Below, piece by piece: positions 1-61,047 of a stretch of DNA of 61,047 nt (positions within the stretch are counted from its first letter, which is position 1; each line of letters begins with the position of its first letter). The translations under genes were made by a program, and so were the position numbers. This stretch comes from Opitutus sp. (GTDB lineage: Bacteria; Verrucomicrobiota; Verrucomicrobiia; Opitutales; Opitutaceae). The notes beneath the pieces were generated by a model. It saw only the letters and a list, made by a program, of their open reading frames with translations, made no database searches and was not told where the DNA came from. The DNA is taken from NCBI GenBank assembly GCA_025361365.1, contig JANYAM010000124.1, positions 1 to 61,047 of the forward strand, written 5' to 3'.

Positions 1-1
1 G

Positions 2-1933
2 CTCCGCATCATCACCACCGAGGGCAAGCGCGCCACCGCCACTTACGCCCTCGAGTCCACCAAGCGCATCCTCGCCTATTACAACGAATATTTCGGCGTC
101 CGCTACCCGCTGCCCAAGCTCGACCAGATCGCCGTGCCCAACGCCTTCGCCACCTTCGGCGCCATGGAAAACTGGGGCTGCATCACCTACATCGACACTG
201 CGCTGCTCTTTGACCCGGTGAACTCCTCACAGGAGCGCCGCGAGCGGATCTTCGCCGTCATCGCCCACGAGATGGCGCACCAGTGGTTCGGCGACCTCGT
301 CACGATGGCGTGGTGGGACAACCTCTGGCTCAACGAGGGCTTCGCCTCGTGGATGGGCACCAAGGCCAGCGATGCGCTCAATCCCGACTGGCAACTCTGG
401 GTCCGCGCCGCCGAGGCCAAGGAAGGCGCGATGGGGCTCGACGCCCGCAAGACCACGCACCCGATCCAGCGGCCCATCGCCAACGAGAGCCAGGCCAACG
501 ACGCCTTCGACGCCATCTCCTACCAGAAGGGCCAGGGCTTCCTCCGCATGCTCGAGGCCTACCTCGGGCCTGACACCTTCCGCGCCGGCCTCCACCGGTA
601 TGTCGACCAGCACAAGTATTCCAACAGCACCACCGCCGACCTCTGGGCCGCGCTGGGCGAGGCCTCGGGCAAGCCCGTTGTCTCCATGGCCGCCGGCTGG
701 ACCGAGCAACCCGGTTTCCCGATCGTGCTCGTCTCCGCCGTCGGCAGCGGCGCGACGCGCGGCCTCCGGCTCGAGCAATCCCGTTTCACCGTCAACGACC
801 CCGCCGCCACGCCGCTCACGTGGAAGATTCCCGTCACGCTTGCCAACACCGCGAATCTTTCCGCCGCCACCGTGACGCTGCTGGAGAAGGAGCCCATTAC
901 CGTGCCCTGGCCCGCCGGCACCGGCACGCCCAAGGCCAATCTCCACAACACGGGTTTCTATCGCGTGCTCTACGACGATGCGCTGGGTGACGCCCTGCGC
1001 CGCGAGATCACCACGCTGCCCGTCACCGACCAGCTCAATGTGCTCGGCGACACCTGGGCGCTGGTCGAGGCCGGCCGGCAGCCCGCGACCGCGTGGCTCG
1101 GCTTGGCCGAGCAATTGCGCGCCAGCCCGAGCCAACCGGTGTGGGAGCATCTCCTGGAAAAATTGATACTGATCGACCGCCTCCAGTTCGACCAGCCCGG
1201 CCGGCGCGCCTACCAAGCTTGGGCCTGCCAGCTGCTGACCCCCAAGCTCGCCCAGTTGGGTTGGGACGCCAAGCCGGCCGAACCGGCCCTCGATGCCACG
1301 CTGCGCGCCAAGGTGGTCGACGTCCTCGGCAATTTCGGCGACCGCGCCACCGTCGAGGAGTGCACGCGCCGCTTCCAGGCCTACCTCGCCAATCCCGCCA
1401 GCCTGCCCGGCAACGTGCGCGGCTCCGTGTTCGATGTCGTCGGCCGTTACGCCACGCCCGAGACCTACGAGCAACTGCACACCCTGGCACGCGCCGCCAA
1501 GACCACCGAGGAGAAGCGCCGCGCTTACGGCGGCATGCAAGCCGCGCTCGATCCGGCGCTCGCCACCAAGACACTGGCCCTCGCGCTCGGCGACGAGATG
1601 TCCGCCACCGAGGCTTCGCGCAATGTCGCGGCGGTCGCGAACAACGAACATGCCGACCTCGCCTGGGAATTCACCAAGGCCCACACCGACGAACTGTTCA
1701 AGCGCACCACCTTCTTCGGTCGCAATGTCTTCCTCCCCGCCATCGCCCGCGCCTCCTCGGACGCCACCCGCGCCACGGAGCTCGAGGACTACGTGCGCCA
1801 GAAGCTGCCGGCCGACGCCTTCGCCGAGGCCGCCAAGGGTTCCGACCTCATCCGTCTTCGCGCCCTGGTGAAAAAGCGCGAGCTCCCCGCGATCGACGCG
1901 TGGATCAAGGAACGCGTCAAGTTGCCCGAATAA
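2..1933 (+). CDS. M1-family zinc aminopeptidase (C-terminal part, 5' end outside window)
   Basis: Zinc aminopeptidase that removes N-terminal residues from peptides. The frame is open from base 2, so the N-terminal part and start lie upstream of the window. The exopeptidase motif GAMENWG is encoded at 158-178. The zinc site HEMAH is at 266-280, followed after exactly 18 codons by the third zinc ligand in NEGF (Glu codon 335-337), giving the M1 HExxH-x18-E signature. The remaining 400 or so residues fit the helical ERAP1-like C-terminal domain. No downstream gene is coupled; a long palindrome follows the stop. Family assignment is secure, substrate preference is not. Confidence 0.95.
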   Translation, partial: LRIITTEGKRATATYALESTKRILAYYNEYFGVRYPLPKLDQIAVPNAFATFGAMENWGCITYIDTALLFDPVNSSQERRERIFAVIAHEMAHQWFGDLVTMAWWDNLWLNEGFASWMGTKASDALNPDWQLWVRAAEAKEGAMGLDARKTTHPIQRPIANESQANDAFDAISYQKGQGFLRMLEAYLGPDTFRAGLHRYVDQHKYSNSTTADLWAALGEASGKPVVSMAAGWTEQPGFPIVLVSAVGSGATRGLRLEQSRFTVNDPAATPLTWKIPVTLANTANLSAATVTLLEKEPITVPWPAGTGTPKANLHNTGFYRVLYDDALGDALRREITTLPVTDQLNVLGDTWALVEAGRQPATAWLGLAEQLRASPSQPVWEHLLEKLILIDRLQFDQPGRRAYQAWACQLLTPKLAQLGWDAKPAEPALDATLRAKVVDVLGNFGDRATVEECTRRFQAYLANPASLPGNVRGSVFDVVGRYATPETYEQLHTLARAAKTTEEKRRAYGGMQAALDPALATKTLALALGDEMSATEASRNVAAVANNEHADLAWEFTKAHTDELFKRTTFFGRNVFLPAIARASSDATRATELEDYVRQKLPADAFAEAAKGSDLIRLRALVKKRELPAIDAWIKERVKLPE

Positions 1934-1955
1934 CAAAGCTGCTTTCCCCGATCTT

Positions 1956-2018
1956 TTGTAGGAGCCTGCTTGCAGGCGATTCGCCGCGTTCGGGTCGCCT
2001 GCAAGCAGGCTCCTACAA
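1956..2018. repeat. REPIN-like palindrome, type A (GTAGGAGCCTGC)
   Basis: Two perfectly complementary 24-base arms (1956-1979 and 1995-2018) separated by 15 bases. Each arm is itself a small hairpin (GCCTGC-TT-GCAGGC) preceded by a GTAG-type tetranucleotide. That is the architecture of bacterial REP sequences paired as REPINs. It fills the gap between the aminopeptidase stop and the next start. It could also work as a transcription terminator, but there is no T-tract. Confidence 0.8.
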
Positions 2019-2031
2019 GAATACGCGGCCC

Positions 2032-2520
2032 ATGATCAAACTCCGCGCCAAACTCTACCAGGTCGCGCTCGTCCGCTGGGTCGACGTGCCGAAGGCGGCC
2101 GTCGCCCCGCTCGCTCTGACTCCCGCCGACATCAAGGGTGCGATCAAGGGCTGGAACGCCCTGCTCCGGTTCAACGACGACCTCGACCGCGTCACGCTGT
2201 TCGCCAGCAGCAAGCGCGGCCACCTCAAGTTCGCCTTCAAGGTCGAGCTGCTGAAGGCCGCGGGGGTCGATGCGGGCGACAGCGTGGAGTTCACGCTTGG
2301 GCGCGACACCGCCTCGCGCGAACCGGAGTTGCCCGATGAGATGGCGCGCGTGTTCCGTACGCGCCCCGAGTTGCGCGAGCGCTTGATGAAACACAGCGTC
2401 GCGATGCGCCGGCAGATTGTCCGCTACATCGAGCAGGCGAAGAGCCCTGAAGTCCGCGCGAAACGCTGCTGGATCTTCCTCGAGCGGCTGGCCGAGACCG
2501 GCAAGCTCGGCGGCAGTTAG
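2032..2520 (+). CDS. DUF1905 / YdeI (OmpD-associated) domain protein
   Basis: A 162-residue protein. The N-terminal half (about residues 1-90: LYQVALVRWVDVP, then a basic RGHLKFAFKVEL stretch) looks like the DUF1905 barrel. The C-terminal half (EMARVFRTRPELRERLMKHS, then RYIEQAKSPEVRAKR) resembles the YdeI/OmpD-associated helical domain. Proteins of this group are cytosolic and functionally poorly defined; some have been linked to bacteriocin protection. The ATG at 2032 is the first start after the palindrome and begins the recognisable domain. It stands alone between two palindromic repeats. Family assignment is from memory of domain patterns and is moderate. Confidence 0.75.
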   Translation: MIKLRAKLYQVALVRWVDVPKAAVAPLALTPADIKGAIKGWNALLRFNDDLDRVTLFASSKRGHLKFAFKVELLKAAGVDAGDSVEFTLGRDTASREPELPDEMARVFRTRPELRERLMKHSVAMRRQIVRYIEQAKSPEVRAKRCWIFLERLAETGKLGGS

Positions 2521-2534
2521 TCCCGTTTTTATCG

Positions 2535-2612
2535 TGGAGGGCCCAGCTCCAGCTGGACCGCGTGTGCTCAAGCGATGCCGCGTTCGCGGCCCAGCTGGAG
2601 CTGGGCCCTCCA
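2535..2612. repeat. REPIN-like palindrome, type B (GTGGAGGGCCCAGCT)
   Basis: Arms 2535-2556 and 2591-2612 are 22-base perfect reverse complements, and pairing continues inward for six more bases with one mismatch. Each arm contains its own hairpin around CCAGCT/AGCTGG, and the left arm follows a GTGG-type tetranucleotide (2534-2537). Same architecture as the element at 1956-2018 but a different sequence family. Confidence 0.75.
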
Positions 2613-2719
2613 ATGAACTGGTCACCCGACACACTCCGCCTCATTCGCCATCAGCACAGCGCGAAACTAGCCACCCGGCCCATGGCGCGAACGGGAAACC
2701 GGGATATGGTTGAGGCGCC

Positions 2720-2932
2720 ATGAATGACTGCTGCCCAACCATCCCGCTGACCGCTTCACCCGCGGTTTCGGCCAAGACTCCCGCCGCTCGCGGGTTGTTC
2801 GCCTCGCTCGAACGGCTCATCAACACCGCCGGCTTCGTGTCGGTGGATTTGACCGACACCATTTTCGCGTCCTTGCCGCGCTCCGACGGCGCGCCCTACG
2901 AGGCCGTCGTGCGGACTAATTGTTCGGAATGA
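2720..2932 (+). CDS. Small hypothetical ORF (70 aa)
   Basis: An open frame starting with ATG, preceded by a weak purine stretch (GAGG, 5 bases upstream). The product has no family I recognise. Its middle section (RGLFASLERLINTAGF then VDLTDTIFASLP) is plausible helical protein rather than shadow-frame composition. It ends 17 bases inside the 3' end of the convergent membrane-protein gene. It may be a real short protein or the remnant of a longer one. Confidence 0.3.
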   Translation: MNDCCPTIPLTASPAVSAKTPAARGLFASLERLINTAGFVSVDLTDTIFASLPRSDGAPYEAVVRTNCSE

Positions 2933-3335
2933 AGCCCTCGCCCTTCGGGTCGAACAGCTTCTTCGCGTAGAACGGCACGTATTGGGTGATGCCCAGCACG
3001 CCGAGCACGAAGAGGCTGTCGCGATAGGGTCCGCCGAGGAAGATGCCAAGGATGCCGCAGGCCTCGGCCAGCACCACGCCGATGATGAAGGACACAAACG
3101 CGCGGTTGGGGTCCGTGGCGCGCGGCAGCACCAGCCAGCGGAGGACAATGCTCACGAACAACGGCACGACCCCGATGAGGCCAGTCAGGGAATTGTTCGC
3201 GGAGGGCGCCGGCAGCGGCTTGCCGCCCACGAGGAAAAAATAAATCAGCACCAGGCCGGTGAGGATGGAGCCCCACACTATCCACCAGACCAGCAGGCGG
3301 GCCTTGATCCTCTGGTTATCGTAACCGGGCATCAT
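2916..3335 (-). CDS. Small integral membrane protein (139 aa)
   Basis: Four hydrophobic segments are visible, at about residues 14-36, 48-68, 80-101 and 106-122 (WWIVWGSILTGLVLIYFF; VVPLFVSIVLRWLVL; FIIGVVLAEACGILGIFL; LFVLGVLGITQYVPF). No family recognised. Its ATG overlaps the stop of the upstream ALDH-like gene by four bases (ATGA), so it is probably translationally coupled and is the last gene of the deoC/ALDH cluster. Function unknown. Confidence 0.75.
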   Translation of the reverse strand: MMPGYDNQRIKARLLVWWIVWGSILTGLVLIYFFLVGGKPLPAPSANNSLTGLIGVVPLFVSIVLRWLVLPRATDPNRAFVSFIIGVVLAEACGILGIFLGGPYRDSLFVLGVLGITQYVPFYAKKLFDPKGEGFIPNN

Positions 3336-4198
3336 GCGCCGATGGGGTGCCAGGTCGTCTTGAACTCGAGGTGGTCGCGGAGCTCGTAGAGGCTCTGCGC
3401 CTTGTCGGAGAACCAGTCCACCGGCTCCTCGGCCTTGGTGAGCTTCACGCGCTTCACGCTGTCGGCGGCGCCGAGTTTGAGGGCTTTGCGCTCCTCGGCG
3501 TTCGCCACGCCGGCAATGGCGCGGAGATGCGTGTGGGTGGCGAAAGTCGGCACCATTTCCTTGCGGAAGCCGGTGAGCAGGTTGACCACGCCACCGGGCA
3601 GGTCGCTCGTGGCGAGCATCTCGCCGAGCACGATGGCCGGATAAGGCTGCGCGGTGGAGGCGAGCGCGACGACCGTGTTGCCGCTCGTGATGGCCGGGGC
3701 GATGAGTGACATGAGGGCGAGCAGCGGAGCCCCCTCGGGCGCGAGCAAGCCGATGATACCCATGGGCTCGGTGACCGTGAAGTTGAAGTGCGGCGAGGCG
3801 ACGGGGTTCACGTTGCCGAGCACCTGCTCATATTTGTCAGCCCAACCGGCGTAATAGATGATCCGGTCGATCGTCGCGGTGATTTCCTTCGCGGCCGAGG
3901 ATTTCGACGCACCACCGACGGCAAGGGCGTCGGCCATGTCGGATTTGCGCGCCTCGAGCATCTCAGCGAGGCGGTAGATGATCTGGCCACGGTTATAGGG
4001 CGTGCGCTTGGCCCAACCCGGGCCGGCCTTGGCGGCGGCCTCGACGGCGTTGCGCAGGTCCTTGCGGGTGCACTGCGGGATGTTGGCGAAGAAGTTGCCG
4101 GTGGCGTCCTTCAGCGGAAAGGTGCGCGCGCTCTCGGAGCGGATGAACGCGCCGCCGACGTAAACCTTGGGAGTCTTGGTGATGGGCAGACGGGACAT
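3332..4198 (-). CDS. Truncated, probably non-catalytic ALDH-like protein (ALDH16 C-terminal-domain type)
   Basis: 288 residues resembling the NAD-binding part of aldehyde dehydrogenases (GWADKYEQVLG, APEGAPLLALMSLIAPA, GNTVVALAS, LPGGVVNLLTG). The half that would carry the catalytic cysteine is absent. The usual NAD-site lysine (VVIKPAE in the neighbour at 5660-7168) is replaced by VVALAST, and the FTGS motif is missing. This is how I recall the second domain of ALDH16 proteins. It probably acts as a structural partner of the full ALDH encoded two genes upstream. ATG at 4198; no Shine-Dalgarno seen. Coupled to the downstream membrane gene by ATGA. Confidence 0.8.
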   Translation of the reverse strand: MSRLPITKTPKVYVGGAFIRSESARTFPLKDATGNFFANIPQCTRKDLRNAVEAAAKAGPGWAKRTPYNRGQIIYRLAEMLEARKSDMADALAVGGASKSSAAKEITATIDRIIYYAGWADKYEQVLGNVNPVASPHFNFTVTEPMGIIGLLAPEGAPLLALMSLIAPAITSGNTVVALASTAQPYPAIVLGEMLATSDLPGGVVNLLTGFRKEMVPTFATHTHLRAIAGVANAEERKALKLGAADSVKRVKLTKAEEPVDWFSDKAQSLYELRDHLEFKTTWHPIGA

Positions 4199-4216
4199 GG
4201 GAGGAATCGGTTAAAC

Positions 4217-5572
4217 TCAGGCCGCGGCGGCGGGTTCGTCGCCCTGCAGGTAGGATTTTTCTTTATAGGCCTTGGCGACGAAGACGTAGAACGCCACGCA
4301 GCCGATCGAGAGCGCGGCGAAGAAGTTGTAGTAGGCCGCGCCGTGCAGTTTCACGGTGCCGTCGGGATTGGCGATGAACACATGGACGAGTGCCGTGAAC
4401 AGGTTGCCGGCGGAAACCGCGAGCAGGTAGATGGCCTGCACCATCGCCTTCATATGCTTCGGCGCCTGGGTGTAGGCAAACTCGAGGCCGGTGATCGAAA
4501 CCATCACCTCGCCCGCCGAGAGCAGGGCGTAGGCGGGCAGCTGCCAGCCGATGCTGGGCTTCAGGCCGGCGGCGATCTGCGTCTCGATCCAGGCGCTGAC
4601 GAGGAACGAGAGCCCGGTGACAATCAACCCGAGGCCGATCTTCCGCAGCGAGGTGAGCGCCCAGACCTTGTTGATCGCGGGATAGATGACGTATTGAAAC
4701 AGCGGGATGAACGCCAGGATCATGATGGCGTTGAGCGCCTGGATTTGAGCCGCGAGCCAGTCGATGCCGGCGAAGTGCAGGTTCATCTTCTGCGCCTGCG
4801 TCACCCACTCGCCACCGCTCTGATCCCAGAGCGACCAGAACACGGCGACAAACGCGAAGATGATCGCGATGCGCCCGAGGGTGGCGAAGCCCTCGGCGTT
4901 GAAGGTGTCGCGCAGGAACGTTTTCCCGCCCGGCGGGATGTGCGCGTATTTGTGGCGGCCGCTCCAGAAGATAATCGTCGCGAGCAGCATCAGGCCGGCC
5001 GGCACGCCGAACGCGAGGGCGGGGCCGGATTTGTCGAGCAACACCGGGATGAGCAGGATCGAGAAGAACGAGCCGAAGTTCACCGAGAAATAAAACCAGC
5101 CGAAGGCGCGGGCGAGCAGGTGCTGGTTGCCGGCGCCAAACTGGTCGCCGACATGCGAGGAGACGCAGGGCTTGATGCCCCCCGCGCCGATCGCGATGAG
5201 CGTGAGGCCGAGCGTCAGCCCGAGCCGCGTGTGGTCAAACGCCAGCACCAGGCTGCCGAGGCAGTAGACCAGCGAGAGGCGGATGATCATGTTGTATTTG
5301 CCCCAGAAGGCATCGGAGATGATCGCGCCGATCGCCGGGAAGAAATAGTTGGCGGAGAGGAACAGGTGATACCACTTGTTCGCATCGTTCTCGGTCATCG
5401 GCGCCAGCGTGCCGCTGCGGTCGACGAGATACTTCGTCATAAACACGACGAGGACGGCGCGCATCCCGTAGAAGTTGAACCGCTCGGCCGCCTCGTTGCC
5501 CACGATGTAGGGGATGCCCGGGGGCATCGTGGTCAGCTTCTGCGGGGCGGTGAGATACGGGGGGTGAGCCAT
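4217..5572 (-). CDS. POT/PTR-family proton-coupled oligopeptide transporter
   Basis: A 451-residue MFS protein of the proton-dependent oligopeptide transporter family. It carries the N-terminal proton-coupling motif ExxERFxxYG (NEAAERFNFYG, about residues 26-36), GAGGIKPCVSSHVGDQF, and the PTR signature FYFSVNFGSF. About a dozen hydrophobic segments are visible. It lies 18 bases upstream of the ALDH-like gene and between the two ALDH genes, suggesting a shared transcript. The imported substrate could be peptides or another small solute; the neighbours point to nucleoside or aldehyde catabolism. Confidence 0.92.
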   Translation of the reverse strand: MAHPPYLTAPQKLTTMPPGIPYIVGNEAAERFNFYGMRAVLVVFMTKYLVDRSGTLAPMTENDANKWYHLFLSANYFFPAIGAIISDAFWGKYNMIIRLSLVYCLGSLVLAFDHTRLGLTLGLTLIAIGAGGIKPCVSSHVGDQFGAGNQHLLARAFGWFYFSVNFGSFFSILLIPVLLDKSGPALAFGVPAGLMLLATIIFWSGRHKYAHIPPGGKTFLRDTFNAEGFATLGRIAIIFAFVAVFWSLWDQSGGEWVTQAQKMNLHFAGIDWLAAQIQALNAIMILAFIPLFQYVIYPAINKVWALTSLRKIGLGLIVTGLSFLVSAWIETQIAAGLKPSIGWQLPAYALLSAGEVMVSITGLEFAYTQAPKHMKAMVQAIYLLAVSAGNLFTALVHVFIANPDGTVKLHGAAYYNFFAALSIGCVAFYVFVAKAYKEKSYLQGDEPAAAA

Positions 5573-5574
5573 AT

Positions 5575-5658
5575 TTTGGACAGAATTAACAAAATGAACG
5601 GAATGAGATCCAAATCCTGTTCAGGGTGTTTCTGGAAATTCTGTTCATTCTGTCTAAA
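5575..5658. repeat. AT-rich intergenic inverted repeat
   Basis: The spacer between the POT gene and the full ALDH gene is an imperfect inverted repeat. Arms 5575-5596 and 5637-5658 match at 19 of 22 positions around a GACAGAATnAACAnAAT core, in contrast to the GC-rich neighbours. It contains no gene. It may be a small dispersed repeat or a hairpin acting in mRNA processing; no T-tract follows it. Confidence 0.5.
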
Positions 5659-5659
5659 C

Positions 5660-7168
5660 TCAGACGAGTTTACAGTAGTCGAGCAGGCCCTGGCGGCCAC
5701 CCTCGCGGCCGAAGCCGGACTCCTTGTAGCCGCCGAAGGGCGACGTGGGGTCGAACTTGTTGTAGGTGTTGGCCCAGACGACGCCGGCCTTGAGCTCGGT
5801 GGACATCTTCAGGATGCGCGAGCCCTTGTCGGTCCACACGCCGGCGCTGAGGCCGTAGGCGGTGTTGTTGGCCTTCTCCACCGCTTCCTCGAGCGTGCGG
5901 AACGTCAGGATGCTGAGCACCGGCCCGAAGATTTCCTCGCGGGCAATGCGGTGGCTCATCGAGACGCCGGAGAACAGCGTCGGGCGGAAATAATAGCCTT
6001 TGGTGGGCAGCTTGCAGGGCGCTTGGTAAAGCGTCGCGCCTTCCTTCACGCCGGCCGCGACGAGCCGTTCGATTGTGCCGAGCTGTTCCTTCGAGTTGAT
6101 CGCGCCGACGTCGGTGTTCTTGTCGAGCGGGTCGCCGACGCGCAGCGTCTTGAGGCGGGTTTTGAGTTTCGCAAGGATCTCGGCGGCGACGGTCTCCTGC
6201 ACGAGCAGGCGCGAGCCGGCGCAGCACACGTGGCCCTGGTTGAAGAAAATGCCGTTGATGATGCCCTCGACCGCCTGGTCGATCGGCGCGTCGTCGAACA
6301 CGATGTTCGCCGCCTTGCCGCCGAGTTCCATGGTCATCTTCTTGTCAGTGCCGGCCAGCGACCGCATGATGATCTTGCCCACCTCGGTCGAGCCGGTGAA
6401 GGCTACCTTGGCCGCGGTCGGGTGGTTCATGATCGCCGCGCCGGTGTCGCCAAAACCGGTGACGATGTTGACGACGCCCGCGGGCAGGCCGGCGTCCATG
6501 AAAATCTCGGCGAGTTTCAGCGCAGTGATGCTGGTGGTCTCGGCCGGCTTGATGACAACGGTGTTGCCCATCGCCAGCGCGGGCGCGAGCTTCCACGCCA
6601 TCATCAGCAGCGGGAAATTCCACGGGATAACCTGGCCGACGACGCCGAGCGGCGCGACCTTCCGGCCGGGCGCCACGTAGTCGAGCTTGTCGGCCCAGCC
6701 GGCGTGGTAGAAGAAATGCGCCGCGGCCATCGGGATGTCGAAATCGCGCGACTCCTTGATCGGCTTGCCGCCGTCCATCGTCTCGGCCACGGCGAACTCG
6801 CGGGCGCGGTCCTGCAGCAGGCGGGCGATGCGGTAGATGTATTTGGCGCGCTCCTTGCCGGGCATCTTGCCCCAGACATTGTCTGAGGCCTTCTTCGCCG
6901 CGGCGTAGGCGGCGTCGACATCGGCCGCGCTGCCGTGGGCGATCTCGGCGAGCTTGGATTCATTGGCCGGGTTGATGGAGTCGAAATACTTGCCGGAGGC
7001 CGGGGCGACGAACTTGCCGCCGATGAAGAGATCGTAGCGGGCCTTCAGTTTCGGGTCGGCCGTCTCCGGGGCCGGATCGTATTCCCAGAGATCACCGAAG
7101 ATCAGCTCGGGAGCAGGACGACCCAGGTGGCGCGAGGCCGGGCGTTTGTTGGCGGTCAGAGTGGGCAT
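5660..7168 (-). CDS. Aldehyde dehydrogenase, full length
   Basis: A 502-residue NAD(P)-dependent aldehyde dehydrogenase. General base Glu281 lies in MELGGK, the catalytic cysteine (Cys315) in FNQGHVCCAGSR, and there are NAD-site IPWNFP and VVIKPAE, FTGSTEVGK, EEIFGPVLS and PFGGYKESGFGREGG near the C-terminus. Next to deoC its natural job could be oxidising the acetaldehyde released by deoxyribose-phosphate cleavage, with the NAD-domain paralogue at 3332-4198 as partner. Both inferences rest on context. The start ATG has no visible Shine-Dalgarno. The GxxExxY cassette separates it from deoC. Confidence 0.95.
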   Translation of the reverse strand: MPTLTANKRPASRHLGRPAPELIFGDLWEYDPAPETADPKLKARYDLFIGGKFVAPASGKYFDSINPANESKLAEIAHGSAADVDAAYAAAKKASDNVWGKMPGKERAKYIYRIARLLQDRAREFAVAETMDGGKPIKESRDFDIPMAAAHFFYHAGWADKLDYVAPGRKVAPLGVVGQVIPWNFPLLMMAWKLAPALAMGNTVVIKPAETTSITALKLAEIFMDAGLPAGVVNIVTGFGDTGAAIMNHPTAAKVAFTGSTEVGKIIMRSLAGTDKKMTMELGGKAANIVFDDAPIDQAVEGIINGIFFNQGHVCCAGSRLLVQETVAAEILAKLKTRLKTLRVGDPLDKNTDVGAINSKEQLGTIERLVAAGVKEGATLYQAPCKLPTKGYYFRPTLFSGVSMSHRIAREEIFGPVLSILTFRTLEEAVEKANNTAYGLSAGVWTDKGSRILKMSTELKAGVVWANTYNKFDPTSPFGGYKESGFGREGGRQGLLDYCKLV

Positions 7169-7182
7169 GGAGAGAAGAGGTT

Positions 7183-7619
7183 AACCACGAATGGACACGA
7201 ATTCACACGGATGGGTCAGAGCACGATTCTCTCCCACTCCAATTTTGCGCGTTTAAAATTAAAGATCAGACCGACCCGTAGTCCGGTAATGCGCAGGTAA
7301 TTCAACATCTGCCCGCGTTCATGGTCAGTGATACGATCTATTACCTTGGCATCGATAATCACCGCATCATCTGCAATCAAATCTGGAATATACTCCCCGA
7401 CCTGACGCGCTTTAAAAAGAATCGGAAATGAGGCCTGTTGTCGAACCGCTATGCTGGAATCTTGAAAAGCCAGAACCAAGGCGTTCTCATAGGGCTTCTC
7501 GTGCAGTCCATGGCCCATCTCCTTGATCACGTCAAAGGCACACCCCACGATCCTGAACACCAGGTCGCGGTGCAGAAGGTTGTCTTCTGATTCGTGTCTA
7601 TTCGTGTCCATTCGTGGTT
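7183..7619. mobile_element. GxxExxY cassette bounded by perfect 20-bp inverted repeats
   Basis: Arms 7183-7202 and 7600-7619 are exact reverse complements (AACCACGAATGGACACGAAT). Each contains the direct sub-repeat CACGAAT, which recurs once more inside the right end. The 437-bp unit holds a single ORF (GxxExxY protein) whose start codon lies inside the right repeat. It sits between deoC and the ALDH gene, which otherwise form one gene cluster. It looks like a short mobile or domesticated cassette; no transposase is encoded. Confidence 0.6.
7216..7611 (-). CDS. GxxExxY-family protein
   Basis: A 131-residue member of the GxxExxY family, named for the motif seen here as GHGLHEKPYENAL (about residues 32-44). 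It also has the usual IADDAVIIDAKV strand pair and the C-terminal LRVGLIFNFKRAKLEWERIV. The family is thought to have a PD-(D/E)xK nuclease-like fold, but its role is unknown. The first codons (M-D-T-N-R-H-E) are encoded by the terminal inverted repeat itself, so repeat and gene are physically fused. The ORF is intact. Confidence 0.85.
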   Translation of the reverse strand: MDTNRHESEDNLLHRDLVFRIVGCAFDVIKEMGHGLHEKPYENALVLAFQDSSIAVRQQASFPILFKARQVGEYIPDLIADDAVIIDAKVIDRITDHERGQMLNYLRITGLRVGLIFNFKRAKLEWERIVL

Positions 7620-7625
7620 CTAAAA

Positions 7626-8564
7626 TCAGTAGCTTTCGGCGGCCTCGCTGAAATAATACGGGGCCTGGTAGGCGCCGGTGCGCTCCTTCTCGATCTGGCG
7701 GAGCAGGTCGTTGAGCAGCGAGGAGGCACCGAAGCGGTAGCGGGTGTTATTGAGCCACTCGTCGCCGAGCGTCTCCTTGACGGCAATGAGGAACTGGAGC
7801 GCCTGCTTGGCGGTGCGGATGCCGCCGGCGGGCTTCATCGCGATCGGCGTGCCGGTGGCGAGGTAGAAGTCGCGGATGGCCTCGATCATCACCTGGTTGT
7901 TGCCGAGCGTGGCGTTGAGCGAGGTCTTGCCGGTGCTGGTCTTGATGAAATCGTTCGGCCGCAAGACGCGCATGGCGAGGAAGGATGCGGCGCGGATGTT
8001 GTCGTAGGTCTCCAGTTCGCTGACCTCGAGGATGACCTTGAGCGTGGCCGAGCCACAGGCCTGCACCACGGCGGCGATCTCGTCCTGCACCAGCTGGAAA
8101 TCGCCGGCGAGGAACGAGCCGCGGTTGATGACCATGTCGATCTCGTCGGCACCGTCTCCGACGGCGGCCTTCACCTCGGCGAGGCGGGTCTTGAGCGGGG
8201 CCTGGCCGGACGGAAAAGCGGTGGCGACGGACGCGATGCGAACCGGTGTGTCCTCGCCCAGCGCACGGCGGGCATATTTCACCATGGCCGGATAGACGCA
8301 AACGGCGGCGACGGTCGGGACCTCGGGGTCGTCGGACGGGCTCAGCGCCTTCTGGCAGAGCGAGGCGACCTTGCCCGGGGTGTCCTTGCCCTCGAGCGTG
8401 GTGAGGTCGACCATCGAGGCGGCCAGTTTCAGGCCGAAAAGCTTCGAACCTTTCTTGATGCTGCGGGTGGTGTATTTGGCGACGCGTTCCTCGATGCCCA
8501 CCTGATCGACCGAGCCGATCTCATTGAACAAACGCCGGAATGCGGCCTGAGCAGTGCCTGTCAT
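7626..8564 (-). CDS. deoC: Deoxyribose-phosphate aldolase
   Basis: Cleaves 2-deoxyribose 5-phosphate to glyceraldehyde 3-phosphate and acetaldehyde (class I, Schiff base). Visible residues: the EIDMVINRG loop (Asp143), LKVILE (Lys176), the KTSTGK motif (Lys208) and AMKPAGGIRT. At 312 residues it is longer than the E. coli enzyme because of N- and C-terminal extensions, a form common in other phyla. It heads the minus-strand cluster. The ALDH downstream is a plausible sink for acetaldehyde. Confidence 0.95.
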   Translation of the reverse strand: MTGTAQAAFRRLFNEIGSVDQVGIEERVAKYTTRSIKKGSKLFGLKLAASMVDLTTLEGKDTPGKVASLCQKALSPSDDPEVPTVAAVCVYPAMVKYARRALGEDTPVRIASVATAFPSGQAPLKTRLAEVKAAVGDGADEIDMVINRGSFLAGDFQLVQDEIAAVVQACGSATLKVILEVSELETYDNIRAASFLAMRVLRPNDFIKTSTGKTSLNATLGNNQVMIEAIRDFYLATGTPIAMKPAGGIRTAKQALQFLIAVKETLGDEWLNNTRYRFGASSLLNDLLRQIEKERTGAYQAPYYFSEAAESY

Positions 8565-8661
8565 GGTTCGCGCACTATCCGTCTTCCGCCTCCTGAAAAC
8601 AACGCCAAAGTCGGCCCGCCGCGACGCTTGCCAGCGTGCGGGGCGCCGCTAGTTTCCCCGC

Positions 8662-9057
8662 ATGAGCGAACCCGCCCGCCCCACCGAGCCGCAAGGCGAG
8701 CTGGTCATCCGCACCATCGCGATGCCGGCCGATACCAACGCCAACGGCGACATCTTCGGCGGCTGGCTGCTCTCCCAGATGGACCTCGGCGCCGCTATCT
8801 ATGCGCGCAACCTCTCCCGCTCCCGCGTCACGACCGTCGCGATTGATGCGATGACGTTCATCGCGCCCGTCTACGTCGGCGACATCGTCAGCTGCCACGC
8901 CACCCTCCTCAAGGTCGGCCGCACCTCGATGCGCATCGCGGTCGAGGCCTGGGCCCAGCGCACCAAGGGCGGCGCGCTGGTGCGCGTCACCGCGGGCGTG
9001 TTCACCTACGTCGCCATCGACGATGCCGGCCGGCCCCACCCGGTGCACCGGACCTGA
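8662..9057 (+). CDS. YciA-type acyl-CoA thioesterase
   Basis: A 131-residue single hotdog-domain thioesterase hydrolysing acyl-CoA to free acid and CoA. The YciA/Acot block is clear: MPADTNANGDIFGGWLLSQMD (about residues 19-39, with the catalytic Asn/Asp in TNANGDIFGGW), then AIDAMTFIAPVYVGD. Divergent from deoC with about 100 bp between. It is followed by a secreted NTF2-like gene after 14 bases, possibly co-transcribed. Confidence 0.9.
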   Translation: MSEPARPTEPQGELVIRTIAMPADTNANGDIFGGWLLSQMDLGAAIYARNLSRSRVTTVAIDAMTFIAPVYVGDIVSCHATLLKVGRTSMRIAVEAWAQRTKGGALVRVTAGVFTYVAIDDAGRPHPVHRT

Positions 9058-9071
9058 CCGCCCCTTACTCC

Positions 9072-9533
9072 ATGAAAACATTACCCCGCCTCCTGTTGCT
9101 GCTCGCCCTGGCCGCCGGTTCCCTGGCCGCCGCCGAGGACAAACTGATCGCCGCCGTGCGCGCGGCCGACGACGAGCGCCTCGCCGCCACCCAGGCCGCC
9201 GATCCAGCCCGCCTCGCCGCCATCTTCTCGGACGAGCTGCGCTATGGCCACTCCAGTGGCAAGGTCGACACCAAGGCCTCTTACATGCAGGCCCTCACGA
9301 GCCGCAACACCGTCTACGAGTCCTTCAAGTATCAGGAGCGCACTTTCAAGTCCGCCGGGCCGGGCATCGTCCTCATGACCGGACGCGTGGTCATTCACGC
9401 GAGCAATGCCGGGCAGAAGGTCGTCAACGACCTGAATTTCCTCGCCGTCTGGCGGGAGGAGGCCGGCGCGTGGCGCTTCCTCGCCTGGCAGTCCTGCAAG
9501 AACCCGCCGCCGGCCGACGCCCCCGGCAAATAA
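9072..9533 (+). CDS. Secreted NTF2-like / DUF4440 protein
   Basis: 153 residues with a signal peptide (MKTLPRLLLLLALAAGSLAAA) and a SnoaL/NTF2-like (DUF4440) fold. Seen are the ADDERLAATQAADPARLAAIFSD opening helices, YGHSSGKVDTKASY, and a C-terminal FLAVWREEAGAWRFLAWQS strand pair. Such proteins are small-ligand-binding or enzyme-like modules exported to the periplasm; the ligand is unknown. It lies 14 bases after the thioesterase stop. Confidence 0.8.
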   Translation: MKTLPRLLLLLALAAGSLAAAEDKLIAAVRAADDERLAATQAADPARLAAIFSDELRYGHSSGKVDTKASYMQALTSRNTVYESFKYQERTFKSAGPGIVLMTGRVVIHASNAGQKVVNDLNFLAVWREEAGAWRFLAWQSCKNPPPADAPGK

Positions 9534-9624
9534 TCCGCGCCGGCCGCGCAGCGCGGCGCGTTTTCCGCCGGCACACGGTCCGGCGGGTTGACGCGACCGC
9601 GGCGGCGGCCCACGTTGGCCGGCC

Positions 9625-10545
9625 TTGTCTTCCACGCCACACGATCCCCACGCCGCTCGCGGCGGGCTTGCCGCCGCTGGTGCTTTCTTCATCTGGGGCC
9701 TGGTGCCGATCTATTGGAAGCAGATGCAGGGAGTGTCACCCTACGAGCTGATCGCACACCGCAGCACCTGGTCCCTCGTGTTGCTGCTCGGACTGCTCGC
9801 ATGGCAGGGACGGTTCGAGACGCTGCGCCCGGCTTTCGCCAGTGGCCGGATGGTGGCCCTGAATCTTTCCAGTAGCGTGCTCCTGGCGGTGAACTGGACC
9901 GTCTATGTCTGGGCGGTGAACAGCGGACAGGTCATCGAGTCCAGCCTCGGATATTTCCTCGTGCCGCTGGTCAACGTCGCGCTGGGCTCCCTCCTGCTCC
10001 ACGAGCAGCTACGCCGCATGCAATGGATTGCCATAACACTGGCCGCGGCCGGCGTGGGCCTGCTGCTGGTGCGGGCCGGACACATGCCGTGGATCGCGTT
10101 CATCCTCGCCGGCACCTGGTCCGCTTACGGCTTGCTGAAAAAGCAGTCCGCCCTCGGCTCCGTCGCCGGTCTGACCGTCGAGACCTTGCTCTTATTGCCC
10201 CTCACGGCCGGCTGGCTGCTCTGGCTCGGCACACACGGCGGCGGAGTGATCGGCCGCGCGACCCCGAGCCTGCAGGCTTGGGTGCTCAGCGCCGGCTTTG
10301 TCACCTCGGTGCCACTCCTGTTCTTCTCCTACGGCGCCCAGCGCATCCGCCTGACCACCCTCGGGCTGCTGCAATACATCGGACCCACCGTGCAGTTCCT
10401 GCTCGGCCTGTTCCTCTACCATGAGGCCTTCGACTCCACCCGGCTGCAGGCTTTCGCACTCATCTGGGCCGGACTGGTCGTTTACTCCGCCGACGGGTTC
10501 TGGACCCAGCGAGACGCGCTGCTCAAGTCCGTCGGTGCGCGCTGA
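9625..10545 (+). CDS. rarD: RarD/EamA-family transporter
   Basis: About 306 residues with ten hydrophobic segments and the RarD hallmark near the N-terminus (GAFFIWGLVPIYWKQMQGVSPYELIAHR), plus SSLGYFLVPLVNVALG, GLLQYIGPTVQFLLGLFLYHEAF and IWAGLVVYS. It is a drug/metabolite-superfamily permease with unknown substrate. No ATG fits. The TTG at 9625 is the best start because it leaves a short hydrophilic lead before the first membrane segment, but the start is uncertain. Confidence 0.85.
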   Translation: MSSTPHDPHAARGGLAAAGAFFIWGLVPIYWKQMQGVSPYELIAHRSTWSLVLLLGLLAWQGRFETLRPAFASGRMVALNLSSSVLLAVNWTVYVWAVNSGQVIESSLGYFLVPLVNVALGSLLLHEQLRRMQWIAITLAAAGVGLLLVRAGHMPWIAFILAGTWSAYGLLKKQSALGSVAGLTVETLLLLPLTAGWLLWLGTHGGGVIGRATPSLQAWVLSAGFVTSVPLLFFSYGAQRIRLTTLGLLQYIGPTVQFLLGLFLYHEAFDSTRLQAFALIWAGLVVYSADGFWTQRDALLKSVGAR

Positions 10546-10609
10546 GCGGGGCGTGACACGGGGAAACCTTGCCTCGAACCGGGCTGTCATTTGACTGCCG
10601 CCCTACCCT

Positions 10610-11410
10610 ATGAACAAGCTGCACCGCTTCCTCGCGCCCGCTTTCGCCGGGCTGGTTTCCCTCGCCGTCGCCCAGACGCCCGCGCCCGCCCCGGCTCCCG
10701 CCAGTGCCACCCCGATGATGGCCCCGGCTGCTCCGGTCGATCCGTCCGTCGGTGCGCCGAAGGCCGGCAACAAACGCTTCTTCGAGCTGCACGAGTCCTT
10801 CCTGGTTCGCGCCAAGGCCGGCCCGATCGGCGTGCTCTTCCTCGGCGATTCCATCACCGAGGGCTGGGGCAAGGCCCCGCACATCTGGGAGCATTATTTC
10901 GGCAAATACCAGCCGGCCAACTTCGGCATCGGCGGCGACCAGACCCAGCACGTGATCTGGCGCATCGAGAACGGCGAACTCGACGGCATCAGCCCGAAGG
11001 TCGTCGTCCTCATGATCGGCACGAACAACTCCAACTCCCACACCGGCGAGCAGATCGCGGACGCCGTCAAAAAGATCATCGACCTGACCCGGGCGAAAAT
11101 CCCCGGAATCAAAGTGCTGTTGCTCGCCATTCTGCCGCGCGACGCCCGACGCAACGCCGACGGCCTCATCACGCAGCCCGCCATCGATGACGCCGCCAAG
11201 CGCGTGGCCGCCAACGACCGCGCCAACGTCCTCCTCGCCAAGCTGGACGACGGCGTGAACGTGCGCTTCCTCAATACCAACGCCATCTTCCTCGGCCGCG
11301 ATGGCCGGATTCCGTGGACCATCATGCCGGACCAGCTGCACCCGACCGCCGCCGGCTACCAACTCTGGGCCGAGGCGCTCGAGAAGCCGCTGTCGGAAAT
11401 GATGAAGTGA
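10610..11410 (+). CDS. Secreted SGNH (GDSL-like) hydrolase
   Basis: 266 residues with a signal peptide (about 1-21) and an Ala/Pro-rich linker (22-50). The SGNH domain of platelet-activating-factor-acetylhydrolase type follows: block I FLGDSITEG with nucleophile Ser81, block II FGIGGDQTQH, block III MIGTNNSNS, and block V DQLHPTAAGY with Asp241/His244. It is probably a periplasmic or extracellular carbohydrate esterase (deacetylase), a common role of this subfamily in polysaccharide degraders. The stop codon is inside a palindromic element shared with the convergent FKBP gene. Confidence 0.9.
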   Translation: MNKLHRFLAPAFAGLVSLAVAQTPAPAPAPASATPMMAPAAPVDPSVGAPKAGNKRFFELHESFLVRAKAGPIGVLFLGDSITEGWGKAPHIWEHYFGKYQPANFGIGGDQTQHVIWRIENGELDGISPKVVVLMIGTNNSNSHTGEQIADAVKKIIDLTRAKIPGIKVLLLAILPRDARRNADGLITQPAIDDAAKRVAANDRANVLLAKLDDGVNVRFLNTNAIFLGRDGRIPWTIMPDQLHPTAAGYQLWAEALEKPLSEMMK

Positions 11411-11483
11411 GGGTGTGGGTGGGCGTCGGTTTCCACACCGACGCCTTGTCGCCGATATGGAAATCGGCGACCACCCTCACTTC
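11404..11483. repeat. REPIN-like element, type C, spanning two convergent stop codons
   Basis: Two hairpins, 11422-11445 (9-bp perfect stem, loop TTCCAC) and 11449-11470 (8-bp perfect stem, loop ATGGAA), are inverted copies of one another. Base changes between the copies are compensated within each stem. The outer arms GAAGTGAGGGTG (11404-11415) and CACCCTCACTTC (11472-11483) are also complementary. They contain the last codon and stop of both flanking genes. The element could double as a bidirectional terminator. Confidence 0.75.
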
Positions 11484-11959
11484 GTGAAGTCGACCAGCTC
11501 CATCTCGAACACGAGCGTGGCGTCGCGCTTGATGCCGGGCAGCTTGCCGCGCGCGCCGTAGGCCATCTCGGGCGGCACGATCAGCAGCCATTTCTCGCCC
11601 TTGTGCATTTTCTGCAGGGCCTGCTCCCAGCCCTCGATGAGATTGCCGCGGCCAAGCCGGATCTTGAGTGGATGCTCGGCATCGGGCGACTGGTCAAAGA
11701 TGGTTCCGTCGAGCAGCATGCCCTTGTAGATCACGGTGACCTCCGTGCCCTTTTCGGGCATCGCGCTCTTGAGGTCGCCGGGCTTGAGGATGATGTAACG
11801 CAGGCCGGTGTAGGTGCGCTTGGTGTCGGGCCATTTTTTCTCGACGATCTCGAGGTCGTCCATGGGGAGTTTCTCGCGCTGCGCGTGCAGCGGGGCGGCG
11901 CTCAGGCCCAGGAGGGTGAGCAGGGCAAAGGCAAGACGGCGAAGGACAGGGGGGTTCAC
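11477..11959 (-). CDS. FKBP-type peptidyl-prolyl isomerase, exported
   Basis: 160 residues: a signal peptide (about 1-26, RRLAFALLTLLGLSAAPLHA) and one FKBP domain that catalyses cis-trans isomerisation of prolyl bonds during folding in the envelope. Seen are VTVIYKGMLLDGTIFDQS, LIEGWEQALQKMHKGEKWLLIVPPEMAYGARG and the closing LVFEMELVDF. Its start overlaps the stop of the carboxypeptidase gene upstream by four bases, so the two form an operon of envelope proteins. Confidence 0.93.
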   Translation of the reverse strand: MNPPVLRRLAFALLTLLGLSAAPLHAQREKLPMDDLEIVEKKWPDTKRTYTGLRYIILKPGDLKSAMPEKGTEVTVIYKGMLLDGTIFDQSPDAEHPLKIRLGRGNLIEGWEQALQKMHKGEKWLLIVPPEMAYGARGKLPGIKRDATLVFEMELVDFTK

Positions 11960-13044
11960 GGTTTTTTGGCGGGTGGTGGTGTGACGCGGAAATTAAACAT
12001 GGGTTCCGCCGTGGTCGAGGCCGGCTTGGCCGTCGGCGCGGCGGGCGCGGGGGTGGTCGGGGCAGAAACCGTCTTGTCGGTCTTGACGGTCGGCACCTCG
12101 CCCCCCGGTGACGGGGCGGCCGGCACCGGCGCATCGGCTTTCGCCTTGGGCGCGGCGGCGAGGGCGGTGGCGAAGCCGCGATCCAGCAATTCGATGGCCT
12201 TCAGGTCGCGGGCCTGGCCCTTGTCGATCGAGCGGTCGTGGCCGAATGCACCCATGATGACCACGATCACCCGCCGGCCATTGCGCTCCGCGGTGGCGCT
12301 GAGGCAGTAACCGGCGCTCTCGGTGTAGCCGGTCTTCAGGCCGTCGACCCCCGCGATCTTGCCGAGCAGCTTGTTATGGTTGTCCATGTGCATGGGCTTG
12401 GGCCGAACCCCCGTGCCGAACTCCCGCTCCTTGACGGCGGTGTATTTCAGCACGTCGGTGTTCTGGATCAGGTAGCGGCAGAGCACCGAGAAATCGCGCG
12501 GGGTGGTGAGATCGCCGTCGGCCACGCGGCGGCTGGGCGGCGGCAGGCCATGGGGCGAACGGAAAGTCGTGTGGCTCATGCCCAGCGCGCGCGCCTTGGC
12601 ATTCATCAGGTCGACAAAGGCCGCCGGCGAGCCCGCCGCCGCGCGAGCCAGCGCATGCGCGGCGTCGTTCGCCGACTGGATCATCATCGCATAGATCAGC
12701 TCTTCCACCGGGAAAGTTTCGCGCGGATCGAGGTAGACCTGGGTGCCGCCCATCCGCGAGTCTTCCACGGTGATCTTCACGGGGGTCGCCAGAGTGAGCG
12801 TGCGGTCGGCCAGTTTGTCCTGCAGGACCGCGAACGTCATGAGCTTGGTCATGCTGGCGGGCGGATTGATGACATCCGCGTTATCTTCCAACAGCACCTG
12901 CCCCGAGGCCGCGTCGGTCACGATCGCGCCGGCGTAGGTTCCGGCGGGAGTGGCTGAACGGGACGCCGGCTTGGCCGCCGACGCGATTGTGGCGCAGCCG
13001 AGGGCCAGCAGGGAGAAAAGGAGGAAGCGACGGGCGGCGATCAT
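11956..13044 (-). CDS. D-alanyl-D-alanine carboxypeptidase (DacA/PBP5-6 type)
   Basis: Trims the terminal D-Ala from peptidoglycan pentapeptides. All three penicillin-binding motifs are present: SMTK (Ser64-Lys67), SAN (Ser124-Asn126) and KTG (Lys237-Gly239). The N-terminal 23 residues are a signal peptide. After about residue 290 comes a low-complexity Ala/Pro/Thr/Lys tail instead of the usual PBP5 C-terminal beta domain and amphipathic anchor. The tail could span the periplasm or bind another envelope component. Overlaps the FKBP gene by ATGA. Confidence 0.93.
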   Translation of the reverse strand: MIAARRFLLFSLLALGCATIASAAKPASRSATPAGTYAGAIVTDAASGQVLLEDNADVINPPASMTKLMTFAVLQDKLADRTLTLATPVKITVEDSRMGGTQVYLDPRETFPVEELIYAMMIQSANDAAHALARAAAGSPAAFVDLMNAKARALGMSHTTFRSPHGLPPPSRRVADGDLTTPRDFSVLCRYLIQNTDVLKYTAVKEREFGTGVRPKPMHMDNHNKLLGKIAGVDGLKTGYTESAGYCLSATAERNGRRVIVVIMGAFGHDRSIDKGQARDLKAIELLDRGFATALAAAPKAKADAPVPAAPSPGGEVPTVKTDKTVSAPTTPAPAAPTAKPASTTAEPMFNFRVTPPPAKKP

Positions 13045-13151
13045 GGAAAATGGAAAGTGCCAAGGCAGCGGGCCGCGCCGGGCCGTGCAATCAAATTTCC
13101 GCGAGCGCCGGCTTGCGGGAAGGCCCGGGCGGCGATTGGCTGCCTTTTGCC

Positions 13152-14113
13152 ATGGCCCAGCCCCTCGTTGTCATCCTCTGCCCCAAGGAATTCACCTTCA
13201 GCGACCCCGCCGCCGCCATCGAGCGCGGAGTGCTCGACGGCACCGCCGAGGTGCGGACCATCGCGCTGGACTTCCACGAACCGCTGCCCGCGGCCGCGCT
13301 CGGGGCGGACGTGCTGCTGCTCTGGCACAACATTCCCATCGACGCCGCGGTCATCGCCCAGCTGCAGAACTGCCGGGCGCTCATCCGCAATGGTGTGGGC
13401 TATGACAGCGTGGACACGGCGGCCGCGGCATCCCGGTCTGCAACGTGCCCGACTACGGCACCGAGGAGGTGGCGGACCACGCCATCGCGCTGACCCTGGC
13501 GTTGTGCCGGCAGCTTTTCCCGCTGGACGCCGAGGCCAAGCGGCTGGGCTGGAAAATCAACGTCGCCGCGAAGATGCGCCGGCTGCGCACTCTGACCTTC
13601 GGCCTCATCGGCCTCGGTGCGATCGGCACCGCCACGGCCTTGCGCGCAAAAGCGCTGGGTTTCCGCGTCATCTTCTTCGATCCCTACCTGCCCCGCGGTG
13701 CGCGCAAGGCCCTGGGCATCGAGCGCGCCGAATCGCTCGACGAGTTGCTGCAGGCCTCGGATGTGGTGTCGGTCCATTGCCCGTTGACCAAGGAGACCCG
13801 CGGCATGATCGGCGCCCGGAAAATCGCGCTGATGCGACCCGCGGCTTTTCTCGTGAACACCGCGCGCGGCGACATCGTGCAAAAGGCGCCGCTCTTCGCC
13901 GCGCTGCGCGCGGGGCGGCTCGGCGGCGCCGGCCTGGACGTCGTCGAGCACGAGCCGCTGCAAACGGCGGAGGAAGCCGCCACGCCCAACCTGATCGTAA
14001 CCTGTCACGCCGCCTTCTGCAGTCCTGAGGGCATGATCGAGATGCGCACCAGCTCCGCGAAGATCGCCCGGGCCGCCGTGCGCGGCGAGCCGGTCTGGAA
14101 CAAGGTGAACTAG
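13152..14113 (+). pseudogene. D-2-hydroxyacid dehydrogenase, frameshifted
   Basis: A NAD-dependent 2-hydroxyacid dehydrogenase of the C-terminal-binding-protein-like group, split over two frames. From ATG 13152 the first frame encodes MAQPLVVILCPKEF through IRNGVGYDSVDTAAA. The second frame, entered near 13425-13435, continues with GIPVCNVPDYGTEEVADHA, the Rossmann motif GLIGLGAIGTA, VSVHCPLTKETRGMI, LVNTARGDIV and the C-terminal His region. Compared with the family spacing (YDxVDxxAAxxRGIPV), two or three residues plus the frame are missing, so a deletion of about 7-10 bases is likely. It is a young pseudogene or an assembly error. Confidence 0.8.
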
Positions 14114-14721
14114 CGGGCCGCCTTGACGGCGGGATGAGCGGCCACGAGCCCGAGGGCCGCGCGCAGCAGCGTCTTGCCCGGCTCCATCCGATGCCAGGGC
14201 GACGCCCCCGAGGGATGCGGCAGCGGGATGCAATCCGTGGCGTGGCCGCGGTAGGTGATCGCCAGTTTTTTCCCGATAATGTCATTGAGCGGCGCCGGAG
14301 GGATGAATTGCGTGATGGCCAGCTTGCCGACCGGCAACACCAACTGCGGTTGGAGCAGCGCCACCTCGGCGGCGAGCCAGCGCGAGCAATTCGCGATCTC
14401 GTCCTCGGCGGGCACGCGATCGCCGCCGGTTTCCTTCTTGCCCGGGAAGCAGCGGCAGACGGCGGCGAAATAAATCCGGTCGCGCACCTCGTCCTCGGTC
14501 CAGCCGAGCGCCTCGTTGAACCACTTGAAGAGCGTCTTGCCGGCGGTCCACGCAAACGGGCGGCCGAGCTTCGGCTCCTTGTCGCCCGGCGCCTGCCCGA
14601 CCAGCAGGATGCGACTCGCGACCGGCCGGCCTACGACCACGGGTTTCAGCATCTGCGGGCAGAGTGCGCAGGCCGAGAGCCGGGCCAGGTGGATTTTGAC
14701 GGCTGCAACGGAAGGAGTCAT
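14110..14721 (-). CDS. Uracil-DNA glycosylase, family 4-like (Fe-S)
   Basis: Removes uracil from DNA to start base-excision repair. A CxxC pair (Cys18, Cys21) plus Cys89/91 and Cys112 match the four-cysteine [4Fe-4S] pattern of family 4 enzymes. Motif A is VGQAPGDKEPKLGRPFAWTAG and the C-terminal catalytic block is LPHPSGASPWHR. I chose the internal ATG at 14721 because the upstream in-frame extension (to 14784) runs into the terminator of the next gene and has a low-complexity RLRLFLFLF composition. Ends overlapping the dehydrogenase stop by four bases, convergent. Confidence 0.88.
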   Translation of the reverse strand: MTPSVAAVKIHLARLSACALCPQMLKPVVVGRPVASRILLVGQAPGDKEPKLGRPFAWTAGKTLFKWFNEALGWTEDEVRDRIYFAAVCRCFPGKKETGGDRVPAEDEIANCSRWLAAEVALLQPQLVLPVGKLAITQFIPPAPLNDIIGKKLAITYRGHATDCIPLPHPSGASPWHRMEPGKTLLRAALGLVAAHPAVKAAR

Positions 14722-14760
14722 GCGCGGCGATGCTGGGCGCCCGGCTCCGGATGGAAACAG

Positions 14761-14796
14761 GAAAAGAAAAAGGCGGAGCCGCAAAGGGCTCCGCCT
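14761..14796 (-). terminator. Rho-independent terminator of the RRM gene
   Basis: On the minus strand a perfect 10-bp stem AGGCGGAGCC/GGCTCCGCCT (14787-14796 with 14771-14780, 6-base loop) is followed by TTTTCTTTTC. It lies 32 bases after the RRM-protein stop and just before the UDG start. Confidence 0.85.
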
Positions 14797-14828
14797 CGAA
14801 AGTTTTGTTCGCTGGTGCGAACGGGGGA

Positions 14829-15233
14829 TTAGTAGCGACCGCCGCCACCACCACCGCCGCCGTAGCCGCCGCCGCCACCGCTGCGACCACCGCGGCCGCC
14901 GCCGTAGCCGCCACGACCGCCGCCGCCGCCGCCGAAGCCGCCGCGACCGCCGCCGCCGCCGAAGCCGCCACCCGGGCGCTCTTCCTTCGGACGGGCCTCG
15001 TTGACCTGCAGGGCGCGACCGCCGAGCTCGACGCCATTGGTCTTCTCGATGGCCATCTTGGCCTCATCGGGGGTGCCCATGGTGACGAACGCGAAACCGC
15101 GGGGGCGGCCGGTCATCTTGTCCATGGCGACATAGGTGTCGGTGACGGAACCGAACTGCTCGAAGTGCGAACGGAGTTCGCCCTCGGTGGTGTTGAACGA
15201 CAGGTTTCCAACGTATAGTTTGGAATTGCTCAT
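14829..15233 (-). CDS. Glycine-rich RNA-recognition-motif protein
   Basis: 134 residues: one RRM (about 5-80) with RNP2 LYVGNLSF and RNP1 RGFAFVTM, then a Gly/Arg-rich tail (about 88-134) of RGG- and GGY-like repeats ending RY. Bacterial proteins of this build bind RNA and are often cold-induced; the RGG tail may add non-specific binding or condensate behaviour. ATG 15233 is chosen because it starts the RRM directly; the in-frame extension to 15326 has no domain. It is monocistronic, with its own terminator and a leader of about 150-230 bases. Confidence 0.92.
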
Positions 15234-15463
15234 ATGATAAATCGTAGATCCTTCGCCATCTGCCAGTCCGTTCCCACTGTGGGTTTCGAAATCATCACTT
15301 AAGCGTATGCTCAGCCTACGACTCACCAGATCCTGTCATCAAAACGCTATCTCTAACGAGGGCGGTAAGGAGCCTCAGCCGCGGTCACAATGCAAGGATT
15401 TTTTTTAAACATCCCGGGCAAGTAAGCGGCTGGCAGCGGGTTGGCCGGCGCGTCGACCAGGCC
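15234..15463 (-). promoter_or_regulatory. Long leader/promoter region of the RRM gene
   Basis: No gene fits this 230-base gap. Read on the minus strand, an A-run (15401-15409) precedes TTGCAT, a possible -35 element. A GC-rich stretch follows, then about 150 bases to the start codon that include a CCCAC-A-GTGGG palindrome. A long structured 5' UTR would suit autoregulation or cold regulation of an RNA-binding protein, but no exact promoter can be fixed by eye. Confidence 0.3.
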
Positions 15464-15925
15464 TCAGATTTCGTATTTGGCCCTGATATCCTCCGGCAGT
15501 CGGACCGCCCGGGCCGTTTCGATGGACACCATCACGTAGTCGAACCAGCCGTCACAGCTGAGCTTTTTGTCCGCGGCCCGCTCGATCTGGAACTGAACCT
15601 TCACCCCGATCAGGGTGAACTGCTCGATCCAGGTGCGGACGATGTAACGGTCCCCAAGCCCGAGCGGGCGTTTGAAATTCATCTGGGTCGCGGCCATGAA
15701 CCACCCGTAGCCGCGCTTCTGGAACTCCACCATCGGCATCTTATAGCAGCGCTCCATCTGGTCGAACCGGGCGGCAAGCACGTAATCCATATAGCGGCTG
15801 CTGTGCACATGCTGATACATGTCGATGTCATCGGGCCGCACCTGCAGCTCGGTCTCGAACTTCGAGTAGACCACGTGCGGCTCGGGCAAGGGGGTGTCTT
15901 TAGGGGGCGGCCCCGCGTCTTTCAC
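15464..15925 (-). CDS. Acyl-CoA thioesterase, 4HBT/YbgC-like
   Basis: 153 residues, hotdog fold. The 4-hydroxybenzoyl-CoA-thioesterase-like block is visible: VRPDDIDMYQHVHSSRYMDYV (about 30-50) with the catalytic Asp in DDIDMYQHV, followed by MNFKRPLGLGDRYIVRTWIEQF. It probably hydrolyses a short or aromatic acyl-CoA. It stands between the RRM leader and the terminator of the DUF3016 gene, so it is probably transcribed alone. Confidence 0.88.
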   Translation of the reverse strand: MKDAGPPPKDTPLPEPHVVYSKFETELQVRPDDIDMYQHVHSSRYMDYVLAARFDQMERCYKMPMVEFQKRGYGWFMAATQMNFKRPLGLGDRYIVRTWIEQFTLIGVKVQFQIERAADKKLSCDGWFDYVMVSIETARAVRLPEDIRAKYEI

Positions 15926-15958
15926 CCGGCCAGTGTGCCGTCAGCCGGCCGGCCCGGT

Positions 15959-15989
15959 CAAAAGAAAAGGCGCCGGCGAGGCCGGCGCC
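15959..15989 (-). terminator. Rho-independent terminator of the DUF3016 gene
   Basis: Minus-strand stem GGCGCCGGC/GCCGGCGCC (15981-15989 with 15969-15977, loop CTC) followed by TTTTCTTTT. It lies 26 bases beyond the DUF3016 stop. Confidence 0.8.
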
Positions 15990-16014
15990 CATGAAACATC
16001 GCCTGATCCGGGGC

Positions 16015-16536
16015 TCAGGAGGACCGCTTGAATTCCCTCCTCAGCCAATCGCTGAGCAATTCCTTGTCGTGACGTAACGGATCCGACGTGGGCAGCGGCG
16101 TCAGGGTCATCAGGTAACCCAGGTTTTGCAGCTGGCGCCTGCCTGCGCTCACGATCTTGCCGTCGGCCCCCAGCAGGCGGAACTCCAGGGTGGCGCGCGG
16201 CGGATAAATATCCTTTACGATGCGGACATTGTCGAAATCCGGACCGCGCTGCGGCTCGAAATCACCCGCGAGGTCCACATCAGTCACCTTGATTTCCAGC
16301 CGCTGGCCGGGCGTCAGGTATTGGGCGGCGGTCGTCACCAGATGTTCCTTCAACTGGGCCAGGATCGCGTCCCGCCCGCGCTCGGAATCCATCGAGTCTT
16401 GCTTCGCGTCGCGGAAATTTTCCGGCGCAATGAAAGTAACTTCAATCGACGGGGTGGGTTTATTCGCCTTGGCCGCGAAGGCGACGCCGGCCGCAGCCAA
16501 ACCAAGCAAACCCATCAGGAGTAATTTTGTCTTCAT
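16015..16536 (-). CDS. Secreted DUF3016 protein
   Basis: 173 residues with a signal peptide (MKTKLLLMGLLGLAAAGVAFA). The DUF3016 pattern follows: VTFIAPENFRDAKQDS, a helix with RDAILAQLKEHL, LEIKVTDVDLAGDFEP and RIVKDIYPPRATLEF. Family function unknown; probably periplasmic. ATG 16536 is preferred over the upstream in-frame TTG because it starts the signal peptide directly. Divergent from the TetR gene with about 150 AT-richer bases between. Confidence 0.85.
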   Translation of the reverse strand: MKTKLLLMGLLGLAAAGVAFAAKANKPTPSIEVTFIAPENFRDAKQDSMDSERGRDAILAQLKEHLVTTAAQYLTPGQRLEIKVTDVDLAGDFEPQRGPDFDNVRIVKDIYPPRATLEFRLLGADGKIVSAGRRQLQNLGYLMTLTPLPTSDPLRHDKELLSDWLRREFKRSS

Positions 16537-16687
16537 AGGGTGGGCGGTTTTCAAACAAACCTAGGGATTTTGGTTCCAGGCGCAACCGGAGCTCAGTAAC
16601 AGCTTGGTAACACTCAAACCTCCAATCAGGCCCGCCTCATAAAGAGATTGAAGTTATTTATACGCACGTTTCATACTATCGTATTAC

Positions 16688-17326
16688 ATGGGTGACACTA
16701 AACTAAAGGAAACGCTGGAGCGTGTATTAATCGCAGCAGAAGCGCTATTTGCAGAGAATGGCTATGATGGGACCACGCTGCGGCAGATAACCCAGCGAGC
16801 GAACGTCAATCTCGCCGCCGTCAATTATCACCACGGCGACAAGGAGAGTCTGTATCTGGAGATTATCCGGCGACGCCTTCAACCCATCAACGAATCCCGC
16901 CTGAAAAATCTCGCTGCGGCCGAGTTGGGCGCGGAGGGATCCCCGGTGCCGCTCGACGTGCTCGTGGAGATTATGGCTCGCCCGCTGTTCGAGTTGTATG
17001 CCGATGCCGATCACGGCGGCCGGCATGCCGCCCGGCTTATCGGGCGTAGTCTGGTCGAGCCCCTGCCCTTTATGACTAAGTTTCTCGCCGCAGAATTCCA
17101 GCCGGTGATGTCGCGCTTCGGGCAGGCGCTGCGCCGTCATGCGCCGGCGCTGCCGCCGGAGGATTTCCTCTGGCGGCTCAGTTTCGTGGTCGGCGCCATG
17201 CTGCACGCCCTCGCCACCCTGCACCGGATGAAAGACCTGACCCGGGGCATATGCCGGGACAATGATCAGGTCGCGGCCCGGGCCCGCTTCGTGCAATTTG
17301 CCGTGCGCGTCTTGGGGACGCCTTAG
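16688..17326 (+). CDS. TetR/AcrR-family repressor (CecR-like)
   Basis: 212 residues. The N-terminal helix-turn-helix (about 10-57) has the TetR pattern: AAEALFAENGYDGTTLRQITQRANVNLAAVNYHHGDKESLY. The C-terminal ligand domain (LIGRSLVEPLPF, FLWRLSFVVGAMLHAL) resembles the CecR/YbiH group. An upstream stretch at about 16648-16680 carries possible promoter boxes and an ATAC/GTAT partial palindrome that could be its own operator. The fatty-acid modification genes start about 0.5 kb downstream on the same strand, making them candidate targets. Confidence 0.9.
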   Translation: MGDTKLKETLERVLIAAEALFAENGYDGTTLRQITQRANVNLAAVNYHHGDKESLYLEIIRRRLQPINESRLKNLAAAELGAEGSPVPLDVLVEIMARPLFELYADADHGGRHAARLIGRSLVEPLPFMTKFLAAEFQPVMSRFGQALRRHAPALPPEDFLWRLSFVVGAMLHALATLHRMKDLTRGICRDNDQVAARARFVQFAVRVLGTP

Positions 17327-17568
17327 CCGATCGGGCAATGCCGCGGTAGCGCATCTAATCCTGCGACTGCGGCGTATTGCTACAGCCGCTTTTTTACGCG
17401 CCGGGCTTGCACTGGACCGAAATTTGCGTCTTTTGGGCCTTTCGTTGCACTGACCACGCCGCGAAAACCGTCGATTCCTGCAACTAGGCCCAGCCGCGCC
17501 GCGTTAAAGGAGACAACGGAACAATTTAAACCGCCGGTGCACTGACCCTGCGCCGGTTACACCAAGCA
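17327..17568. other. Intergenic region, no gene seen
   Basis: About 240 bases between the TetR gene and a small candidate ORF. I see no RNA gene, terminator with T-tract or repeat. A TTTTTT run at about 17390 and GTTGCACTGACC/GTGCACTGACCC look-alikes (near 17443 and 17537) are the only notable features. Confidence 0.3.
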
Positions 17569-17730
17569 ATGATCTCTGCCATTATCGTTATCACGCTGCT
17601 CTCGCTGCTCGTGGCCACTGAGCCCGAGCCGGCGAGTTCCACCGTGCATCCCTCGCCCGAGCCGCCCTTGCGGCCGGCCGGGCAGAAATCGCGTGAGCAA
17701 CCCGCCAAGCCCGACCGGCTGGCGGCCTGA
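17569..17730 (+). CDS. Candidate small single-pass or secreted protein (53 aa)
   Basis: A short ATG-started ORF: a hydrophobic segment at residues 2-16 (ISAIIVITLLSLLVA) followed by a Glu/Pro/Ser-rich, positively charged tail. This suits a small membrane-anchored or exported peptide. It fits a gap of about 500 bases that is otherwise empty and lies just ahead of the lipid-modification cluster. No Shine-Dalgarno and no known family, so it may be chance. Confidence 0.35.
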   Translation: MISAIIVITLLSLLVATEPEPASSTVHPSPEPPLRPAGQKSREQPAKPDRLAA

Positions 17731-17851
17731 ACGAAGCGCGGCATCCGCGCACCGGCGTGCGCCGTAGAATCCGTGGCAGTTTCCGTTTCCCTGACGTGCA
17801 ACCCGGGTTGCACGCGGTTGGTCTGAACATTGCTTGCCGCCCTTTTCCGCC

Positions 17852-19027
17852 GTGCCCGCTTCTACACAAAATGTTTTCCGCCGCCTGCTGGGCTCCCTGG
17901 TCCAATGGATCGACTCGGACTACTCGCTCGAGTCGCCGGAGGCCATCCGCGCGCAGCCCGATGGCGTGAACCTGGTGCGCTGCCTCCCGTTCGTCATCCT
18001 GCACCTGGGCTGCCTCGGTGTCCTGTGGGTCGGCGGGAGTTGGTTCGCCGCGGGCGTCGCGGTGGCACTCTATTTTGCCCGCATGTTTTTCGTTACGGGC
18101 ATTTTTCACCGCTACTTCTCCCACAAAACTTACAGCACATCCCGCTTCGGCCAGTTCGTGCTGGCCGTGCTGACCGGCACCACCGTGCAACGCGGCGCGC
18201 TCTGGTGGGCCTACCATCACCGCCACCACCACCAGCATTCCGACGAACCCGAGGACGCCCACTCGCCACACGTGCACGGCTTCCTGTGGTCGCACATCGG
18301 TTGGATCACGAGCCGCCGCAATTTTCCCACCGACTACTCCAAGATCCGTGACCTCGCAAAATACCCCGAGTTGGTTTTCCTGAACCGCTTCGACATCCTC
18401 GTGCCGGTGCTGTTTGCCACCGCGCTCTTTGTCGGCGGCAACTATCTCGGCCACGCCGCACCCGCGCTGCACACCAGTGGCGCGCAGCTGCTCGTGTGGG
18501 GCTTCTTCATCAGCACCACGGCGCTCTTCCACGGCACCGCCTGCATCAACTCCCTCGCCCATCTCATGGGCAACCGCCGCTTCGAGACGACCGACGACTC
18601 CCGCAACAGCTTCATCCTTTCGCTCATCACGCTCGGCGAGGGCTGGCACAACAACCACCACCGCTACATGTCCGCCACGCGCCAGGGCTTCTACTGGTGG
18701 GAGCTCGACATCACCTATTATCTGCTGAAGGCCCTTTCCTGGACCGGCTTCATCTGGGGTCTCAAGGAAGTGCCCGCTTCCATCTACATGGAGGCCGAGC
18801 AGCGCCACCACCAGGACACGCTCTCCCGCTTCTCCGTTTCTTCCGTGCAACACGAGATCAACACGCTCCGGCGCATGGTGCCGACGGCCGCGGTAATCGC
18901 CATGGCCACGGTCAACTCACCCGCGAACGCCGACCAACTGCAAAGGAAGGACGAACCGACGATTTCCAAGGACGTCACCGGACAGACCCAGCATCCGGGT
19001 GCATCCGCGCCCGCTCCGCGGGCGTAA
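17852..19027 (+). CDS. Acyl-CoA / fatty-acid delta-9-type desaturase
   Basis: A membrane di-iron desaturase introducing a double bond into acyl chains. The three histidine boxes are present: HRYFSH, HRHHHQHS (within YHHRHHHQHSDEPEDAHSP) and HNNHHRY (GEGWHNNHHRYM). Hydrophobic pairs flank them. The C-terminal 60 residues are polar and lack a cytochrome b5 domain. Start: GTG 17852 or an upstream TTG at 17834; neither has a clear ribosome site. As first gene of the lipid cluster it would supply the cis-unsaturated chains used by the CFA-type methyltransferases downstream. Confidence 0.92.
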   Translation: MPASTQNVFRRLLGSLVQWIDSDYSLESPEAIRAQPDGVNLVRCLPFVILHLGCLGVLWVGGSWFAAGVAVALYFARMFFVTGIFHRYFSHKTYSTSRFGQFVLAVLTGTTVQRGALWWAYHHRHHHQHSDEPEDAHSPHVHGFLWSHIGWITSRRNFPTDYSKIRDLAKYPELVFLNRFDILVPVLFATALFVGGNYLGHAAPALHTSGAQLLVWGFFISTTALFHGTACINSLAHLMGNRRFETTDDSRNSFILSLITLGEGWHNNHHRYMSATRQGFYWWELDITYYLLKALSWTGFIWGLKEVPASIYMEAEQRHHQDTLSRFSVSSVQHEINTLRRMVPTAAVIAMATVNSPANADQLQRKDEPTISKDVTGQTQHPGASAPAPRA

Positions 19028-19068
19028 TTCTGTGACCCGCTGCTCTCCCCGGAGGAGGCGGTTTTTTA

Positions 19069-20355
19069 ATGCCCAAACTCGCCATCATCGGTTCCGGTAT
19101 CGCCGGCCTGGGCTGCGCCCATTTCCTGCACCGCGACTTCGACGTCACGCTCTTCGAGCAGAACGACTACACCGGCGGCCACACCAACACGGTGACCGTG
19201 CCCGAGACCGGCACCGGCCGGCCTGTGCCGATCGACACCGGGTTCATGGTCTTCAACTACGAGACCTACCCGCAGCTCACGCGCCTCTTCGGCTTGCTGC
19301 AGGTGCCCGTGAAGAAGACCGCGATGTCCTTCAGCGTGCGGCACGAGGACACCGGCCTGGAATTCGCCGGCTCGTCGCTCAACCACCTCTTCGCCCAGCG
19401 CCGGAATCTTTTCCGGCCGCGGTTCTACCGCATGCTCATGGCCGTCGACCGCTTCAACCGCGAGGCCGTCGCGGCACTGGCCGATCCGACCTGGGCCGGC
19501 GTGTCCCTCGGCGACTATGTGCGGCGTCGCGGCTATGGCGGCGACTTTCTCGATCTTTACCTCGTGCCCATGAGCTCGGCGGTGTGGTCCACGCCGGCGG
19601 ACAAGATGCTGGCGTTCCCCGCCACCACGCTCCTGCGTTTCTTTCACAACCACGGCTTCCTCGGCCTGCACACGCAGCACCAGTGGTGGACCGTGGACGG
19701 CGGGGCGCAGGCCTACGTGCAGCGCATTACGCATCCCTGGCGTGACCGCATCAGGCACGGCAACAAGATTGTCCGGGTGCGCCGGGAGAACGGCGGAGCC
19801 GTCCTCACCACCGCCCATGGCGCGACCGAGTATTTCGATCGCGTCATCCTCGCGTGCCATGCCGACCAGTCCCGGCAGTTGCTCGCCGACCCGACACCCG
19901 AGGAGGCGCGCCTGCTCGCCGAGTTTCATTACCAACCCAACCTCGCCACGCTGCACACCGACGCGTCGGTCATGCCGCGCACCCCGCTCGCGTGGTCGGC
20001 GTGGAATTATTCCATCGCCCGCGATCCCGCCGGGCGGATTTCGCCGGCCACGCATTACTGGATGAACTGCCTGCAGGGTGTGTCTGACCGGGAAAATTAT
20101 TTTGTCTCCATCAACGGGGCGGAGCGCATCAACCCGGCAAAAGTCCTCAAGACCATCCCCTACGAGCACCCGCTCTTCAGCCTGGGCGCCGTGCAGGCCC
20201 AAGCCGGCCTGCCCGCCCTCCACGCCGCTGCGGCCGGCCGCACCGAGACTTATTTCGCCGGGGCCTGGACCCGCTACGGGTTTCATGAGGACGGCTTCCT
20301 CTCCGCCGTGAACCTGGGGCAATTACTGCTCGGCCGGGATCCCTGGGGCGGGTAA
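19069..20355 (+). CDS. FAD-dependent amine-oxidase-like oxidoreductase
   Basis: 428 residues with an N-terminal dinucleotide-binding motif (LAIIGSGIAGLGCAHFL, then VTLFEQNDYTGGHTNTV) and a C-terminal FAD-closing segment (TYFAGAWTRYGFHEDGF). This flavoprotein is regularly found beside DUF1365 and CFA synthase genes, and the same three-gene order follows here. It probably oxidises or isomerises a lipid acyl chain; no substrate has been fixed from sequence. An AGGAGG-like purine tract (GGAGGAGGC, about 15 bases upstream) precedes the ATG. Confidence 0.88.
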   Translation: MPKLAIIGSGIAGLGCAHFLHRDFDVTLFEQNDYTGGHTNTVTVPETGTGRPVPIDTGFMVFNYETYPQLTRLFGLLQVPVKKTAMSFSVRHEDTGLEFAGSSLNHLFAQRRNLFRPRFYRMLMAVDRFNREAVAALADPTWAGVSLGDYVRRRGYGGDFLDLYLVPMSSAVWSTPADKMLAFPATTLLRFFHNHGFLGLHTQHQWWTVDGGAQAYVQRITHPWRDRIRHGNKIVRVRRENGGAVLTTAHGATEYFDRVILACHADQSRQLLADPTPEEARLLAEFHYQPNLATLHTDASVMPRTPLAWSAWNYSIARDPAGRISPATHYWMNCLQGVSDRENYFVSINGAERINPAKVLKTIPYEHPLFSLGAVQAQAGLPALHAAAAGRTETYFAGAWTRYGFHEDGFLSAVNLGQLLLGRDPWGG

Positions 20356-20430
20356 GCCCCCTCGCCATCCGGCGCTTGGCTTGGTAAGAAAGCTGCATCT
20401 TCCGGCCTTCGTGGGCCGTAATCCTTCACC

Positions 20431-21285
20431 GTGAACTCCTGCCTCTACGAGTGCCATGTGATGCACCATCGGTTTTCGCCGCAGGCGCACCGGTTTTTGT
20501 ATCGCATCTTCATGTTCGCCTTGGACTTGGACGAGCTCGAGGCCCTGCATAGCCGGTTGCGGCTCTTTTCCCTCAACGGCCGCAATCTCTATAGTTTCCG
20601 CGAACAGGATTTCCTCCCGACCGGCGAGTCCCTGCACAATCCCTCGCAGCCCGCTGGCTCGCCCGCCACCCCCGGTGGCCTCAAAGCCCGCGTGCTCGCC
20701 CATCTCGCCGACCGCGGCATCGACCTCACCGGCGGCCGCGTAATGCTCGTCACCCTGCCGCGCGTCCTCGGTTACCTGTTCAACCCGGTTTCGTTTTATT
20801 TCTGCTTCGACCGCGCCGGCCAGCCCGTCGCCGCACTCGCGGAGGTGACCAACACCTTCAAGGAGATGAAACCTTTTGTGCTCGGCCCGGAGACGCGACA
20901 GGGCGCCGCCTTCGCTCTGCGCACGCCGAAGTATTTCTACGTCTCGCCCTTCACCGACATGGATGTGGCCTTTGACTTCACGTTGCGCGTGCCCGGCGAC
21001 AAGCTCTCGGTGCAGATCGACGATTACGACGCCGGCCAGCGCACGCTCACCAGCACCCTGACCGGCCCCCGGCGCGCGCTCACCGACCGCACCCTCGCTT
21101 GGTTCACCTTCAAGTATCCCTTCATCACGCTGAAGGTCATCACGCTGATCCACTGGAACGCCCTGCGGCTCTACCTGAAAAAGGTGCCCTGGTTTGCCAA
21201 AGCCGCCCGGCCCGACGCGCAGCGCGATCTTTACCGACCCCACGACAGCCTTACCCCCGCCGTCCAACCTGCTGCAAAATCATGA
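20431..21285 (+). CDS. DUF1365 protein
   Basis: 284 residues, GTG start. The family opening is YECHVMHHRFSPQAHRFLYRIFMFALDLDEL. Also seen are LVTLPRVLGYLFNPVSFYFCFD, EVTNTFKE, and KYFYVSPFTDMDVAFDF. DUF1365 proteins co-occur with CFA-type lipid methyltransferases and the flavoprotein upstream; their chemistry is unproven. Its stop overlaps the start of the CFA gene by four bases (ATGA at 21282-21285). Confidence 0.92.
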   Translation: MNSCLYECHVMHHRFSPQAHRFLYRIFMFALDLDELEALHSRLRLFSLNGRNLYSFREQDFLPTGESLHNPSQPAGSPATPGGLKARVLAHLADRGIDLTGGRVMLVTLPRVLGYLFNPVSFYFCFDRAGQPVAALAEVTNTFKEMKPFVLGPETRQGAAFALRTPKYFYVSPFTDMDVAFDFTLRVPGDKLSVQIDDYDAGQRTLTSTLTGPRRALTDRTLAWFTFKYPFITLKVITLIHWNALRLYLKKVPWFAKAARPDAQRDLYRPHDSLTPAVQPAAKS

Positions 21286-22574
21286 GTCACGATCTCGCCA
21301 CCACTGCTTCCTCTGAAGTTTCCCCCAGCGCACCGGCCCCGTCCTTTTTCCAGGGCGCTGTGCTCAATGCTTTCGCTGCCATGAAACTCGGCCGGCTGCG
21401 CCTCGAGCTGCCTGACGGCGCCGTGCGTGAGTTCGGCGCACCGGGCAACGTCACCGCCCCCGTGGCCCCGGGCGTCAGCAACACCGCGTTTCTCCGCGTG
21501 CGCCGCCCGGCATTCTTCACCAAAAGCGCACTCTACGGCGACATCGGCTTCGCCGAGTCCTACCTCGATGGCGACTGGGAGACGCCCGACCTCACCTCAC
21601 TGGTCGGCTGGTTTATCCTCAATCTCGAGCACGCGCCCACCCTCACCGGCTCGCAGCAGGCGAAATCCCTCGCATTGAACCTGCTCCGCGCCGCCAACCG
21701 TCTCGGGCACCTGCTGCGTCCCAACACCCGCGCCACCGCGCGGCGCAACATCAGCGACCACTATGATCTCTCCAACGATTTCTTCGCGTTGTGGCTCGAC
21801 CCGTCGATGATGTATTCCGGCGCCCGCTGGGCCGGCGTCACGACGCTGGAGGAAGCGCAGGTGGCCAAGAATGACGCGCTTTGCCGCAAGCTTCACCTTC
21901 AGCCGGGCGATCACGTCCTCGAGATCGGCACCGGTTGGGGCGGCTGGAGTTTGCACGCCGCCAAGACCTACGGCTGCCGCATCACCACGCTCACCATCTC
22001 ACAGCAGCAGTATGATCTCGCCCGCGCGCGCATCGCCGAGGCCGGCCTGACCGACCGCATCGAGGTCCGCCTGCAGGACTATCGCGACCTCACTGGCCAG
22101 TTCGATAAGATTGTCTCCATCGAGATGCTCGAGGCCGTCGGCCACGAATATCTGCGCGAGTATGCCACGGTGTGCGACCGCGTGCTCAAGCGCGACGGGC
22201 TCATTGCGCTCCAATTCATCACCTACCCCGACGCCCGCTACGACCAGTTGCGCCGCGGCGTGGATTTCATCCAGAAACACATTTTCCCCGGCTCGCTCCT
22301 GCTCTCGGTGAATCGCCTTAACCAGCTCTTTGCCGAGCAGGGCAGCTTCGTGCTCCACGGCCTGGAGGACATGGGCCGCGACTACTCCCAGACGCTGCAT
22401 AACTGGCGGCAGCTGTTTCACGCCCGGCTCGACCAGGTGCGGTCGCTCGGCTTTGACGAGCGCTTCATCCGCAAGTGGGATTACTACCTGTGCTACTGCG
22501 AGGCGGCCTTCGCGATGCGCAACATCTCCGTCGTGCAGACCGTGCACACGCGGCCCAACAACCTCTCGTTTTGA
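21282..22574 (+). CDS. Cyclopropane-fatty-acyl-phospholipid synthase family methyltransferase (1)
   Basis: 430 residues. Transfers a methyl(ene) group from S-adenosylmethionine to the double bond of membrane acyl chains. Seen: HYDLSNDFFALWLDPSMMYSGA (lipid/active-site loop), the SAM motif VLEIGTGWGGWSLHAA, SIEMLEAVGHEYL and FIQKHIFPGSLL. The start is fixed by the ATGA overlap with DUF1365. The product may be a cyclopropane, mid-chain methyl-branched or further modified chain. This enzyme and the paralogue at 23771 are distinct, not duplicates. Confidence 0.92.
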   Translation: MSHDLATTASSEVSPSAPAPSFFQGAVLNAFAAMKLGRLRLELPDGAVREFGAPGNVTAPVAPGVSNTAFLRVRRPAFFTKSALYGDIGFAESYLDGDWETPDLTSLVGWFILNLEHAPTLTGSQQAKSLALNLLRAANRLGHLLRPNTRATARRNISDHYDLSNDFFALWLDPSMMYSGARWAGVTTLEEAQVAKNDALCRKLHLQPGDHVLEIGTGWGGWSLHAAKTYGCRITTLTISQQQYDLARARIAEAGLTDRIEVRLQDYRDLTGQFDKIVSIEMLEAVGHEYLREYATVCDRVLKRDGLIALQFITYPDARYDQLRRGVDFIQKHIFPGSLLLSVNRLNQLFAEQGSFVLHGLEDMGRDYSQTLHNWRQLFHARLDQVRSLGFDERFIRKWDYYLCYCEAAFAMRNISVVQTVHTRPNNLSF

Positions 22575-22582
22575 AGCCCGCC

Positions 22583-22978
22583 ATGGTCTGGTTTCTCCGC
22601 ACCCTGTTCGCCGTGGTGCTGGCCTCGATGCTCGCCGTCACCAGCTGGGCTAGTTTTCGTTGCCCGCTCTTCGCCGTGCCGCGCGAGGTGTTCACGCACC
22701 CGTGGTTCATCGCCACGATGTTCGACGCCTATTGGGGCTTCACGACCTTCTTTGTCTGGGTCTGCTCCAAACAAACCTCGTGGGTCGCACGCGGCGCCTG
22801 GTTTGTCGCCATCATGCTGCTCGGCAACATCGCGATGTCGGCCTACTGCCTGAGCGAACTGTTCACCCTGCCGAAGGACGGCCAGCTCGCCGATTTGTTG
22901 ACCGCCCGCCGTGCCGGCCCCGGCGCGCTCGGCCTGATCCTCGCCCCGGCCGGCCTTCTCGTGGTCGCGCTGGCCTGA
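22583..22978 (+). CDS. DUF1475-like small membrane protein
   Basis: 131 residues with four hydrophobic segments (WFLRTLFAVVLASMLAVTSWA; FDAYWGFTTFFVWVC; GAWFVAIMLLGNIAMSAYCL; LGLILAPAGLLVVALA). The FDAYWGF and ARGAWFVAIMLLGNIAMS pattern matches what I recall of DUF1475 proteins in CFA gene clusters. Starts 8 bases after the CFA stop and ends 4 bases before the next ATG, so it is in the same operon. Probably a membrane subunit of the lipid pathway; function unknown. Confidence 0.8.
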   Translation: MVWFLRTLFAVVLASMLAVTSWASFRCPLFAVPREVFTHPWFIATMFDAYWGFTTFFVWVCSKQTSWVARGAWFVAIMLLGNIAMSAYCLSELFTLPKDGQLADLLTARRAGPGALGLILAPAGLLVVALA

Positions 22979-22982
22979 GCCC

Positions 22983-23774
22983 ATGACGCCGCTGCCGCTC
23001 ATCTTTTCCGCGCTCGCCGGCCTGTGCCTGCTCTTTGCCGGGCTGTATCTGGTCGCCCGCCGGATCGACAACTACGGCATCGTCGACATCGCGTGGTCTT
23101 ACGCCTTCGCGGCGCTGGCGCTGGGTTACGCGCTGCTCGCCCCCGGCTGGCCGGTGCGCCGGGCGCTCATCGCCACGATGGCGACCCTCTGGAGCCTGCG
23201 GCTCGGCACGCACCTTTATCGGCGCGTCATGGGCCACCACCCCGTCGAGGACGGCCGCTATGTGCAGCTGCGCAAGGACTGGGCCGCGAATTTTGCGCCG
23301 AAGGTGTTTGGTTTCTTTCAGCTGCAGGCTGCCTCCGTCGTCTTGCTGGGCGTCGCATTTTTCATCGTCGCGCTGAACCCGGCCCCGCAACTCCACCCGC
23401 TCGAAATCGCCGGCGCCGCGCTGTGGCTGCTCGCCCTGGCAGGTGAGTCGCTCGCCGACCAGCAGCTCGCCGCCTTCAAGCGCGATCCCGCCAGCAAGGG
23501 TCAGGTCTGCACGGTCGGCCTCTGGCACTACAGCCGCCACCCGAATTACTTTTTCGAGTGGCTCATCTGGGTCGCCTATTTCGTTTTCGCGCTCGCCTCG
23601 CCGCACGGCTGGGTCGCTGCCATCGGCCCGGCCAGCATCCTGTTCCTGTTGCTACGCGTGACGGGCATCCCGCTCACCGAGGAACAATCCCTCCGCTCCA
23701 AGGGCGACGCCTACCGTCGCTACCAACAGACCACGAATGCGTTCGTGCCGTGGTTTCCCAAAAATCTCCCATGA
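22983..23774 (+). CDS. DUF1295 / steroid-5-alpha-reductase-like membrane protein
   Basis: 263 residues, polytopic. The C-terminal NADPH-binding signature GLWHYSRHPNYFFEW (about 177-191) and GIPLTEEQSLRSKGDAYRRYQQ define the DUF1295 / 3-oxo-5-alpha-steroid 4-dehydrogenase fold, which reduces C=C bonds. In this operon it might reduce a methylated unsaturated acyl intermediate. The stop overlaps the next start by ATGA (23771-23774). Confidence 0.9.
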   Translation: MTPLPLIFSALAGLCLLFAGLYLVARRIDNYGIVDIAWSYAFAALALGYALLAPGWPVRRALIATMATLWSLRLGTHLYRRVMGHHPVEDGRYVQLRKDWAANFAPKVFGFFQLQAASVVLLGVAFFIVALNPAPQLHPLEIAGAALWLLALAGESLADQQLAAFKRDPASKGQVCTVGLWHYSRHPNYFFEWLIWVAYFVFALASPHGWVAAIGPASILFLLLRVTGIPLTEEQSLRSKGDAYRRYQQTTNAFVPWFPKNLP

Positions 23775-24790
23775 TCGACGCCCTGCTAGAAAAAAACCTC
23801 CTGCCCGACGCGGTGATCCGCCCCGGAATCCGCCGGCTGCTGCGCTCGCGGCTCGCCGAGATCGAACACCCGTCGCCGGAACTGCAGGTCGGCCGATTCG
23901 CTGAGTCGCTGCGCCCGATGCCCATCGCCATCAACACGGCCGAGTCCAAGGAGCAGCACTACGAGGTGCCCACCCTGTTCTACCAAAAATGCCTCGGCCC
24001 GCGGCTGAAATACTCTTCCGGCTTCTACGCTCGCGGCGACGAGACCCTCGCGCAGGCCGAGGAGGCGATGCTCGCGCTCACGTGCGAGCGGGCCCGCCTG
24101 GCCGACGGCCTCGACATCCTCGAGCTCGGGTGCGGCTGGGGCTCGCTCACCCTCTGGATGGCGGAGCATTACCCGAACGCCCGCATCACCGGGGTGTCCC
24201 ATTCGCGCACGCAACGGGAGCATATCCTCGGCGAAGCCCAGCGGCGTGGCCTGGCCAACGTCAGCATCATCACCTGCGACATGAACGAGTTCAACGCTTC
24301 CACCCGCACGGTCGATCGCGTCGTGTCGGTCGAGATGTTCGAGCACATGAAGAACTGGCCGCGCCTGATGGCGAACATCGCCCGGTGGCTGCGGCCGGAA
24401 GGCCTGTTCTTCGCCCATGTGTTCACGCATTCGCGTTTTGCCTACCATTTCGAGGCGCGCGACGAAACTGACTGGATGAGCCGGTATTTCTTCACGGGCG
24501 GCATGATGCCGGCGCACGACCTCTTCCCGCGGTTCCAGGACGACCTGAAGCTGGTCGCCGACTGGAAGGTCAACGGCCGCCACTACGCCCGGACTGCGGA
24601 GCACTGGTTGCAAAACATGGACGCCCACCGGGCGGAGATCATGCCGTTGTTCGTGCAGACATACGGTGCCGGCCAGGCGCGGAAGTGGTGGTCCTACTGG
24701 CGCGTGTTCTACCTCGCCTGCGCCGAGCTCTGGTGGTTCCGCGACGGCGAAGAGTGGCACGTCAGCCACTATCTTTTCCGCAAGCCGTGA
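23771..24790 (+). CDS. CFA-like SAM methyltransferase (2)
   Basis: 339 residues with the CFA/coclaurine-N-methyltransferase pattern: KEQHYEVPTLFYQKCLGPRLKYSSGFY, SAM motif ILELGCGWGSLTLWMAEHYP, VEMFEHMKNWPRLM and FFTGGMMPAHDL. It is shorter than the first CFA enzyme and lacks its N-terminal domain. That group can methylate amines as well as lipids, so a polar head group is possible. Overlaps DUF1295 (ATGA) and the following TPR gene (GTGA). Confidence 0.88.
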   Translation: MIDALLEKNLLPDAVIRPGIRRLLRSRLAEIEHPSPELQVGRFAESLRPMPIAINTAESKEQHYEVPTLFYQKCLGPRLKYSSGFYARGDETLAQAEEAMLALTCERARLADGLDILELGCGWGSLTLWMAEHYPNARITGVSHSRTQREHILGEAQRRGLANVSIITCDMNEFNASTRTVDRVVSVEMFEHMKNWPRLMANIARWLRPEGLFFAHVFTHSRFAYHFEARDETDWMSRYFFTGGMMPAHDLFPRFQDDLKLVADWKVNGRHYARTAEHWLQNMDAHRAEIMPLFVQTYGAGQARKWWSYWRVFYLACAELWWFRDGEEWHVSHYLFRKP

Positions 24791-25542
24791 AATTCCTGCG
24801 CTCACTGGCGGGCTTGCTGGGCATGGTCGCCGGCCTCCTGGCGGCGGCGGAGCCCGGGCCGCTGGTGCAACAGGCCCTCGCCGCGGAGACCCGGCTCGAG
24901 ACCGAAGGGGCCCTCCACCTTTTCCAGCAGGCCGACGTCGCACAACCCAATGACGCCTTCATCCTCCAAAAAATCGCGCGGCAGTATTCCGACCTCGTCG
25001 TCGAGCAGCCCGACGTCGAGGCGAAGAAGCGCTATGCGCAGATGGCCCTGGACTACGCGCAACGCGCCGTCGCCCTGAAGCCCGACGATGCCGTCAACGT
25101 CCTTTCGCTCGCGGTCTGTCACGGCAAGCTCGCGCTCTACAGCGACACCCCGGCCAAGATCCGCTATGCCCGCCTGGTGAAGGAGGAGACCGAACGCGCC
25201 CTGGTCCTCGACCCCAACTACGCGTGGGCGCACCACCTGCTCGGCCGCTGGCACTACGAGGTGGCCGAGCTGGGCGCGGCGTCGAAGTTTTTTGTGCGCC
25301 TGCTCTACGGCGGTTTGCCCGCCGCCTCATTCGACGAGGGGATCCGGCAACTGCAGCGGGCGACCGAACTCGAGCCCGGCGAGCTCAACCACTGGCTGGA
25401 ACTCGGTTTCGCCTACGCCGCGGCGGGCCAGCCGGCCGCGGCCCGCACCCAGTGGGCGCATGGACTCGCCATGCCAGCGCGCCGCAAACCCGACGAACCG
25501 GCCAAGCAACGCGCCCGCGCAGCCCTGGCCCGGCTAGACTAG
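24787..25542 (+). CDS. Exported TPR protein
   Basis: About 251 residues with a short hydrophobic leader (FLRSLAGLLGMVAGLLAA) and helical repeats across the protein (ALHLFQQADVAQPNDAFILQKIARQYSDL; AQMALDYAQRAVALKPDDAVNVLSLAVC; ETERALVLDPNYAWAHHLLGRWHYEVAEL; ELEPGELNHWLELGFAYAAAGQPAAA). This matches the RMD-type TPR family. It is probably a scaffold. GTG start overlapping the methyltransferase stop (GTGA) makes it the last gene of the lipid operon. Ends 9 bases into the convergent EamA gene. Confidence 0.85.
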   Translation: MKFLRSLAGLLGMVAGLLAAAEPGPLVQQALAAETRLETEGALHLFQQADVAQPNDAFILQKIARQYSDLVVEQPDVEAKKRYAQMALDYAQRAVALKPDDAVNVLSLAVCHGKLALYSDTPAKIRYARLVKEETERALVLDPNYAWAHHLLGRWHYEVAELGAASKFFVRLLYGGLPAASFDEGIRQLQRATELEPGELNHWLELGFAYAAAGQPAAARTQWAHGLAMPARRKPDEPAKQRARAALARLD

Positions 25543-26418
25543 CACCAACACGATCGCCGCCACCATCAGGGTGGCGCCGACGAAGCGCAGGCGGAGCACG
25601 CGCGCGCCGAGGCCCTGTTCGTCATTGGTGAACCAGTGCCCGACCAACCAGACCAGCAGCACGCTGAACAACCCGCGCACGCTGTAGATGATGTTCACCA
25701 CCGTGGCGCTGCCCACGAGCACGACCGCGAGGACCACTCCGGCGTTGTTGAGCGCCAGCAGCAGCGCGCCCGGACCAACCCAGCGCCACGCGGCGCGGGG
25801 CAGGGCCGTCAGCGGCGCATGGAAAAAAGGCACCAGCCCGCACGACAGCAACGCGACGATCACGAACATCGGCGGGAAGTAATTGCCCAGGCCCCAAGCC
25901 GGCACCCACTTCTGGAGCAGCACATCGCCGAGGCTGAACGACGTCGCGCTGCAGAACGCGAGCAAGACGGTCCGGCCCACGTGGCGCCGGTGGGATGCCC
26001 CGCCGAGATGCAGCAACGCGATGGCCGCGGTGCTCAGCGCCGCGCCGATCCACCAGCGCAGCGGCACCTCCCCCACCCGCAACAAACTGCTGAACAGGGC
26101 GACGAGGATGACCTTGGTGCCCATCACGGGGGTCGTGACGGACACATCCCCGCTGCTCAGGGCAAGAAACGTGAACGCCTGGCCGCCAAAGAAGAGCAGC
26201 GCGGTCAGCGCCGGCTGACCGTAATCCGCCAGCGGGTGAATCACCCCGCCCGCCCGGAACCAGACAGGGACGAACATCACGGCCATGGCCGCGTTCGACA
26301 GGAAGCTGGTGCGCCAGACCCCGACACCGAACGCCGTCGCGCGTTTCACCGCCAGCGCGCCGAAAACATAGGTCAGCGCACAGGCGAGCGGCAGGAGCAG
26401 GCTGGCCTTGAAGATCAT
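25534..26418 (-). CDS. EamA-family (DMT) permease
   Basis: 294 residues, ten hydrophobic segments in two EamA-like halves (LTALLFFGGQAFTFLALSSGDVSVTTPVMGTKVILVALFS; VLLAFCSATSFSLGDVLLQ; VLVGSATVVNIIYSVRGLFSVLLVW). It transports an unidentified metabolite. ATG at 26418 starts the first membrane segment; the open frame upstream has no hydrophobic support. A GC hairpin lies in the 65-base gap to the TlpA gene. Confidence 0.85.
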   Translation of the reverse strand: MIFKASLLLPLACALTYVFGALAVKRATAFGVGVWRTSFLSNAAMAVMFVPVWFRAGGVIHPLADYGQPALTALLFFGGQAFTFLALSSGDVSVTTPVMGTKVILVALFSSLLRVGEVPLRWWIGAALSTAAIALLHLGGASHRRHVGRTVLLAFCSATSFSLGDVLLQKWVPAWGLGNYFPPMFVIVALLSCGLVPFFHAPLTALPRAAWRWVGPGALLLALNNAGVVLAVVLVGSATVVNIIYSVRGLFSVLLVWLVGHWFTNDEQGLGARVLRLRFVGATLMVAAIVLVLV

Positions 26419-26483
26419 GGGGTGGGCACTGGGGGGCCGGGCGATCCGGCCCGGCTTCAATCCAAATCGGCGCCGTCACGCGG

Positions 26484-27011
26484 TCAATTCAGCGCCGCCT
26501 TGACGAGCTTCTCGTATTCCTCGGGCGCCGCGGCGCCGGTTTTCTGGTTCAGGATGCGGCCATCGCGGCTGATGAGGAACGTGGTGGGGATGGCTGAGAA
26601 ATTCCCGAACGCCTCGACGATCTCGTCCTCCCCCATGACGATGGTGTAGTTCATGGCGTTGGCCTGCACGAACTGCTTCACGCGAGCCGGCCCGGTGCGG
26701 TCCAGCGAGACCCCCACGATCACCAGGCCGTCGGCCCCGTATTTCTTCTGCAGGGCGACGTAGCCGGGAATCTCCTCGACGCAGGGCCCGCACCAGGTGG
26801 CCCAGAAATCCAGCACGACCACCTTGCCCTTGAACTGGTCGGAGCTGACCTCGTGACCGTCCAGATCCTTTAGTTTCCACGCCGGGGCCGGCAGTGCCAT
26901 CGCGGCGATCGTAGAAGGTGCCGGACCGCGGCGGCTTTTCTGCAGGAGCACCGCCCCGCCAACCAGCGCGGCCACGACGGCGAAAGAGGAAATAATACGG
27001 AGAGGAGTCAT
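26484..27011 (-). CDS. TlpA-like thiol-disulfide oxidoreductase
   Basis: 175 residues. An N-terminal membrane anchor (about 4-23) is followed by a thioredoxin fold with WATWCGPC (Cys74, Cys77), the cis-Pro region AIPTTFLISRDG, and the TlpA/ResA-type insert. It probably reduces or isomerises disulfides, or supports cytochrome c maturation, on the outer face of the membrane. ATG 27011 gives a proper signal anchor. Confidence 0.9.
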   Translation of the reverse strand: MTPLRIISSFAVVAALVGGAVLLQKSRRGPAPSTIAAMALPAPAWKLKDLDGHEVSSDQFKGKVVVLDFWATWCGPCVEEIPGYVALQKKYGADGLVIVGVSLDRTGPARVKQFVQANAMNYTIVMGEDEIVEAFGNFSAIPTTFLISRDGRILNQKTGAAAPEEYEKLVKAALN

Positions 27012-27074
27012 GCAAGTAGTCGTGGGAGACGCCAACTCCGGTCTTGTTCCCGAAAAGCCGGCCGCCGGGACACT

Positions 27075-27965
27075 TTAGCCGGCGGTCGGCTCGACGTTGA
27101 GGATCTCGATGAATTTCTTCATCGCCGGCGTCAGCACGCGGCCCTTGCGGTGCAGGATGGCGAGTGGCCGGGTGAACTCCTTCCCCTTGAAACTGATCGC
27201 GGCCAGCGTGCCCTGCTTCACCTCCTGCACGACGGTCGCGGCCGGCACGATGGCGACGCCGTGGTCGATCTCGACGGCGCGCTTCACCGTCTCGATGTTG
27301 TCGAACTCCATCACCGGCGTGATCTCGAGCTTGTAGTCGCGGAAGATCTGGTCGACCGCCTTGCGGGTCGGGATATCGGGGTCGAAGCCGATGAACTTGT
27401 GGCCGGCCAGCGCCTTGATGTCCACGTCGCCGACCTGCGCCAGCGGATGCTGGGGGTGCGTGATCAGCACGAGCGTGTCATTGCGGAAGGGAATGTTCTC
27501 GATCTGCCGGATGCGCTGCGGGAAGGCGACGAGGCCGAAATCGACCGAGTTGTGCAGGATGTCCTCGTAGACGAGGTTGGAGCGGCGGTATTCGACCCGC
27601 ACGTTGACCGAGGGGTAGTCGTGCAGGAACTTCTTGATGTAGGGCGGCAGCTCGTGGAGGCCGATGGAATAGATGGTCGAGATCCGGATGGTGCCGCTGA
27701 TGACCTTCTTCATCTCCTGCAGCTCGCTCTCCAGTTTCTCGTAGACGTGCAGGATCTCCTTGGCCGCCTCATAGATCCGCTGCCCCTCCCGGGTCAGGTT
27801 GAACTGCTTCTGGCTCCGGTCGATCATCAGCGTCTTGAAATTGCGCTCCATGGACCGGGCCTGCTGGCTGACCGCCGACTGCGTGATGCCGTTCAACTTC
27901 GCCGCCTTGGAGAAACTTTTGGTTTCGACCAGGTCGGCGAAGATCTTGAAGTTTTCGATTTGCAT
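27075..27965 (-). CDS. LysR-family transcriptional regulator
   Basis: 296 residues. The winged HTH (1-60) is MQIENFKIFADLVETKSFSKAA with AVSQQ recognition helix residues. The effector domain (about 90-290) resembles the CysL/CbbR-like group (IRISTIYSIGLHELPPYIKKF, VRVEYRRSNLVYEDI). Divergent from the YggS gene with a 70-base gap, so it may regulate itself and that gene. Ligand unknown. Confidence 0.92.
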   Translation of the reverse strand: MQIENFKIFADLVETKSFSKAAKLNGITQSAVSQQARSMERNFKTLMIDRSQKQFNLTREGQRIYEAAKEILHVYEKLESELQEMKKVISGTIRISTIYSIGLHELPPYIKKFLHDYPSVNVRVEYRRSNLVYEDILHNSVDFGLVAFPQRIRQIENIPFRNDTLVLITHPQHPLAQVGDVDIKALAGHKFIGFDPDIPTRKAVDQIFRDYKLEITPVMEFDNIETVKRAVEIDHGVAIVPAATVVQEVKQGTLAAISFKGKEFTRPLAILHRKGRVLTPAMKKFIEILNVEPTAG

Positions 27966-28035
27966 GCGGCCTTTAGGATTGGGTTCAGCATAAACAACGC
28001 TTATCAGCAGGCCACTCTAAAAGCTGATCTCATAG

Positions 28036-28731
28036 ATGTTTATCGATTACGAAACTTTCCGGATGCGCGCTGGAGCCCTGCTTCATCGAATAGCGGAGCA
28101 GTGTCGGGCGGCGGGTCGCAACCCGCAGGAAGTGACTCTTTTGCCCGTGACCAAGACCCATCCGGCGGCCGCCGCGGAATATGCCGCGCGCTACGGCTTC
28201 GCGGCGGTCGGCGAAAATCGCGTGCAGGAAGCGATGGAAAAACGCGCCCAGACATCGGCCGCCGTGCGCTGGGAACTCATCGGCCACCTGCAATCCAACA
28301 AGGCCCGGCAGGCCGTCGAGCATTTCGGCCGCATCCAGAGCGTCGATAGTGAAAAGCTTCTCAACGTCCTCGACCGCGCCGCCGGCGAACTCGGCCGCCA
28401 GCTGCCCGTGCTGCTCCAGATCAACGCGGGGAACGACCCCGCCAAGTTCGGCGCCGAACCCGCCGACGCCCCGCGTCTCCTCGAGCTCGCTCTCGCCAAG
28501 CCCCACCTGCAGGTCGACGGGCTGATGACCATCGCGCCGCTTTCGGACGACCCCGCGGTGGCGCGCCGCACCTTCGCCAATCTCCGGACGATCCGCGACC
28601 AGCTGGCCGTCCGTTCGGGTGTCCCGCTGCGTGAGCTGTCCATGGGCATGAGCGGCGACCTGGATGCCGCCATCACCGAGGGCAGCACGCTGGTGCGCGT
28701 CGGTTCCGCCCTTTACGGGCCGCGGGAATAG
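28036..28731 (+). CDS. PLP homeostasis protein (YggS/PLPBP family)
   Basis: 231 residues. A pyridoxal-phosphate carrier that buffers PLP and affects amino-acid metabolism. The PLP lysine is Lys40 in LLPVTKTH. GENRVQEAMEK, WELIGHLQSNKARQAVEHF, GLMTIAP and LSMGMSGDLDAAI-EGSTLVRVGSALYG are standard. The start ATG lies 70 bases from the divergent LysR gene. Normal family length. Confidence 0.94.
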   Translation: MFIDYETFRMRAGALLHRIAEQCRAAGRNPQEVTLLPVTKTHPAAAAEYAARYGFAAVGENRVQEAMEKRAQTSAAVRWELIGHLQSNKARQAVEHFGRIQSVDSEKLLNVLDRAAGELGRQLPVLLQINAGNDPAKFGAEPADAPRLLELALAKPHLQVDGLMTIAPLSDDPAVARRTFANLRTIRDQLAVRSGVPLRELSMGMSGDLDAAITEGSTLVRVGSALYGPRE

Positions 28732-28814
28732 TTCCCGCGACACCAGCAAAATCTTCCGGTCCGCGAAAACTTTCCTCGTTGCGCTGCGGCCGGAAGCAAC
28801 TTCGCTGCTCTTCC

Positions 28815-29684
28815 GTGGAAGCGCAAAAATTCACGGCCGCGCAACGAAAAGCCCTGGAGGCTTTGTTGGATGATCCGTCCCCCGCGGTGCGCGCCGCGCT
28901 CCTCGCGCAGTTCGCCCGGCATGGTCGCGAGAGCGTCGATCTGCTCCGCTACTTCACCAGCCAGCCCAACCGCGTGCTGGCCCTGCATGCCGCCGCCTAT
29001 CTCCGCGAGTTGAACTTTTCCGACCCGGTCACGGAGTTCCGCGGCTTCATCCGCTCGCTCAACTATGAGTTGGAGACGGGCGCCCTGCTGCTCAGCCGCA
29101 CGGTCAATCCCGACGTCGACATCGGCGCCTGCTGCACGCAGCTGGACGCGATGGGCGCCCGCTGCCGCCAGCTGATCGCCGAGCCCGCCACCGCCCGCGA
29201 GAAATGCCGCGTGGTGAACCGCGTCCTGTTCCACGAATACGCCCTGCGCGGCAACACCGACCATTACACCGACCCGCTCAACAGCTACCTCGACCAGGTC
29301 CTGGTCCGCCGCAAGGGCATCCCGATCTCGCTCTCCATCGTCTACCTGCTGGTGGCGGAGCGGGCCGGGCTGACGCTTTCGGCCGTCGGGCTGCCCGGCC
29401 ACTTCATGGTGGGCTGCTATGAGGAACACGTGCCGTTCTTCATCGACCCGTTCAACGCCGGGGTCTTCCTGAGCGCCGGCGAGGTCTTTGCGCTGCTGCG
29501 CTCCAGCAGCGTCAACGCTTCCGTCGCCGATCTGGCGCCGACCCCGGTACGCGAGGTGCTCTGCCGCTGCTGCCGCAATCTGGTCAACCACTACACCGCC
29601 TCAAGCGAGCCGGACCGCGCCCGGCTGTTCGCCGAGTTTGTCGCCGAGTTCGAGTCGACCCACGAGCGCCACGCGCAGCCGTAG
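28815..29684 (+). CDS. SirB1-like transglutaminase-core protein
   Basis: About 289 residues. The N-terminal helical HEAT-like part is LEALLDDPSPAVRAALLAQF. The SirB1/Transglut_core2 domain contains LNSYLDQVLVRRKGIPISLSIVYLLVAERAGL and VGLPGHFMVGCY, with FFIDPFNAG. The role of SirB1 proteins is not established. GTG 28815 is chosen because it directly precedes the conserved N-terminal helix. The stop abuts a REPIN-like repeat. Confidence 0.85.
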   Translation: MEAQKFTAAQRKALEALLDDPSPAVRAALLAQFARHGRESVDLLRYFTSQPNRVLALHAAAYLRELNFSDPVTEFRGFIRSLNYELETGALLLSRTVNPDVDIGACCTQLDAMGARCRQLIAEPATAREKCRVVNRVLFHEYALRGNTDHYTDPLNSYLDQVLVRRKGIPISLSIVYLLVAERAGLTLSAVGLPGHFMVGCYEEHVPFFIDPFNAGVFLSAGEVFALLRSSSVNASVADLAPTPVREVLCRCCRNLVNHYTASSEPDRARLFAEFVAEFESTHERHAQP

Positions 29685-29778
29685 GTGGAACCCGGCCTCC
29701 GGGCGGGTTTTCAGGACGGGCGCCCACTCCCAGGATTTGCGCGGATCGAACAAACCCGTCCGGAGGCCGGGTTCCACC
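29684..29778. repeat. REPIN-like palindrome, type D (GTGGAACCCGGCCTCC)
   Basis: Arms 29684-29710 and 29752-29778 are complementary at 26 of 27 positions, separated by 41 bases. Each arm begins (outer end) with GGTGGAACCCGG and contains an internal AACCCG/CGGGTT hairpin. It starts on the last base of the SirB1-like stop codon. Confidence 0.78.
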
Positions 29779-29841
29779 TTGTCGCGTGGTTAAAATCGGG
29801 CTCGTTCTCCGTCGGGAAACGGGCTTTGCTCCGGCCGCTTG

Positions 29842-30759
29842 ATGAGCGCCGTTGCCGAATCCATCCATACCTTGGCCGACCTGGAGACTTGGTCCTTTCC
29901 GGGCACGGCGCTGGCCGTCATCGGCAGGCCGGTCGCGCACTCACTCAGTCCGGCGATCCATAATGCGGCCCTCGCCGAGCTCGCGCGGGCGCAGCCCAAG
30001 TATGCGGACTGGCACTACTTCAAGTTCGATATCGCCCCGGCGGAGCTGCCGCGCGCCCTCTCCCTTTTCCATAAGAACCGGTTTCACGGCCTCAACCTGA
30101 CCGTGCCGCACAAATCGCTCGCGGTGGAGCATCTCATCACCAGCGACGCCTTCGTCCGCGCCGCCGGCGCCGCCAACACCCTCAGCTACACCGAGTCCGG
30201 CTGGCGCGGAGCCAACACCGACGGCTACGGCCTCACCACCGCGCTGCGCGAGGACCTCGGCGCCGAACTGGCCGGCGCACACATCATTTTGCTCGGCGCC
30301 GGCGGCGCGGCCCGCGGCGCCGCGGTCGAGTGCCTGCGCGCCCGCTGTGCCTCGCTCTGGATCGGCAACCGCACCGCCGGCACATTGGAAGCACTGCTGC
30401 TCAACCTCCAGCTGTTCGCAGGAGAATCGACCGTGCGCGGCTTTGACCTCGGCAACCCGCCGCCCGGCCTGCCTGCCGGGGCGACGGTGATCAACGCCAC
30501 CTCGCTCGGCCTCGCGAACGCCGACGCTGCACCCATCGACCTGAAAAAAATTCCCGCACCCGCCCGGGTCTACGACATGATTTACCGCCCGCCCCAAACC
30601 ACGCTGCTGCGCCAGGCGGCTGAACTGGGCCTGCCCCACGCCAACGGCCTCTCCATGCTGATCCACCAGGGCGCCCGTTCGCTCGAGATCTGGACCGGCG
30701 CGACCGCGCCCGTGCCGGTCATGCAAGCCGCCGCCCGCGCGGCGCTTAATCCCGTCTGA
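29842..30759 (+). CDS. aroE: Shikimate 5-dehydrogenase
   Basis: 305 residues. NADP-dependent reduction of 3-dehydroshikimate to shikimate. Substrate-binding SLSPAIHN (about 34-41), catalytic Lys91 in NLTVPHK, Asp127 in ANTDGYG, the dinucleotide motif LGAGGAARG (about 151-159) and NRT. ATG 29842 is preferred to a TTG one codon upstream. Another chorismate-pathway gene (DAHP synthase) lies 2.3 kb downstream, so aromatic genes are near but not in one operon. Confidence 0.95.
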   Translation: MSAVAESIHTLADLETWSFPGTALAVIGRPVAHSLSPAIHNAALAELARAQPKYADWHYFKFDIAPAELPRALSLFHKNRFHGLNLTVPHKSLAVEHLITSDAFVRAAGAANTLSYTESGWRGANTDGYGLTTALREDLGAELAGAHIILLGAGGAARGAAVECLRARCASLWIGNRTAGTLEALLLNLQLFAGESTVRGFDLGNPPPGLPAGATVINATSLGLANADAAPIDLKKIPAPARVYDMIYRPPQTTLLRQAAELGLPHANGLSMLIHQGARSLEIWTGATAPVPVMQAAARAALNPV

Positions 30760-30761
30760 AC

Positions 30762-31670
30762 ATGGAAGACTACCGACAAGTTGGTGTGATGATCCCCTGG
30801 CTCTACCCGCTGTTCGCGGCGCTGACGGGCGCGTGCGTCGGCAGTTTTCTCAACGTCTGCATTTATCGCATCCCGAAGAACGAATCAGTGGTCTCCCCGC
30901 CGTCGCATTGCGGCTGCGGCAAACCCATCGCCTGGTATGACAACATCCCGGTGTTGAGCTGGCTGCTCCTGCGCGGCCGGGCGCGCTGCTGCGGCCGGCC
31001 TTTCAGCTTTCGCTACCCGGCGATCGAACTACTGACGGCGCTGCTGTTTCTGACCTGCTGGCTGCTGTTTCCCGCCGGCAAGGCCGTCGCCGGCGCCGTG
31101 CTTTGTGCCATCATGATCTGCGCTTTTTTCATCGATCGTGACGGCATGATCATCCCGGACGTTTTCACCGTCGGTGGGGCGGCTGCGGGCGTGTTGCTCT
31201 CGCTGCTGCTGCCATCGCTGCACGGCCAGCATCACGACCTCTTTGCCGTTGCGAGCCTGCGCTCCGGCCGGGACGCCCTGCTGGGCTTGTGCGTAGGTTC
31301 GGCGGTGGTGCTGTGGATCGCACTGTGGGCCGAGGCGATCCTGAAGAAGGAGGCAATGGGCTTCGGCGACGTGAAATTCCTGGGCGCACTCGGCGCTTTC
31401 GTCGGATGGAAGGGCGCGATGTTCGGCATGTTTGGTGGCGCGATGCTCGGCTGTGTCTGGTTCATCGCTGCCATGTCTTGGCAGAAAATTACGGGCCGGA
31501 GTTCACAAGCCATTCTGAAGTCGGAGACCCCGGACGGCCAGCCGGCGGAACTCGGCTTGGGCGTGCACGTGCCTTTCGGGCCCATGCTGGGCGTGGCCGC
31601 CCTGATCTATTTCTTCGGCGCCCACCACTGGGTGGACGCTTATTTCGCGGAATTATCGGCTTTGTTCTGA
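30762..31670 (+). CDS. Type IV prepilin peptidase (A24 family)
   Basis: 302 residues. Cleaves and N-methylates type IV pilin or type II secretion pseudopilin precursors. The methylase domain has SFLNVCIYRIP and four cysteines (Cys50, Cys52, Cys76, Cys77) in HCGCGK and RCCGRPFSFRYPAIE. The peptidase aspartates are in FFIDRDGMIIPD (Asp125 region) and GFGDVKFLG (Asp203). About eight membrane segments. It starts 2 bases after aroE. Pilus genes are not in the window. Confidence 0.95.
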   Translation: MEDYRQVGVMIPWLYPLFAALTGACVGSFLNVCIYRIPKNESVVSPPSHCGCGKPIAWYDNIPVLSWLLLRGRARCCGRPFSFRYPAIELLTALLFLTCWLLFPAGKAVAGAVLCAIMICAFFIDRDGMIIPDVFTVGGAAAGVLLSLLLPSLHGQHHDLFAVASLRSGRDALLGLCVGSAVVLWIALWAEAILKKEAMGFGDVKFLGALGAFVGWKGAMFGMFGGAMLGCVWFIAAMSWQKITGRSSQAILKSETPDGQPAELGLGVHVPFGPMLGVAALIYFFGAHHWVDAYFAELSALF

Positions 31671-31888
31671 GTTTCCGGGGCGGGCGGCTGGAATTCCGGC
31701 GGCACTTCGCCGCTACGACCCTGCACCACCAGGCGCAACAGATAAGCCATCGCCACCTCGCGCGTCTGTCCGCGCTCCGCGACGAGCTGGTCGGCGCGCT
31801 TGATCAGTTGCCCCGCCATGGCGTCGGCCTGTTCGGTCGTGGCCCCGAGCCCGCGGCAGAATTGAGTCAGCTGGGTGCGCTCATCCAT
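31640..31888 (-). CDS. Small helical hypothetical protein coupled to ygfZ
   Basis: 82 residues, mostly amphipathic helix (MDERTQLTQFCRGLG, AMAGQLIKRADQLVAERG, VAMAYLLRLVVQGR) with a disordered Pro-rich tail. No recognised family. Its ATG overlaps the ygfZ stop by eight bases, arguing for translational coupling and a linked role, and its 3' end overlaps the convergent prepilin peptidase gene by 31 bases. Confidence 0.65.
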   Translation of the reverse strand: MDERTQLTQFCRGLGATTEQADAMAGQLIKRADQLVAERGQTREVAMAYLLRLVVQGRSGEVPPEFQPPAPETQNKADNSAK

Positions 31889-32798
31889 GGTGATCCACGG
31901 TGATGTCCGCCGGCCCGGCGGGCTCGAGACTGATTCCGTGGGCCGGATCGAAGTTGATCAACGAGAGCATCGCCCACGCAACATACTCATCCTTCCGGCG
32001 GGCGACCGAGCGGAGCTCGCCCACTTTTTTCTCGCCTTGGAAAAGCGCCGCGGGCGCAGCAGGTGGTGCCCCGCGCCCGTGCACGACGTGCAGCCGGCGC
32101 CGCACCTGGCCCAAATTTTTTAACCGCGCCATGACTTCTTGCCCGAGATAGCAGCCTTTCGTGTAGGACAGCGCTGATTCCTCCAGCGCACCCTCGTTCG
32201 GCAGATCGCCCGGCCCCAGGTCGGTCGGCACGGACGGAATCCCCGCCGCGATCCGGGCAAACTCAATCTCGGCCGCACTCGCCTCCGTTGCGCCCTGGGC
32301 CACGAGTTGCCGGCGGATTTCCGCCATGGCTTTTCCCGGCCCGAGCAGTTCGAAACTCTCTCCCGGCAATCGCCGCCCGCCATAGACGAGGATTTCATCT
32401 TTGCGGACAAACCGCCCCGGCGCCGGCGCTGCACCCAGCAGTTGTTTGATGATCGCGCCGCTCTGCGTCCCGCCCAGCAACCGCCCTTGCGTGGTGGCGG
32501 TTTCGTCGGTCAGCACCACATCGTCCGCCACAATGTAGTCCTCGAGCCGCGACCGGATGACCGCCACGGATGAAACCTCACTCGCAATCAGGAGTTCTTT
32601 CTCGGCAATCCTGAGCACGCGGCTGTCGGCCAGGATTTTTCCCTTCTGGTTAAGCCAGAGGCCGTAGGTCGCGCTGCCCGCCGCTTGTCGCAATTCATTG
32701 GTGAATTGCCCTTGGAGAAAACCAAAGGCATCCTCGCCCGTAACTCTCAGCAGAGTTCCGGGACGATAGTCAAAGAGGGTCGCATCGGCCGAAATCAT
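31881..32798 (-). CDS. ygfZ: YgfZ-type folate-binding Fe-S assembly/repair protein
   Basis: 305 residues related to the glycine-cleavage T-protein (GcvT). The YgfZ signature KGCYLGQEVMARLKNLGQ (Lys214, Cys216) is intact, as are FLQGQFTNEL and GLWLNQKGKILAD near the N-terminus. YgfZ uses tetrahydrofolate to support maturation of some Fe-S enzymes. Start ATG 32798. Upstream is an AT-rich divergent intergenic region shared with the DAHP synthase leader. Confidence 0.92.
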   Translation of the reverse strand: MISADATLFDYRPGTLLRVTGEDAFGFLQGQFTNELRQAAGSATYGLWLNQKGKILADSRVLRIAEKELLIASEVSSVAVIRSRLEDYIVADDVVLTDETATTQGRLLGGTQSGAIIKQLLGAAPAPGRFVRKDEILVYGGRRLPGESFELLGPGKAMAEIRRQLVAQGATEASAAEIEFARIAAGIPSVPTDLGPGDLPNEGALEESALSYTKGCYLGQEVMARLKNLGQVRRRLHVVHGRGAPPAAPAALFQGEKKVGELRSVARRKDEYVAWAMLSLINFDPAHGISLEPAGPADITVDHHG

Positions 32799-32869
32799 AT
32801 TTTTGTGTATCTTAAGTATATGGTATTTAGCGTTTAGACACAGAATTTAAGAAACTTATGATCTTCTGG

Positions 32870-32898
32870 TTGACGAACGAATGGAACGAGGTAGATAT
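32870..32898 (+). promoter_or_regulatory. Candidate sigma-70 promoter for the DAHP synthase leader
   Basis: TTGACG at 32870-32875 and AGATAT at 32893-32898, spacer 17 (or TAGATA with spacer 16), in a markedly AT-rich stretch. A transcript would begin near 32905 and run into two hairpins before the DAHP synthase gene. Confidence 0.4.
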
Positions 32899-32904
32899 AT
32901 CTCA

Positions 32905-32999
32905 GTCAACTAACACTTCTCCCCGCCTAGCGGGGAGTTTTGGGGTAACTAAGAAAGCAATGGCCGGTCGCTTAGGGGTAGGCGACCGGCCTTTTCTTT
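32905..32999 (+). ncRNA. Candidate structured leader or small RNA with tandem terminator-like hairpins
   Basis: Hairpin 1 is 32919-32937 (perfect 8-bp stem CTCCCCGC/GCGGGGAG, 3-base loop) followed by TTTT. Hairpin 2 is 32962-32991 (perfect 10-bp stem GGCCGGTCGC/GCGACCGGCC, 10-base loop) followed by TTTTCTTT, a textbook intrinsic terminator. The segment CGCCTA in hairpin 1 is complementary to TAGGCG in hairpin 2, so alternative pairing is possible. A 51-codon ORF (32858-33013), with Phe3, Trp4 and Trp9, crosses the region. It is either an attenuator of the downstream gene at 33066 or a free small RNA. Confidence 0.45.
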
Positions 33000-33065
33000 G
33001 CCCAAATTCGTAGCACACAGCAAGGACTTGATCCTCGGCGGCCCGCCGCCCCAAGCTGAGTCTTC

Positions 33066-34121
33066 ATGCAGAAGACTTCCGACATCAATGTCGTCGAGAC
33101 CCGCGCCTTGCCCTCGCCCGCCGCGCTGCTCGCGGAACTGCCCAAGACCGAGGCCCAGGCCGAGTTTGTCACCCGCACCCGCCGTGACATCCACCGGGTG
33201 ATCTTCACCGACGACCGGCGCTTCCTGCTGATCATCGGCCCGTGCTCCATCCATGACCTCGACGCCGGTCGCGACTACGCCCGCCGGCTCGCCGCCCTCG
33301 CCCGCGAGGTGAACGACCGCGTGATGATCGTCATGCGCGTCTATTTCGAAAAACCCCGCACGACCGTCGGCTGGAAGGGCCTCGTGATGGATCCGCACCT
33401 CGATGGTTCACACGACATCGCCACCGGCCTGCGGCTCGCCCGCACGTTCCTGCGCGACGTGCTCGACCTCGGACTGCCCACGGCCACCGAGCTGCTCGAC
33501 CCCATCACGCCGCAATACATCGCCGACCTGATCTGCTGGTCCGCCATCGGCGCCCGCACGGCGGAATCGCAGACGCACCGGCAGATGGCCTCCGGTTTGT
33601 CCATGCCGCTCGGTTTCAAAAATGGCACGGATGGCTCCATCGCCACCGCGATCAACGCGATCAAGGCGGCGGCCCAGCCCCACACTTTCCTCGGGATCAA
33701 CCTCGACGGCTCGGCCTCCGCCATCGTCACTCGCGGCAATCCCGACTGCCACGTCGTGCTCCGCGGCGGTGCGACCGGGCCCAACTACTCGCCGGCGCAC
33801 ATCGCGCAGACCGAGCAGCTGCTGGCCAAGGCCGGCCTGATGAAGTCCATCCTGGTCGATTGCTCGCACGACAACTCCGCCAAGCAACCCGAGCGCCAGC
33901 CCGAGGTCATGCGCGAGCTGCTCGGCCAGATCGCCGCGGGCAGCACCTCGCTCATGGGCGCCATGATCGAGAGCAACCTCGGTGCCGGCAGCCAGGCCTT
34001 CCCCCAGCCCAAGGACAAACTGCGCTACGGCGTCTCGATCACCGACGCTTGCATCGACTGGCCGACGACCGAGGCCCTCGTGCGCGAAATCCACGCCGCC
34101 CTTGCCCCGCGCTTCAAGTGA
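33066..34121 (+). CDS. 3-deoxy-7-phosphoheptulonate (DAHP) synthase, class I
   Basis: 351 residues. Condenses phosphoenolpyruvate and erythrose 4-phosphate, the first step of aromatic amino-acid synthesis. AroF/G/H-type motifs: LLIIGPCSIHD, MRVYFEKPRTTVGWKGL, SWSAIGARTAESQ-type (here CWSAIGARTAESQTHRQMASGLS), GFKNGTDG, and VDCSHDNSAKQ. Normal length. Preceded by the hairpin-rich leader described separately, which could set feedback control by attenuation. Confidence 0.95.
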   Translation: MQKTSDINVVETRALPSPAALLAELPKTEAQAEFVTRTRRDIHRVIFTDDRRFLLIIGPCSIHDLDAGRDYARRLAALAREVNDRVMIVMRVYFEKPRTTVGWKGLVMDPHLDGSHDIATGLRLARTFLRDVLDLGLPTATELLDPITPQYIADLICWSAIGARTAESQTHRQMASGLSMPLGFKNGTDGSIATAINAIKAAAQPHTFLGINLDGSASAIVTRGNPDCHVVLRGGATGPNYSPAHIAQTEQLLAKAGLMKSILVDCSHDNSAKQPERQPEVMRELLGQIAAGSTSLMGAMIESNLGAGSQAFPQPKDKLRYGVSITDACIDWPTTEALVREIHAALAPRFK

Positions 34122-34208
34122 TGGCCGCCAGAACTCCCGCTGATTTCACGCCCTGAATAAAATTTCACGTGGATTCGCGCCACCCGCCAGCTTAACCTGC
34201 CCCCTTCT

Positions 34209-35192
34209 ATGAAAACCCCCATCCGTGTCGCAGTCACCGGCGCCGCCGGCCAGATCGGTTACTCGCTCCTTTTCCGCATCGCGTCCGGCGCCATGTTCGG
34301 CCCCGACCAGCCCGTCATCCTGCAACTGATCGAGGCGCCGATCGAGAAGGCCCTCAAGGCGCTCGAGGGCGTCGCCATGGAACTCGATGACTGCGCCTTC
34401 CCGCTGCTCAAGGGCATCGTCCAGACCTCCGACGCCGCCGTCGGTTTCAAGGACGCCAACTGGTGCCTGCTCATCGGCGCCAAGCCGCGCGGCCCCGGCA
34501 TGGAGCGCGCCGACCTGCTCAAGGACAACGGCAGGATCTTCATCGAACAGGGCAAGATCATCGACGCCGTCGCCGCGGCTGATGCGCGCGGCGCGGTCGT
34601 CGGCAATCCCGCCAACACGAACTGCATGATCGCCGCCTCGCAGGCCAAGCGCCTCCCGGCCGAGCGCTTCACCGCGATGGTGCGTCTCGACCAGAACCGC
34701 GCGCAGACCCAGCTCGCCAAGAAGGCCGGCGTCGATCTCACCGCCGTGAAGGACATCTTCATCTACGGCAATCACAGCCCGACCATGTTCCCGGCGTTCG
34801 CCCACGCGACCATCAACGGCCAGCCGGCCACCTCCGTCATCACCGACACCGCCTGGCTGCAGGGACCCTTCTGCGAGACCGTCGGCAAGCGCGGCGCCGC
34901 CATCATCGCCGCCCGCGGTCTCTCGTCCGCCGCCTCGGCCGCGAACGCCCTCGTGGACCACGTCCGCTCGCTGGTCACGCCGGGGGCGATCCACTCGATC
35001 GCCGTGAAGAGCGAGGGTCGCTACGGCTTCGACGCCAACGTCTGGGCCGGCATGCCGGTGAAGACCACGACGCCCGGCAGCTACGAGGTCATCACGAGCT
35101 ACGCCATGGACGACTTCGCGAAATCGAAGATCGCCGCGACCAACAAGGAGCTCGCCGAGGAACGTGCCTTTGTGGCCGACATGATCAAGTAA
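34209..35192 (+). CDS. mdh: Malate dehydrogenase
   Basis: 327 residues, NAD-dependent oxidation of malate to oxaloacetate in the TCA cycle. The motif [19 protein letters not shown] opens the Rossmann fold. [12 protein letters not shown], the substrate arginine region [14 protein letters not shown] and the catalytic histidine in [11 protein letters not shown] follow. It belongs to the homodimeric cytosolic-type group. It is monocistronic: a strong terminator follows the stop. Confidence 0.95.
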
Positions 35193-35213
35193 GCGTCGCT
35201 TACTTCTTGCTTC

Positions 35214-35240
35214 AGGCGGCCCGACCGGGCCGCCTTTTTC
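35214..35240 (+). terminator. Rho-independent terminator of mdh
   Basis: Stem AGGCGGCCC/GGGCCGCCT (35214-35222 with 35227-35235, loop GACC) followed by TTTTTCTTTTC. A second small palindrome (AAGTAAGCG-T-CGCTTACTT) overlaps the mdh stop codon just upstream. Confidence 0.9.
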
Positions 35241-35243
35241 TTT

Positions 35244-35948
35244 TCACAACAAACCCGCCAGCACGCGATTTTTGCTCAGGGCAAACGCCGACCGCACCGC
35301 CGCAAACGCCTCCACCAGCTCCGCCGGCGAACCCGGTTTCGGAAAACGCATCTCCAGCATCACCCCGTCGCAGATGACTTCCGCCGCCACTCCGTCCACG
35401 CGCAGCACGCAATGCCGGCAGTCCGACGGATAGCTGACCGCGAGCCCGTCCTCGCCGCCGCGCGCCTCGACCGCATCAACCACCGCCTCGACCTTCACGC
35501 CCTTGGCCAGGCCGAAGACCATGCCGGTGAACGTCGTGGCAAACAGCTCGTTGAACGCCGGCCGCGCCACCAGATCGCCGTCGCGCAGGCTGTGCAGGGT
35601 GCGGGCAACCGCATAGCTGGCGGGGTCACCCGGCTCGAGCGCGTAGGCCAGCTCGAAGGTGAAGTCCCGCGCGGTCAGCACCGCCGCCGGGCTGCTCACC
35701 TCGAGGGCCAGGTCGGTGCGCTTGTAGGCGAACGCCGCCTTGCTCCGCTGGAAAAAGCTTTCGGCCTCCTCCGTCAGCTCGGCCACGCACAACTTGCCGA
35801 GGAATGCCGTGGTCGCCGCGTTGACCGCATCGGGCACGGTGTGGTGCTGCTTCCGGAACCCCGCGAGGTTTTTCACCAGGCCGGAACTGCGCCCCACGAG
35901 ACTGATGCGGGAGACGAAGGGATTGGGCGCGCCGGCCGGCTTGGACAT
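35244..35948 (-). CDS. Hypothetical protein (234 aa)
   Basis: Soluble, alpha/beta-looking protein with no family I recognise. Notable segments: HTVPDAVNAATTAFLGKLC, a helical ARDFTFELAYALEPGDPASYAVARTLHSL, FNELFATTFTGMVFGLAKGVKVE, and SYPSDCRHCVLRVDGVAAEVICDG with three cysteines (two in CRHC) that could bind metal. ATG 35948 is preferred because the extension to 35978 overlaps the neighbouring terminator area. Codon composition fits the core genome, so it is a real gene. Confidence 0.65.
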   Translation of the reverse strand: MSKPAGAPNPFVSRISLVGRSSGLVKNLAGFRKQHHTVPDAVNAATTAFLGKLCVAELTEEAESFFQRSKAAFAYKRTDLALEVSSPAAVLTARDFTFELAYALEPGDPASYAVARTLHSLRDGDLVARPAFNELFATTFTGMVFGLAKGVKVEAVVDAVEARGGEDGLAVSYPSDCRHCVLRVDGVAAEVICDGVMLEMRFPKPGSPAELVEAFAAVRSAFALSKNRVLAGLL

Positions 35949-35994
35949 CCGGCAAGTGAGGCAGCCGGGCCCGCCCAAGGCAAGGGGCGGACAT

Positions 35995-36022
35995 AAAAAA
36001 GCGGCGCCGGGCCGGGCGCCGC
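35995..36022 (-). terminator. Rho-independent terminator of the small membrane-protein gene
   Basis: On the minus strand the GC palindrome 36001-36022 (GCGGCGCC arms) is followed by TTTTTT (35995-36000). It lies 23 bases beyond the stop of the gene at 36045. Confidence 0.85.
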
Positions 36023-36044
36023 GGGGAATTGATTTCAGCCGGGC

Positions 36045-36320
36045 TCAGGCCACCGCCACCGGGACGGGCGCGGGACGCTCGCTCTTGCGGAAGAGACTGA
36101 TCAGGCCCATCACGACCAGGACCGGGATCCAGATCGGCGAGAGGGCGAGCGCCAGCGCGAGGACCACCGCGAACAGCGCCGCGATGAGGGAGAGGCCGAC
36201 CGCCCCGAGCACGACCGCCAGGAGCAGGCCGGCGATGGCGCCGAGGAAGATCACCGGACTGAACTTGATGGCGATGAGGAGGAGCGCCGCCATGAGGAGG
36301 ACCTTGAGGAAAGTTTTCAT
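36045..36320 (-). CDS. Small hydrophobic membrane protein (91 aa)
   Basis: Almost entirely hydrophobic: about four closely spaced segments (FLKVLLMAALLLIAIKFSPVIFLGAIAGLLLAV split over residues 4-36, then LGAVGLSLIAALFAVVLALALALSPIWIPVLVVMGLISLF). A short charged tail (RKSERPAPVPVAVA) follows. Phage-shock or DUF-type small membrane proteins look like this, but I cannot assign it. ATG 36320 is chosen over the upstream extension. It has its own terminator. Confidence 0.7.
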   Translation of the reverse strand: MKTFLKVLLMAALLLIAIKFSPVIFLGAIAGLLLAVVLGAVGLSLIAALFAVVLALALALSPIWIPVLVVMGLISLFRKSERPAPVPVAVA

Positions 36321-36386
36321 ACCCCAAAAACACGACACGCGGAGAAAAGTTGCACCAACCCGCAACTCCTTGTTCAAGAATCACGC

Positions 36387-36788
36387 GTGCCCGCCTCCCG
36401 CCCCATTCCCGTCGTCTGCGCCGTGATCGAGCACGCAGGCCGCGTGCTCCTGGCGCAGCGCCCGACCGACAAGCACCTGCCGCTCAAGTGGGAATTCGCC
36501 GGCGGCAAGGTCGAGCCGGGCGAGGATCCGGCCGCCGCCATCGTGCGGGAGATTCGCGAGGAGCTCGGCTGCGAAATTATCATCCTCCGCGCTCTGCCGA
36601 GCTTTCCCTATGGCTACACCCGCGTGGTTATCGAGATGATCCCCTTCGTTTGCTGCCTCGCCCCGGGCTCGCCCGCCCCGCACGCGCACGAGCATGTCGC
36701 CCTCGCCTGGGTCACGCCGGACCAGGTGACCCACTACGATCTCGCGCCCGCTGATCTGCCGGTCGTCGCGAGTTATCTCCAGCGCTAG
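36387..36788 (+). CDS. MutT-type Nudix pyrophosphohydrolase
   Basis: 133 residues. The Nudix box GGKVEPGEDPAAAIVREIREELG (about residues 39-61) is intact. The MutT/CTP-pyrophosphohydrolase-like opening VVCAVIEHAGRVLLAQRP and KWEFAGGK suggest hydrolysis of oxidised or non-canonical (d)NTPs. GTG start. The stop overlaps the convergent acyl-CoA dehydrogenase stop by four bases. Confidence 0.92.
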   Translation: MPASRPIPVVCAVIEHAGRVLLAQRPTDKHLPLKWEFAGGKVEPGEDPAAAIVREIREELGCEIIILRALPSFPYGYTRVVIEMIPFVCCLAPGSPAPHAHEHVALAWVTPDQVTHYDLAPADLPVVASYLQR

Positions 36789-38674
36789 ACGATGCCGTGC
36801 TCCACCCACTGGTGGTCGCCGTTGATCACCTGTTGGGCGAGCTCGTAGCCATGCTGGTCGGCATTCTGACCGATGCCGTGGAAATTCTGCCCGATGCGCA
36901 GGATCGCCTGCGCGTGGAAGTCATCAACGAGCATGAGCACCTTGTCGACCGCCTGGCCGTCCTTGATTTGCTTCTGGGCAAAGATGCAGGACGCCGCGAT
37001 GGCGAACAGGTCCGCCCCGATGTCAGCGATGCGGCCGAGCAGCACCTGGCGCTTCTCCAGTTTCGGCCCGAACTTCACCATCTGGTGGAACAGCGTGCGC
37101 GCCAGCTTGCGGCTGAGACCGGCGACTTCGTCCATGTGCCCCGCGAGCCGCGGATGCATGCCGGCCGGCGCCCTGCTCCCGAACGGCAGCCACTGCCGCG
37201 GATACCACCAGGCGTAGAAGCCGGCGGCGGCGAACGCGCTTTTGATCCGCTCGCCCCACGGACGTTCAGAATTGAGGGCGATGCCGGCGATTTTGAGATG
37301 CGGGTCGAGCGCCTCGCGCATGATGAAGAGCCGCATGATCTCGGAGGAACCCTCGAAGATCATCGAGACGCGGTTGTCGCGCATCATGCGCTCGACGGGA
37401 TACGGTTTCTCGCCGCGGGCCTTGAGGGACGACACGTTCTCGTAGCCGCGGCCGCCGCGCAGCTGCATGAGCTCGTCGAGGCACAGCCACGCCTTCTCCG
37501 TGCCCCACATCTTGCACATGGAGGCCTCGAGCCGGATATCGGCTTTCTTGTCCCGGTCGACCAGGCGCGAGGTCGTGATGAGCATGGCCTCCATGGCGAA
37601 CGCATGCGCGGCGATCCGGCGGATTTTCTCCGCCACGGCGGCGTGCTGGCCGATGGGCACGCCCCACTGGATGCGCTCCTGGCCCCACTCGCGGGCGATC
37701 TGCAACGCGCGCTTGGTGACGCCGATCGACGACGCGGGAATGGAAAGACGCCCGGAGTTGAGCGTGCTCAGTGCGACCTTGAGGCCGCGGCCCTCGCCGC
37801 CGACGACGTTGGCCTTGGGCACGCGCACGTTGGTGAAACGGATCACGCCGTTGTAGAGCGCGTGCAGGCCCATGAACTGGCTGCGGTGCACCACCTCGAC
37901 GCCGGGGGTCTTCGTCTCGACGACGAAGGTGGTGATCTGCGTGCGCGGCTTGCCGTCCACCAGCTTTGGCGGCGTCTTGCACGCGACGATCAGCAGGCCG
38001 GCGCGGGTGCCGTTCGAGCACCAGAGTTTCTCGCCGTTGATGATGAAGTCGTCCCCGTCGGGCTTCGCCTCGGTCGCCACGCGCGCCGGATCGGAGCCGA
38101 CGCCCTTCTCCGTGAGCGCGAAGGCCGACAGCTCGCCGCCGGCGGAGCGCGGCAGGAATTTTTGCTTCTGCTCCTCGGTGCCGAAAAGCAGGATGGGCTG
38201 CGCCACGCCGATGGACTGGTGCACGGAAAGATGGGCGAAGGTATTCCCGCAGTGGCTGGCCATGAGCAGGCAGGCCCGGCAGTAAGTCGTCTGCGAGAAG
38301 CCGAGCCCGCCATATTTTTGCGGCACCTTGATGCCATAGGCGCCGAGCTGGCGGAACCCGGCCTGCACTTCCTCGGGAATCTCCCCGGTGCGGTCGATCA
38401 GGTCGGCGTCGACCTTCTCGCGCAGGAACGCCGCGAGGTCGGCCAGAAACTTGTCCGCCCGGGGCTTCTCGTCCCCGTCGATGTCGGTGAGCGGATAAAG
38501 TTTCTCCGGCTTCCAGCGCCCCATGAAAAGGTTGGCGACGAAGCTGATGTCGTCGTGCGACTCGCGGGCCGCCTCGGTGACCTGCAGGGCGGCGCGCTGG
38601 CCCTCGTTCATCTTCGACATGTCGATGACGGACTTGCCGTCGTCGGCCGGTTTCTTCTGGGACGGGTTCTCCAT
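36785..38674 (-). CDS. Acyl-CoA dehydrogenase family protein, long form
   Basis: 629 residues. The FAD-dependent dehydrogenase core spans about 90-480 (SAFALTEKGVGSDPARV, EKLWCSNGTRAG, GRLSIPASSIGVTKRALQIA, ELMQLRGGRGYENVSS, and the catalytic-base segment MIFEGSSEIMRLFIMREALDP). The C-terminal extension of about 130 residues is typical of long ACAD proteins (VLCAD- or ACAD9-like) and may mediate membrane contact. Likely role: fatty-acid beta-oxidation. Start ATG 38674, divergent from ssrA by 200 bases. Confidence 0.92.
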   Translation of the reverse strand: MENPSQKKPADDGKSVIDMSKMNEGQRAALQVTEAARESHDDISFVANLFMGRWKPEKLYPLTDIDGDEKPRADKFLADLAAFLREKVDADLIDRTGEIPEEVQAGFRQLGAYGIKVPQKYGGLGFSQTTYCRACLLMASHCGNTFAHLSVHQSIGVAQPILLFGTEEQKQKFLPRSAGGELSAFALTEKGVGSDPARVATEAKPDGDDFIINGEKLWCSNGTRAGLLIVACKTPPKLVDGKPRTQITTFVVETKTPGVEVVHRSQFMGLHALYNGVIRFTNVRVPKANVVGGEGRGLKVALSTLNSGRLSIPASSIGVTKRALQIAREWGQERIQWGVPIGQHAAVAEKIRRIAAHAFAMEAMLITTSRLVDRDKKADIRLEASMCKMWGTEKAWLCLDELMQLRGGRGYENVSSLKARGEKPYPVERMMRDNRVSMIFEGSSEIMRLFIMREALDPHLKIAGIALNSERPWGERIKSAFAAAGFYAWWYPRQWLPFGSRAPAGMHPRLAGHMDEVAGLSRKLARTLFHQMVKFGPKLEKRQVLLGRIADIGADLFAIAASCIFAQKQIKDGQAVDKVLMLVDDFHAQAILRIGQNFHGIGQNADQHGYELAQQVINGDHQWVEHGIV

Positions 38675-38875
38675 GGCGCAGCGAGTAAATCCCCGCCGGT
38701 CAGCTGAGTCAACGGACGCAGCGCCCCGCGGCCGCCTTTAACCCTTTGGGCGTAAACGCCCCCCCGCGCCGCGATTCGCGCGGCTTGCTTTCGGGCCGCG
38801 ATGTGGCACGTTCCCGCTCCCATGTTCTTTGACGGTGTGCTCCACACATCGGATCAATCTCCTACTTTCCCTTTT
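38675..38875. promoter_or_regulatory. Divergent intergenic region between acyl-CoA dehydrogenase and ssrA
   Basis: No gene seen. Upstream of ssrA are TTTGACGG (about 38828) and TACTTT at 38863-38868. The latter sits at the right distance to be a -10 box for a start at 38876, but I see no -35 with normal spacing. A GTGTG-CTC-CACAC palindrome occupies 38835-38847. Confidence 0.3.
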
Positions 38876-39231
38876 GGGGGTGTTCTGGATTCGACCCTAG
38901 GTTAGAGCGCGCAGCTGCCTGTCGAGAGTGAAGGTCTCTCGTTAATCCCTCTTCAAAACAAACAAACGGCACATTCGAAGAAATGCCCCTGGCTGCCTAA
39001 AAATTGCAGCCACGTTGCTACCCTGACACCTGCTAGGGGATAGGAACGTCGACAGCAGGAATAACGGTGACGGCCGTCGTGACGTCGCCGCGGTATCTTC
39101 AAACCACGGCTGGTTCCCCGGAGCGCTCGCGGCTTGGTGCCCGGGGGATGAGACTCTACAAGACGCTATATAGGTAGATGCGGCGCGTGAAGGCCCGGGG
39201 CACAGGGGTTCAACTCCCCTCACCTCCACCA
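38876..39231 (+). ncRNA. ssrA: tmRNA (one-piece)
   Basis: Transfer-messenger RNA that rescues stalled ribosomes. The 5' end GGGGGTGTTCTGGATTCGAC is the typical tmRNA opening. GGGGGTG pairs with CACCTCC at the 3' end (one G-U), followed by ACCA. The T-arm GGGGTTCAACTCCCC (perfect 5-bp stem) precedes it. The tag ORF ends at 38998-39000 (TAA) and encodes a peptide ending EEMPLAA; I could not fix the resume codon with certainty. The 3' end doubles as the integration site of the island that follows. Confidence 0.96.
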
Positions 39232-39588
39232 TTTCTCACTTACGTGAGTAAACTCGTTATCGGCAAAACCGGTCGCCACCGTGCGGGCCAATGAATCCCA
39301 CGGTTTTATGAAAGAAACGGTTAAGGTCTGGTCGCGAAAAATGCGGTTCAACCCAACCTTTCGGAGAAATGACTTCATTTCTCCGAAATTTTCCTCGGCT
39401 ACCAGTTTTCCCCCGTGATTGGCCTCTAAAATCCAGTTTCGGACGGGTTCAACCCGATTTGCCTTAGTCCTCTCTAAGGCGATGATTTTGCCCTCCAGTT
39501 CCACCTTCTTCGGAACGAGCGGGTTCTTGAGTTCCTTGAACTCCGCGAGGTCGATTGAGCCGTCCGTGAAGGCATTGACCGGCCTCAA
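39220..39588 (-). pseudogene. Serine recombinase, C-terminal remnant
   Basis: The residual 123 codons match, from memory, the C-terminal part of large serine site-specific recombinases: GSIDLAEFKELKNPLVPKK, VELEGKIIALERTKANR, RNWILEAN, MKSFLRKVGLNR and TLTVSFIKPWD, ending EKWWR. The resolvase domain and zinc ribbon are gone. The 5' side is cut by an IS3 element. The final codons and stop are formed by the last bases of ssrA, as expected for an integrase placed at attL or attR. Probably the dead integrase of the island. Confidence 0.75.
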
Positions 39589-39609
39589 CTTTTCGAGCCA
39601 CCCCGAGTG

Positions 39610-40527
39610 TTAGTCTGGGCGCCTGTTATGGGTTGATGTGGTGGGTTGGGTTTGCGCTGTCTCGACGGAGGGAGGCCGGAGGCCGACCGGAGTCGGGACA
39701 GTAGGAAGTAGCGCGGCGTAGTTCACGGGACTGCGGTAACCAAGGCGACTGTGGGGCCGCCGGGTATTGTAGTCGATGCGGAAGTCTTCGATGACCACCC
39801 GCGCCTCCGTCAGCGTCCAGAGCTGCTCGCGGTTGAGGCACTCATCGCGGAAACGACCGTGGAAGGACTCCACGAAGCCGTTCTGCCAGGGACTGGCTGG
39901 CTCGATGTAGATCGTCTTGATCTTCTCCGCTGCCAGCCAGGCCTGGAGTTCATGGGCGATAAACTCCGAGCCGTTGTCGGAGCGGATGAACTCCGGAGCC
40001 CCATGCTGCGTGATCGCCTGTTTTACCAGCGCAATTACATCGGCCGACTTCAGGGCCCGGTCGGCCCGGAGCACATGGCATTCTCGGGTATGCTCATCAA
40101 GGACGGTCAGCATGCGCAGGGCACCGCCGCGCACCGTGGCGTCGGCGATAAAGTCCCAGGTCCAGACATGACCGCGGTGCGTGGCCTTGGTCGGCAGGCC
40201 CGTCGAGTGACCCCGCCGGCCGATCTTCCGCTTGGTCGGTGGCACCCGCAAACCTTCGACCCGGCGCAAGCGCTGGATCTGGCGCTTGCCTACGGACCAG
40301 CCTTCCTGCCGCAACAATGCGGCCATCCGGCGGTAGCCATACCGTAGGTGCGCCTCGGACAGCGCATGCAACCTGGCAACCATCTGCTGCTGGCGGTCGT
40401 GGCGTTGCCCGGCGCGATACCACAAGGTGGCTCGCGCGAGACGCAGGATGCCGCAGGCTCTCCACCCAGAACACAGGCCGTGGGCCATCACGGCCCGGGC
40501 CATCTGCTTCTTGTGTCCCGGGCTCAT
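39610..40527 (-). CDS. IS3-family transposase OrfB (DDE catalytic subunit)
   Basis: 305 residues with the rve integrase core: first Asp in WTWDFIADAT, second Asp in FIRSDNGSEF, Glu in NGFVESFHGRFRDECLN, and the C-terminal IDYNTRRPHSRLGYRSP. The HTH_21 part (YGYRRMAALLRQEGWSVGKRQIQRL) precedes it. It normally acts as an OrfAB fusion made by -1 frameshifting at the A7 run (40530-40536), three bases upstream of its own ATG. The ORF is intact. Confidence 0.93.
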   Translation of the reverse strand: MSPGHKKQMARAVMAHGLCSGWRACGILRLARATLWYRAGQRHDRQQQMVARLHALSEAHLRYGYRRMAALLRQEGWSVGKRQIQRLRRVEGLRVPPTKRKIGRRGHSTGLPTKATHRGHVWTWDFIADATVRGGALRMLTVLDEHTRECHVLRADRALKSADVIALVKQAITQHGAPEFIRSDNGSEFIAHELQAWLAAEKIKTIYIEPASPWQNGFVESFHGRFRDECLNREQLWTLTEARVVIEDFRIDYNTRRPHSRLGYRSPVNYAALLPTVPTPVGLRPPSVETAQTQPTTSTHNRRPD

Positions 40528-40533
40528 AATTTT

Positions 40534-40789
40534 TTTCGTTCACAAACCGTAGCACGCGGTTCTCCAGCAGCGAGTCGGCCAACATCTTCTTCAGCTCGGT
40601 GTTCTCCCGCTCCAGTTCCTTGAGACGCTTGGTCTCGTTGACCTCCATCAGGCCGAACTGCCGCTTCCAACGGTGGAAGGTCTGCTCCTAGATGTTCTTC
40701 TCCTTGCAGATCTCCACGATGCTCTTGCCGCCATCGGTCGCCCGCAAAATGCGGATCTTGTCCTCCGTCGTGTGTCTTTTGCTTTTCAT
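40534..40789 (-). pseudogene. IS3-family OrfA with internal nonsense codon
   Basis: From ATG 40789 the frame encodes the HTH protein MKSKRHTTEDKIRILRATDG...VEICKEKNI, then TAG (40690-40688). It continues in frame with EQTFHRWKRQFGLM and the leucine-zipper-like LKELERENTELKKMLADSLLENRVL. The family has Ser at the stop position (NISEQTFHRW), so one base change (TCG to TAG) explains it. Without OrfA the element probably cannot move on its own. Confidence 0.85.
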
Positions 40790-40849
40790 GGTCTGGGTCC
40801 TTCTTCTGGCCCAGACTAACACCGAAGGCGGCTCAAAAATTTGAGGTCA

Positions 40850-41207
40850 CGTCAAGTGGCCCAAAAGACACCGGGGCTATCACATTCAGCCCGGCGACTT
40901 ATTACCTCTCCTGTATGTAAGCTCGTTATGGCAGCCCGAGTTCAAAACGGCAGACGGTTACAATTGCCGATACCCACAGCATGCCCGCCACTGATGAATG
41001 TCCGTGCCGAGCCAAGCCATGCAGTCAGCCGTTAACTCCCGCAGGTGCGCCTCAGTAGCATCGGCAACCTTTTGACATGTCTCCGGCCTAATGAACTCCC
41101 CGTCATTGGAATTGCTAAATCCACGCACATCCACGTCCCACTCCTCTAATTTGGTCACCAAGTTTTGCCAAGCATCTCAAGCGTAGCAGATATCGTGCTG
41201 CGCGGAC
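40850..41207. other. Gene debris between IS copy 1 and the GH27 fragment
   Basis: No intact gene. On the minus strand, 40958-41179 reads as the C-terminal end of a soluble hypothetical protein (LEEWDVDVRGF, NDGEFIRPETCQKVADA, WRACCGYRQL then stop) entered directly after a stop codon. I judge it a fragment. The rest shows nothing recognisable. Confidence 0.4.
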
Positions 41208-41471
41208 TTAGTAGCTAGGCGTTTCCGATGTTTCGTCGATGACGATGTAATTATAACCTTCATTTCGCATACCATTCGCGACTATAGCGTCAGCGGTCTC
41301 GCGGATCAGCTGCTCATTGATTTTCCCTTCAAGGGTATTCCATGAATTCCAAGCCATCGGGGGTGTTTGGGCCAGCTGTTCGAATTGCTGCGCGCAAGCC
41401 GAGCTGCTTTCCCAAAGGAAAGCGGTAATCAAGAGTAGTATTTTTATACTGGCTAAGCAGTTGACTGCCAC
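41208..41471 (-). pseudogene. GH27 alpha-galactosidase, N-terminal fragment
   Basis: About 87 codons from a GTG start: a signal peptide (ASIKILLLITAFLWESSSACA), then the start of the GH27 barrel, LAQTPPMAWNSWNTLEGKINEQLI, ADAIVANGM and GYNYIVIDE. In the family this continues with a Cys-Trp segment; here the frame leaves homology after VIDE and stops nine residues later. The catalytic aspartates would be downstream and are lost. A remnant of a polysaccharide gene destroyed by IS-linked deletion. Confidence 0.75.
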
Positions 41472-41587
41472 TGGCGACTTCCACGATTAGCCTACCTGTT
41501 GAGAGGAAAGAATGGGTGCAGGCCGGCAGAGACACCGATTGATTTTTGATCTGTGCTACAATACATTACCCTTAGCCCATCGAAATT

Positions 41588-42268
41588 ATGAACGAAAAAG
41601 CCATTCAATCAGCATTGTCTGACATTCGCGGAACAACCGACGAGGTGGCGAAAAGCCTCAAATTGGCTGGGCTGGTTGGATCTCTCTTCAAGGAGAAAGG
41701 CTGGGAGATGATCACGGTCGGAGGATCTGCCATAGAGGTCTACACCGCCGGGCAATACATGTCTGGAGATATTGACATGTGCGGCAAAATCGGAGTGCCC
41801 CCGCCGCGCATTCGGGCCGAGGTTATGGCTTCAATTGGCGCCACTGGCGGGCCAAGAAGCTTCCAAATCAATGATCGTTGGGTTGATATCCTCGGTCAAG
41901 TTGAACGCATGTCAAAAGCGCCCTATCAATCTGTTGAAACGGCCTACGGCTTGGTGACGTTGATGCCGGTCGAGGAGCTTTTAGTTGATCGCGTTTTCAC
42001 GTCGGCGTATCCACAAGCGAATGATGAAGCCAAAGCTTGCGCAGAAAAACTCATGGCCGTATGCATTCGTGGTGATGTAGCTGTAGACTGGTCCGAAGCT
42101 GCAAAGATGGCCGGTGCGAAAGAATACGGTATCGGTAAAGAGTTTGAAGAATTCCGGCAGGCCGTATCGAAACAAATTTCTGAGCCCAAAAAATATGAAC
42201 AACCCAAAAACAGCGCTAACATGGGCGGAGTGGATGGAGGCTCGCAAGAGCCGGAGATTAACATCTGA
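41588..42268 (+). CDS. Nucleotidyltransferase-fold protein
   Basis: 226 residues. The polymerase-beta-type nucleotidyltransferase signature is seen as VGGSAIEVYTAGQYMSGDIDM: Gly45-Gly46-Ser47 followed by Asp61 and Asp63. MPVEELLVDRVF supplies the usual helix. It is similar in build to AbiEii-like and DUF6036-type proteins, many of which belong to toxin-antitoxin or defence loci. Visibly less GC-rich than the core genome, so probably transferred. A small ORF overlaps its 3' end. Function unproven. Confidence 0.7.
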   Translation: MNEKAIQSALSDIRGTTDEVAKSLKLAGLVGSLFKEKGWEMITVGGSAIEVYTAGQYMSGDIDMCGKIGVPPPRIRAEVMASIGATGGPRSFQINDRWVDILGQVERMSKAPYQSVETAYGLVTLMPVEELLVDRVFTSAYPQANDEAKACAEKLMAVCIRGDVAVDWSEAAKMAGAKEYGIGKEFEEFRQAVSKQISEPKKYEQPKNSANMGGVDGGSQEPEINI

Positions 42269-42365
42269 TCTTATCCGGCCAGGTTCGATTCGGCGCAAAG
42301 TCAGCAGTTCGGATAAACGACTGCGCGCAACCTTTAACGGGGAACGTGGGCCTGTATTGCGCTAA
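42195..42365 (+). CDS. Small ORF overlapping the nucleotidyltransferase gene (56 aa)
   Basis: ATG-started, +1 relative to the upstream gene and overlapping it by 74 bases. Product is short and basic (LTWAEWMEARKSRRLTSDLIRPGSIRRK), with no recognised family. The overlap suggests coupled translation, as in two-gene toxin-antitoxin cassettes. It ends 24 bases before the second IS element and could have lost its true C-terminus. Confidence 0.45.
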   Translation: MNNPKTALTWAEWMEARKSRRLTSDLIRPGSIRRKVSSSDKRLRATFNGERGPVLR

Positions 42366-42450
42366 TTAGCCACAACAGTGGCGGGATTGGTCTGAGGTTG
42401 CCTTGATTTGACGGACAGTGGACAGGGGATCAAAACCCAAAGGAGTCCAC

Positions 42451-42795
42451 ATGAAGACACAGATAACCAAGCCGGGCGGCCACCAGCCGCATCACAGTGA
42501 GGAATACAAGCAACAGGCCGTGGCGCGCTGGCAGAGCAGCGGCCGGAGCGCAGCCAAGGTCGGGGCGGAGCTGGGGATCCGGCCGGCGTTGTTGTTTCGC
42601 TGGGCGAAAGCCCAACGGGATCGGCAGACGGGCCAGGCGACGCGCCCGGCGCGCCGCCTGGAGGAAATCGAGGCCGAGAACGCGCGCTTGCGGGAGGAGA
42701 ACGCGAGGCTGCTCGAGCAGCGTGAAATCCTAAAAAAATCATTGGGCATCCTCTCCGAAACGCCGCGGCGCGGTATGCCCGGATCGAAACCATGA
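42451..42795 (+). CDS. IS3-family transposase OrfA
   Basis: 114 residues: an N-terminal helix-turn-helix (YKQQAVARWQSSGRSAAKVGAELGIRPALLFRW) binding the IS ends, then a coiled-coil (IEAENARLREENARLLEQREILKKSLGIL). An AGGAG ribosome site lies 6 bases before the ATG. It overlaps orfB by four bases (ATGA at 42792-42795). A6 (42730-42735) upstream of the overlap could allow frameshifting. Confidence 0.92.
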   Translation: MKTQITKPGGHQPHHSEEYKQQAVARWQSSGRSAAKVGAELGIRPALLFRWAKAQRDRQTGQATRPARRLEEIEAENARLREENARLLEQREILKKSLGILSETPRRGMPGSKP

Positions 42796-43622
42796 GCGGC
42801 GAACACCGCATCGCCCTGCTGTGCGAACTCCTCGGAGTCTCGCGCAGTGGGTATTACGCCTGGCGGCAGCGGCGGCACGAGCCGGGCCCGCGGGCTCGGG
42901 AGGATCATGTGCTGAGCGTGCAAATCCGCGAGGTCTTCACGGCTAATCGCCGCAGTTACGGCAGCCCGCGGATCGCGGCGGCGCTGGGCTGCCCGGGACG
43001 GCGGAACCGGATTGCCCGCCTGATGCACGAGGCGGGCATCTGGGCGCGCCGGCGCTCCAAGTATCGGGTGCGGACAACGGACAGCCAGCACGGCGGGCCG
43101 ATTGCTCCAAATCGGTTGCCGGAGTTGACGGTCACCGCGCCGGATCAAGCGTGGGGCAGCGACGCCACCTGCGTGCTCACCGGCCAGGGCTGGCTGTATG
43201 TGGTCGTCGTGCTCGATTTGTGCTCCCGGCGCGTGCTGGGTTGGGCGATGGGCGCGCATCTGGATGCCCGCCTGATGCTCGATGCCTTGCAGATGGCGAT
43301 CAACCAGCGCCGGCCCAAACCGGGCCTGATCGTCCACTCCGATCGCGGCGCCCAGTATGCCAGCAGGCACTACCGTCAATTGCTCCTGCGTTACGGCCTG
43401 ATCGCTTCGATGAGCCGCAAGGGCAACTGCTACGACAATGCCTTCGTCGAATCATTTTGGAGCAGCCTTAAATACGAGACCGTCTATCACCAACGCTTCG
43501 CCACGCGCGCCGCGGCCCGTGCCGCGCTCTTCGAATATATCGAGGTCTTCTACAACCGCACCAGACTCCACTCCAGTCTTGGCTACCTCAGTCCCATCAA
43601 CTTTGAATCCCAACTAAACTAA
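42792..43622 (+). CDS. IS3-family transposase OrfB
   Basis: 276 residues, complete. HTH_21 region (YGSPRIAAALGCPGRRNRIARLM) and rve core: Asp in WGSDATCV, Asp in IVHSDRGAQYAS, Glu in YDNAFVESFWSSLKYE, followed by FYNRTRLHSSLGYLSP. All three DDE residues are present. Confidence 0.95.
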   Translation: MSGEHRIALLCELLGVSRSGYYAWRQRRHEPGPRAREDHVLSVQIREVFTANRRSYGSPRIAAALGCPGRRNRIARLMHEAGIWARRRSKYRVRTTDSQHGGPIAPNRLPELTVTAPDQAWGSDATCVLTGQGWLYVVVVLDLCSRRVLGWAMGAHLDARLMLDALQMAINQRRPKPGLIVHSDRGAQYASRHYRQLLLRYGLIASMSRKGNCYDNAFVESFWSSLKYETVYHQRFATRAAARAALFEYIEVFYNRTRLHSSLGYLSPINFESQLN

Positions 43623-43863
43623 ATCACCTCGATCCCACTGTCCGAAATATCAGGGCAAGCCCAGTCATTATCGGCTTCAATTCCATTGGGGGTGTTGCCT
43701 TTAGCCATGCGGACACGAAACCTATCGTGGCAAATTCGCCACAATCTGGACCATCTCGGATGGATTTTCAGGTTTGGCGGAGCCCCCGTGGGGGCAGTGG
43801 CATTCAACTGCATAGCCAGTATTTTTATATTAGGCGGTGGTCGAATTCATTCAGCAAAATGAC

Positions 43864-46302
43864 TCAATTCTTGCGCTCGCTGGACATGCTTGAGTTGACC
43901 GCGTCACCCGCAGGCGCCACGGGTTGTGGTGCGACGACAACGACATTTTTTCTCCTCGTAGAGGGCTGGATATCCCAGCTAGTCAGTCGACCATCCTTCA
44001 CCGTGCCGGTCAAAATCGTCTGGTGAGAAAGACGCAACTTGAAGTCAGCGTCCCATTGAGCGGGCCAGGCCGGAAGGAGGAATATCTTATCTCCTGCTTC
44101 CTGGACCAGCATGCGCTGCACCGCAATTGCGCCGGCCCCAAAATGGTCAAAGTCTGGACAACCGTCGCCGACGTTGCTCCCGTACAGTGGAAATCGGCAT
44201 TCGGCGGTAGCGCTGCGGAAACGACGCACAAGGCCCTGAGCGGCCTCCTGCGCCTGCCCCGCCAGCGCCCAGTGAATCTGGTCCTGGTTCCAGCAAGTGA
44301 AGTTCATGACGTTCACGCAGGTCCGGTGCCGGATTGTCCAATCGGCGATGGTCGACGTACCCAGCGCAAAGCCGTAGCAACGAAACGGAAAGACCGGATA
44401 CAGTTCCCCATTCTCGCTGTTGTGCTGCTCCGACCAGCTTTCTGCCGGCGCAATTGCTAGTCTGCCAGCGATTTCACGCATCGGGATTTCCGGAATCGTA
44501 GCCCGAAATTCTCGCCAGCGTCGCTGGTCTTCGACTGTGCCCACGTTTTGCGCAATCAACCCGTCGAGACAGAAGCGCAGGCCTGCGATATCTGGCGCAG
44601 GATTGATGGCCCGCCACCACGTTTCCAGCACTTGGCCGGGGTCGATTCGCAGCTTCCCATCAGCCCCTCGAGCATAATGCTCCTGAAAAAACAACAAGAC
44701 CTCGCGGGCAAACGGAACCAAAAGCTGGTCGCGAACCTGGGGACTCTCGGTCGCCGCCACGTAGTCCAGCAGCATGGCCGTGGTCTCAAGTCCGTTGGTG
44801 TAGTAATAGTCGTGGTAGTAACGAGCAGTACGTCCGGGAACATTGCGACCAGGGCGTCCGTCGATACCGCAGTCACGCTCCCCGCCCGTGGGCTCGAGAT
44901 TTTCTCGGAAATAGACGCCCGCATGCCCAAACTGGACCTGCGTGATGGCCCGACGCATCGGCAAGCGGTCGAAGTAATAGGCGAAGAAGGGTTTCATCAG
45001 TTCATAGTCGCCACTGCACAGAAGCGGCCAGTAAAGCAGCCGTTCGTTCTGGTAGGTGAAGCGCCGTCCCCAGAGCCGGTCGTCCTCGTGCGTTAACCAG
45101 CCACCCTCGACCTTGGTCTTGCCTCCACTCCGCCTGTAGGGATCGTCCGTCGCGGTGAACATTTGCTGACTAAAGAGACCACCGTTGAATTTCGCCGGTA
45201 GCCGGCCCTGTCCCTGACAGGCCATGAGGAAGCGAAAGACATTGTAGCTTTGGGCCACCAAGGCGGCCCCATCGGGTTCTTCCCTCTGGCCGTTGGGCGA
45301 AGCCTCACCCTGCAGTTTCTCGCGGTCTACCTTTGGCACCGTGTGATCTGACGTCCGTATCCAACTCCGATTCCAAAACTTTCCCCACCAGGAGCAATGC
45401 TCCGTCCAGTCCTTTTGCCAGTCATGCGGCTGGGCGGCGAGTTGCTGAATGGACTCGATCCAAGTTTGCGCGCTGGGCGCCTGGCGGGTTAGTGAGTAGA
45501 TCCGAACGTCGAACTTGTGTCCGCTCCCGACGAGTTTACCGCCCACCGGGCGCAGGCCATCGGCCTCAACCAGATTTCCAAATGTGTTAAACCGATAAGG
45601 ATCGGGAATCTGGGCCGCCATTTCGCTCACTCCGTAAAAATCCAAGTCGTCCGCAAAGACACTACGATCACCCACGCCATAATACCAAAGCAGCTTACCG
45701 TCGCGTTCCAGCTGGACGTCCTGCGTGGGGACCTGACCCGCCTTGGGGCCCGAACGTCGGTAAAGGTAGTCGTTCACATTATAGGCGCAGGTGTCGAAGC
45801 GGGGCCACGGATCGCTGGAAACCGTCACCTGCAAATCTTGCGCAGACTGGATCTGAACGTGATACACGGGATGATTGGCATCCGCCCAAATCCGCAGGCT
45901 GGTATCGCCCGCCGCGATAAGAATAGAGCCAGTGGACAAATCGAGTGTTTGGCGAAAAGGGCGGCCGTTCACAAATGGGTTAGGCTGCAGAGACACCCGA
46001 ACCCGCCCGGTCTTGAACAAGTCTCCGTTGTAATTCAGCGCATCGGACTTCGAAAGAAGTAGAAACAGGTCTCCATCTTTAATCGCATAGACTCCTGCCC
46101 CGAGATCCCCATTGCCCAGAGGCATTGCGCCTGCGGCATTCGCTGAGGGACTAGACCAAACAACATTATAGCGACTTACCTCGGTCGAAAAATTACTGGC
46201 GGGATTAAACTCGAAAGGGGCATCGGCGGCACAACAAGTGCCAACCATGCCTGATGCCAGAAATGCACTTATGATCTCGAACCAAAGCCGGTAGGTTTTC
46301 AT
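43864..46302 (-). CDS. DUF5703 / GH95-like secreted glycoside hydrolase
   Basis: 812 residues with a signal peptide (about 6-25). The N-terminal beta-sandwich has VVWSSPSANAAGAMPLGNGDLGAGVY, the DUF5703/GH95-type opening. The central (alpha/alpha)6-like part includes RLPAKFNGGLFSQQMF, LLYWPLLCSGDYELMKPFFAYY, DYYYTNGLETTAMLLDYV, and SGENGELYP-like SENGELYPVFPFRCYG. GH95 proteins are alpha-fucosidases or galactosidases; DUF5703 has no fixed activity. ATG 46302 starts the signal peptide. Probably exported, acting on oligosaccharide side chains. Confidence 0.78.
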   Translation of the reverse strand: MKTYRLWFEIISAFLASGMVGTCCAADAPFEFNPASNFSTEVSRYNVVWSSPSANAAGAMPLGNGDLGAGVYAIKDGDLFLLLSKSDALNYNGDLFKTGRVRVSLQPNPFVNGRPFRQTLDLSTGSILIAAGDTSLRIWADANHPVYHVQIQSAQDLQVTVSSDPWPRFDTCAYNVNDYLYRRSGPKAGQVPTQDVQLERDGKLLWYYGVGDRSVFADDLDFYGVSEMAAQIPDPYRFNTFGNLVEADGLRPVGGKLVGSGHKFDVRIYSLTRQAPSAQTWIESIQQLAAQPHDWQKDWTEHCSWWGKFWNRSWIRTSDHTVPKVDREKLQGEASPNGQREEPDGAALVAQSYNVFRFLMACQGQGRLPAKFNGGLFSQQMFTATDDPYRRSGGKTKVEGGWLTHEDDRLWGRRFTYQNERLLYWPLLCSGDYELMKPFFAYYFDRLPMRRAITQVQFGHAGVYFRENLEPTGGERDCGIDGRPGRNVPGRTARYYHDYYYTNGLETTAMLLDYVAATESPQVRDQLLVPFAREVLLFFQEHYARGADGKLRIDPGQVLETWWRAINPAPDIAGLRFCLDGLIAQNVGTVEDQRRWREFRATIPEIPMREIAGRLAIAPAESWSEQHNSENGELYPVFPFRCYGFALGTSTIADWTIRHRTCVNVMNFTCWNQDQIHWALAGQAQEAAQGLVRRFRSATAECRFPLYGSNVGDGCPDFDHFGAGAIAVQRMLVQEAGDKIFLLPAWPAQWDADFKLRLSHQTILTGTVKDGRLTSWDIQPSTRRKNVVVVAPQPVAPAGDAVNSSMSSERKN

Positions 46303-46357
46303 GGGGTATTTCAACAGAGGGCTAACGCCTGCATCTAATCAGCTCAAAATGGGCCCC

Positions 46358-48331
46358 TCAATTGAACCGCGAATAGAGGCGGTCATAGTCCATTTCGTGT
46401 TCCAGCATGATCCGGACCTTATGGTGCAACTGATCCGGCAAGTCCGGGCCGAGGAGGAACACATCCTCCTCGGCCTGGCTCGGCGCCAATTTCAGCAGCG
46501 GTGCCGATGCGCGGTTCAGCAGGCGGATCAACTCATCCGTATTGTCGATCTCCCGGCGAACGATCTCCCGGATGGCCATGCCCCGCGGATCGGCAGGTAG
46601 GTGCCATATTGCAGTCTCAACCGGTTTTCTCGTCAGGTCAGTCCGGTCAAGGATCTCCTGATACTGACAAACATCCTCCGCATTGCGCACAAGACAGCCG
46701 AGGGCTGAAAGACGTAACCCGAGCAGTTCCATAGCAGCCCGATGCGCGGAGTCTGTCGTCTTCCCGGAAAGACCCATACAACGCACGCGCCCGTCCTCGA
46801 TTCGCTCCAAAGCCCGATTGAAGATCTGTTCCGCGATGTAGCGGGCGGCGAAACCTTTCACCATCCAGTTGTCCTGAAGGTTCATCAGGTCGGCAGCTTC
46901 TTCCTCTCCCTTGGCCTGAAACTGGAAACGTCGGTAATAATCCCGGTCAGCAGCCTTAAGCTCTAACGGAAACGGCACGAGCGGCCGCGTCAGCCAGCGC
47001 TGATTAACTCCGCCCAATAGAAGGATCGGGCCACCTTCACTCAGGTGGGACAGCTCTTCCACAACGACCGCGATGTCATTCCATACGGCCAGCAATTCCT
47101 CGGCATTGGCCTCGCCGACCTGTATGGCTGCCACCTCACGCAGGATCGCGAAGCGTCGGGCGATGCCCGCTCCCTGCAGTGCTGGCTGACGCTTGCAAAT
47201 CTCGAACAGCTCGGTGGCCCCTAAACTTGAAAATCCATAGACGACGCTCTGCCCTTCTGCCCGGGCGGACTTCAGGACGGAAAGCTGCTCCGCAAACTTG
47301 ACGGTCTGCGGCAGACCTGTAACCGGGTAGAGGTTCGATGCATAGAAGTCGTCGAAACTGCCCACCGTTGCTGCCGGCGCATAACCTGTGTCGGTCCTGC
47401 CCTGAACACTCTGGCCCGGGCCCAGTAGTGGCGCAGCTGCGTCGGCCTCATTCTCCGGAATGCTGCCGCCGATCCGGACCTCGACATTGCTCAAACCTGC
47501 GTCTGCCGCGCCGGCTTGGATGACACTAAGAAATCCCGCCACTCGTGCCGGAAACCCCCGGGTCCGGCAGGATTCAGGCCCATTAGGCCCAGGGTAGAGT
47601 CCCAGGCTCCAGCAAAGACCGCCGCCAGAGTCGTTTGTAAGCAGGTTAAAATATTCAATCGGTGCCTGCCGGCAAAGTTCCGCGATCGCCTTGCGATACA
47701 TCGCCAGCACCTCGGGGTTATCGATGTCGGGGCTGTAGTAGGCATGCCGCGCGCGACGCGTATGGTCACAGCGGGGCCCGCGCCAATCGGGATGTTCCTG
47801 ATAGGCTTCCTCCGGCAACCAGCCGGGTTCGCAGGCCGAAAAGGCGGCCTTTAGCCCGAAACGCTTCAGAATCGCGCAGCGCTGCACGACTATTTCGAGA
47901 TTCTTCTTCGCATAGTCCGCGGGCAGCCAGCGCTGCAGCTCCGGTGGCACGATGACCTTAAAAATTGAGGAATGCATCATGCCCCAATTCGGATAGGGAT
48001 CTGAAAGATCACGTTCCCATTGCCACCGGCTCTTCGGCAGGTCGCTGACAAACACATGCGTCGCACCGGCCGCAGCTGCCCGTTCGGCCAGTTGGGTAAA
48101 CTCTTCGAGGGAGGCCGTGTCGCACCGCCAAATGCGCTTGGCGTAACCCTGGACCACAGGCGCCTCGAGCGCAAAAGCAGTGATCGGCCACGCCGCGCCG
48201 ATAGCCAAGGCAAGTGCCCAATGCGCAAGCCTCCAGCCACTCCCCAACCGGCGTGAAAATTGGTTACGGTCGGGCGACAGAATCCTGGCAACAACGGACA
48301 CCAAACATGCGGGGTATTGCATAACGAGCAT
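46358..48331 (-). CDS. Large secreted protein, barrel-like, unassigned (possible glycoside hydrolase)
   Basis: About 657 residues. A hydrophobic leader (WRLAHWALALAIGAAWPITAFA) lies about 30 residues in. What follows reads like a TIM barrel: EFTQLAERAAAAGATHVFVSDLP, NLEIVVQRCAILKRFGLKAAFSACEPGWLPEEAY, YYSPDIDNPEVLAMYRKAIAELC, FNLLTNDSGGGLCWSLGLYPGPNG. Acidic residues (CEPGW, NDSGGG) sit where catalytic residues of sugar hydrolases lie. I cannot name a family. Several starts are possible; ATG 48331 or 48322 are the first two ATGs. Divergent from GH39. Confidence 0.65.
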   Translation of the reverse strand: MLVMQYPACLVSVVARILSPDRNQFSRRLGSGWRLAHWALALAIGAAWPITAFALEAPVVQGYAKRIWRCDTASLEEFTQLAERAAAAGATHVFVSDLPKSRWQWERDLSDPYPNWGMMHSSIFKVIVPPELQRWLPADYAKKNLEIVVQRCAILKRFGLKAAFSACEPGWLPEEAYQEHPDWRGPRCDHTRRARHAYYSPDIDNPEVLAMYRKAIAELCRQAPIEYFNLLTNDSGGGLCWSLGLYPGPNGPESCRTRGFPARVAGFLSVIQAGAADAGLSNVEVRIGGSIPENEADAAAPLLGPGQSVQGRTDTGYAPAATVGSFDDFYASNLYPVTGLPQTVKFAEQLSVLKSARAEGQSVVYGFSSLGATELFEICKRQPALQGAGIARRFAILREVAAIQVGEANAEELLAVWNDIAVVVEELSHLSEGGPILLLGGVNQRWLTRPLVPFPLELKAADRDYYRRFQFQAKGEEEAADLMNLQDNWMVKGFAARYIAEQIFNRALERIEDGRVRCMGLSGKTTDSAHRAAMELLGLRLSALGCLVRNAEDVCQYQEILDRTDLTRKPVETAIWHLPADPRGMAIREIVRREIDNTDELIRLLNRASAPLLKLAPSQAEEDVFLLGPDLPDQLHHKVRIMLEHEMDYDRLYSRFN

Positions 48332-48405
48332 CCTGACCAAGCATCTGCCCCACGCCAAAAGCGGGGATGATTGACGTAAACTGCCCTTTGAATTGAGGTG
48401 AGTTC

Positions 48406-50169
48406 TTGGTTCGGGCGGGATCAGCGGCCATACTCCACGTGCCTGTCAGAATCCAAAAGCTAGTCCGCCCCGGACAGACCAAGGCGTTCCGAAACCTCGC
48501 CCACTACTTTCCGTTGTGCGTCGGTCTTTTGCTACTAAGCGCCAGATCGTTCGCAGCCGGCAAATCCCCGCCTATCGACGGACTGGTCATCGAGGCCGAC
48601 GCACAGGCGGCAGGTGAACCTTTGGATCATTACTGGAGCCGCTGCGTGGGGGCCGGCCGCGCCAATGAGGGCCTGCGTGCCGCCTGGCTCGAGCAGCTCA
48701 AGATGGCGCATGAGACATGTGGCTTTGAGTATGTAAGGTTTCACGGCCTTTTTCATGACGACATGTTCGTCTACCATGAGAAGGATGGCGTGGTGACCTA
48801 CAACTGGCAATACATCGACGACCTGTTCGATCGCCTGCTGGCAATCGGCGTTCGCCCCTTCGTGGAACTGGGGTTCTGCCCCGGCGAGCTGGCTTCGAGT
48901 AACAGCACCGTGTTCTGGTGGCACGGGCACACGGCCCCGCCGAAAAACAACGAGAAATGGGCCCAGCTCGTCTCGGCCTTCGCGCAGCATTGCATTAGCC
49001 GTTACGGCGCCGAGGAAGTGCGGCGCTGGTATTTCGAGGTCTGGAACGAACCCAACACCACCATGTTTTGGTCCGGCACCAAGTCGCAATATTTCGAACT
49101 TTACCGAGTCTCGGCCATGGCGCTGAAGGGCGTCGACCCCGCCCTGCGCGTGGGCGGTCCCGCCACCAACAACTTCACCCCCGACGGTCGCTTCGACGGA
49201 GAAGAGGAAGACCGACGCCACCAGGTCACGCTGACCGCGCCTGACATCGATGCGCTATCTTGGAAAGGCGCGTGGATCGTGGATTTCCTGCATTACTGCG
49301 CCCGCGAAAAAATCTCCGTGGATTTTATTTCCACTCATCCCTACCCAACCGACAACGCCTATGATCCCGTTGACGGCAAAATGCGCAGCAAGACCCGCAA
49401 GATTGACTCCGTACACGATGACCTGACTTGGCTAAGAGTCGCCTTGGCGCGGAGCGAATTCCCCAACGCTGAACTCAACCTGACTGAGTGGAACTCCAGT
49501 CCTTCCCCTCGCGACAGCAGTCACGACTATTTGCAGGAAGCAGCGTATATCATCAAGGTGAACCTGAATTGCATCGGCTTAGCGCACATCCTCTCGTTCT
49601 GGACATTTACCGATGTATTTGAGGAGGGCGGCGGCGGAGAAACAATGTTTCACGGCGGCTTCGGGCTCATCAACGCCCAGGGCATCGTTAAGCCCTCTTT
49701 CCACGCCTACCGATTCCTCAATGCACTCGGCGACGAAGTGCTGAAGCAAGCGGACGGCTTTATCGTGACACGCGACCATACCACGCGGGCCGTGAGCTCG
49801 CTAATTTACCACTATCCCCCGGAAATTGCTCAGGCGATACCGCGATCGGGCGGTCAGGAGGGACTGGACCGCGAGCCAGCTGAAAAGGTTTTGGCAACGG
49901 GCAAACCGCGCCACGTTTCTTTGCGAATCACGCATTGCGGAGTCGGACGGACGTTCCGGGTTGAGACACTGGACGAGAAACACGGCTTCGCGCTGCGTGC
50001 CTGGCAGAAAATGGGCAGCCCAGAACCAGCATCACGCGAGCAAACTCAAATCCTCCGCGATTCCGCCATGGACACCCGGCAGGAAGTCATTCGGACCAAC
50101 GACCAGGGGGAACTCATCTGGGACTGCTACCTCGCGCCTTGGACAGTCGTACTGATCAAAGAAATCTGA
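48406..50169 (+). CDS. GH39-family glycosidase (beta-xylosidase type)
   Basis: 587 residues from the TTG used here (a later GTG is possible). The hydrophobic leader is at about 35-50. GH39 clan-A barrel: acid/base Glu215 in YFEVWNEPN, nucleophile Glu361 in LNLTEWNSSPS, plus HGLFHDDMFVYHEKDG, VDFISTHPYPTDN and the GGFGLINAQGIVKPSFHAYRFLN segment. Enzymes of this family remove beta-xylose (or iduronate) from the non-reducing end. In this locus a xylan or xyloglucan substrate is plausible. Followed after 26 bases by the beta-helix gene. Confidence 0.92.
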   Translation: MVRAGSAAILHVPVRIQKLVRPGQTKAFRNLAHYFPLCVGLLLLSARSFAAGKSPPIDGLVIEADAQAAGEPLDHYWSRCVGAGRANEGLRAAWLEQLKMAHETCGFEYVRFHGLFHDDMFVYHEKDGVVTYNWQYIDDLFDRLLAIGVRPFVELGFCPGELASSNSTVFWWHGHTAPPKNNEKWAQLVSAFAQHCISRYGAEEVRRWYFEVWNEPNTTMFWSGTKSQYFELYRVSAMALKGVDPALRVGGPATNNFTPDGRFDGEEEDRRHQVTLTAPDIDALSWKGAWIVDFLHYCAREKISVDFISTHPYPTDNAYDPVDGKMRSKTRKIDSVHDDLTWLRVALARSEFPNAELNLTEWNSSPSPRDSSHDYLQEAAYIIKVNLNCIGLAHILSFWTFTDVFEEGGGGETMFHGGFGLINAQGIVKPSFHAYRFLNALGDEVLKQADGFIVTRDHTTRAVSSLIYHYPPEIAQAIPRSGGQEGLDREPAEKVLATGKPRHVSLRITHCGVGRTFRVETLDEKHGFALRAWQKMGSPEPASREQTQILRDSAMDTRQEVIRTNDQGELIWDCYLAPWTVVLIKEI

Positions 50170-50195
50170 ATGCCAGGTGCCAGCCAACTATATCC

Positions 50196-52250
50196 ATGGA
50201 TCGCTTCCCAGACATGACTTCTCGAGTGATACAGGCTCTGGCAATCGCCATTGGTTTCGCCTGCCTTCCTGCTGCTAACGCCCGGACTTGGGAGGTCAGC
50301 CAGTGCGATCCCCGCGCCGATGACTCTGGAGCAGGCACAGCCGATCAGCCGCTGCGCACCATTTCCCGAGCCGCCGAACTGGCCGGTCCAGGGGACACTG
50401 TACTCGTCCACGCCGGTACTTATCGCGAGCGCGTTGCTCCCGCACGCGGGGGTCTTGAGGGAAGCCCCATCGTCTACCGGGCCGTGCCCGGGGAGCAAGT
50501 AGTCATCAAGGGCTCCGATATATACTCAGGACCGCTCGCCACTGAGCCCAACGAACCTGGTGTCGTCCGACTCAGCCTCGATCCTAGCCTATTTGGAAAG
50601 ACCGGCTACAACCCATTCGCCACCCCGCTCCTACGGGTGGAAACCGGACGCACACTCGGACAGGTTTTTGTGAACGACGAGCAATACCGTGAAGTCGGAG
50701 AGGCCAGCGAAGTACGGCGAGTCGCTGGCACCTGGACCGCCCAAGACGCCGGCCGAACCATTCTGCTGCATTTACCAGGCTCCGCTGTTTTGGCCGGTAG
50801 CAAGCGGATCGAATTGACGACCCGGAGCCGAATTTTTGCACCCTACCTGCGCGGACTCGGCTACATTCATGTTGTCGGATTCACGATGCTGCATTGCGCC
50901 AACCAATTTCCCTCACATTTCTGGGACAGCGACTCACCTCAGGCGGGCGCCCTCGGTTGCCGCGGTGGACACCATTGGCTGATTGAAGGAAATACAATAC
51001 GGTTCGCCAAATCCCTGGGCCTCGATTGCGGCTCCGAGGGTGAGGAGGACGCCGATGGGCTTCACCAGCCCGAGCCAAAGTATTCCGGTTACCACCGCAT
51101 CCTAAGCAATACGATCTCTGACAACGGCGCCGGAGGCCTTGCGGCCAGCCACGCGCTGGAAACCTATATCATCGGCAACACATTCGAGCGGAACAACAGC
51201 ATGGGCCATACCGCTCCCGAGTCGGCGGCACTCAAGACTCACTTCTTTATCCGGGGTCGGATCGAGGGGAATTTGTTCCGGGACAATGAGTGCTACGGCA
51301 TCTGGTGCGACAACGTCTACGTGGACGTCAGGATTACGCGCAACGTTCTGCTCAACAACCGCGACGCCGGGATTTTCATGGAGATGGGGGGCGGCCCAGC
51401 CTTGATCGACAATAATATTGTCGCAATGACCCGCGGCGCCTCCACGGGTTGGCACAACGGAAGCGGTTTCTTCGCCCATGATGCCGGGGGCTTCACCCTG
51501 GCTCACAATCTTTTCGTCGCCAACGCGGACTACGGCATCTTGGTCCGCCAAGAAGACGAACGCCGCTATATGGTCTACCCGGCCAGCACCTTGTCCTGGG
51601 AAGGCCAGCCTAGCGAAACGCGGCCGTGCCTCCCCGAGCACATCCAGATCGTCAACAACGTGGTGCTCGACAACCACCGCGGCGCTGTGAGTTTCCCTCT
51701 GCCCGGTCCAGAGGCGGACCAGAACCGCTGTGACGGCAATCTCTACACCCGGGGCGACCTAGATTTTGTGCCGTTTGTGGTGAACAGCCACCACGGAGTT
51801 CGGGCCGTTGAGACGCGCGACCTGATTCTGGCCCGGATCGCCGACAGCCAGCAACCAGACGCGCAGGTCCCGCTGCCTTATTCCCGCGGCCCACTCGTCG
51901 CTTTTGCCCAATGGCGGAGCGTGGGCTTTGATCCACATGGCGCGGTTGGTGCCTACGCCGCCAATGTCCGCGCCCTCGACCTGTCACTCACTGTGGGCAC
52001 GGGCCCCTTGCCGGGCGAGTTGGTGTGCAAGCTCATCCCGGGAGTGACCCAGGACATTTTCGGGCGGACGCTGCCTGACAATCCATTGCCTGGCCCCTTC
52101 CAGATGATTGGCGAGTCACCGGTGGCGCTCACCCTGTGGCCAATGCCCTGCGCGACGGACGACATTAGCGCGCAGCCAGCCGACATGCTCCCCCATGCGC
52201 CACCACCGCCTATCGCTACTGGCAGTGCGCTGGCACGGCTGCCGGATTAG
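50196..52250 (+). CDS. Secreted right-handed parallel beta-helix protein
   Basis: 684 residues with a signal peptide (VIQALAIAIGFACLPAANA). AGPGDTVLVHAGTYRERVAP is the entry to pectate-lyase-like beta-helices. Repeating NxIxxN coils follow (HRILSNTISDNGAGGL, ETYIIGNTFERNNSM, RIEGNLFRDNECYGIWCDN, RITRNVLLNNRDAGIFME, LAHNLFVANADYGILV). It belongs to the DUF1565/pectin-lyase-fold group of polysaccharide lyases or hydrolases; the catalytic type is not evident. Two ATGs (50196, 50214) are possible starts. Probably co-transcribed with GH39. Confidence 0.85.
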   Translation: MDRFPDMTSRVIQALAIAIGFACLPAANARTWEVSQCDPRADDSGAGTADQPLRTISRAAELAGPGDTVLVHAGTYRERVAPARGGLEGSPIVYRAVPGEQVVIKGSDIYSGPLATEPNEPGVVRLSLDPSLFGKTGYNPFATPLLRVETGRTLGQVFVNDEQYREVGEASEVRRVAGTWTAQDAGRTILLHLPGSAVLAGSKRIELTTRSRIFAPYLRGLGYIHVVGFTMLHCANQFPSHFWDSDSPQAGALGCRGGHHWLIEGNTIRFAKSLGLDCGSEGEEDADGLHQPEPKYSGYHRILSNTISDNGAGGLAASHALETYIIGNTFERNNSMGHTAPESAALKTHFFIRGRIEGNLFRDNECYGIWCDNVYVDVRITRNVLLNNRDAGIFMEMGGGPALIDNNIVAMTRGASTGWHNGSGFFAHDAGGFTLAHNLFVANADYGILVRQEDERRYMVYPASTLSWEGQPSETRPCLPEHIQIVNNVVLDNHRGAVSFPLPGPEADQNRCDGNLYTRGDLDFVPFVVNSHHGVRAVETRDLILARIADSQQPDAQVPLPYSRGPLVAFAQWRSVGFDPHGAVGAYAANVRALDLSLTVGTGPLPGELVCKLIPGVTQDIFGRTLPDNPLPGPFQMIGESPVALTLWPMPCATDDISAQPADMLPHAPPPPIATGSALARLPD

Positions 52251-52265
52251 GGCACATCTTCAAAG

Positions 52266-52632
52266 TCACATAAGCCAGAGGAAGACGCAAGCCAGCGCGA
52301 CGAAGGCGGCATAGGCGGTGGTGGTCTGTTCGTAGCGAGTGGCCGATGCGGCGGGAGGATTTGAGTCTGGCAAAGGCGTTCTCGATGAGATGGCGGGAGC
52401 GATAAGTGTATTCGTCATAGACCGGCTGGATCAGGCGATTGCGCCGAGCCGGCACGACGGGTTGATGACCGGCGGCGAGCAGCCGCTCGCGCCACCAATC
52501 CGCATCGTAGCCGCGATCACACAGTACCTGCGCACCTTGCCCTGGCGGCACGAGCGCTGGGGCCTTCGTCACATCGTTGCGCTCGCCGCCAGTGACGACA
52601 AAACGCACGGGATACCTCTTGGCAGACAAGCT
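52266..52632 (-). pseudogene. IS5-family transposase remnant, N-truncated and frameshifted
   Basis: Reads VRFVVTGGERNDVTKAPALV, VLCDRGYDADWWRERLLAAGHQPVVPARRNR and YTYRSRHLIENAFARLKSSRRI: the C-terminal half of an IS5-type transposase with its Glu in HLIENAFARLK. After SRRI an extra base shifts the frame; the neighbouring frame continues RYEQTTTAYAAFVALACVFLWLM and stops at 52268-52266. The first half is missing. The sequence just left of it (GGGCACATCTTCAAAG) may be its terminal repeat, directly touching the beta-helix stop. Confidence 0.85.
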
Positions 52633-52736
52633 GTCACTCGCTTACCATCAATCGGAGACCGGCACTTCAGTGTAAATATCTTCCAATGAATCAGATAAAG
52701 CATTTTCGGTGGTTTGCTTGTAAATCGCCGGAACAA

Positions 52737-53735
52737 CTAATCACTCACACCCGGTTGGCAGCGATAAGTTCGGTCGCTAAAACGGTAGGGATCACCGGCC
52801 GAGCCTGCTCCGGCGGCTCCGCCAAAGAGGTAAATTTGTTCGTCAATCACGACCGAAGCGCCCCAGGAAAGAGGGCAAGGCATACGCGGCCCTAGCCGCC
52901 AGGCGCCGATCGAAGGCCGATAGATTTGTATTGCGGATCCATCCGTGAGGTCTCGACCACCCATAATCCATAACTCATCTCGCCACCGAACAACCTGCGG
53001 TGAGCGTGGCTTCGTTGGTCCGCCGATGATCTGCCAGCGGCCGCTCGCCGACTGAAACCTCGCTAGTCCGGTGCCAGGCACGCAGACGTAAATGTCCCCA
53101 TCGTATTCCGCCCCGGAGATTGCGTTCATGCCCAGCGGGCCGTCCGTTTCATGGCGCCATGTTCTCTCGCCAGCGCCAATGCTGTCCATGCGACCGGGCT
53201 TGGTCGGATCGGCCTGTCCTAAAACGTAAAGCCGGCCCCGGGCAACCACTGCGAGTGGAGCTGGTTGGGGGTAAGGCAGAGCCGGACCTTCGGCCAGATT
53301 GCCCGTGGTGGGGTCAAAACATTCGACCTTTGTGGTTGCCGCGCGTTTCCCATCTACGGCTGCGATGTCTCCACCGATAATCCATATGCAGCCCTGGAAG
53401 CAAACCGTGGCACAAAAGATCCGCGGCCGGGTGAAACGAGCCACGGCAAGCCAACGATCCCCCGCCAAGTCATAGCACCATAGCTCATCATACGCATGCG
53501 GATGCGGTGGCTCGCCCCAAGTCCGCGTAAAGCCACCCGCAATGTAGATGCGACCCCGTAACACCGCCGCCATGATGTCGTGGTTGCTACCCGGCATGGA
53601 TGCCAGAGATTGCCAAATCCCCAGCGACACAGAAGGCGATGGTTGCATTATCTTCGAAGCTTCAGCGCAGACTGATAGCGGCATGAGCAAGGCCAACGCC
53701 GTTGCCTTCAACCCGAGTTGAGTCAGGAATTGCAT
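52737..53735 (-). CDS. Secreted kelch-repeat protein
   Basis: 332 residues with a signal peptide (about 1-24: FLTQLGLKATALALLMPLSVCA). Kelch-type blades recur: VLRGRIYIAGGFTRTWG, ELWCYDLAGDRWLAVARF, VCFQGCIWIIGGDIAA, VVARGRLYVLGQA, RWRDELWIMGGRDLTDG, VIDEQIYLFGG. They form a beta-propeller that may bind glycans or act like galactose-oxidase-type proteins; no copper ligands are evident. ATG 53735 preferred over upstream codons. Confidence 0.88.
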   Translation of the reverse strand: MQFLTQLGLKATALALLMPLSVCAEASKIMQPSPSVSLGIWQSLASMPGSNHDIMAAVLRGRIYIAGGFTRTWGEPPHPHAYDELWCYDLAGDRWLAVARFTRPRIFCATVCFQGCIWIIGGDIAAVDGKRAATTKVECFDPTTGNLAEGPALPYPQPAPLAVVARGRLYVLGQADPTKPGRMDSIGAGERTWRHETDGPLGMNAISGAEYDGDIYVCVPGTGLARFQSASGRWQIIGGPTKPRSPQVVRWRDELWIMGGRDLTDGSAIQIYRPSIGAWRLGPRMPCPLSWGASVVIDEQIYLFGGAAGAGSAGDPYRFSDRTYRCQPGVSD

Positions 53736-54018
53736 ATGGGCAGGAAAGTGTGGCCACACACAAGTGGGCTGGTCTCATGGCGCAGGATTTTATGTTGGTG
53801 CCGCACAGCCGACAAAGTCTGTGCGTCCGCAATCAAGCACCGAACTACTTGGCCCATCAAGTTGGTCGTTTGTTTATGTGAACTAGCGCCGTCCGGCGCT
53901 GGTCCACAGGCGCCAGTTAACGTCAACTCGGCTGATTCGCGACACCAATGCGCTCGGGGCTACCATCGAAAGACGCAGTGATGACACTTCGCAAAACTGA
54001 GATTCTACAGAAGGCCAC

Positions 54019-56619
54019 TTGAATATTCCATTTACTAAATCCGACCGAGTTGCGCTTGTAATTTTCACTGCTCTCATGGTTTCTGTCTCGGCGTCAAAGG
54101 CTGGTCCGTGGTCCCCAAGCACCTGGCCCGTGCTGCGGCACTATGATGGCGAGCATCTGCTTCGAATCGCGCTCCCCCTCGGTGGTATCGGAACAGGAAC
54201 TGTTTCCCTAGGTGGGCGCGGCGAGCTGAAAGACTGGGAGATCATGAACCGTCCCATGCGGGGTTTTGCAGCAACGAGTATCTCGCCCAACAATGATGCG
54301 CCCTTTTTCGCGATCCACCTCCGGCCGCGAAATGGGCCGACCATAACGCGCGCACTACTAGGACCATTAGACCCAACGGAATATGAAGCGGAGGACGGAC
54401 GGCCAGCAAATCATCATGGCTTGCCGCGATTCCGAGCCGCCGAATTTGACGCTGCCTACCCATTCGGACAAGTTCGCCTCTCTGATCCGACCCTGCCAGT
54501 AACCGTGCGCCTGAAGGCGTTCAATCCACTGATCCCGGGGGACGCGGACTCAAGCGGATTGCCGGTCGCGGTGCTCTGTTATGAAGTCACCAACGAATCC
54601 GCTCAGGACCTGACCGTTTCAGTTTGTGGCAGCCTGCGCAACTTCATCGGCGAGGACCACCTCTCGAACCGTATTAGCTGGCGAGGCGAGTCCGTTTGGA
54701 CCGGAGCGAAACAGAACCAAAACGAATTTCGCTCCGACGGAAAAATCAGAGGGATCTATTTTACAAGTCACGGTGTCGCCCCGACTGGACCCGCATGGGG
54801 CACTATGGCGCTCGTAACCGAGGAGTCAGAAGGCGTCAGCTATCGCACAAATTCCGGCACCAATGCGTGGAGTCGCGCCATTCTGAATTTCTGGGACGAT
54901 TTCAGCGCCAACGGTGCGTTGTCCGACACTGATCACTGTGAGGATGACGACCCGATGGCATCGCTCGCGGTCAGCAAGCAGGTGCCGGCCCATCAGACAC
55001 GGTCCTTCGCTTTCCTTCTCACTTGGGATTTCCCCAACCGTCGTTCCTGGAGGCCCGATAGCCCGGACTACGGCGAAGACACTGTTGGCAACTATTACAG
55101 CACCCGGTTCAGGGATGCTTGGGATGTGGCGGAGCTCGTCGCGCCTCGGCTCGCAGAGCTTGAACTGGAGTCCCGCCGCTTCGTGGAGGCCTTAATCAGT
55201 TCAGACTATCCCTCGGAACTGAAGGAAGCTGCACTCTTCAATCTGGCAACCTTGCGATCCCAGACAGTGTTTCGCATCGCCACCGGCCAGTTGATGGCGT
55301 GGGAAGGCACAATGGCCCAAGCCGGATCGTGCTTTGGCTCGTGCACCCACGTGTGGAACTATGAATCTGCTACCGCCTTCCTTTTTCCAGACCTTGCACG
55401 CACAATGAGGGATGTGGAATTTGGCGCGGCGACGGACGCCGCGGGCAAGATGAGTTTTCGCACAATGCTGCCATTATCCAAGGCCCAAGACTGGAACAGG
55501 GCAGCTGCGGACGGGCAGATGGGCACGATCATCAAATTCTACCGCGAATGGCAATTGTGCGGTGACCGCGCCTTCCTCGATCGCCACTGGCCCAAGGTCA
55601 AGGCAGCGCTCGCTTATGCGTGGGTGCCGGACGGCTGGGACGCCGATCAGGATGGAGTCATGGAAGGGGAGCAACCCAGCACCATGGACGTCGCATACTA
55701 CGGCCCCAATCCGCAGATGCAGTTCTGGTATCTCGGCGCCCTGCGCGCTGCTGAGCAAATGGCCTTGGCGGAACAGGACACAAAGCTCGCGGACCGGTGC
55801 CACGCGCTCTTTGACTCCGGGAAAGCCTGGACCGACCGCTACCTCTTCAACGGGGAATACTACGAGCAAATCATCACCGACCCGAAGACACACACCTTCA
55901 GGGAATGGGCGCCCAGTGACGAACTGCCACCTTACCAACTCGGCAAGGGATGCCTTGTCGACCAGCTGGTGGGACAGAGCCTTTCAAGTCTATGTCAGCT
56001 CGGTGAACTCGCTCCGGCCGAGCACTTGCAGGCCACCCTGCACAGCATTATGCGCTACAACTTCAAGGGTAGCTTCGCCGATCACTTCAACAACATGCGC
56101 TCGTTTGTGCTCGGCGATGAAGCAGGCTTGGTGATGGCTTCTTGGCCGCGGGGACGGCTCAAGGTGCCCTTCCCCTATTTCAGCGAGGCGATGACTGGCT
56201 TCGAATACACCGCCGCCGTCGGCATGATCCAAGCCGGCCAGGACGACGACGCCATAAAGGTCATTCACGCCATTCGCAGTCGTTTCGATGGCCGGAAGCG
56301 CAACCCCTTCGACGAACCCGAATGCGGGTTTCACTACGGACGCTCCTTGGCGAGTTGGAACGCCTTGCTGGCGTGGAGCGGCTTCTGGTACTCGGCCGTG
56401 GACAGAACCGTGAGTTTCCATGCGAGGCCGGGGCGCTATTTCTGGTCAAACGGGGTCGCCTGGGGAACCGCGGAATTCCTTCCAGGCCAGCTAAGGCTTA
56501 CTAGTTTGCACGGGAGCTTGGTAGCGGACCAAGTGCTCGTGGACGGCAAGGCCGTTGTCCTACCGAGCAGCACCGTCGCAGCAGGAGCAACTGTTTCACT
56601 CGCGCTGCCAACACCTTGA
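54019..56619 (+). CDS. GH116-family beta-glucosidase/beta-xylosidase
   Basis: 866 residues. Signal peptide (about 10-28). N-terminal beta-sandwich with LPLGGIGTGTVSLGGRGELKDWEI, the GH116 (GBA2-like) mark. Catalytic (alpha/alpha)6 domain: nucleophile Glu449 in CTHVWNYESA, acid/base Asp557 in STMDVAYYGPN. AMTGFEYTAAVGMIQAG and NPFDEPECGFHYGRS close the active site. It removes terminal beta-glucose or xylose. The TTG start at 54019 has an AGAAGG ribosome site 6 bases upstream. A short RbsD-like gene follows 2 bases after the stop. Confidence 0.92.
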   Translation: MNIPFTKSDRVALVIFTALMVSVSASKAGPWSPSTWPVLRHYDGEHLLRIALPLGGIGTGTVSLGGRGELKDWEIMNRPMRGFAATSISPNNDAPFFAIHLRPRNGPTITRALLGPLDPTEYEAEDGRPANHHGLPRFRAAEFDAAYPFGQVRLSDPTLPVTVRLKAFNPLIPGDADSSGLPVAVLCYEVTNESAQDLTVSVCGSLRNFIGEDHLSNRISWRGESVWTGAKQNQNEFRSDGKIRGIYFTSHGVAPTGPAWGTMALVTEESEGVSYRTNSGTNAWSRAILNFWDDFSANGALSDTDHCEDDDPMASLAVSKQVPAHQTRSFAFLLTWDFPNRRSWRPDSPDYGEDTVGNYYSTRFRDAWDVAELVAPRLAELELESRRFVEALISSDYPSELKEAALFNLATLRSQTVFRIATGQLMAWEGTMAQAGSCFGSCTHVWNYESATAFLFPDLARTMRDVEFGAATDAAGKMSFRTMLPLSKAQDWNRAAADGQMGTIIKFYREWQLCGDRAFLDRHWPKVKAALAYAWVPDGWDADQDGVMEGEQPSTMDVAYYGPNPQMQFWYLGALRAAEQMALAEQDTKLADRCHALFDSGKAWTDRYLFNGEYYEQIITDPKTHTFREWAPSDELPPYQLGKGCLVDQLVGQSLSSLCQLGELAPAEHLQATLHSIMRYNFKGSFADHFNNMRSFVLGDEAGLVMASWPRGRLKVPFPYFSEAMTGFEYTAAVGMIQAGQDDDAIKVIHAIRSRFDGRKRNPFDEPECGFHYGRSLASWNALLAWSGFWYSAVDRTVSFHARPGRYFWSNGVAWGTAEFLPGQLRLTSLHGSLVADQVLVDGKAVVLPSSTVAAGATVSLALPTP

Positions 56620-56621
56620 TA

Positions 56622-57173
56622 ATGAAAATCCCCTTCTTCCATCGCCTCGTCGTGCTGCTGGTGGCGACAACCTGCAACTCCTTGGGGGCGGCAACCGCGG
56701 ACTGGCGTGGCGAACTCGAACGGGCCCTGCCGCTCTTTGGCCACCGCAATTGGATCGTGATAGTCGATTCAGCTTATCCGCTGCAAAACGCCACCGGAAT
56801 CCAAGTCGTGGCCACTTCAGCCGACCATCTTGAGGTGCTCCAAGCTGTGCTCACGGCTGTGAGGGCAAACAAACATGTCCGCTCCCAAATCTACCTTGAT
56901 GCAGAGCTCCCCTTCGTTCCCGAGAAACATGCGGCCGGCATCGAGATCTACCGGGCCGGGCTGGCAGCTGCATTAAAGAACGAGAAGCCAGTTTACATTC
57001 CGCATGAACAGATCATCCACCGTCTGAAAGAGGCCGGAGGGGAGTTCCGCGTGCTCATACTTAAGAGCAACCTCACCCTGCCGTATTCATCGGTTTTTCT
57101 CGAGCTCGGCTGCGGTTACTGGACGGATCAAGCTGAAAGCGATTTGCGCCGCATCATGGGCGCAGCCCACTAA
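56622..57173 (+). CDS. RbsD/FucU-like protein with signal peptide
   Basis: 183 residues. After a signal peptide (about 1-24) the sequence recalls D-ribose pyranase/fucose mutarotase: LPLFGHRNWIVIVDSAYPLQNATGIQVVAT, HLEVLQAVLTAVRANKHVRSQIYLDAELPFV and ELGCGYW. Those enzymes speed anomer conversion of free sugars in the cytosol; this one appears exported. The start lies 2 bases after the GH116 stop, so the two are coupled. The family call is moderate because the usual GHGD and C-terminal YGN motifs are altered. Confidence 0.6.
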   Translation: MKIPFFHRLVVLLVATTCNSLGAATADWRGELERALPLFGHRNWIVIVDSAYPLQNATGIQVVATSADHLEVLQAVLTAVRANKHVRSQIYLDAELPFVPEKHAAGIEIYRAGLAAALKNEKPVYIPHEQIIHRLKEAGGEFRVLILKSNLTLPYSSVFLELGCGYWTDQAESDLRRIMGAAH

Positions 57174-57220
57174 CCCAGCACCCGCGTGATCTCTCGCGTG
57201 GCACGGGAACCCTTAGCGAC

Positions 57221-58729
57221 TTAATCTTGCTGCCCGAAGACAGTGAACTCGGCTACCCCGGGCGTGATACCCGGCGGCCAGCCGAGCAAAACAAGACGGA
57301 CACGGCTTCCGACCATCGGCTTGCATTCGCGGTAGTCGATCAACAGATCAGCGTCGTTTTGAGTGCGATCGACGATGGTGTTCCACTCCCCCGGCTTGGA
57401 TTCAACCTCCACTCGATAACGATACGGGCCAGGATTGACACCCCGCGTGGTGTCCAGTCCGACATCACGCCAAACAATGCGCACGGCATGCACCCGGGCG
57501 CTAAGATTCAGCCGGCTCGTCAACATTGGCGCCGTATCGTTTGACGCCGGTTGCCACCAAGTCCGCAGATCTCCATCCACAGCAAAGCGGCCGCCAAGAT
57601 TTGGCGCGTTTGATGAACCGAAGGTCTGGCATCCTGCATTAAGCGGGATCCAATCAGGCCCGTTTTTTTGGCCTGACGGGATGTATTTCGGCAGCCACTG
57701 GGGAATGGAACTCGCAGACGGCACAAACAGCTCGCCGTCGGCGCTCATCTGCACCCGATCCATGCCAATTCTCCGTTCAAAACCGTGGGCAACACCCGCC
57801 CTGATCGTGTAGAATGCCCAAAGTTCATTATTCGGGCCGGCCACAATGCAGCCGTGCGCAGTACCAGTCACCAGTCCGCTTGTCGTCCGAAGGATGGGGT
57901 TTAGTCGCTGCGGAGAGAACGGCCCGAGCGGTGAATGACCAACATAGGCACCCATTGCATAGGTTTTGTTTTCCGTTCCGGCAGCGGAGTAGGTCAGATA
58001 GTAACGGCCGGAGCGTTTTATCATCCATGCCCCCTCAATCCAGCCTTTGCCTTTGATCTGGTTCCATTCTCCAACGGCTTCCCACGGCTGACCGAGGGGA
58101 TCGAATTTGATTAGTTCTACTGGCCCTGTAAGGGGATGCGTGGGACTGGAAGGATTCAATTCCGCTCCCCATATTCCACCCTTTGCGGAACAGCCCCAGT
58201 AATAATAGAGTTTCCCATCGTCATCTGCGAACAACATGGGGTCCACAAAAGGTGGCATTCCTTCCTGCCGTGCGATCTGGATTTTGCCGACTGTCGAGAA
58301 CGGTCCTAAGGGCGAGTCCGAGACGTGCAGTTCTGATTCCGATGCGAGCAGATAGAATTTAGACCCGTATTTCACGACCGTGGGTGCGTAGCCCAAATCC
58401 CGAACATTCAGCGGATGGTGCTCCCAGGTCGCGCCCTGGTCCTCGCTGACCCAAGCCATATCGACGGACGGGTAGAGATACCACTTGCCGTTTTCCCAAA
58501 GGGCCGAGGGATCGGCCAATTCTCGGAACTGCTCCTTGTAAGGAAGCAACCACTGGATGTTTTCGTCCAACGGGGATCCGTTGGTAACTCCCCGCGCAAA
58601 CCTACCAACCGGGTAATTAGGTATGGGCAGCGGATTACAATAGGTTCGCGGGAACTCAGAGGCAAACGACGGACAATGCGCCGCCAGCACCACGAGTAGG
58701 TAGCTGAGACGATATCGGAACCATGACAT
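57221..58729 (-). CDS. GH43-family glycosidase with C-terminal discoidin-like domain
   Basis: 502 residues, signal peptide (about 6-24). Five-bladed GH43 propeller with base Asp in ELADPSALWENGKWYLYPS, the middle Asp in FVDPMLFADDDGKLYYYWG, and acid Glu in GWIEGAWMIKRSGRYYLTYSA. Expected activity: beta-xylosidase or alpha-arabinofuranosidase. From about residue 370 a beta-sandwich (FAVDGDLRTWWQPASND, VHAVRIVWRDVG, VRLVLLGWPPGITPGVAEFTVFG) resembles an F5/8 type C (discoidin) carbohydrate-binding domain. ATG 58729. Confidence 0.9.
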   Translation of the reverse strand: MSWFRYRLSYLLVVLAAHCPSFASEFPRTYCNPLPIPNYPVGRFARGVTNGSPLDENIQWLLPYKEQFRELADPSALWENGKWYLYPSVDMAWVSEDQGATWEHHPLNVRDLGYAPTVVKYGSKFYLLASESELHVSDSPLGPFSTVGKIQIARQEGMPPFVDPMLFADDDGKLYYYWGCSAKGGIWGAELNPSSPTHPLTGPVELIKFDPLGQPWEAVGEWNQIKGKGWIEGAWMIKRSGRYYLTYSAAGTENKTYAMGAYVGHSPLGPFSPQRLNPILRTTSGLVTGTAHGCIVAGPNNELWAFYTIRAGVAHGFERRIGMDRVQMSADGELFVPSASSIPQWLPKYIPSGQKNGPDWIPLNAGCQTFGSSNAPNLGGRFAVDGDLRTWWQPASNDTAPMLTSRLNLSARVHAVRIVWRDVGLDTTRGVNPGPYRYRVEVESKPGEWNTIVDRTQNDADLLIDYRECKPMVGSRVRLVLLGWPPGITPGVAEFTVFGQQD

Positions 58730-58761
58730 GGTGAGGTTGGCCAATTTGCGACGGGGGTGGT

Positions 58762-59421
58762 TCAGCCACGGCAAGAGTCACTACTGCGCCCTCTTTGACC
58801 AGCCCATTGCCGGGTAAGAGCGTGAAAATGCGTGGCCCATTCCTCCCACGTCCGACGGAGCAAGGGGGCAATCAAGTGCGGCGACTCATCATTCTGCACG
58901 TGGGCCTTTAGCCGCGAAAGCTCGTGCAAGGCCACCATGGTGTAGGTCGGGCTTTTATATTCCTCGAAGGTGCCATTTTGCTGGGTGAAGGCACTTATGC
59001 CCCGCAGCCGCTGGAGCCCGTAGTCGCAAAATTTCTTCACCCCCCAGGTGTTCACCTTCGGCCTTTGAATGATGCAGCCTTTGGCTATCTCACTTTGTGG
59101 GTCCTCAGAGACTGACAGGGCCACGCCACGGTCCGTCCAGTTATATAGATCGACCGATGAGTAGCAGTGCACACCGACTTCGGCTGCATCGCCCCCGATC
59201 TTATGTTCCCCGAACCAGTAGTAGGTGCCTTCATGGAACAGCAGACCACCACCATGGGCATTGATATGAACGCCATTGTCATCAAGCCCCGCCTGATCGG
59301 GCTGAAATTGAGTGAGGGTAGTTCTCGATACTTGGATTTCGGCTGCTTGGAGAGGACCTCGGGGCGGGAGCGTAAGTGTGGTGAGGCCGCAAAGCAGGAT
59401 AGAGATAAGGCGAGGTCTCAT
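58762..59421 (-). pseudogene. Chimeric ORF: GH43 N-terminus fused to the end of another protein
   Basis: Residues 1-123 are the start of a secreted GH43-like enzyme (signal peptide, then NGVHINAHGGGLLFHEGTYYWFGEHK, YSSVDLYNWTDRGVAL, IIQRPKV). Right after KV (near 59052) homology changes to NTWGVKKFCDYGLQRL, FEEYKSPTYTMVALHELSRL and WEEWATHFHALTRQWAG. That reads like part of an alpha-helical toroid protein of a different family. The reading frame is kept, so an in-frame deletion joined two genes. Neither half is complete; probably non-functional. Confidence 0.65.
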
Positions 59422-59455
59422 AAATGAATGTGAAAATGGCTGACGAACGACTCCT

Positions 59456-60586
59456 CTATTTGATGGTGGTCACCGCACTGGGACCACTCCTTGTAATCCG
59501 CAGGGCGACCGCCAATCCAGCCAGGGTCGCGCCGGCTACACCCAGGGCCCCGAGTGACCCGAAAATTGAAACGCCCGTCGCATCGGGCTTGGTCAGGAAG
59601 AAAATCAGCACGCCGGCGAGCATCACGCACGAACCAATGACGCGGTCGGTGATGCCTCGCTCATTGAAGAGAAACCAACCGAGGCCACAGGCGAGCAAGA
59701 TGCCGGATCGCTTGATGCTGATGATCAGCGCCGCCGGGGCGAACTGCAGCGCGATGAGCTGGAGCACCATGACGATCGCCTCGAAAATGCCGGCTGCAAC
59801 CAACCAAGCTGGGATATCCCGCCACGGCCTCGTCCAGGCCGAAGCAGTGCTCAGCGGTGGCAAGGCGATTGCCGTCGGCTGAACTACCGGCCGGTTGCGC
59901 AGGCGCACCAGTGTCAGGCCGAAGAACACCAGCGTGAGCATCGAACACTTGCCGATCGCGAGCACAACCGAGCGAGAGACCCGCGAGGCAAAGGCTGCAT
60001 CGCCGCTGCCGCTCAAAAACCATTTGTCGAGCACCGAGGTGCAGGTGAGCAGCAATGCCACCATTAGCATGTAGCGGCTACCCTTCTCCCGAATCATGGC
60101 ACGTGCCGGCTCCAGCCAACCTTGGGCAAACAGTTGTCGGTTCATCACCAGCGAGCCGACCACGACTAGGAATACCCCGATTACCATCCCACCTGAAATC
60201 GCCTCATTCAGGAAAAAGTGGCCGGCGGGCAGGAGAAAAACAGGCGTGAGTGCCATGAAAGGCACGCACAACGAAAGCGGCGCCAGCTGGAGCGCCCGGT
60301 AGTTGAGGATGATCGCAGTGCCCTCCAACAGGGAGTTAAGCAGCAGGTAAAGAATGAAGGCAGTCCCTTGGGGCAAACCCAGCGACGCGCCGATCGCGGG
60401 CATATCGAGCCGGCCACCGCCGGCCAACAGCAGCACGCTCAATAACAGGTAACACGCGAGCGCGAGCAGTTTGCACCAGAGGCTGATGAGCGCCGCATCA
60501 TGCGCCTGGTCTAATACCTTCTTGCGCGAGGCGTCGGTCAGGACATTGAAGACAGCGCCTACGCAAGCGAGAAGGAGGCCGATCAT
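59456..60586 (-). CDS. DMT-superfamily (EamA-like) sugar or metabolite transporter
   Basis: 376 residues with about ten hydrophobic segments (MIGLLLACVGAVFNVLTDASRKK; LISLWCKLLALACYLLLSVLLLAGG; APLSLCVPFMALTPVFLLPAGHFFLNEAISGG; LIISIKRSGILLACGLGWFLFNERGITDRVIGS; GVLIFFLTKPDA). The paired EamA repeats and the NE-x-I and NERG motifs are clear. Within a polysaccharide locus it is a candidate inner-membrane exporter or importer of a sugar; substrate unknown. ATG 60586 begins the first membrane segment. Confidence 0.85.
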   Translation of the reverse strand: MIGLLLACVGAVFNVLTDASRKKVLDQAHDAALISLWCKLLALACYLLLSVLLLAGGGRLDMPAIGASLGLPQGTAFILYLLLNSLLEGTAIILNYRALQLAPLSLCVPFMALTPVFLLPAGHFFLNEAISGGMVIGVFLVVVGSLVMNRQLFAQGWLEPARAMIREKGSRYMLMVALLLTCTSVLDKWFLSGSGDAAFASRVSRSVVLAIGKCSMLTLVFFGLTLVRLRNRPVVQPTAIALPPLSTASAWTRPWRDIPAWLVAAGIFEAIVMVLQLIALQFAPAALIISIKRSGILLACGLGWFLFNERGITDRVIGSCVMLAGVLIFFLTKPDATGVSIFGSLGALGVAGATLAGLAVALRITRSGPSAVTTIK

Positions 60587-60618
60587 AGGGTTGTCAGGGA
60601 GTAAGAGTGGAAATAATT

Positions 60619-61047
60619 TTAGCGGCCAAATCGGAAATAATCGAAGTCGGCGCTTCCCGCCGTGCCGCTGTCTGACTGATGAAGTGAAAACAGCCCGACT
60701 TTGGTACCCAGCCAGCCCCCCTCGCTGGCGAAGAACACTCGCGGTAGCACGGCCCAATCCCCGGTAGCCGTGGCAAATCGAAAGGTAAAGCTTCCGCCCG
60801 ATTCCACGCTCACTCCAATCCTCACGGGCACGAAGGTTACGGCGCCTATCAACTCTACGCGGCCTTCGGTAATCAATACCCACTCGGCTCCCGCCAGTGC
60901 GATGCGCAGGGCCAGTCCCGCGTGGCCCTTACCGCCGACTACGGCCACGCCGGCGACATCACCGGGGAGCCCACGGGAGAAATCCAGGAACGTTTCCGCA
61001 ACAAACCCGCGCGCCGGATACTTCTGGCCGAGAAAATTCGGCAGGAG
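60619..61047 (-). CDS. GH43 beta-xylosidase C-terminal domain (5' part outside window)
   Basis: The frame is open to the window edge, so the catalytic propeller lies beyond it. The visible 142 codons are the beta-sandwich found at the C-terminus of GH43 beta-xylosidases: LLPNFLGQKYPARGFVAET, GVAVVGGKGHAGLALRI, FRFATATGDWAVLPRVFFAS and the terminal FSLHQSDSGTAGSADFDYFRFG. A third GH43-related sequence in 4 kb supports a xylan- or arabinoxylan-directed locus. Confidence 0.88.
   Translation of the reverse strand, partial: LLPNFLGQKYPARGFVAETFLDFSRGLPGDVAGVAVVGGKGHAGLALRIALAGAEWVLITEGRVELIGAVTFVPVRIGVSVESGGSFTFRFATATGDWAVLPRVFFASEGGWLGTKVGLFSLHQSDSGTAGSADFDYFRFGR

Follow-up and report, generated by a model that had tools for sequence, protein, structure and literature searches.

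The window, by which we mean the whole 61,047-nucleotide stretch of Opitutus sp. DNA that was analysed, holds a small gene of the GxxExxY family in the gap that separates deoC from an aldehyde dehydrogenase gene (Table 1). As the earlier note had recognised, the gene sits in a 437-bp unit bounded by perfect 20-bp inverted repeats: AACCACGAATGGACACGAAT occurs exactly at 7183-7202 on the forward strand and at 7600-7619 on the reverse strand. The pair is unique in the window, where no further copy was found with up to three mismatches allowed, and 100 dinucleotide shuffles gave none. Complementarity between the inverted arms reaches 30 bp at 90%. Each arm contains three 7-mers at a 10-bp step, and the start codon of the gene falls inside the repeat, as had been claimed. 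This in-arm ATG is also present in two orthologues (L078 and L079).

Table 1. Features at the deoC-aldehyde dehydrogenase intergenic site (window coordinates).
Feature	Position	Strand	Description
Aldehyde dehydrogenase gene, downstream neighbour	5660..7168	-	Same direction; best matches to individual subfamilies fall short of their curated cut-offs
Intergenic site, deoC to aldehyde dehydrogenase gene	7169..7625	.	Holds the window element
3' (downstream) arm, inverted	7183..7212	+	CACGAAT 7186-7192, CACGAAT 7196-7202, CACGGAT 7206-7212; spacers GGA, TCA
GxxExxY gene (TIGR04256 / PF13366 PD-(D/E)XK), 131 aa	7216..7611	-	ATG within 5' arm
5' (upstream) arm	7590..7619	-	CACGAAT x3 at 7610-7616, 7600-7606, 7590-7596; spacers GGA, AGA
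deoC (deoxyribose-phosphate aldolase DeoC), upstream neighbour	7626..8564	-	Same direction

We scored inverted repeats by local alignment of the upstream flank of a gene against the reverse complement of its downstream flank, and called arms at scores of at least 30. When 48 of the 50 non-overlapping ORFs of the window were scored by this test, the GxxExxY gene reached 45 and the next best gene 27, and none of the 47 other genes had arms at the threshold. The shuffles, this control and the swapped flank pairs described below rule out a chance repeat. No known RNA family matched positions 6900-7900 of the window at E<=1.

The GxxExxY protein

The window protein matches TIGR04256 (GxxExxY) with 117.5 bits (cut-off 35) and PF13366 (PDDEXK_3) with 108.7 bits (cut-off 22), the latter being its sole Pfam match at E<=0.001. 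The conserved residues of the family are E, D, [DE]xK, QxxxY and NF. In alignments of 18 and 36 sequences E, D and K are invariant, so the PD-(D/E)xK residues named in the earlier note are indeed conserved; Q and Y are nearly invariant, and a D or E precedes xK in 18 of 18 sequences (this column was read by eye). An AlphaFold2 model of the protein has a pLDDT of 93.9. In a Foldseek search of the PDB with this model the best folds were of the lambda-exonuclease/Cas4 type (probability 1.00; TM-score of about 0.5 relative to the query; the best E-value a modest 1.2e-3); no structurally solved relative was found by sequence. Its residues and predicted fold mark the window protein as a conserved, putative PD-(D/E)XK nuclease. 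Among the three orthologues at the window site (in its own genome, G018 and G009) dN/dS is 0.04-0.09 at dS 0.5-1.3, which indicates that the gene is maintained and that the insertion in the window is old.

The predicted fold is shared with PD-(D/E)XK exonucleases and Cas4 proteins such as LHK-Exo (3syy), SSO0001 (4ic1) and lambda exonuclease (3slp); unlike these relatives, the window protein stands alone, at 131 aa. It also resembles the Rpn/YhgA-like PF04754 family, PD-(D/E)XK proteins that carry transposase-like annotations (PMC5350276, PMC10327210), but it matches PF13366 and not PF04754. A defence gene was dismissed because neither PADLOC nor PHROGs gave a real match: PADLOC returned only weak Cas4/Cas4b hits for a homologue (L051; E 0.017/0.045) and a CARF model for the window protein (E 0.04), and PHROGs returned none. 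A tblastn search with L051 as its single query, which distant members may escape, found matches in 8 plasmid records out of 72,556 and in no phage record out of 50,697. Phage or plasmid cargo was dismissed on this near-absence; five further loci lie on viral contigs.

GxxExxY genes occur in 162 of 288 genomes sampled from the phylum of the window and in many other bacterial phyla and archaea. The genome of the window carries 12 of them, in line with the multiple copies per genome that had been anticipated. A search of open-access PMC, bioRxiv excluded, found neither a role nor an element in print for GxxExxY. Two papers there use the name, both as a passing label (PMC8934634 and PMC12085832), and one mentions PF13366, which it reports as expanded in Arctic microalgae (PMC9756366). 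A literature search for a GIY-YIG repeat nuclease returned nothing relevant.

Inverted arms around GxxExxY genes

Most of the 12 GxxExxY genes of the window's genome lie near an inverted repeat, the sequence of which differs at nearly every locus. Arms scoring at least 30 were present at 34 of 41 loci from this genome and its relatives (12 from its own genome and 29 from relatives, one per genome), compared with 64 of 1640 swapped flank pairs. The corresponding figures were 21 of 28 loci and 70 of 756 swapped pairs in the phylum sample, and 59 of 80 loci and 816 of 6320 swapped pairs in a cross-phylum set, which comprises the best 80 of a longer list and is therefore not a random sample. The swapped-pair controls are inflated because one grammar is common to all the elements. 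Taken together, inverted arms flank 114 of 149 GxxExxY loci, the other 35 scoring below 30 and having no clear arms by that measure; the earlier note had let its proposal stand or fall by comparable repeats around most homologues, and most of those examined have them. Armed loci outside the phylum include members of Anaerolineae (L136, score 40), Planctomycetes (L137, 45), Acidobacteria (L144, 46), Betaproteobacteria (L146, 40), Leptolyngbyaceae (L191, 46), Saprospiraceae (L182, 89) and Methanosarcinales (L185, 38). At the Methanothrix locus L152 no arms were found (score 17).

The arms share a grammar of approximately CRCNRAN repeated three times per side, with unit steps of 8-11 bp. The most frequent cores are CACAGAG, CACGGAG, CACGAAG, CGCAGAG and CGCAAAG. 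A loose finder of three plus three units detected arrays at 120 of 149 loci. Since all elements follow one grammar, it also reported them for 335 of 443 swapped pairs, but agreement among the six units was 0.92 in real pairs against 0.84 in swapped pairs. A strict finder located three-unit arrays on both sides at 100 of 149 loci. In 84 of these 100 the unit spacings are identical on the left and the right, against a mean of 17.5 and a maximum of 30 after shuffling. The inverted-arm architecture is therefore family-wide for GxxExxY loci.

Genes of a second family, the TIGR02436 four-helix-bundle genes (L220-L249, in relatives), also lie between inverted, element-specific tandem arrays. From a set of 30 such loci, of which 4 were not located, 15 of the 26 located score at least 30, against 22 of 650 swapped pairs. 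By eye, their grammar has mostly a period of about 7-8 bp (AGTTGAG, AGTAGCG, AGGAGTC, TAAGCTT). CRC arrays occur at 2 of 24 TIGR02436 loci (24 of the 30 entered the strict-array count) and at 100 of 149 GxxExxY loci, so the grammar tracks the protein family.

The five GxxExxY loci on viral contigs (L215-L219) vary in their flanks. L218 and L219, identical over the stretch compared, are flanked by inverted arrays of a ACTTAAAATTT-like word with a score of 112; L216 scores 88, L217 only 26, and L215 46 with arms resembling CACAAAG/CACGAAG. At G039:C73:118563-120205 the arms are tandemly repeated at steps of about 110 bp on both sides of the GxxExxY gene.

We compared arm type with protein phylogeny in the genus. 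A sample of 76 loci was reduced to 65 genes after removal of 3 without the motif, 5 short rows from the hemL site and 3 untyped rows. On the resulting protein tree the 21 arm types, which were named by hand, not blind and after the tree had been viewed, require 22 changes, close to the minimum of 20 and far from the mean of 52 (lowest 48) in 300 shuffles. The genome label is unclustered on the same tree (51 changes against a shuffled mean of 48): the genes of a single genome are spread over it, and most of them have the arms typical of the clade they fall in. Protein distance and 7-mer distance are also correlated in a Mantel test that ignores kinship, both over the 95 of 120 armed loci that passed limits on agreement and length (r=0.46, 0 of 5000 permutations as high) and over the 56 cross-phylum loci alone (r=0.17, 26 of 5000). 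At 36 of the 95 loci the core is identical to that of the closest protein, where 13% would be expected. Same-type gene duplicates occur in 2 of 63 genome-by-arm-type combinations in the genus, both of which lump two spacings; the genus genes are partly covered in this count (for instance none from G019, G002, G005, G007 or G013, 6 of 8 in G011 and 5 of 9 in G010). Arm type is thus inherited with the protein lineage and not with the genome. Gene and arms form one unit, and joint vertical descent is sufficient to explain their covariation.

Site occupancy and gene-less hairpins

Both flanks of the window site are present in 20 genomes of the genus, including that of the window. The site is full in three (the window's own genome, G018 and G009). 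In G012, the sister of the window's genome (100/98 support), it holds a gene-less CACGAAT hairpin in the opposite orientation; derivation of this hairpin by internal deletion is not supported, as its inner spacers are oppositely oriented. The site is empty in G010, G006 and G019, where 7-9 bp separate the neighbouring genes, and in G008 it measures 18 bp; the empty-site alleles that the earlier note had proposed to look for in sister strains do exist. A decayed arm with a different core is found in G003, other hairpins or inserts in G014, G017, G020, G016 and G011, and no arms in G015, G004, G013, G007, G005 and G002. At the window site the gene is old and vertically inherited, and it is the hairpins that form the multicopy part.

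Two further sites are similarly polymorphic. At mutL (L006), G000, G010 and G008 have the full element, several genomes have next to nothing, and G012 has a solo CACTAAT arm together with another hairpin. The element found at hemL (L005) is of the CGCTAAT type in G000 and G001 and of the CACTAAT type in G012, G011, G020, G017, G004 and G015. A switch between these two types in place was rejected, since the protein tree joins L426 and L415 with L005 and L288 and leaves the CACTAAT gene L285 outside. Replacement by a sister lineage is the likelier account for hemL, because the CGCTAAT genes from other loci (L426 and L415) group with L005 and L288. With flanks only 72-95% identical, none of the deoC, mutL and hemL sites revealed a target-site duplication, and there was no sign of a recent jump.

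Other observations at these sites concern a nested element and further repeats. In G014 a CACTGAT-type GxxExxY element at hemL (L290) lies within the start of an older CGCTAAT-type element, the remainder of which is gone. The hemL gap in G010, G016 and G003 (L291, L292 and L296) contains a further repeat, in which CCTATA recurs roughly every 10 bp (an example is CCTATAAG). In other species these intergenic sites hold a different hairpin family, built around GGATCCTTCGCTGCGCTCAGGATGAC (L085, L086, L088 and L253).

Gene-less hairpins are multicopy. Arms of the pattern ACCACDRAD..CACDRAD..CACDRAD were found in 39 of 57 genomes, at 0-196 per genome, whereas the reversed pattern used as a control matched once in total. 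Of the 15 genomes without a GxxExxY match, 13 have no pattern arms, the exceptions being G006 (51 arms; 86% complete) and G034 (one arm). Pattern arms are present in 37 of the 42 genomes with a GxxExxY gene; G002, G005, G007, G013 and G047 have a gene and zero arms of the CAC pattern searched. Ten places in G012 (L310-L319) were viewed in full, and all are short inverted pairs with no gene inside. The loops of nine G012 hairpins are mutually unrelated (mean pair score 10.4 against 9.8 for shuffled loops), which sets the gene-less hairpins apart from ordinary deletion derivatives and likens them to REPINs. At eight G012 hairpin sites examined by eye in G000, a hairpin of another family was present in six and none in two, a reuse of sites above the expectation for random insertion.

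Hairpin abundance tends to follow the cognate gene. In six genomes the gene at hemL is of the CACTAAT type, and these have 93, 50, 35, 32, 26 and 11 CACTAAT arms (the gene's own arms included), and 15 other genomes have 39, 20, 17, 11, 10, 7, 7, 4, 3, 2, 1, 0, 0, 0 and 0 (p=0.0015, Mann-Whitney, kinship ignored); this agrees in rank with a prior prediction that the six would have the most, with the qualification that the genes of the 15 genomes are only partly covered, so that absence of a cognate CACTAAT gene is partly assumed. For CACGAAT and CGCTAAT the association gave p 0.0003 and p 0.017, respectively, from BLAST arm counts corrected by hand for the genes' own arms and with kinship ignored. 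CGCTAAT arms also occur in G011, G018, G010 and G008, which have no CGCTAAT gene among the genes covered. G016, a complete genome, has 39 CACTAAT arms and a sole GxxExxY gene of CACGGAA type, so its hairpins are orphans. Overall, gene-less hairpins tend to peak where the cognate gene is present, although G016 and others depart from this.

Hairpins are on average closer to the gene arms of their own genome than to those of others (a value this high arose in 5 of 20000 label shuffles, and in 13 of 20000 when G012 was left out). The set of 23 hairpins used includes several without GxxExxY grammar and one, L322, in which the wrong palindrome was picked and still counted. The own genome ranked top for only 5 of the 23, because several genomes have arm types in common. 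Individual idiosyncrasies are also shared: a G009 hairpin reproduces the odd middle unit CACCAAA of the G009 gene arms, and the aberrant G018 hairpin TCAGGAA matches the G018 gene L403.

At one hairpin site (L315) the loops are related between genomes (G000-G018, 0 of 2000 shuffles as high; G000-G017, 4 of 2000; G018-G017, 0 of 2000). The G012 loop shows no clear kinship with the others, as a weakly suggested link fails once arm letters are removed (1009, 80 and 33 of 2000). The right-arm spacers TGA and GAA are common to G000, G018 and G017, and the core in every right-arm unit, bar single odd bases, is CGCTAAT in G000 and G018 but CACTAAT in G017. At this one site, the change of core with kept spacers is not explained by simple insertion. 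Insertional replacement and whole-arm gene conversion would both bring other spacers.

Possible roles of the nuclease and its arms

The closest known parallel is the RAYT/REP/REPIN system, in which, according to parts of PMC2817692 and PMC3116915, a gene lies between two inverted cognate repeats, protein and repeats co-evolve, gene presence goes with repeat abundance, and gene-less inverted doublets with spacers form hairpins. RAYTs themselves are relatives of the IS200/IS605 tyrosine transposases. The GxxExxY system likewise has a gene between inverted cognate repeats, co-evolution of gene and repeat, few genes with many hairpins, and gene-less inverted doublets with variable loops. For three arm families repeat abundance leans in the expected direction, towards genomes with the gene, but G016 and others do not conform and the genes were only partly covered. 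Unlike RAYTs, GxxExxY is a PD-(D/E)XK nuclease without a match to the HuH (Y1) transposase domain, and unlike REPs, which are single palindromes, its arms are three iterated 7-mers at 8-11-bp steps. The logic is that of RAYTs but the enzyme is unrelated, which makes the GxxExxY system REPIN-like in its working and not a member of the REPINs.

MITEs of ordinary insertion sequences are short, gene-less and have the same ends as the gene-bearing element. GxxExxY hairpins resemble MITEs in these respects and differ from them in that their loops are unrelated between copies, their arms are iterated and no target-site duplication was seen.

On balance, the window unit is probably a member of an undescribed family of nuclease-hairpin elements with REPIN/RAYT-like logic and an unrelated nuclease. 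GxxExxY would be a small PD-(D/E)XK endonuclease that recognises the tandem 7-mers in the pair of inverted arms around its gene, as well as the matching arms of gene-less hairpins elsewhere in the genome. Cutting at the arms could lead to the copying or retention in the chromosome of its own gene and, above all, of the short hairpins, which repair or replication after cutting would spread, much as RAYT transposases presumably do with REPs and REPINs. We favour cutting followed by repair or replication because it would account for the multicopy hairpins, their tie to the cognate gene and the polymorphic sites. In this scheme binding to the arms, cleavage and mobilisation in trans are putative activities. 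The gene itself may be expressed by read-through from the flanking operon, since the start codon in the window lies in an arm and the genes are mostly co-directional with both neighbours. The model builds on what is observed directly: matched iteron arms, lineage-bound arm types, multicopy hairpins that are on average more numerous alongside the cognate gene, site polymorphism, intact catalytic residues and purifying selection. Several observations weigh against it: no target-site duplication or recent jump came to light, the window insertion is old, hairpins and cognate genes match only loosely, the L315 cores differ within kept spacers, sites are reused more than expected, and 35 of the 149 loci have no clear arms.

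The co-directional bias points to read-through expression and, perhaps, to a role at the RNA level, which is the main rival. Both neighbours run in the direction of the GxxExxY gene at 45 of 54 loci and both oppose it at 4 of 54, neighbour direction being assigned by an ORF heuristic that gave no verdict, or had no neighbour to call, at 76 of 130 loci. Here the hairpins would be stable operon-internal RNA or DNA sites serving a host function, for example intercistronic mRNA processing, and GxxExxY their resident site-specific nuclease or binder; nothing would move, and the arms would change unit by unit while keeping their match to the resident protein. The related loops and kept TGA and GAA spacers of L315 around either a CGCTAAT or a CACTAAT core fit such a function, as do the purifying selection on the window-site orthologues and the near-absence of the family from plasmids and phages (one query). 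However, close relatives do without the hairpins, their orthologous gaps being empty; arm counts range from 0 to 196 across the 57 genomes, and in L290 an element has inserted into the beginning of another element's coding sequence. We consider a pure host function rather unlikely.

It is also unlikely, and slightly more so, that GxxExxY is a passenger merely caught between arms that another agent makes and spreads, whether an unknown transposase or slippage with template switching at quasi-palindromes. The unrelated loops of the gene-less hairpins and the genomes with arms and no cognate gene would follow from such an agent, and slippage with template switching would also homogenise units and arms inside one element. 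Yet arm type tracks the protein tree and not the genome, TIGR02436 genes in the same genomes mostly have a different grammar, and a purely local process would not yield one 7-mer at dozens of places per genome. The earlier note had envisaged an autonomous minimal transposon, with the gene-bearing 437-bp form itself jumping. The full, gene-less and empty alleles at a single site, the 12 gene copies in the window's genome and the nested element in L290 are all compatible with this, but same-type duplicates are rare among the genes covered (2 of 63 combinations of genome and type), genes from any single genome fall in many parts of the protein tree, and the three full copies at the window site are orthologous and old. 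We therefore regard the jumping gene as very unlikely. What survives of the mobile or selfish cassette are repeats bound to the element, many gene copies per genome, empty alleles and conserved nuclease residues; the gene, at its one old site under purifying selection, does not look like one that hops freely, and the multicopy part is the gene-less hairpin with the same arms. A nuclease with cognate hairpins and putative movement, on the RAYT/REPIN pattern, comes nearer than a hopping cassette.

A broader version of the nuclease-hairpin model is possible, and we put it forward tentatively. Stand-alone PD-(D/E)XK proteins with an iteron code could constitute a new class of selfish or domesticated element that multiplies gene-less hairpins and rewrites their 7-mers in place, unit by unit, as the resident nuclease changes, with other codes in TIGR02436 and viral GxxExxY loci. 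If the arms are the targets of the nuclease, the GxxExxY family gains a function and many scattered intergenic repeats gain an owner. A natural protein-DNA recognition code would then be readable from the 21 hand-named arm types of one genus and the protein clades to which they are matched. If the nuclease-hairpin model is true, hairpin systems of the REPIN kind have had more than one origin, with nucleases that are not related to each other. In G021 a single identical arm, ACCACGGATTACACAAATAACACGGAT, is present at eight places and offers a good target for recent copies.
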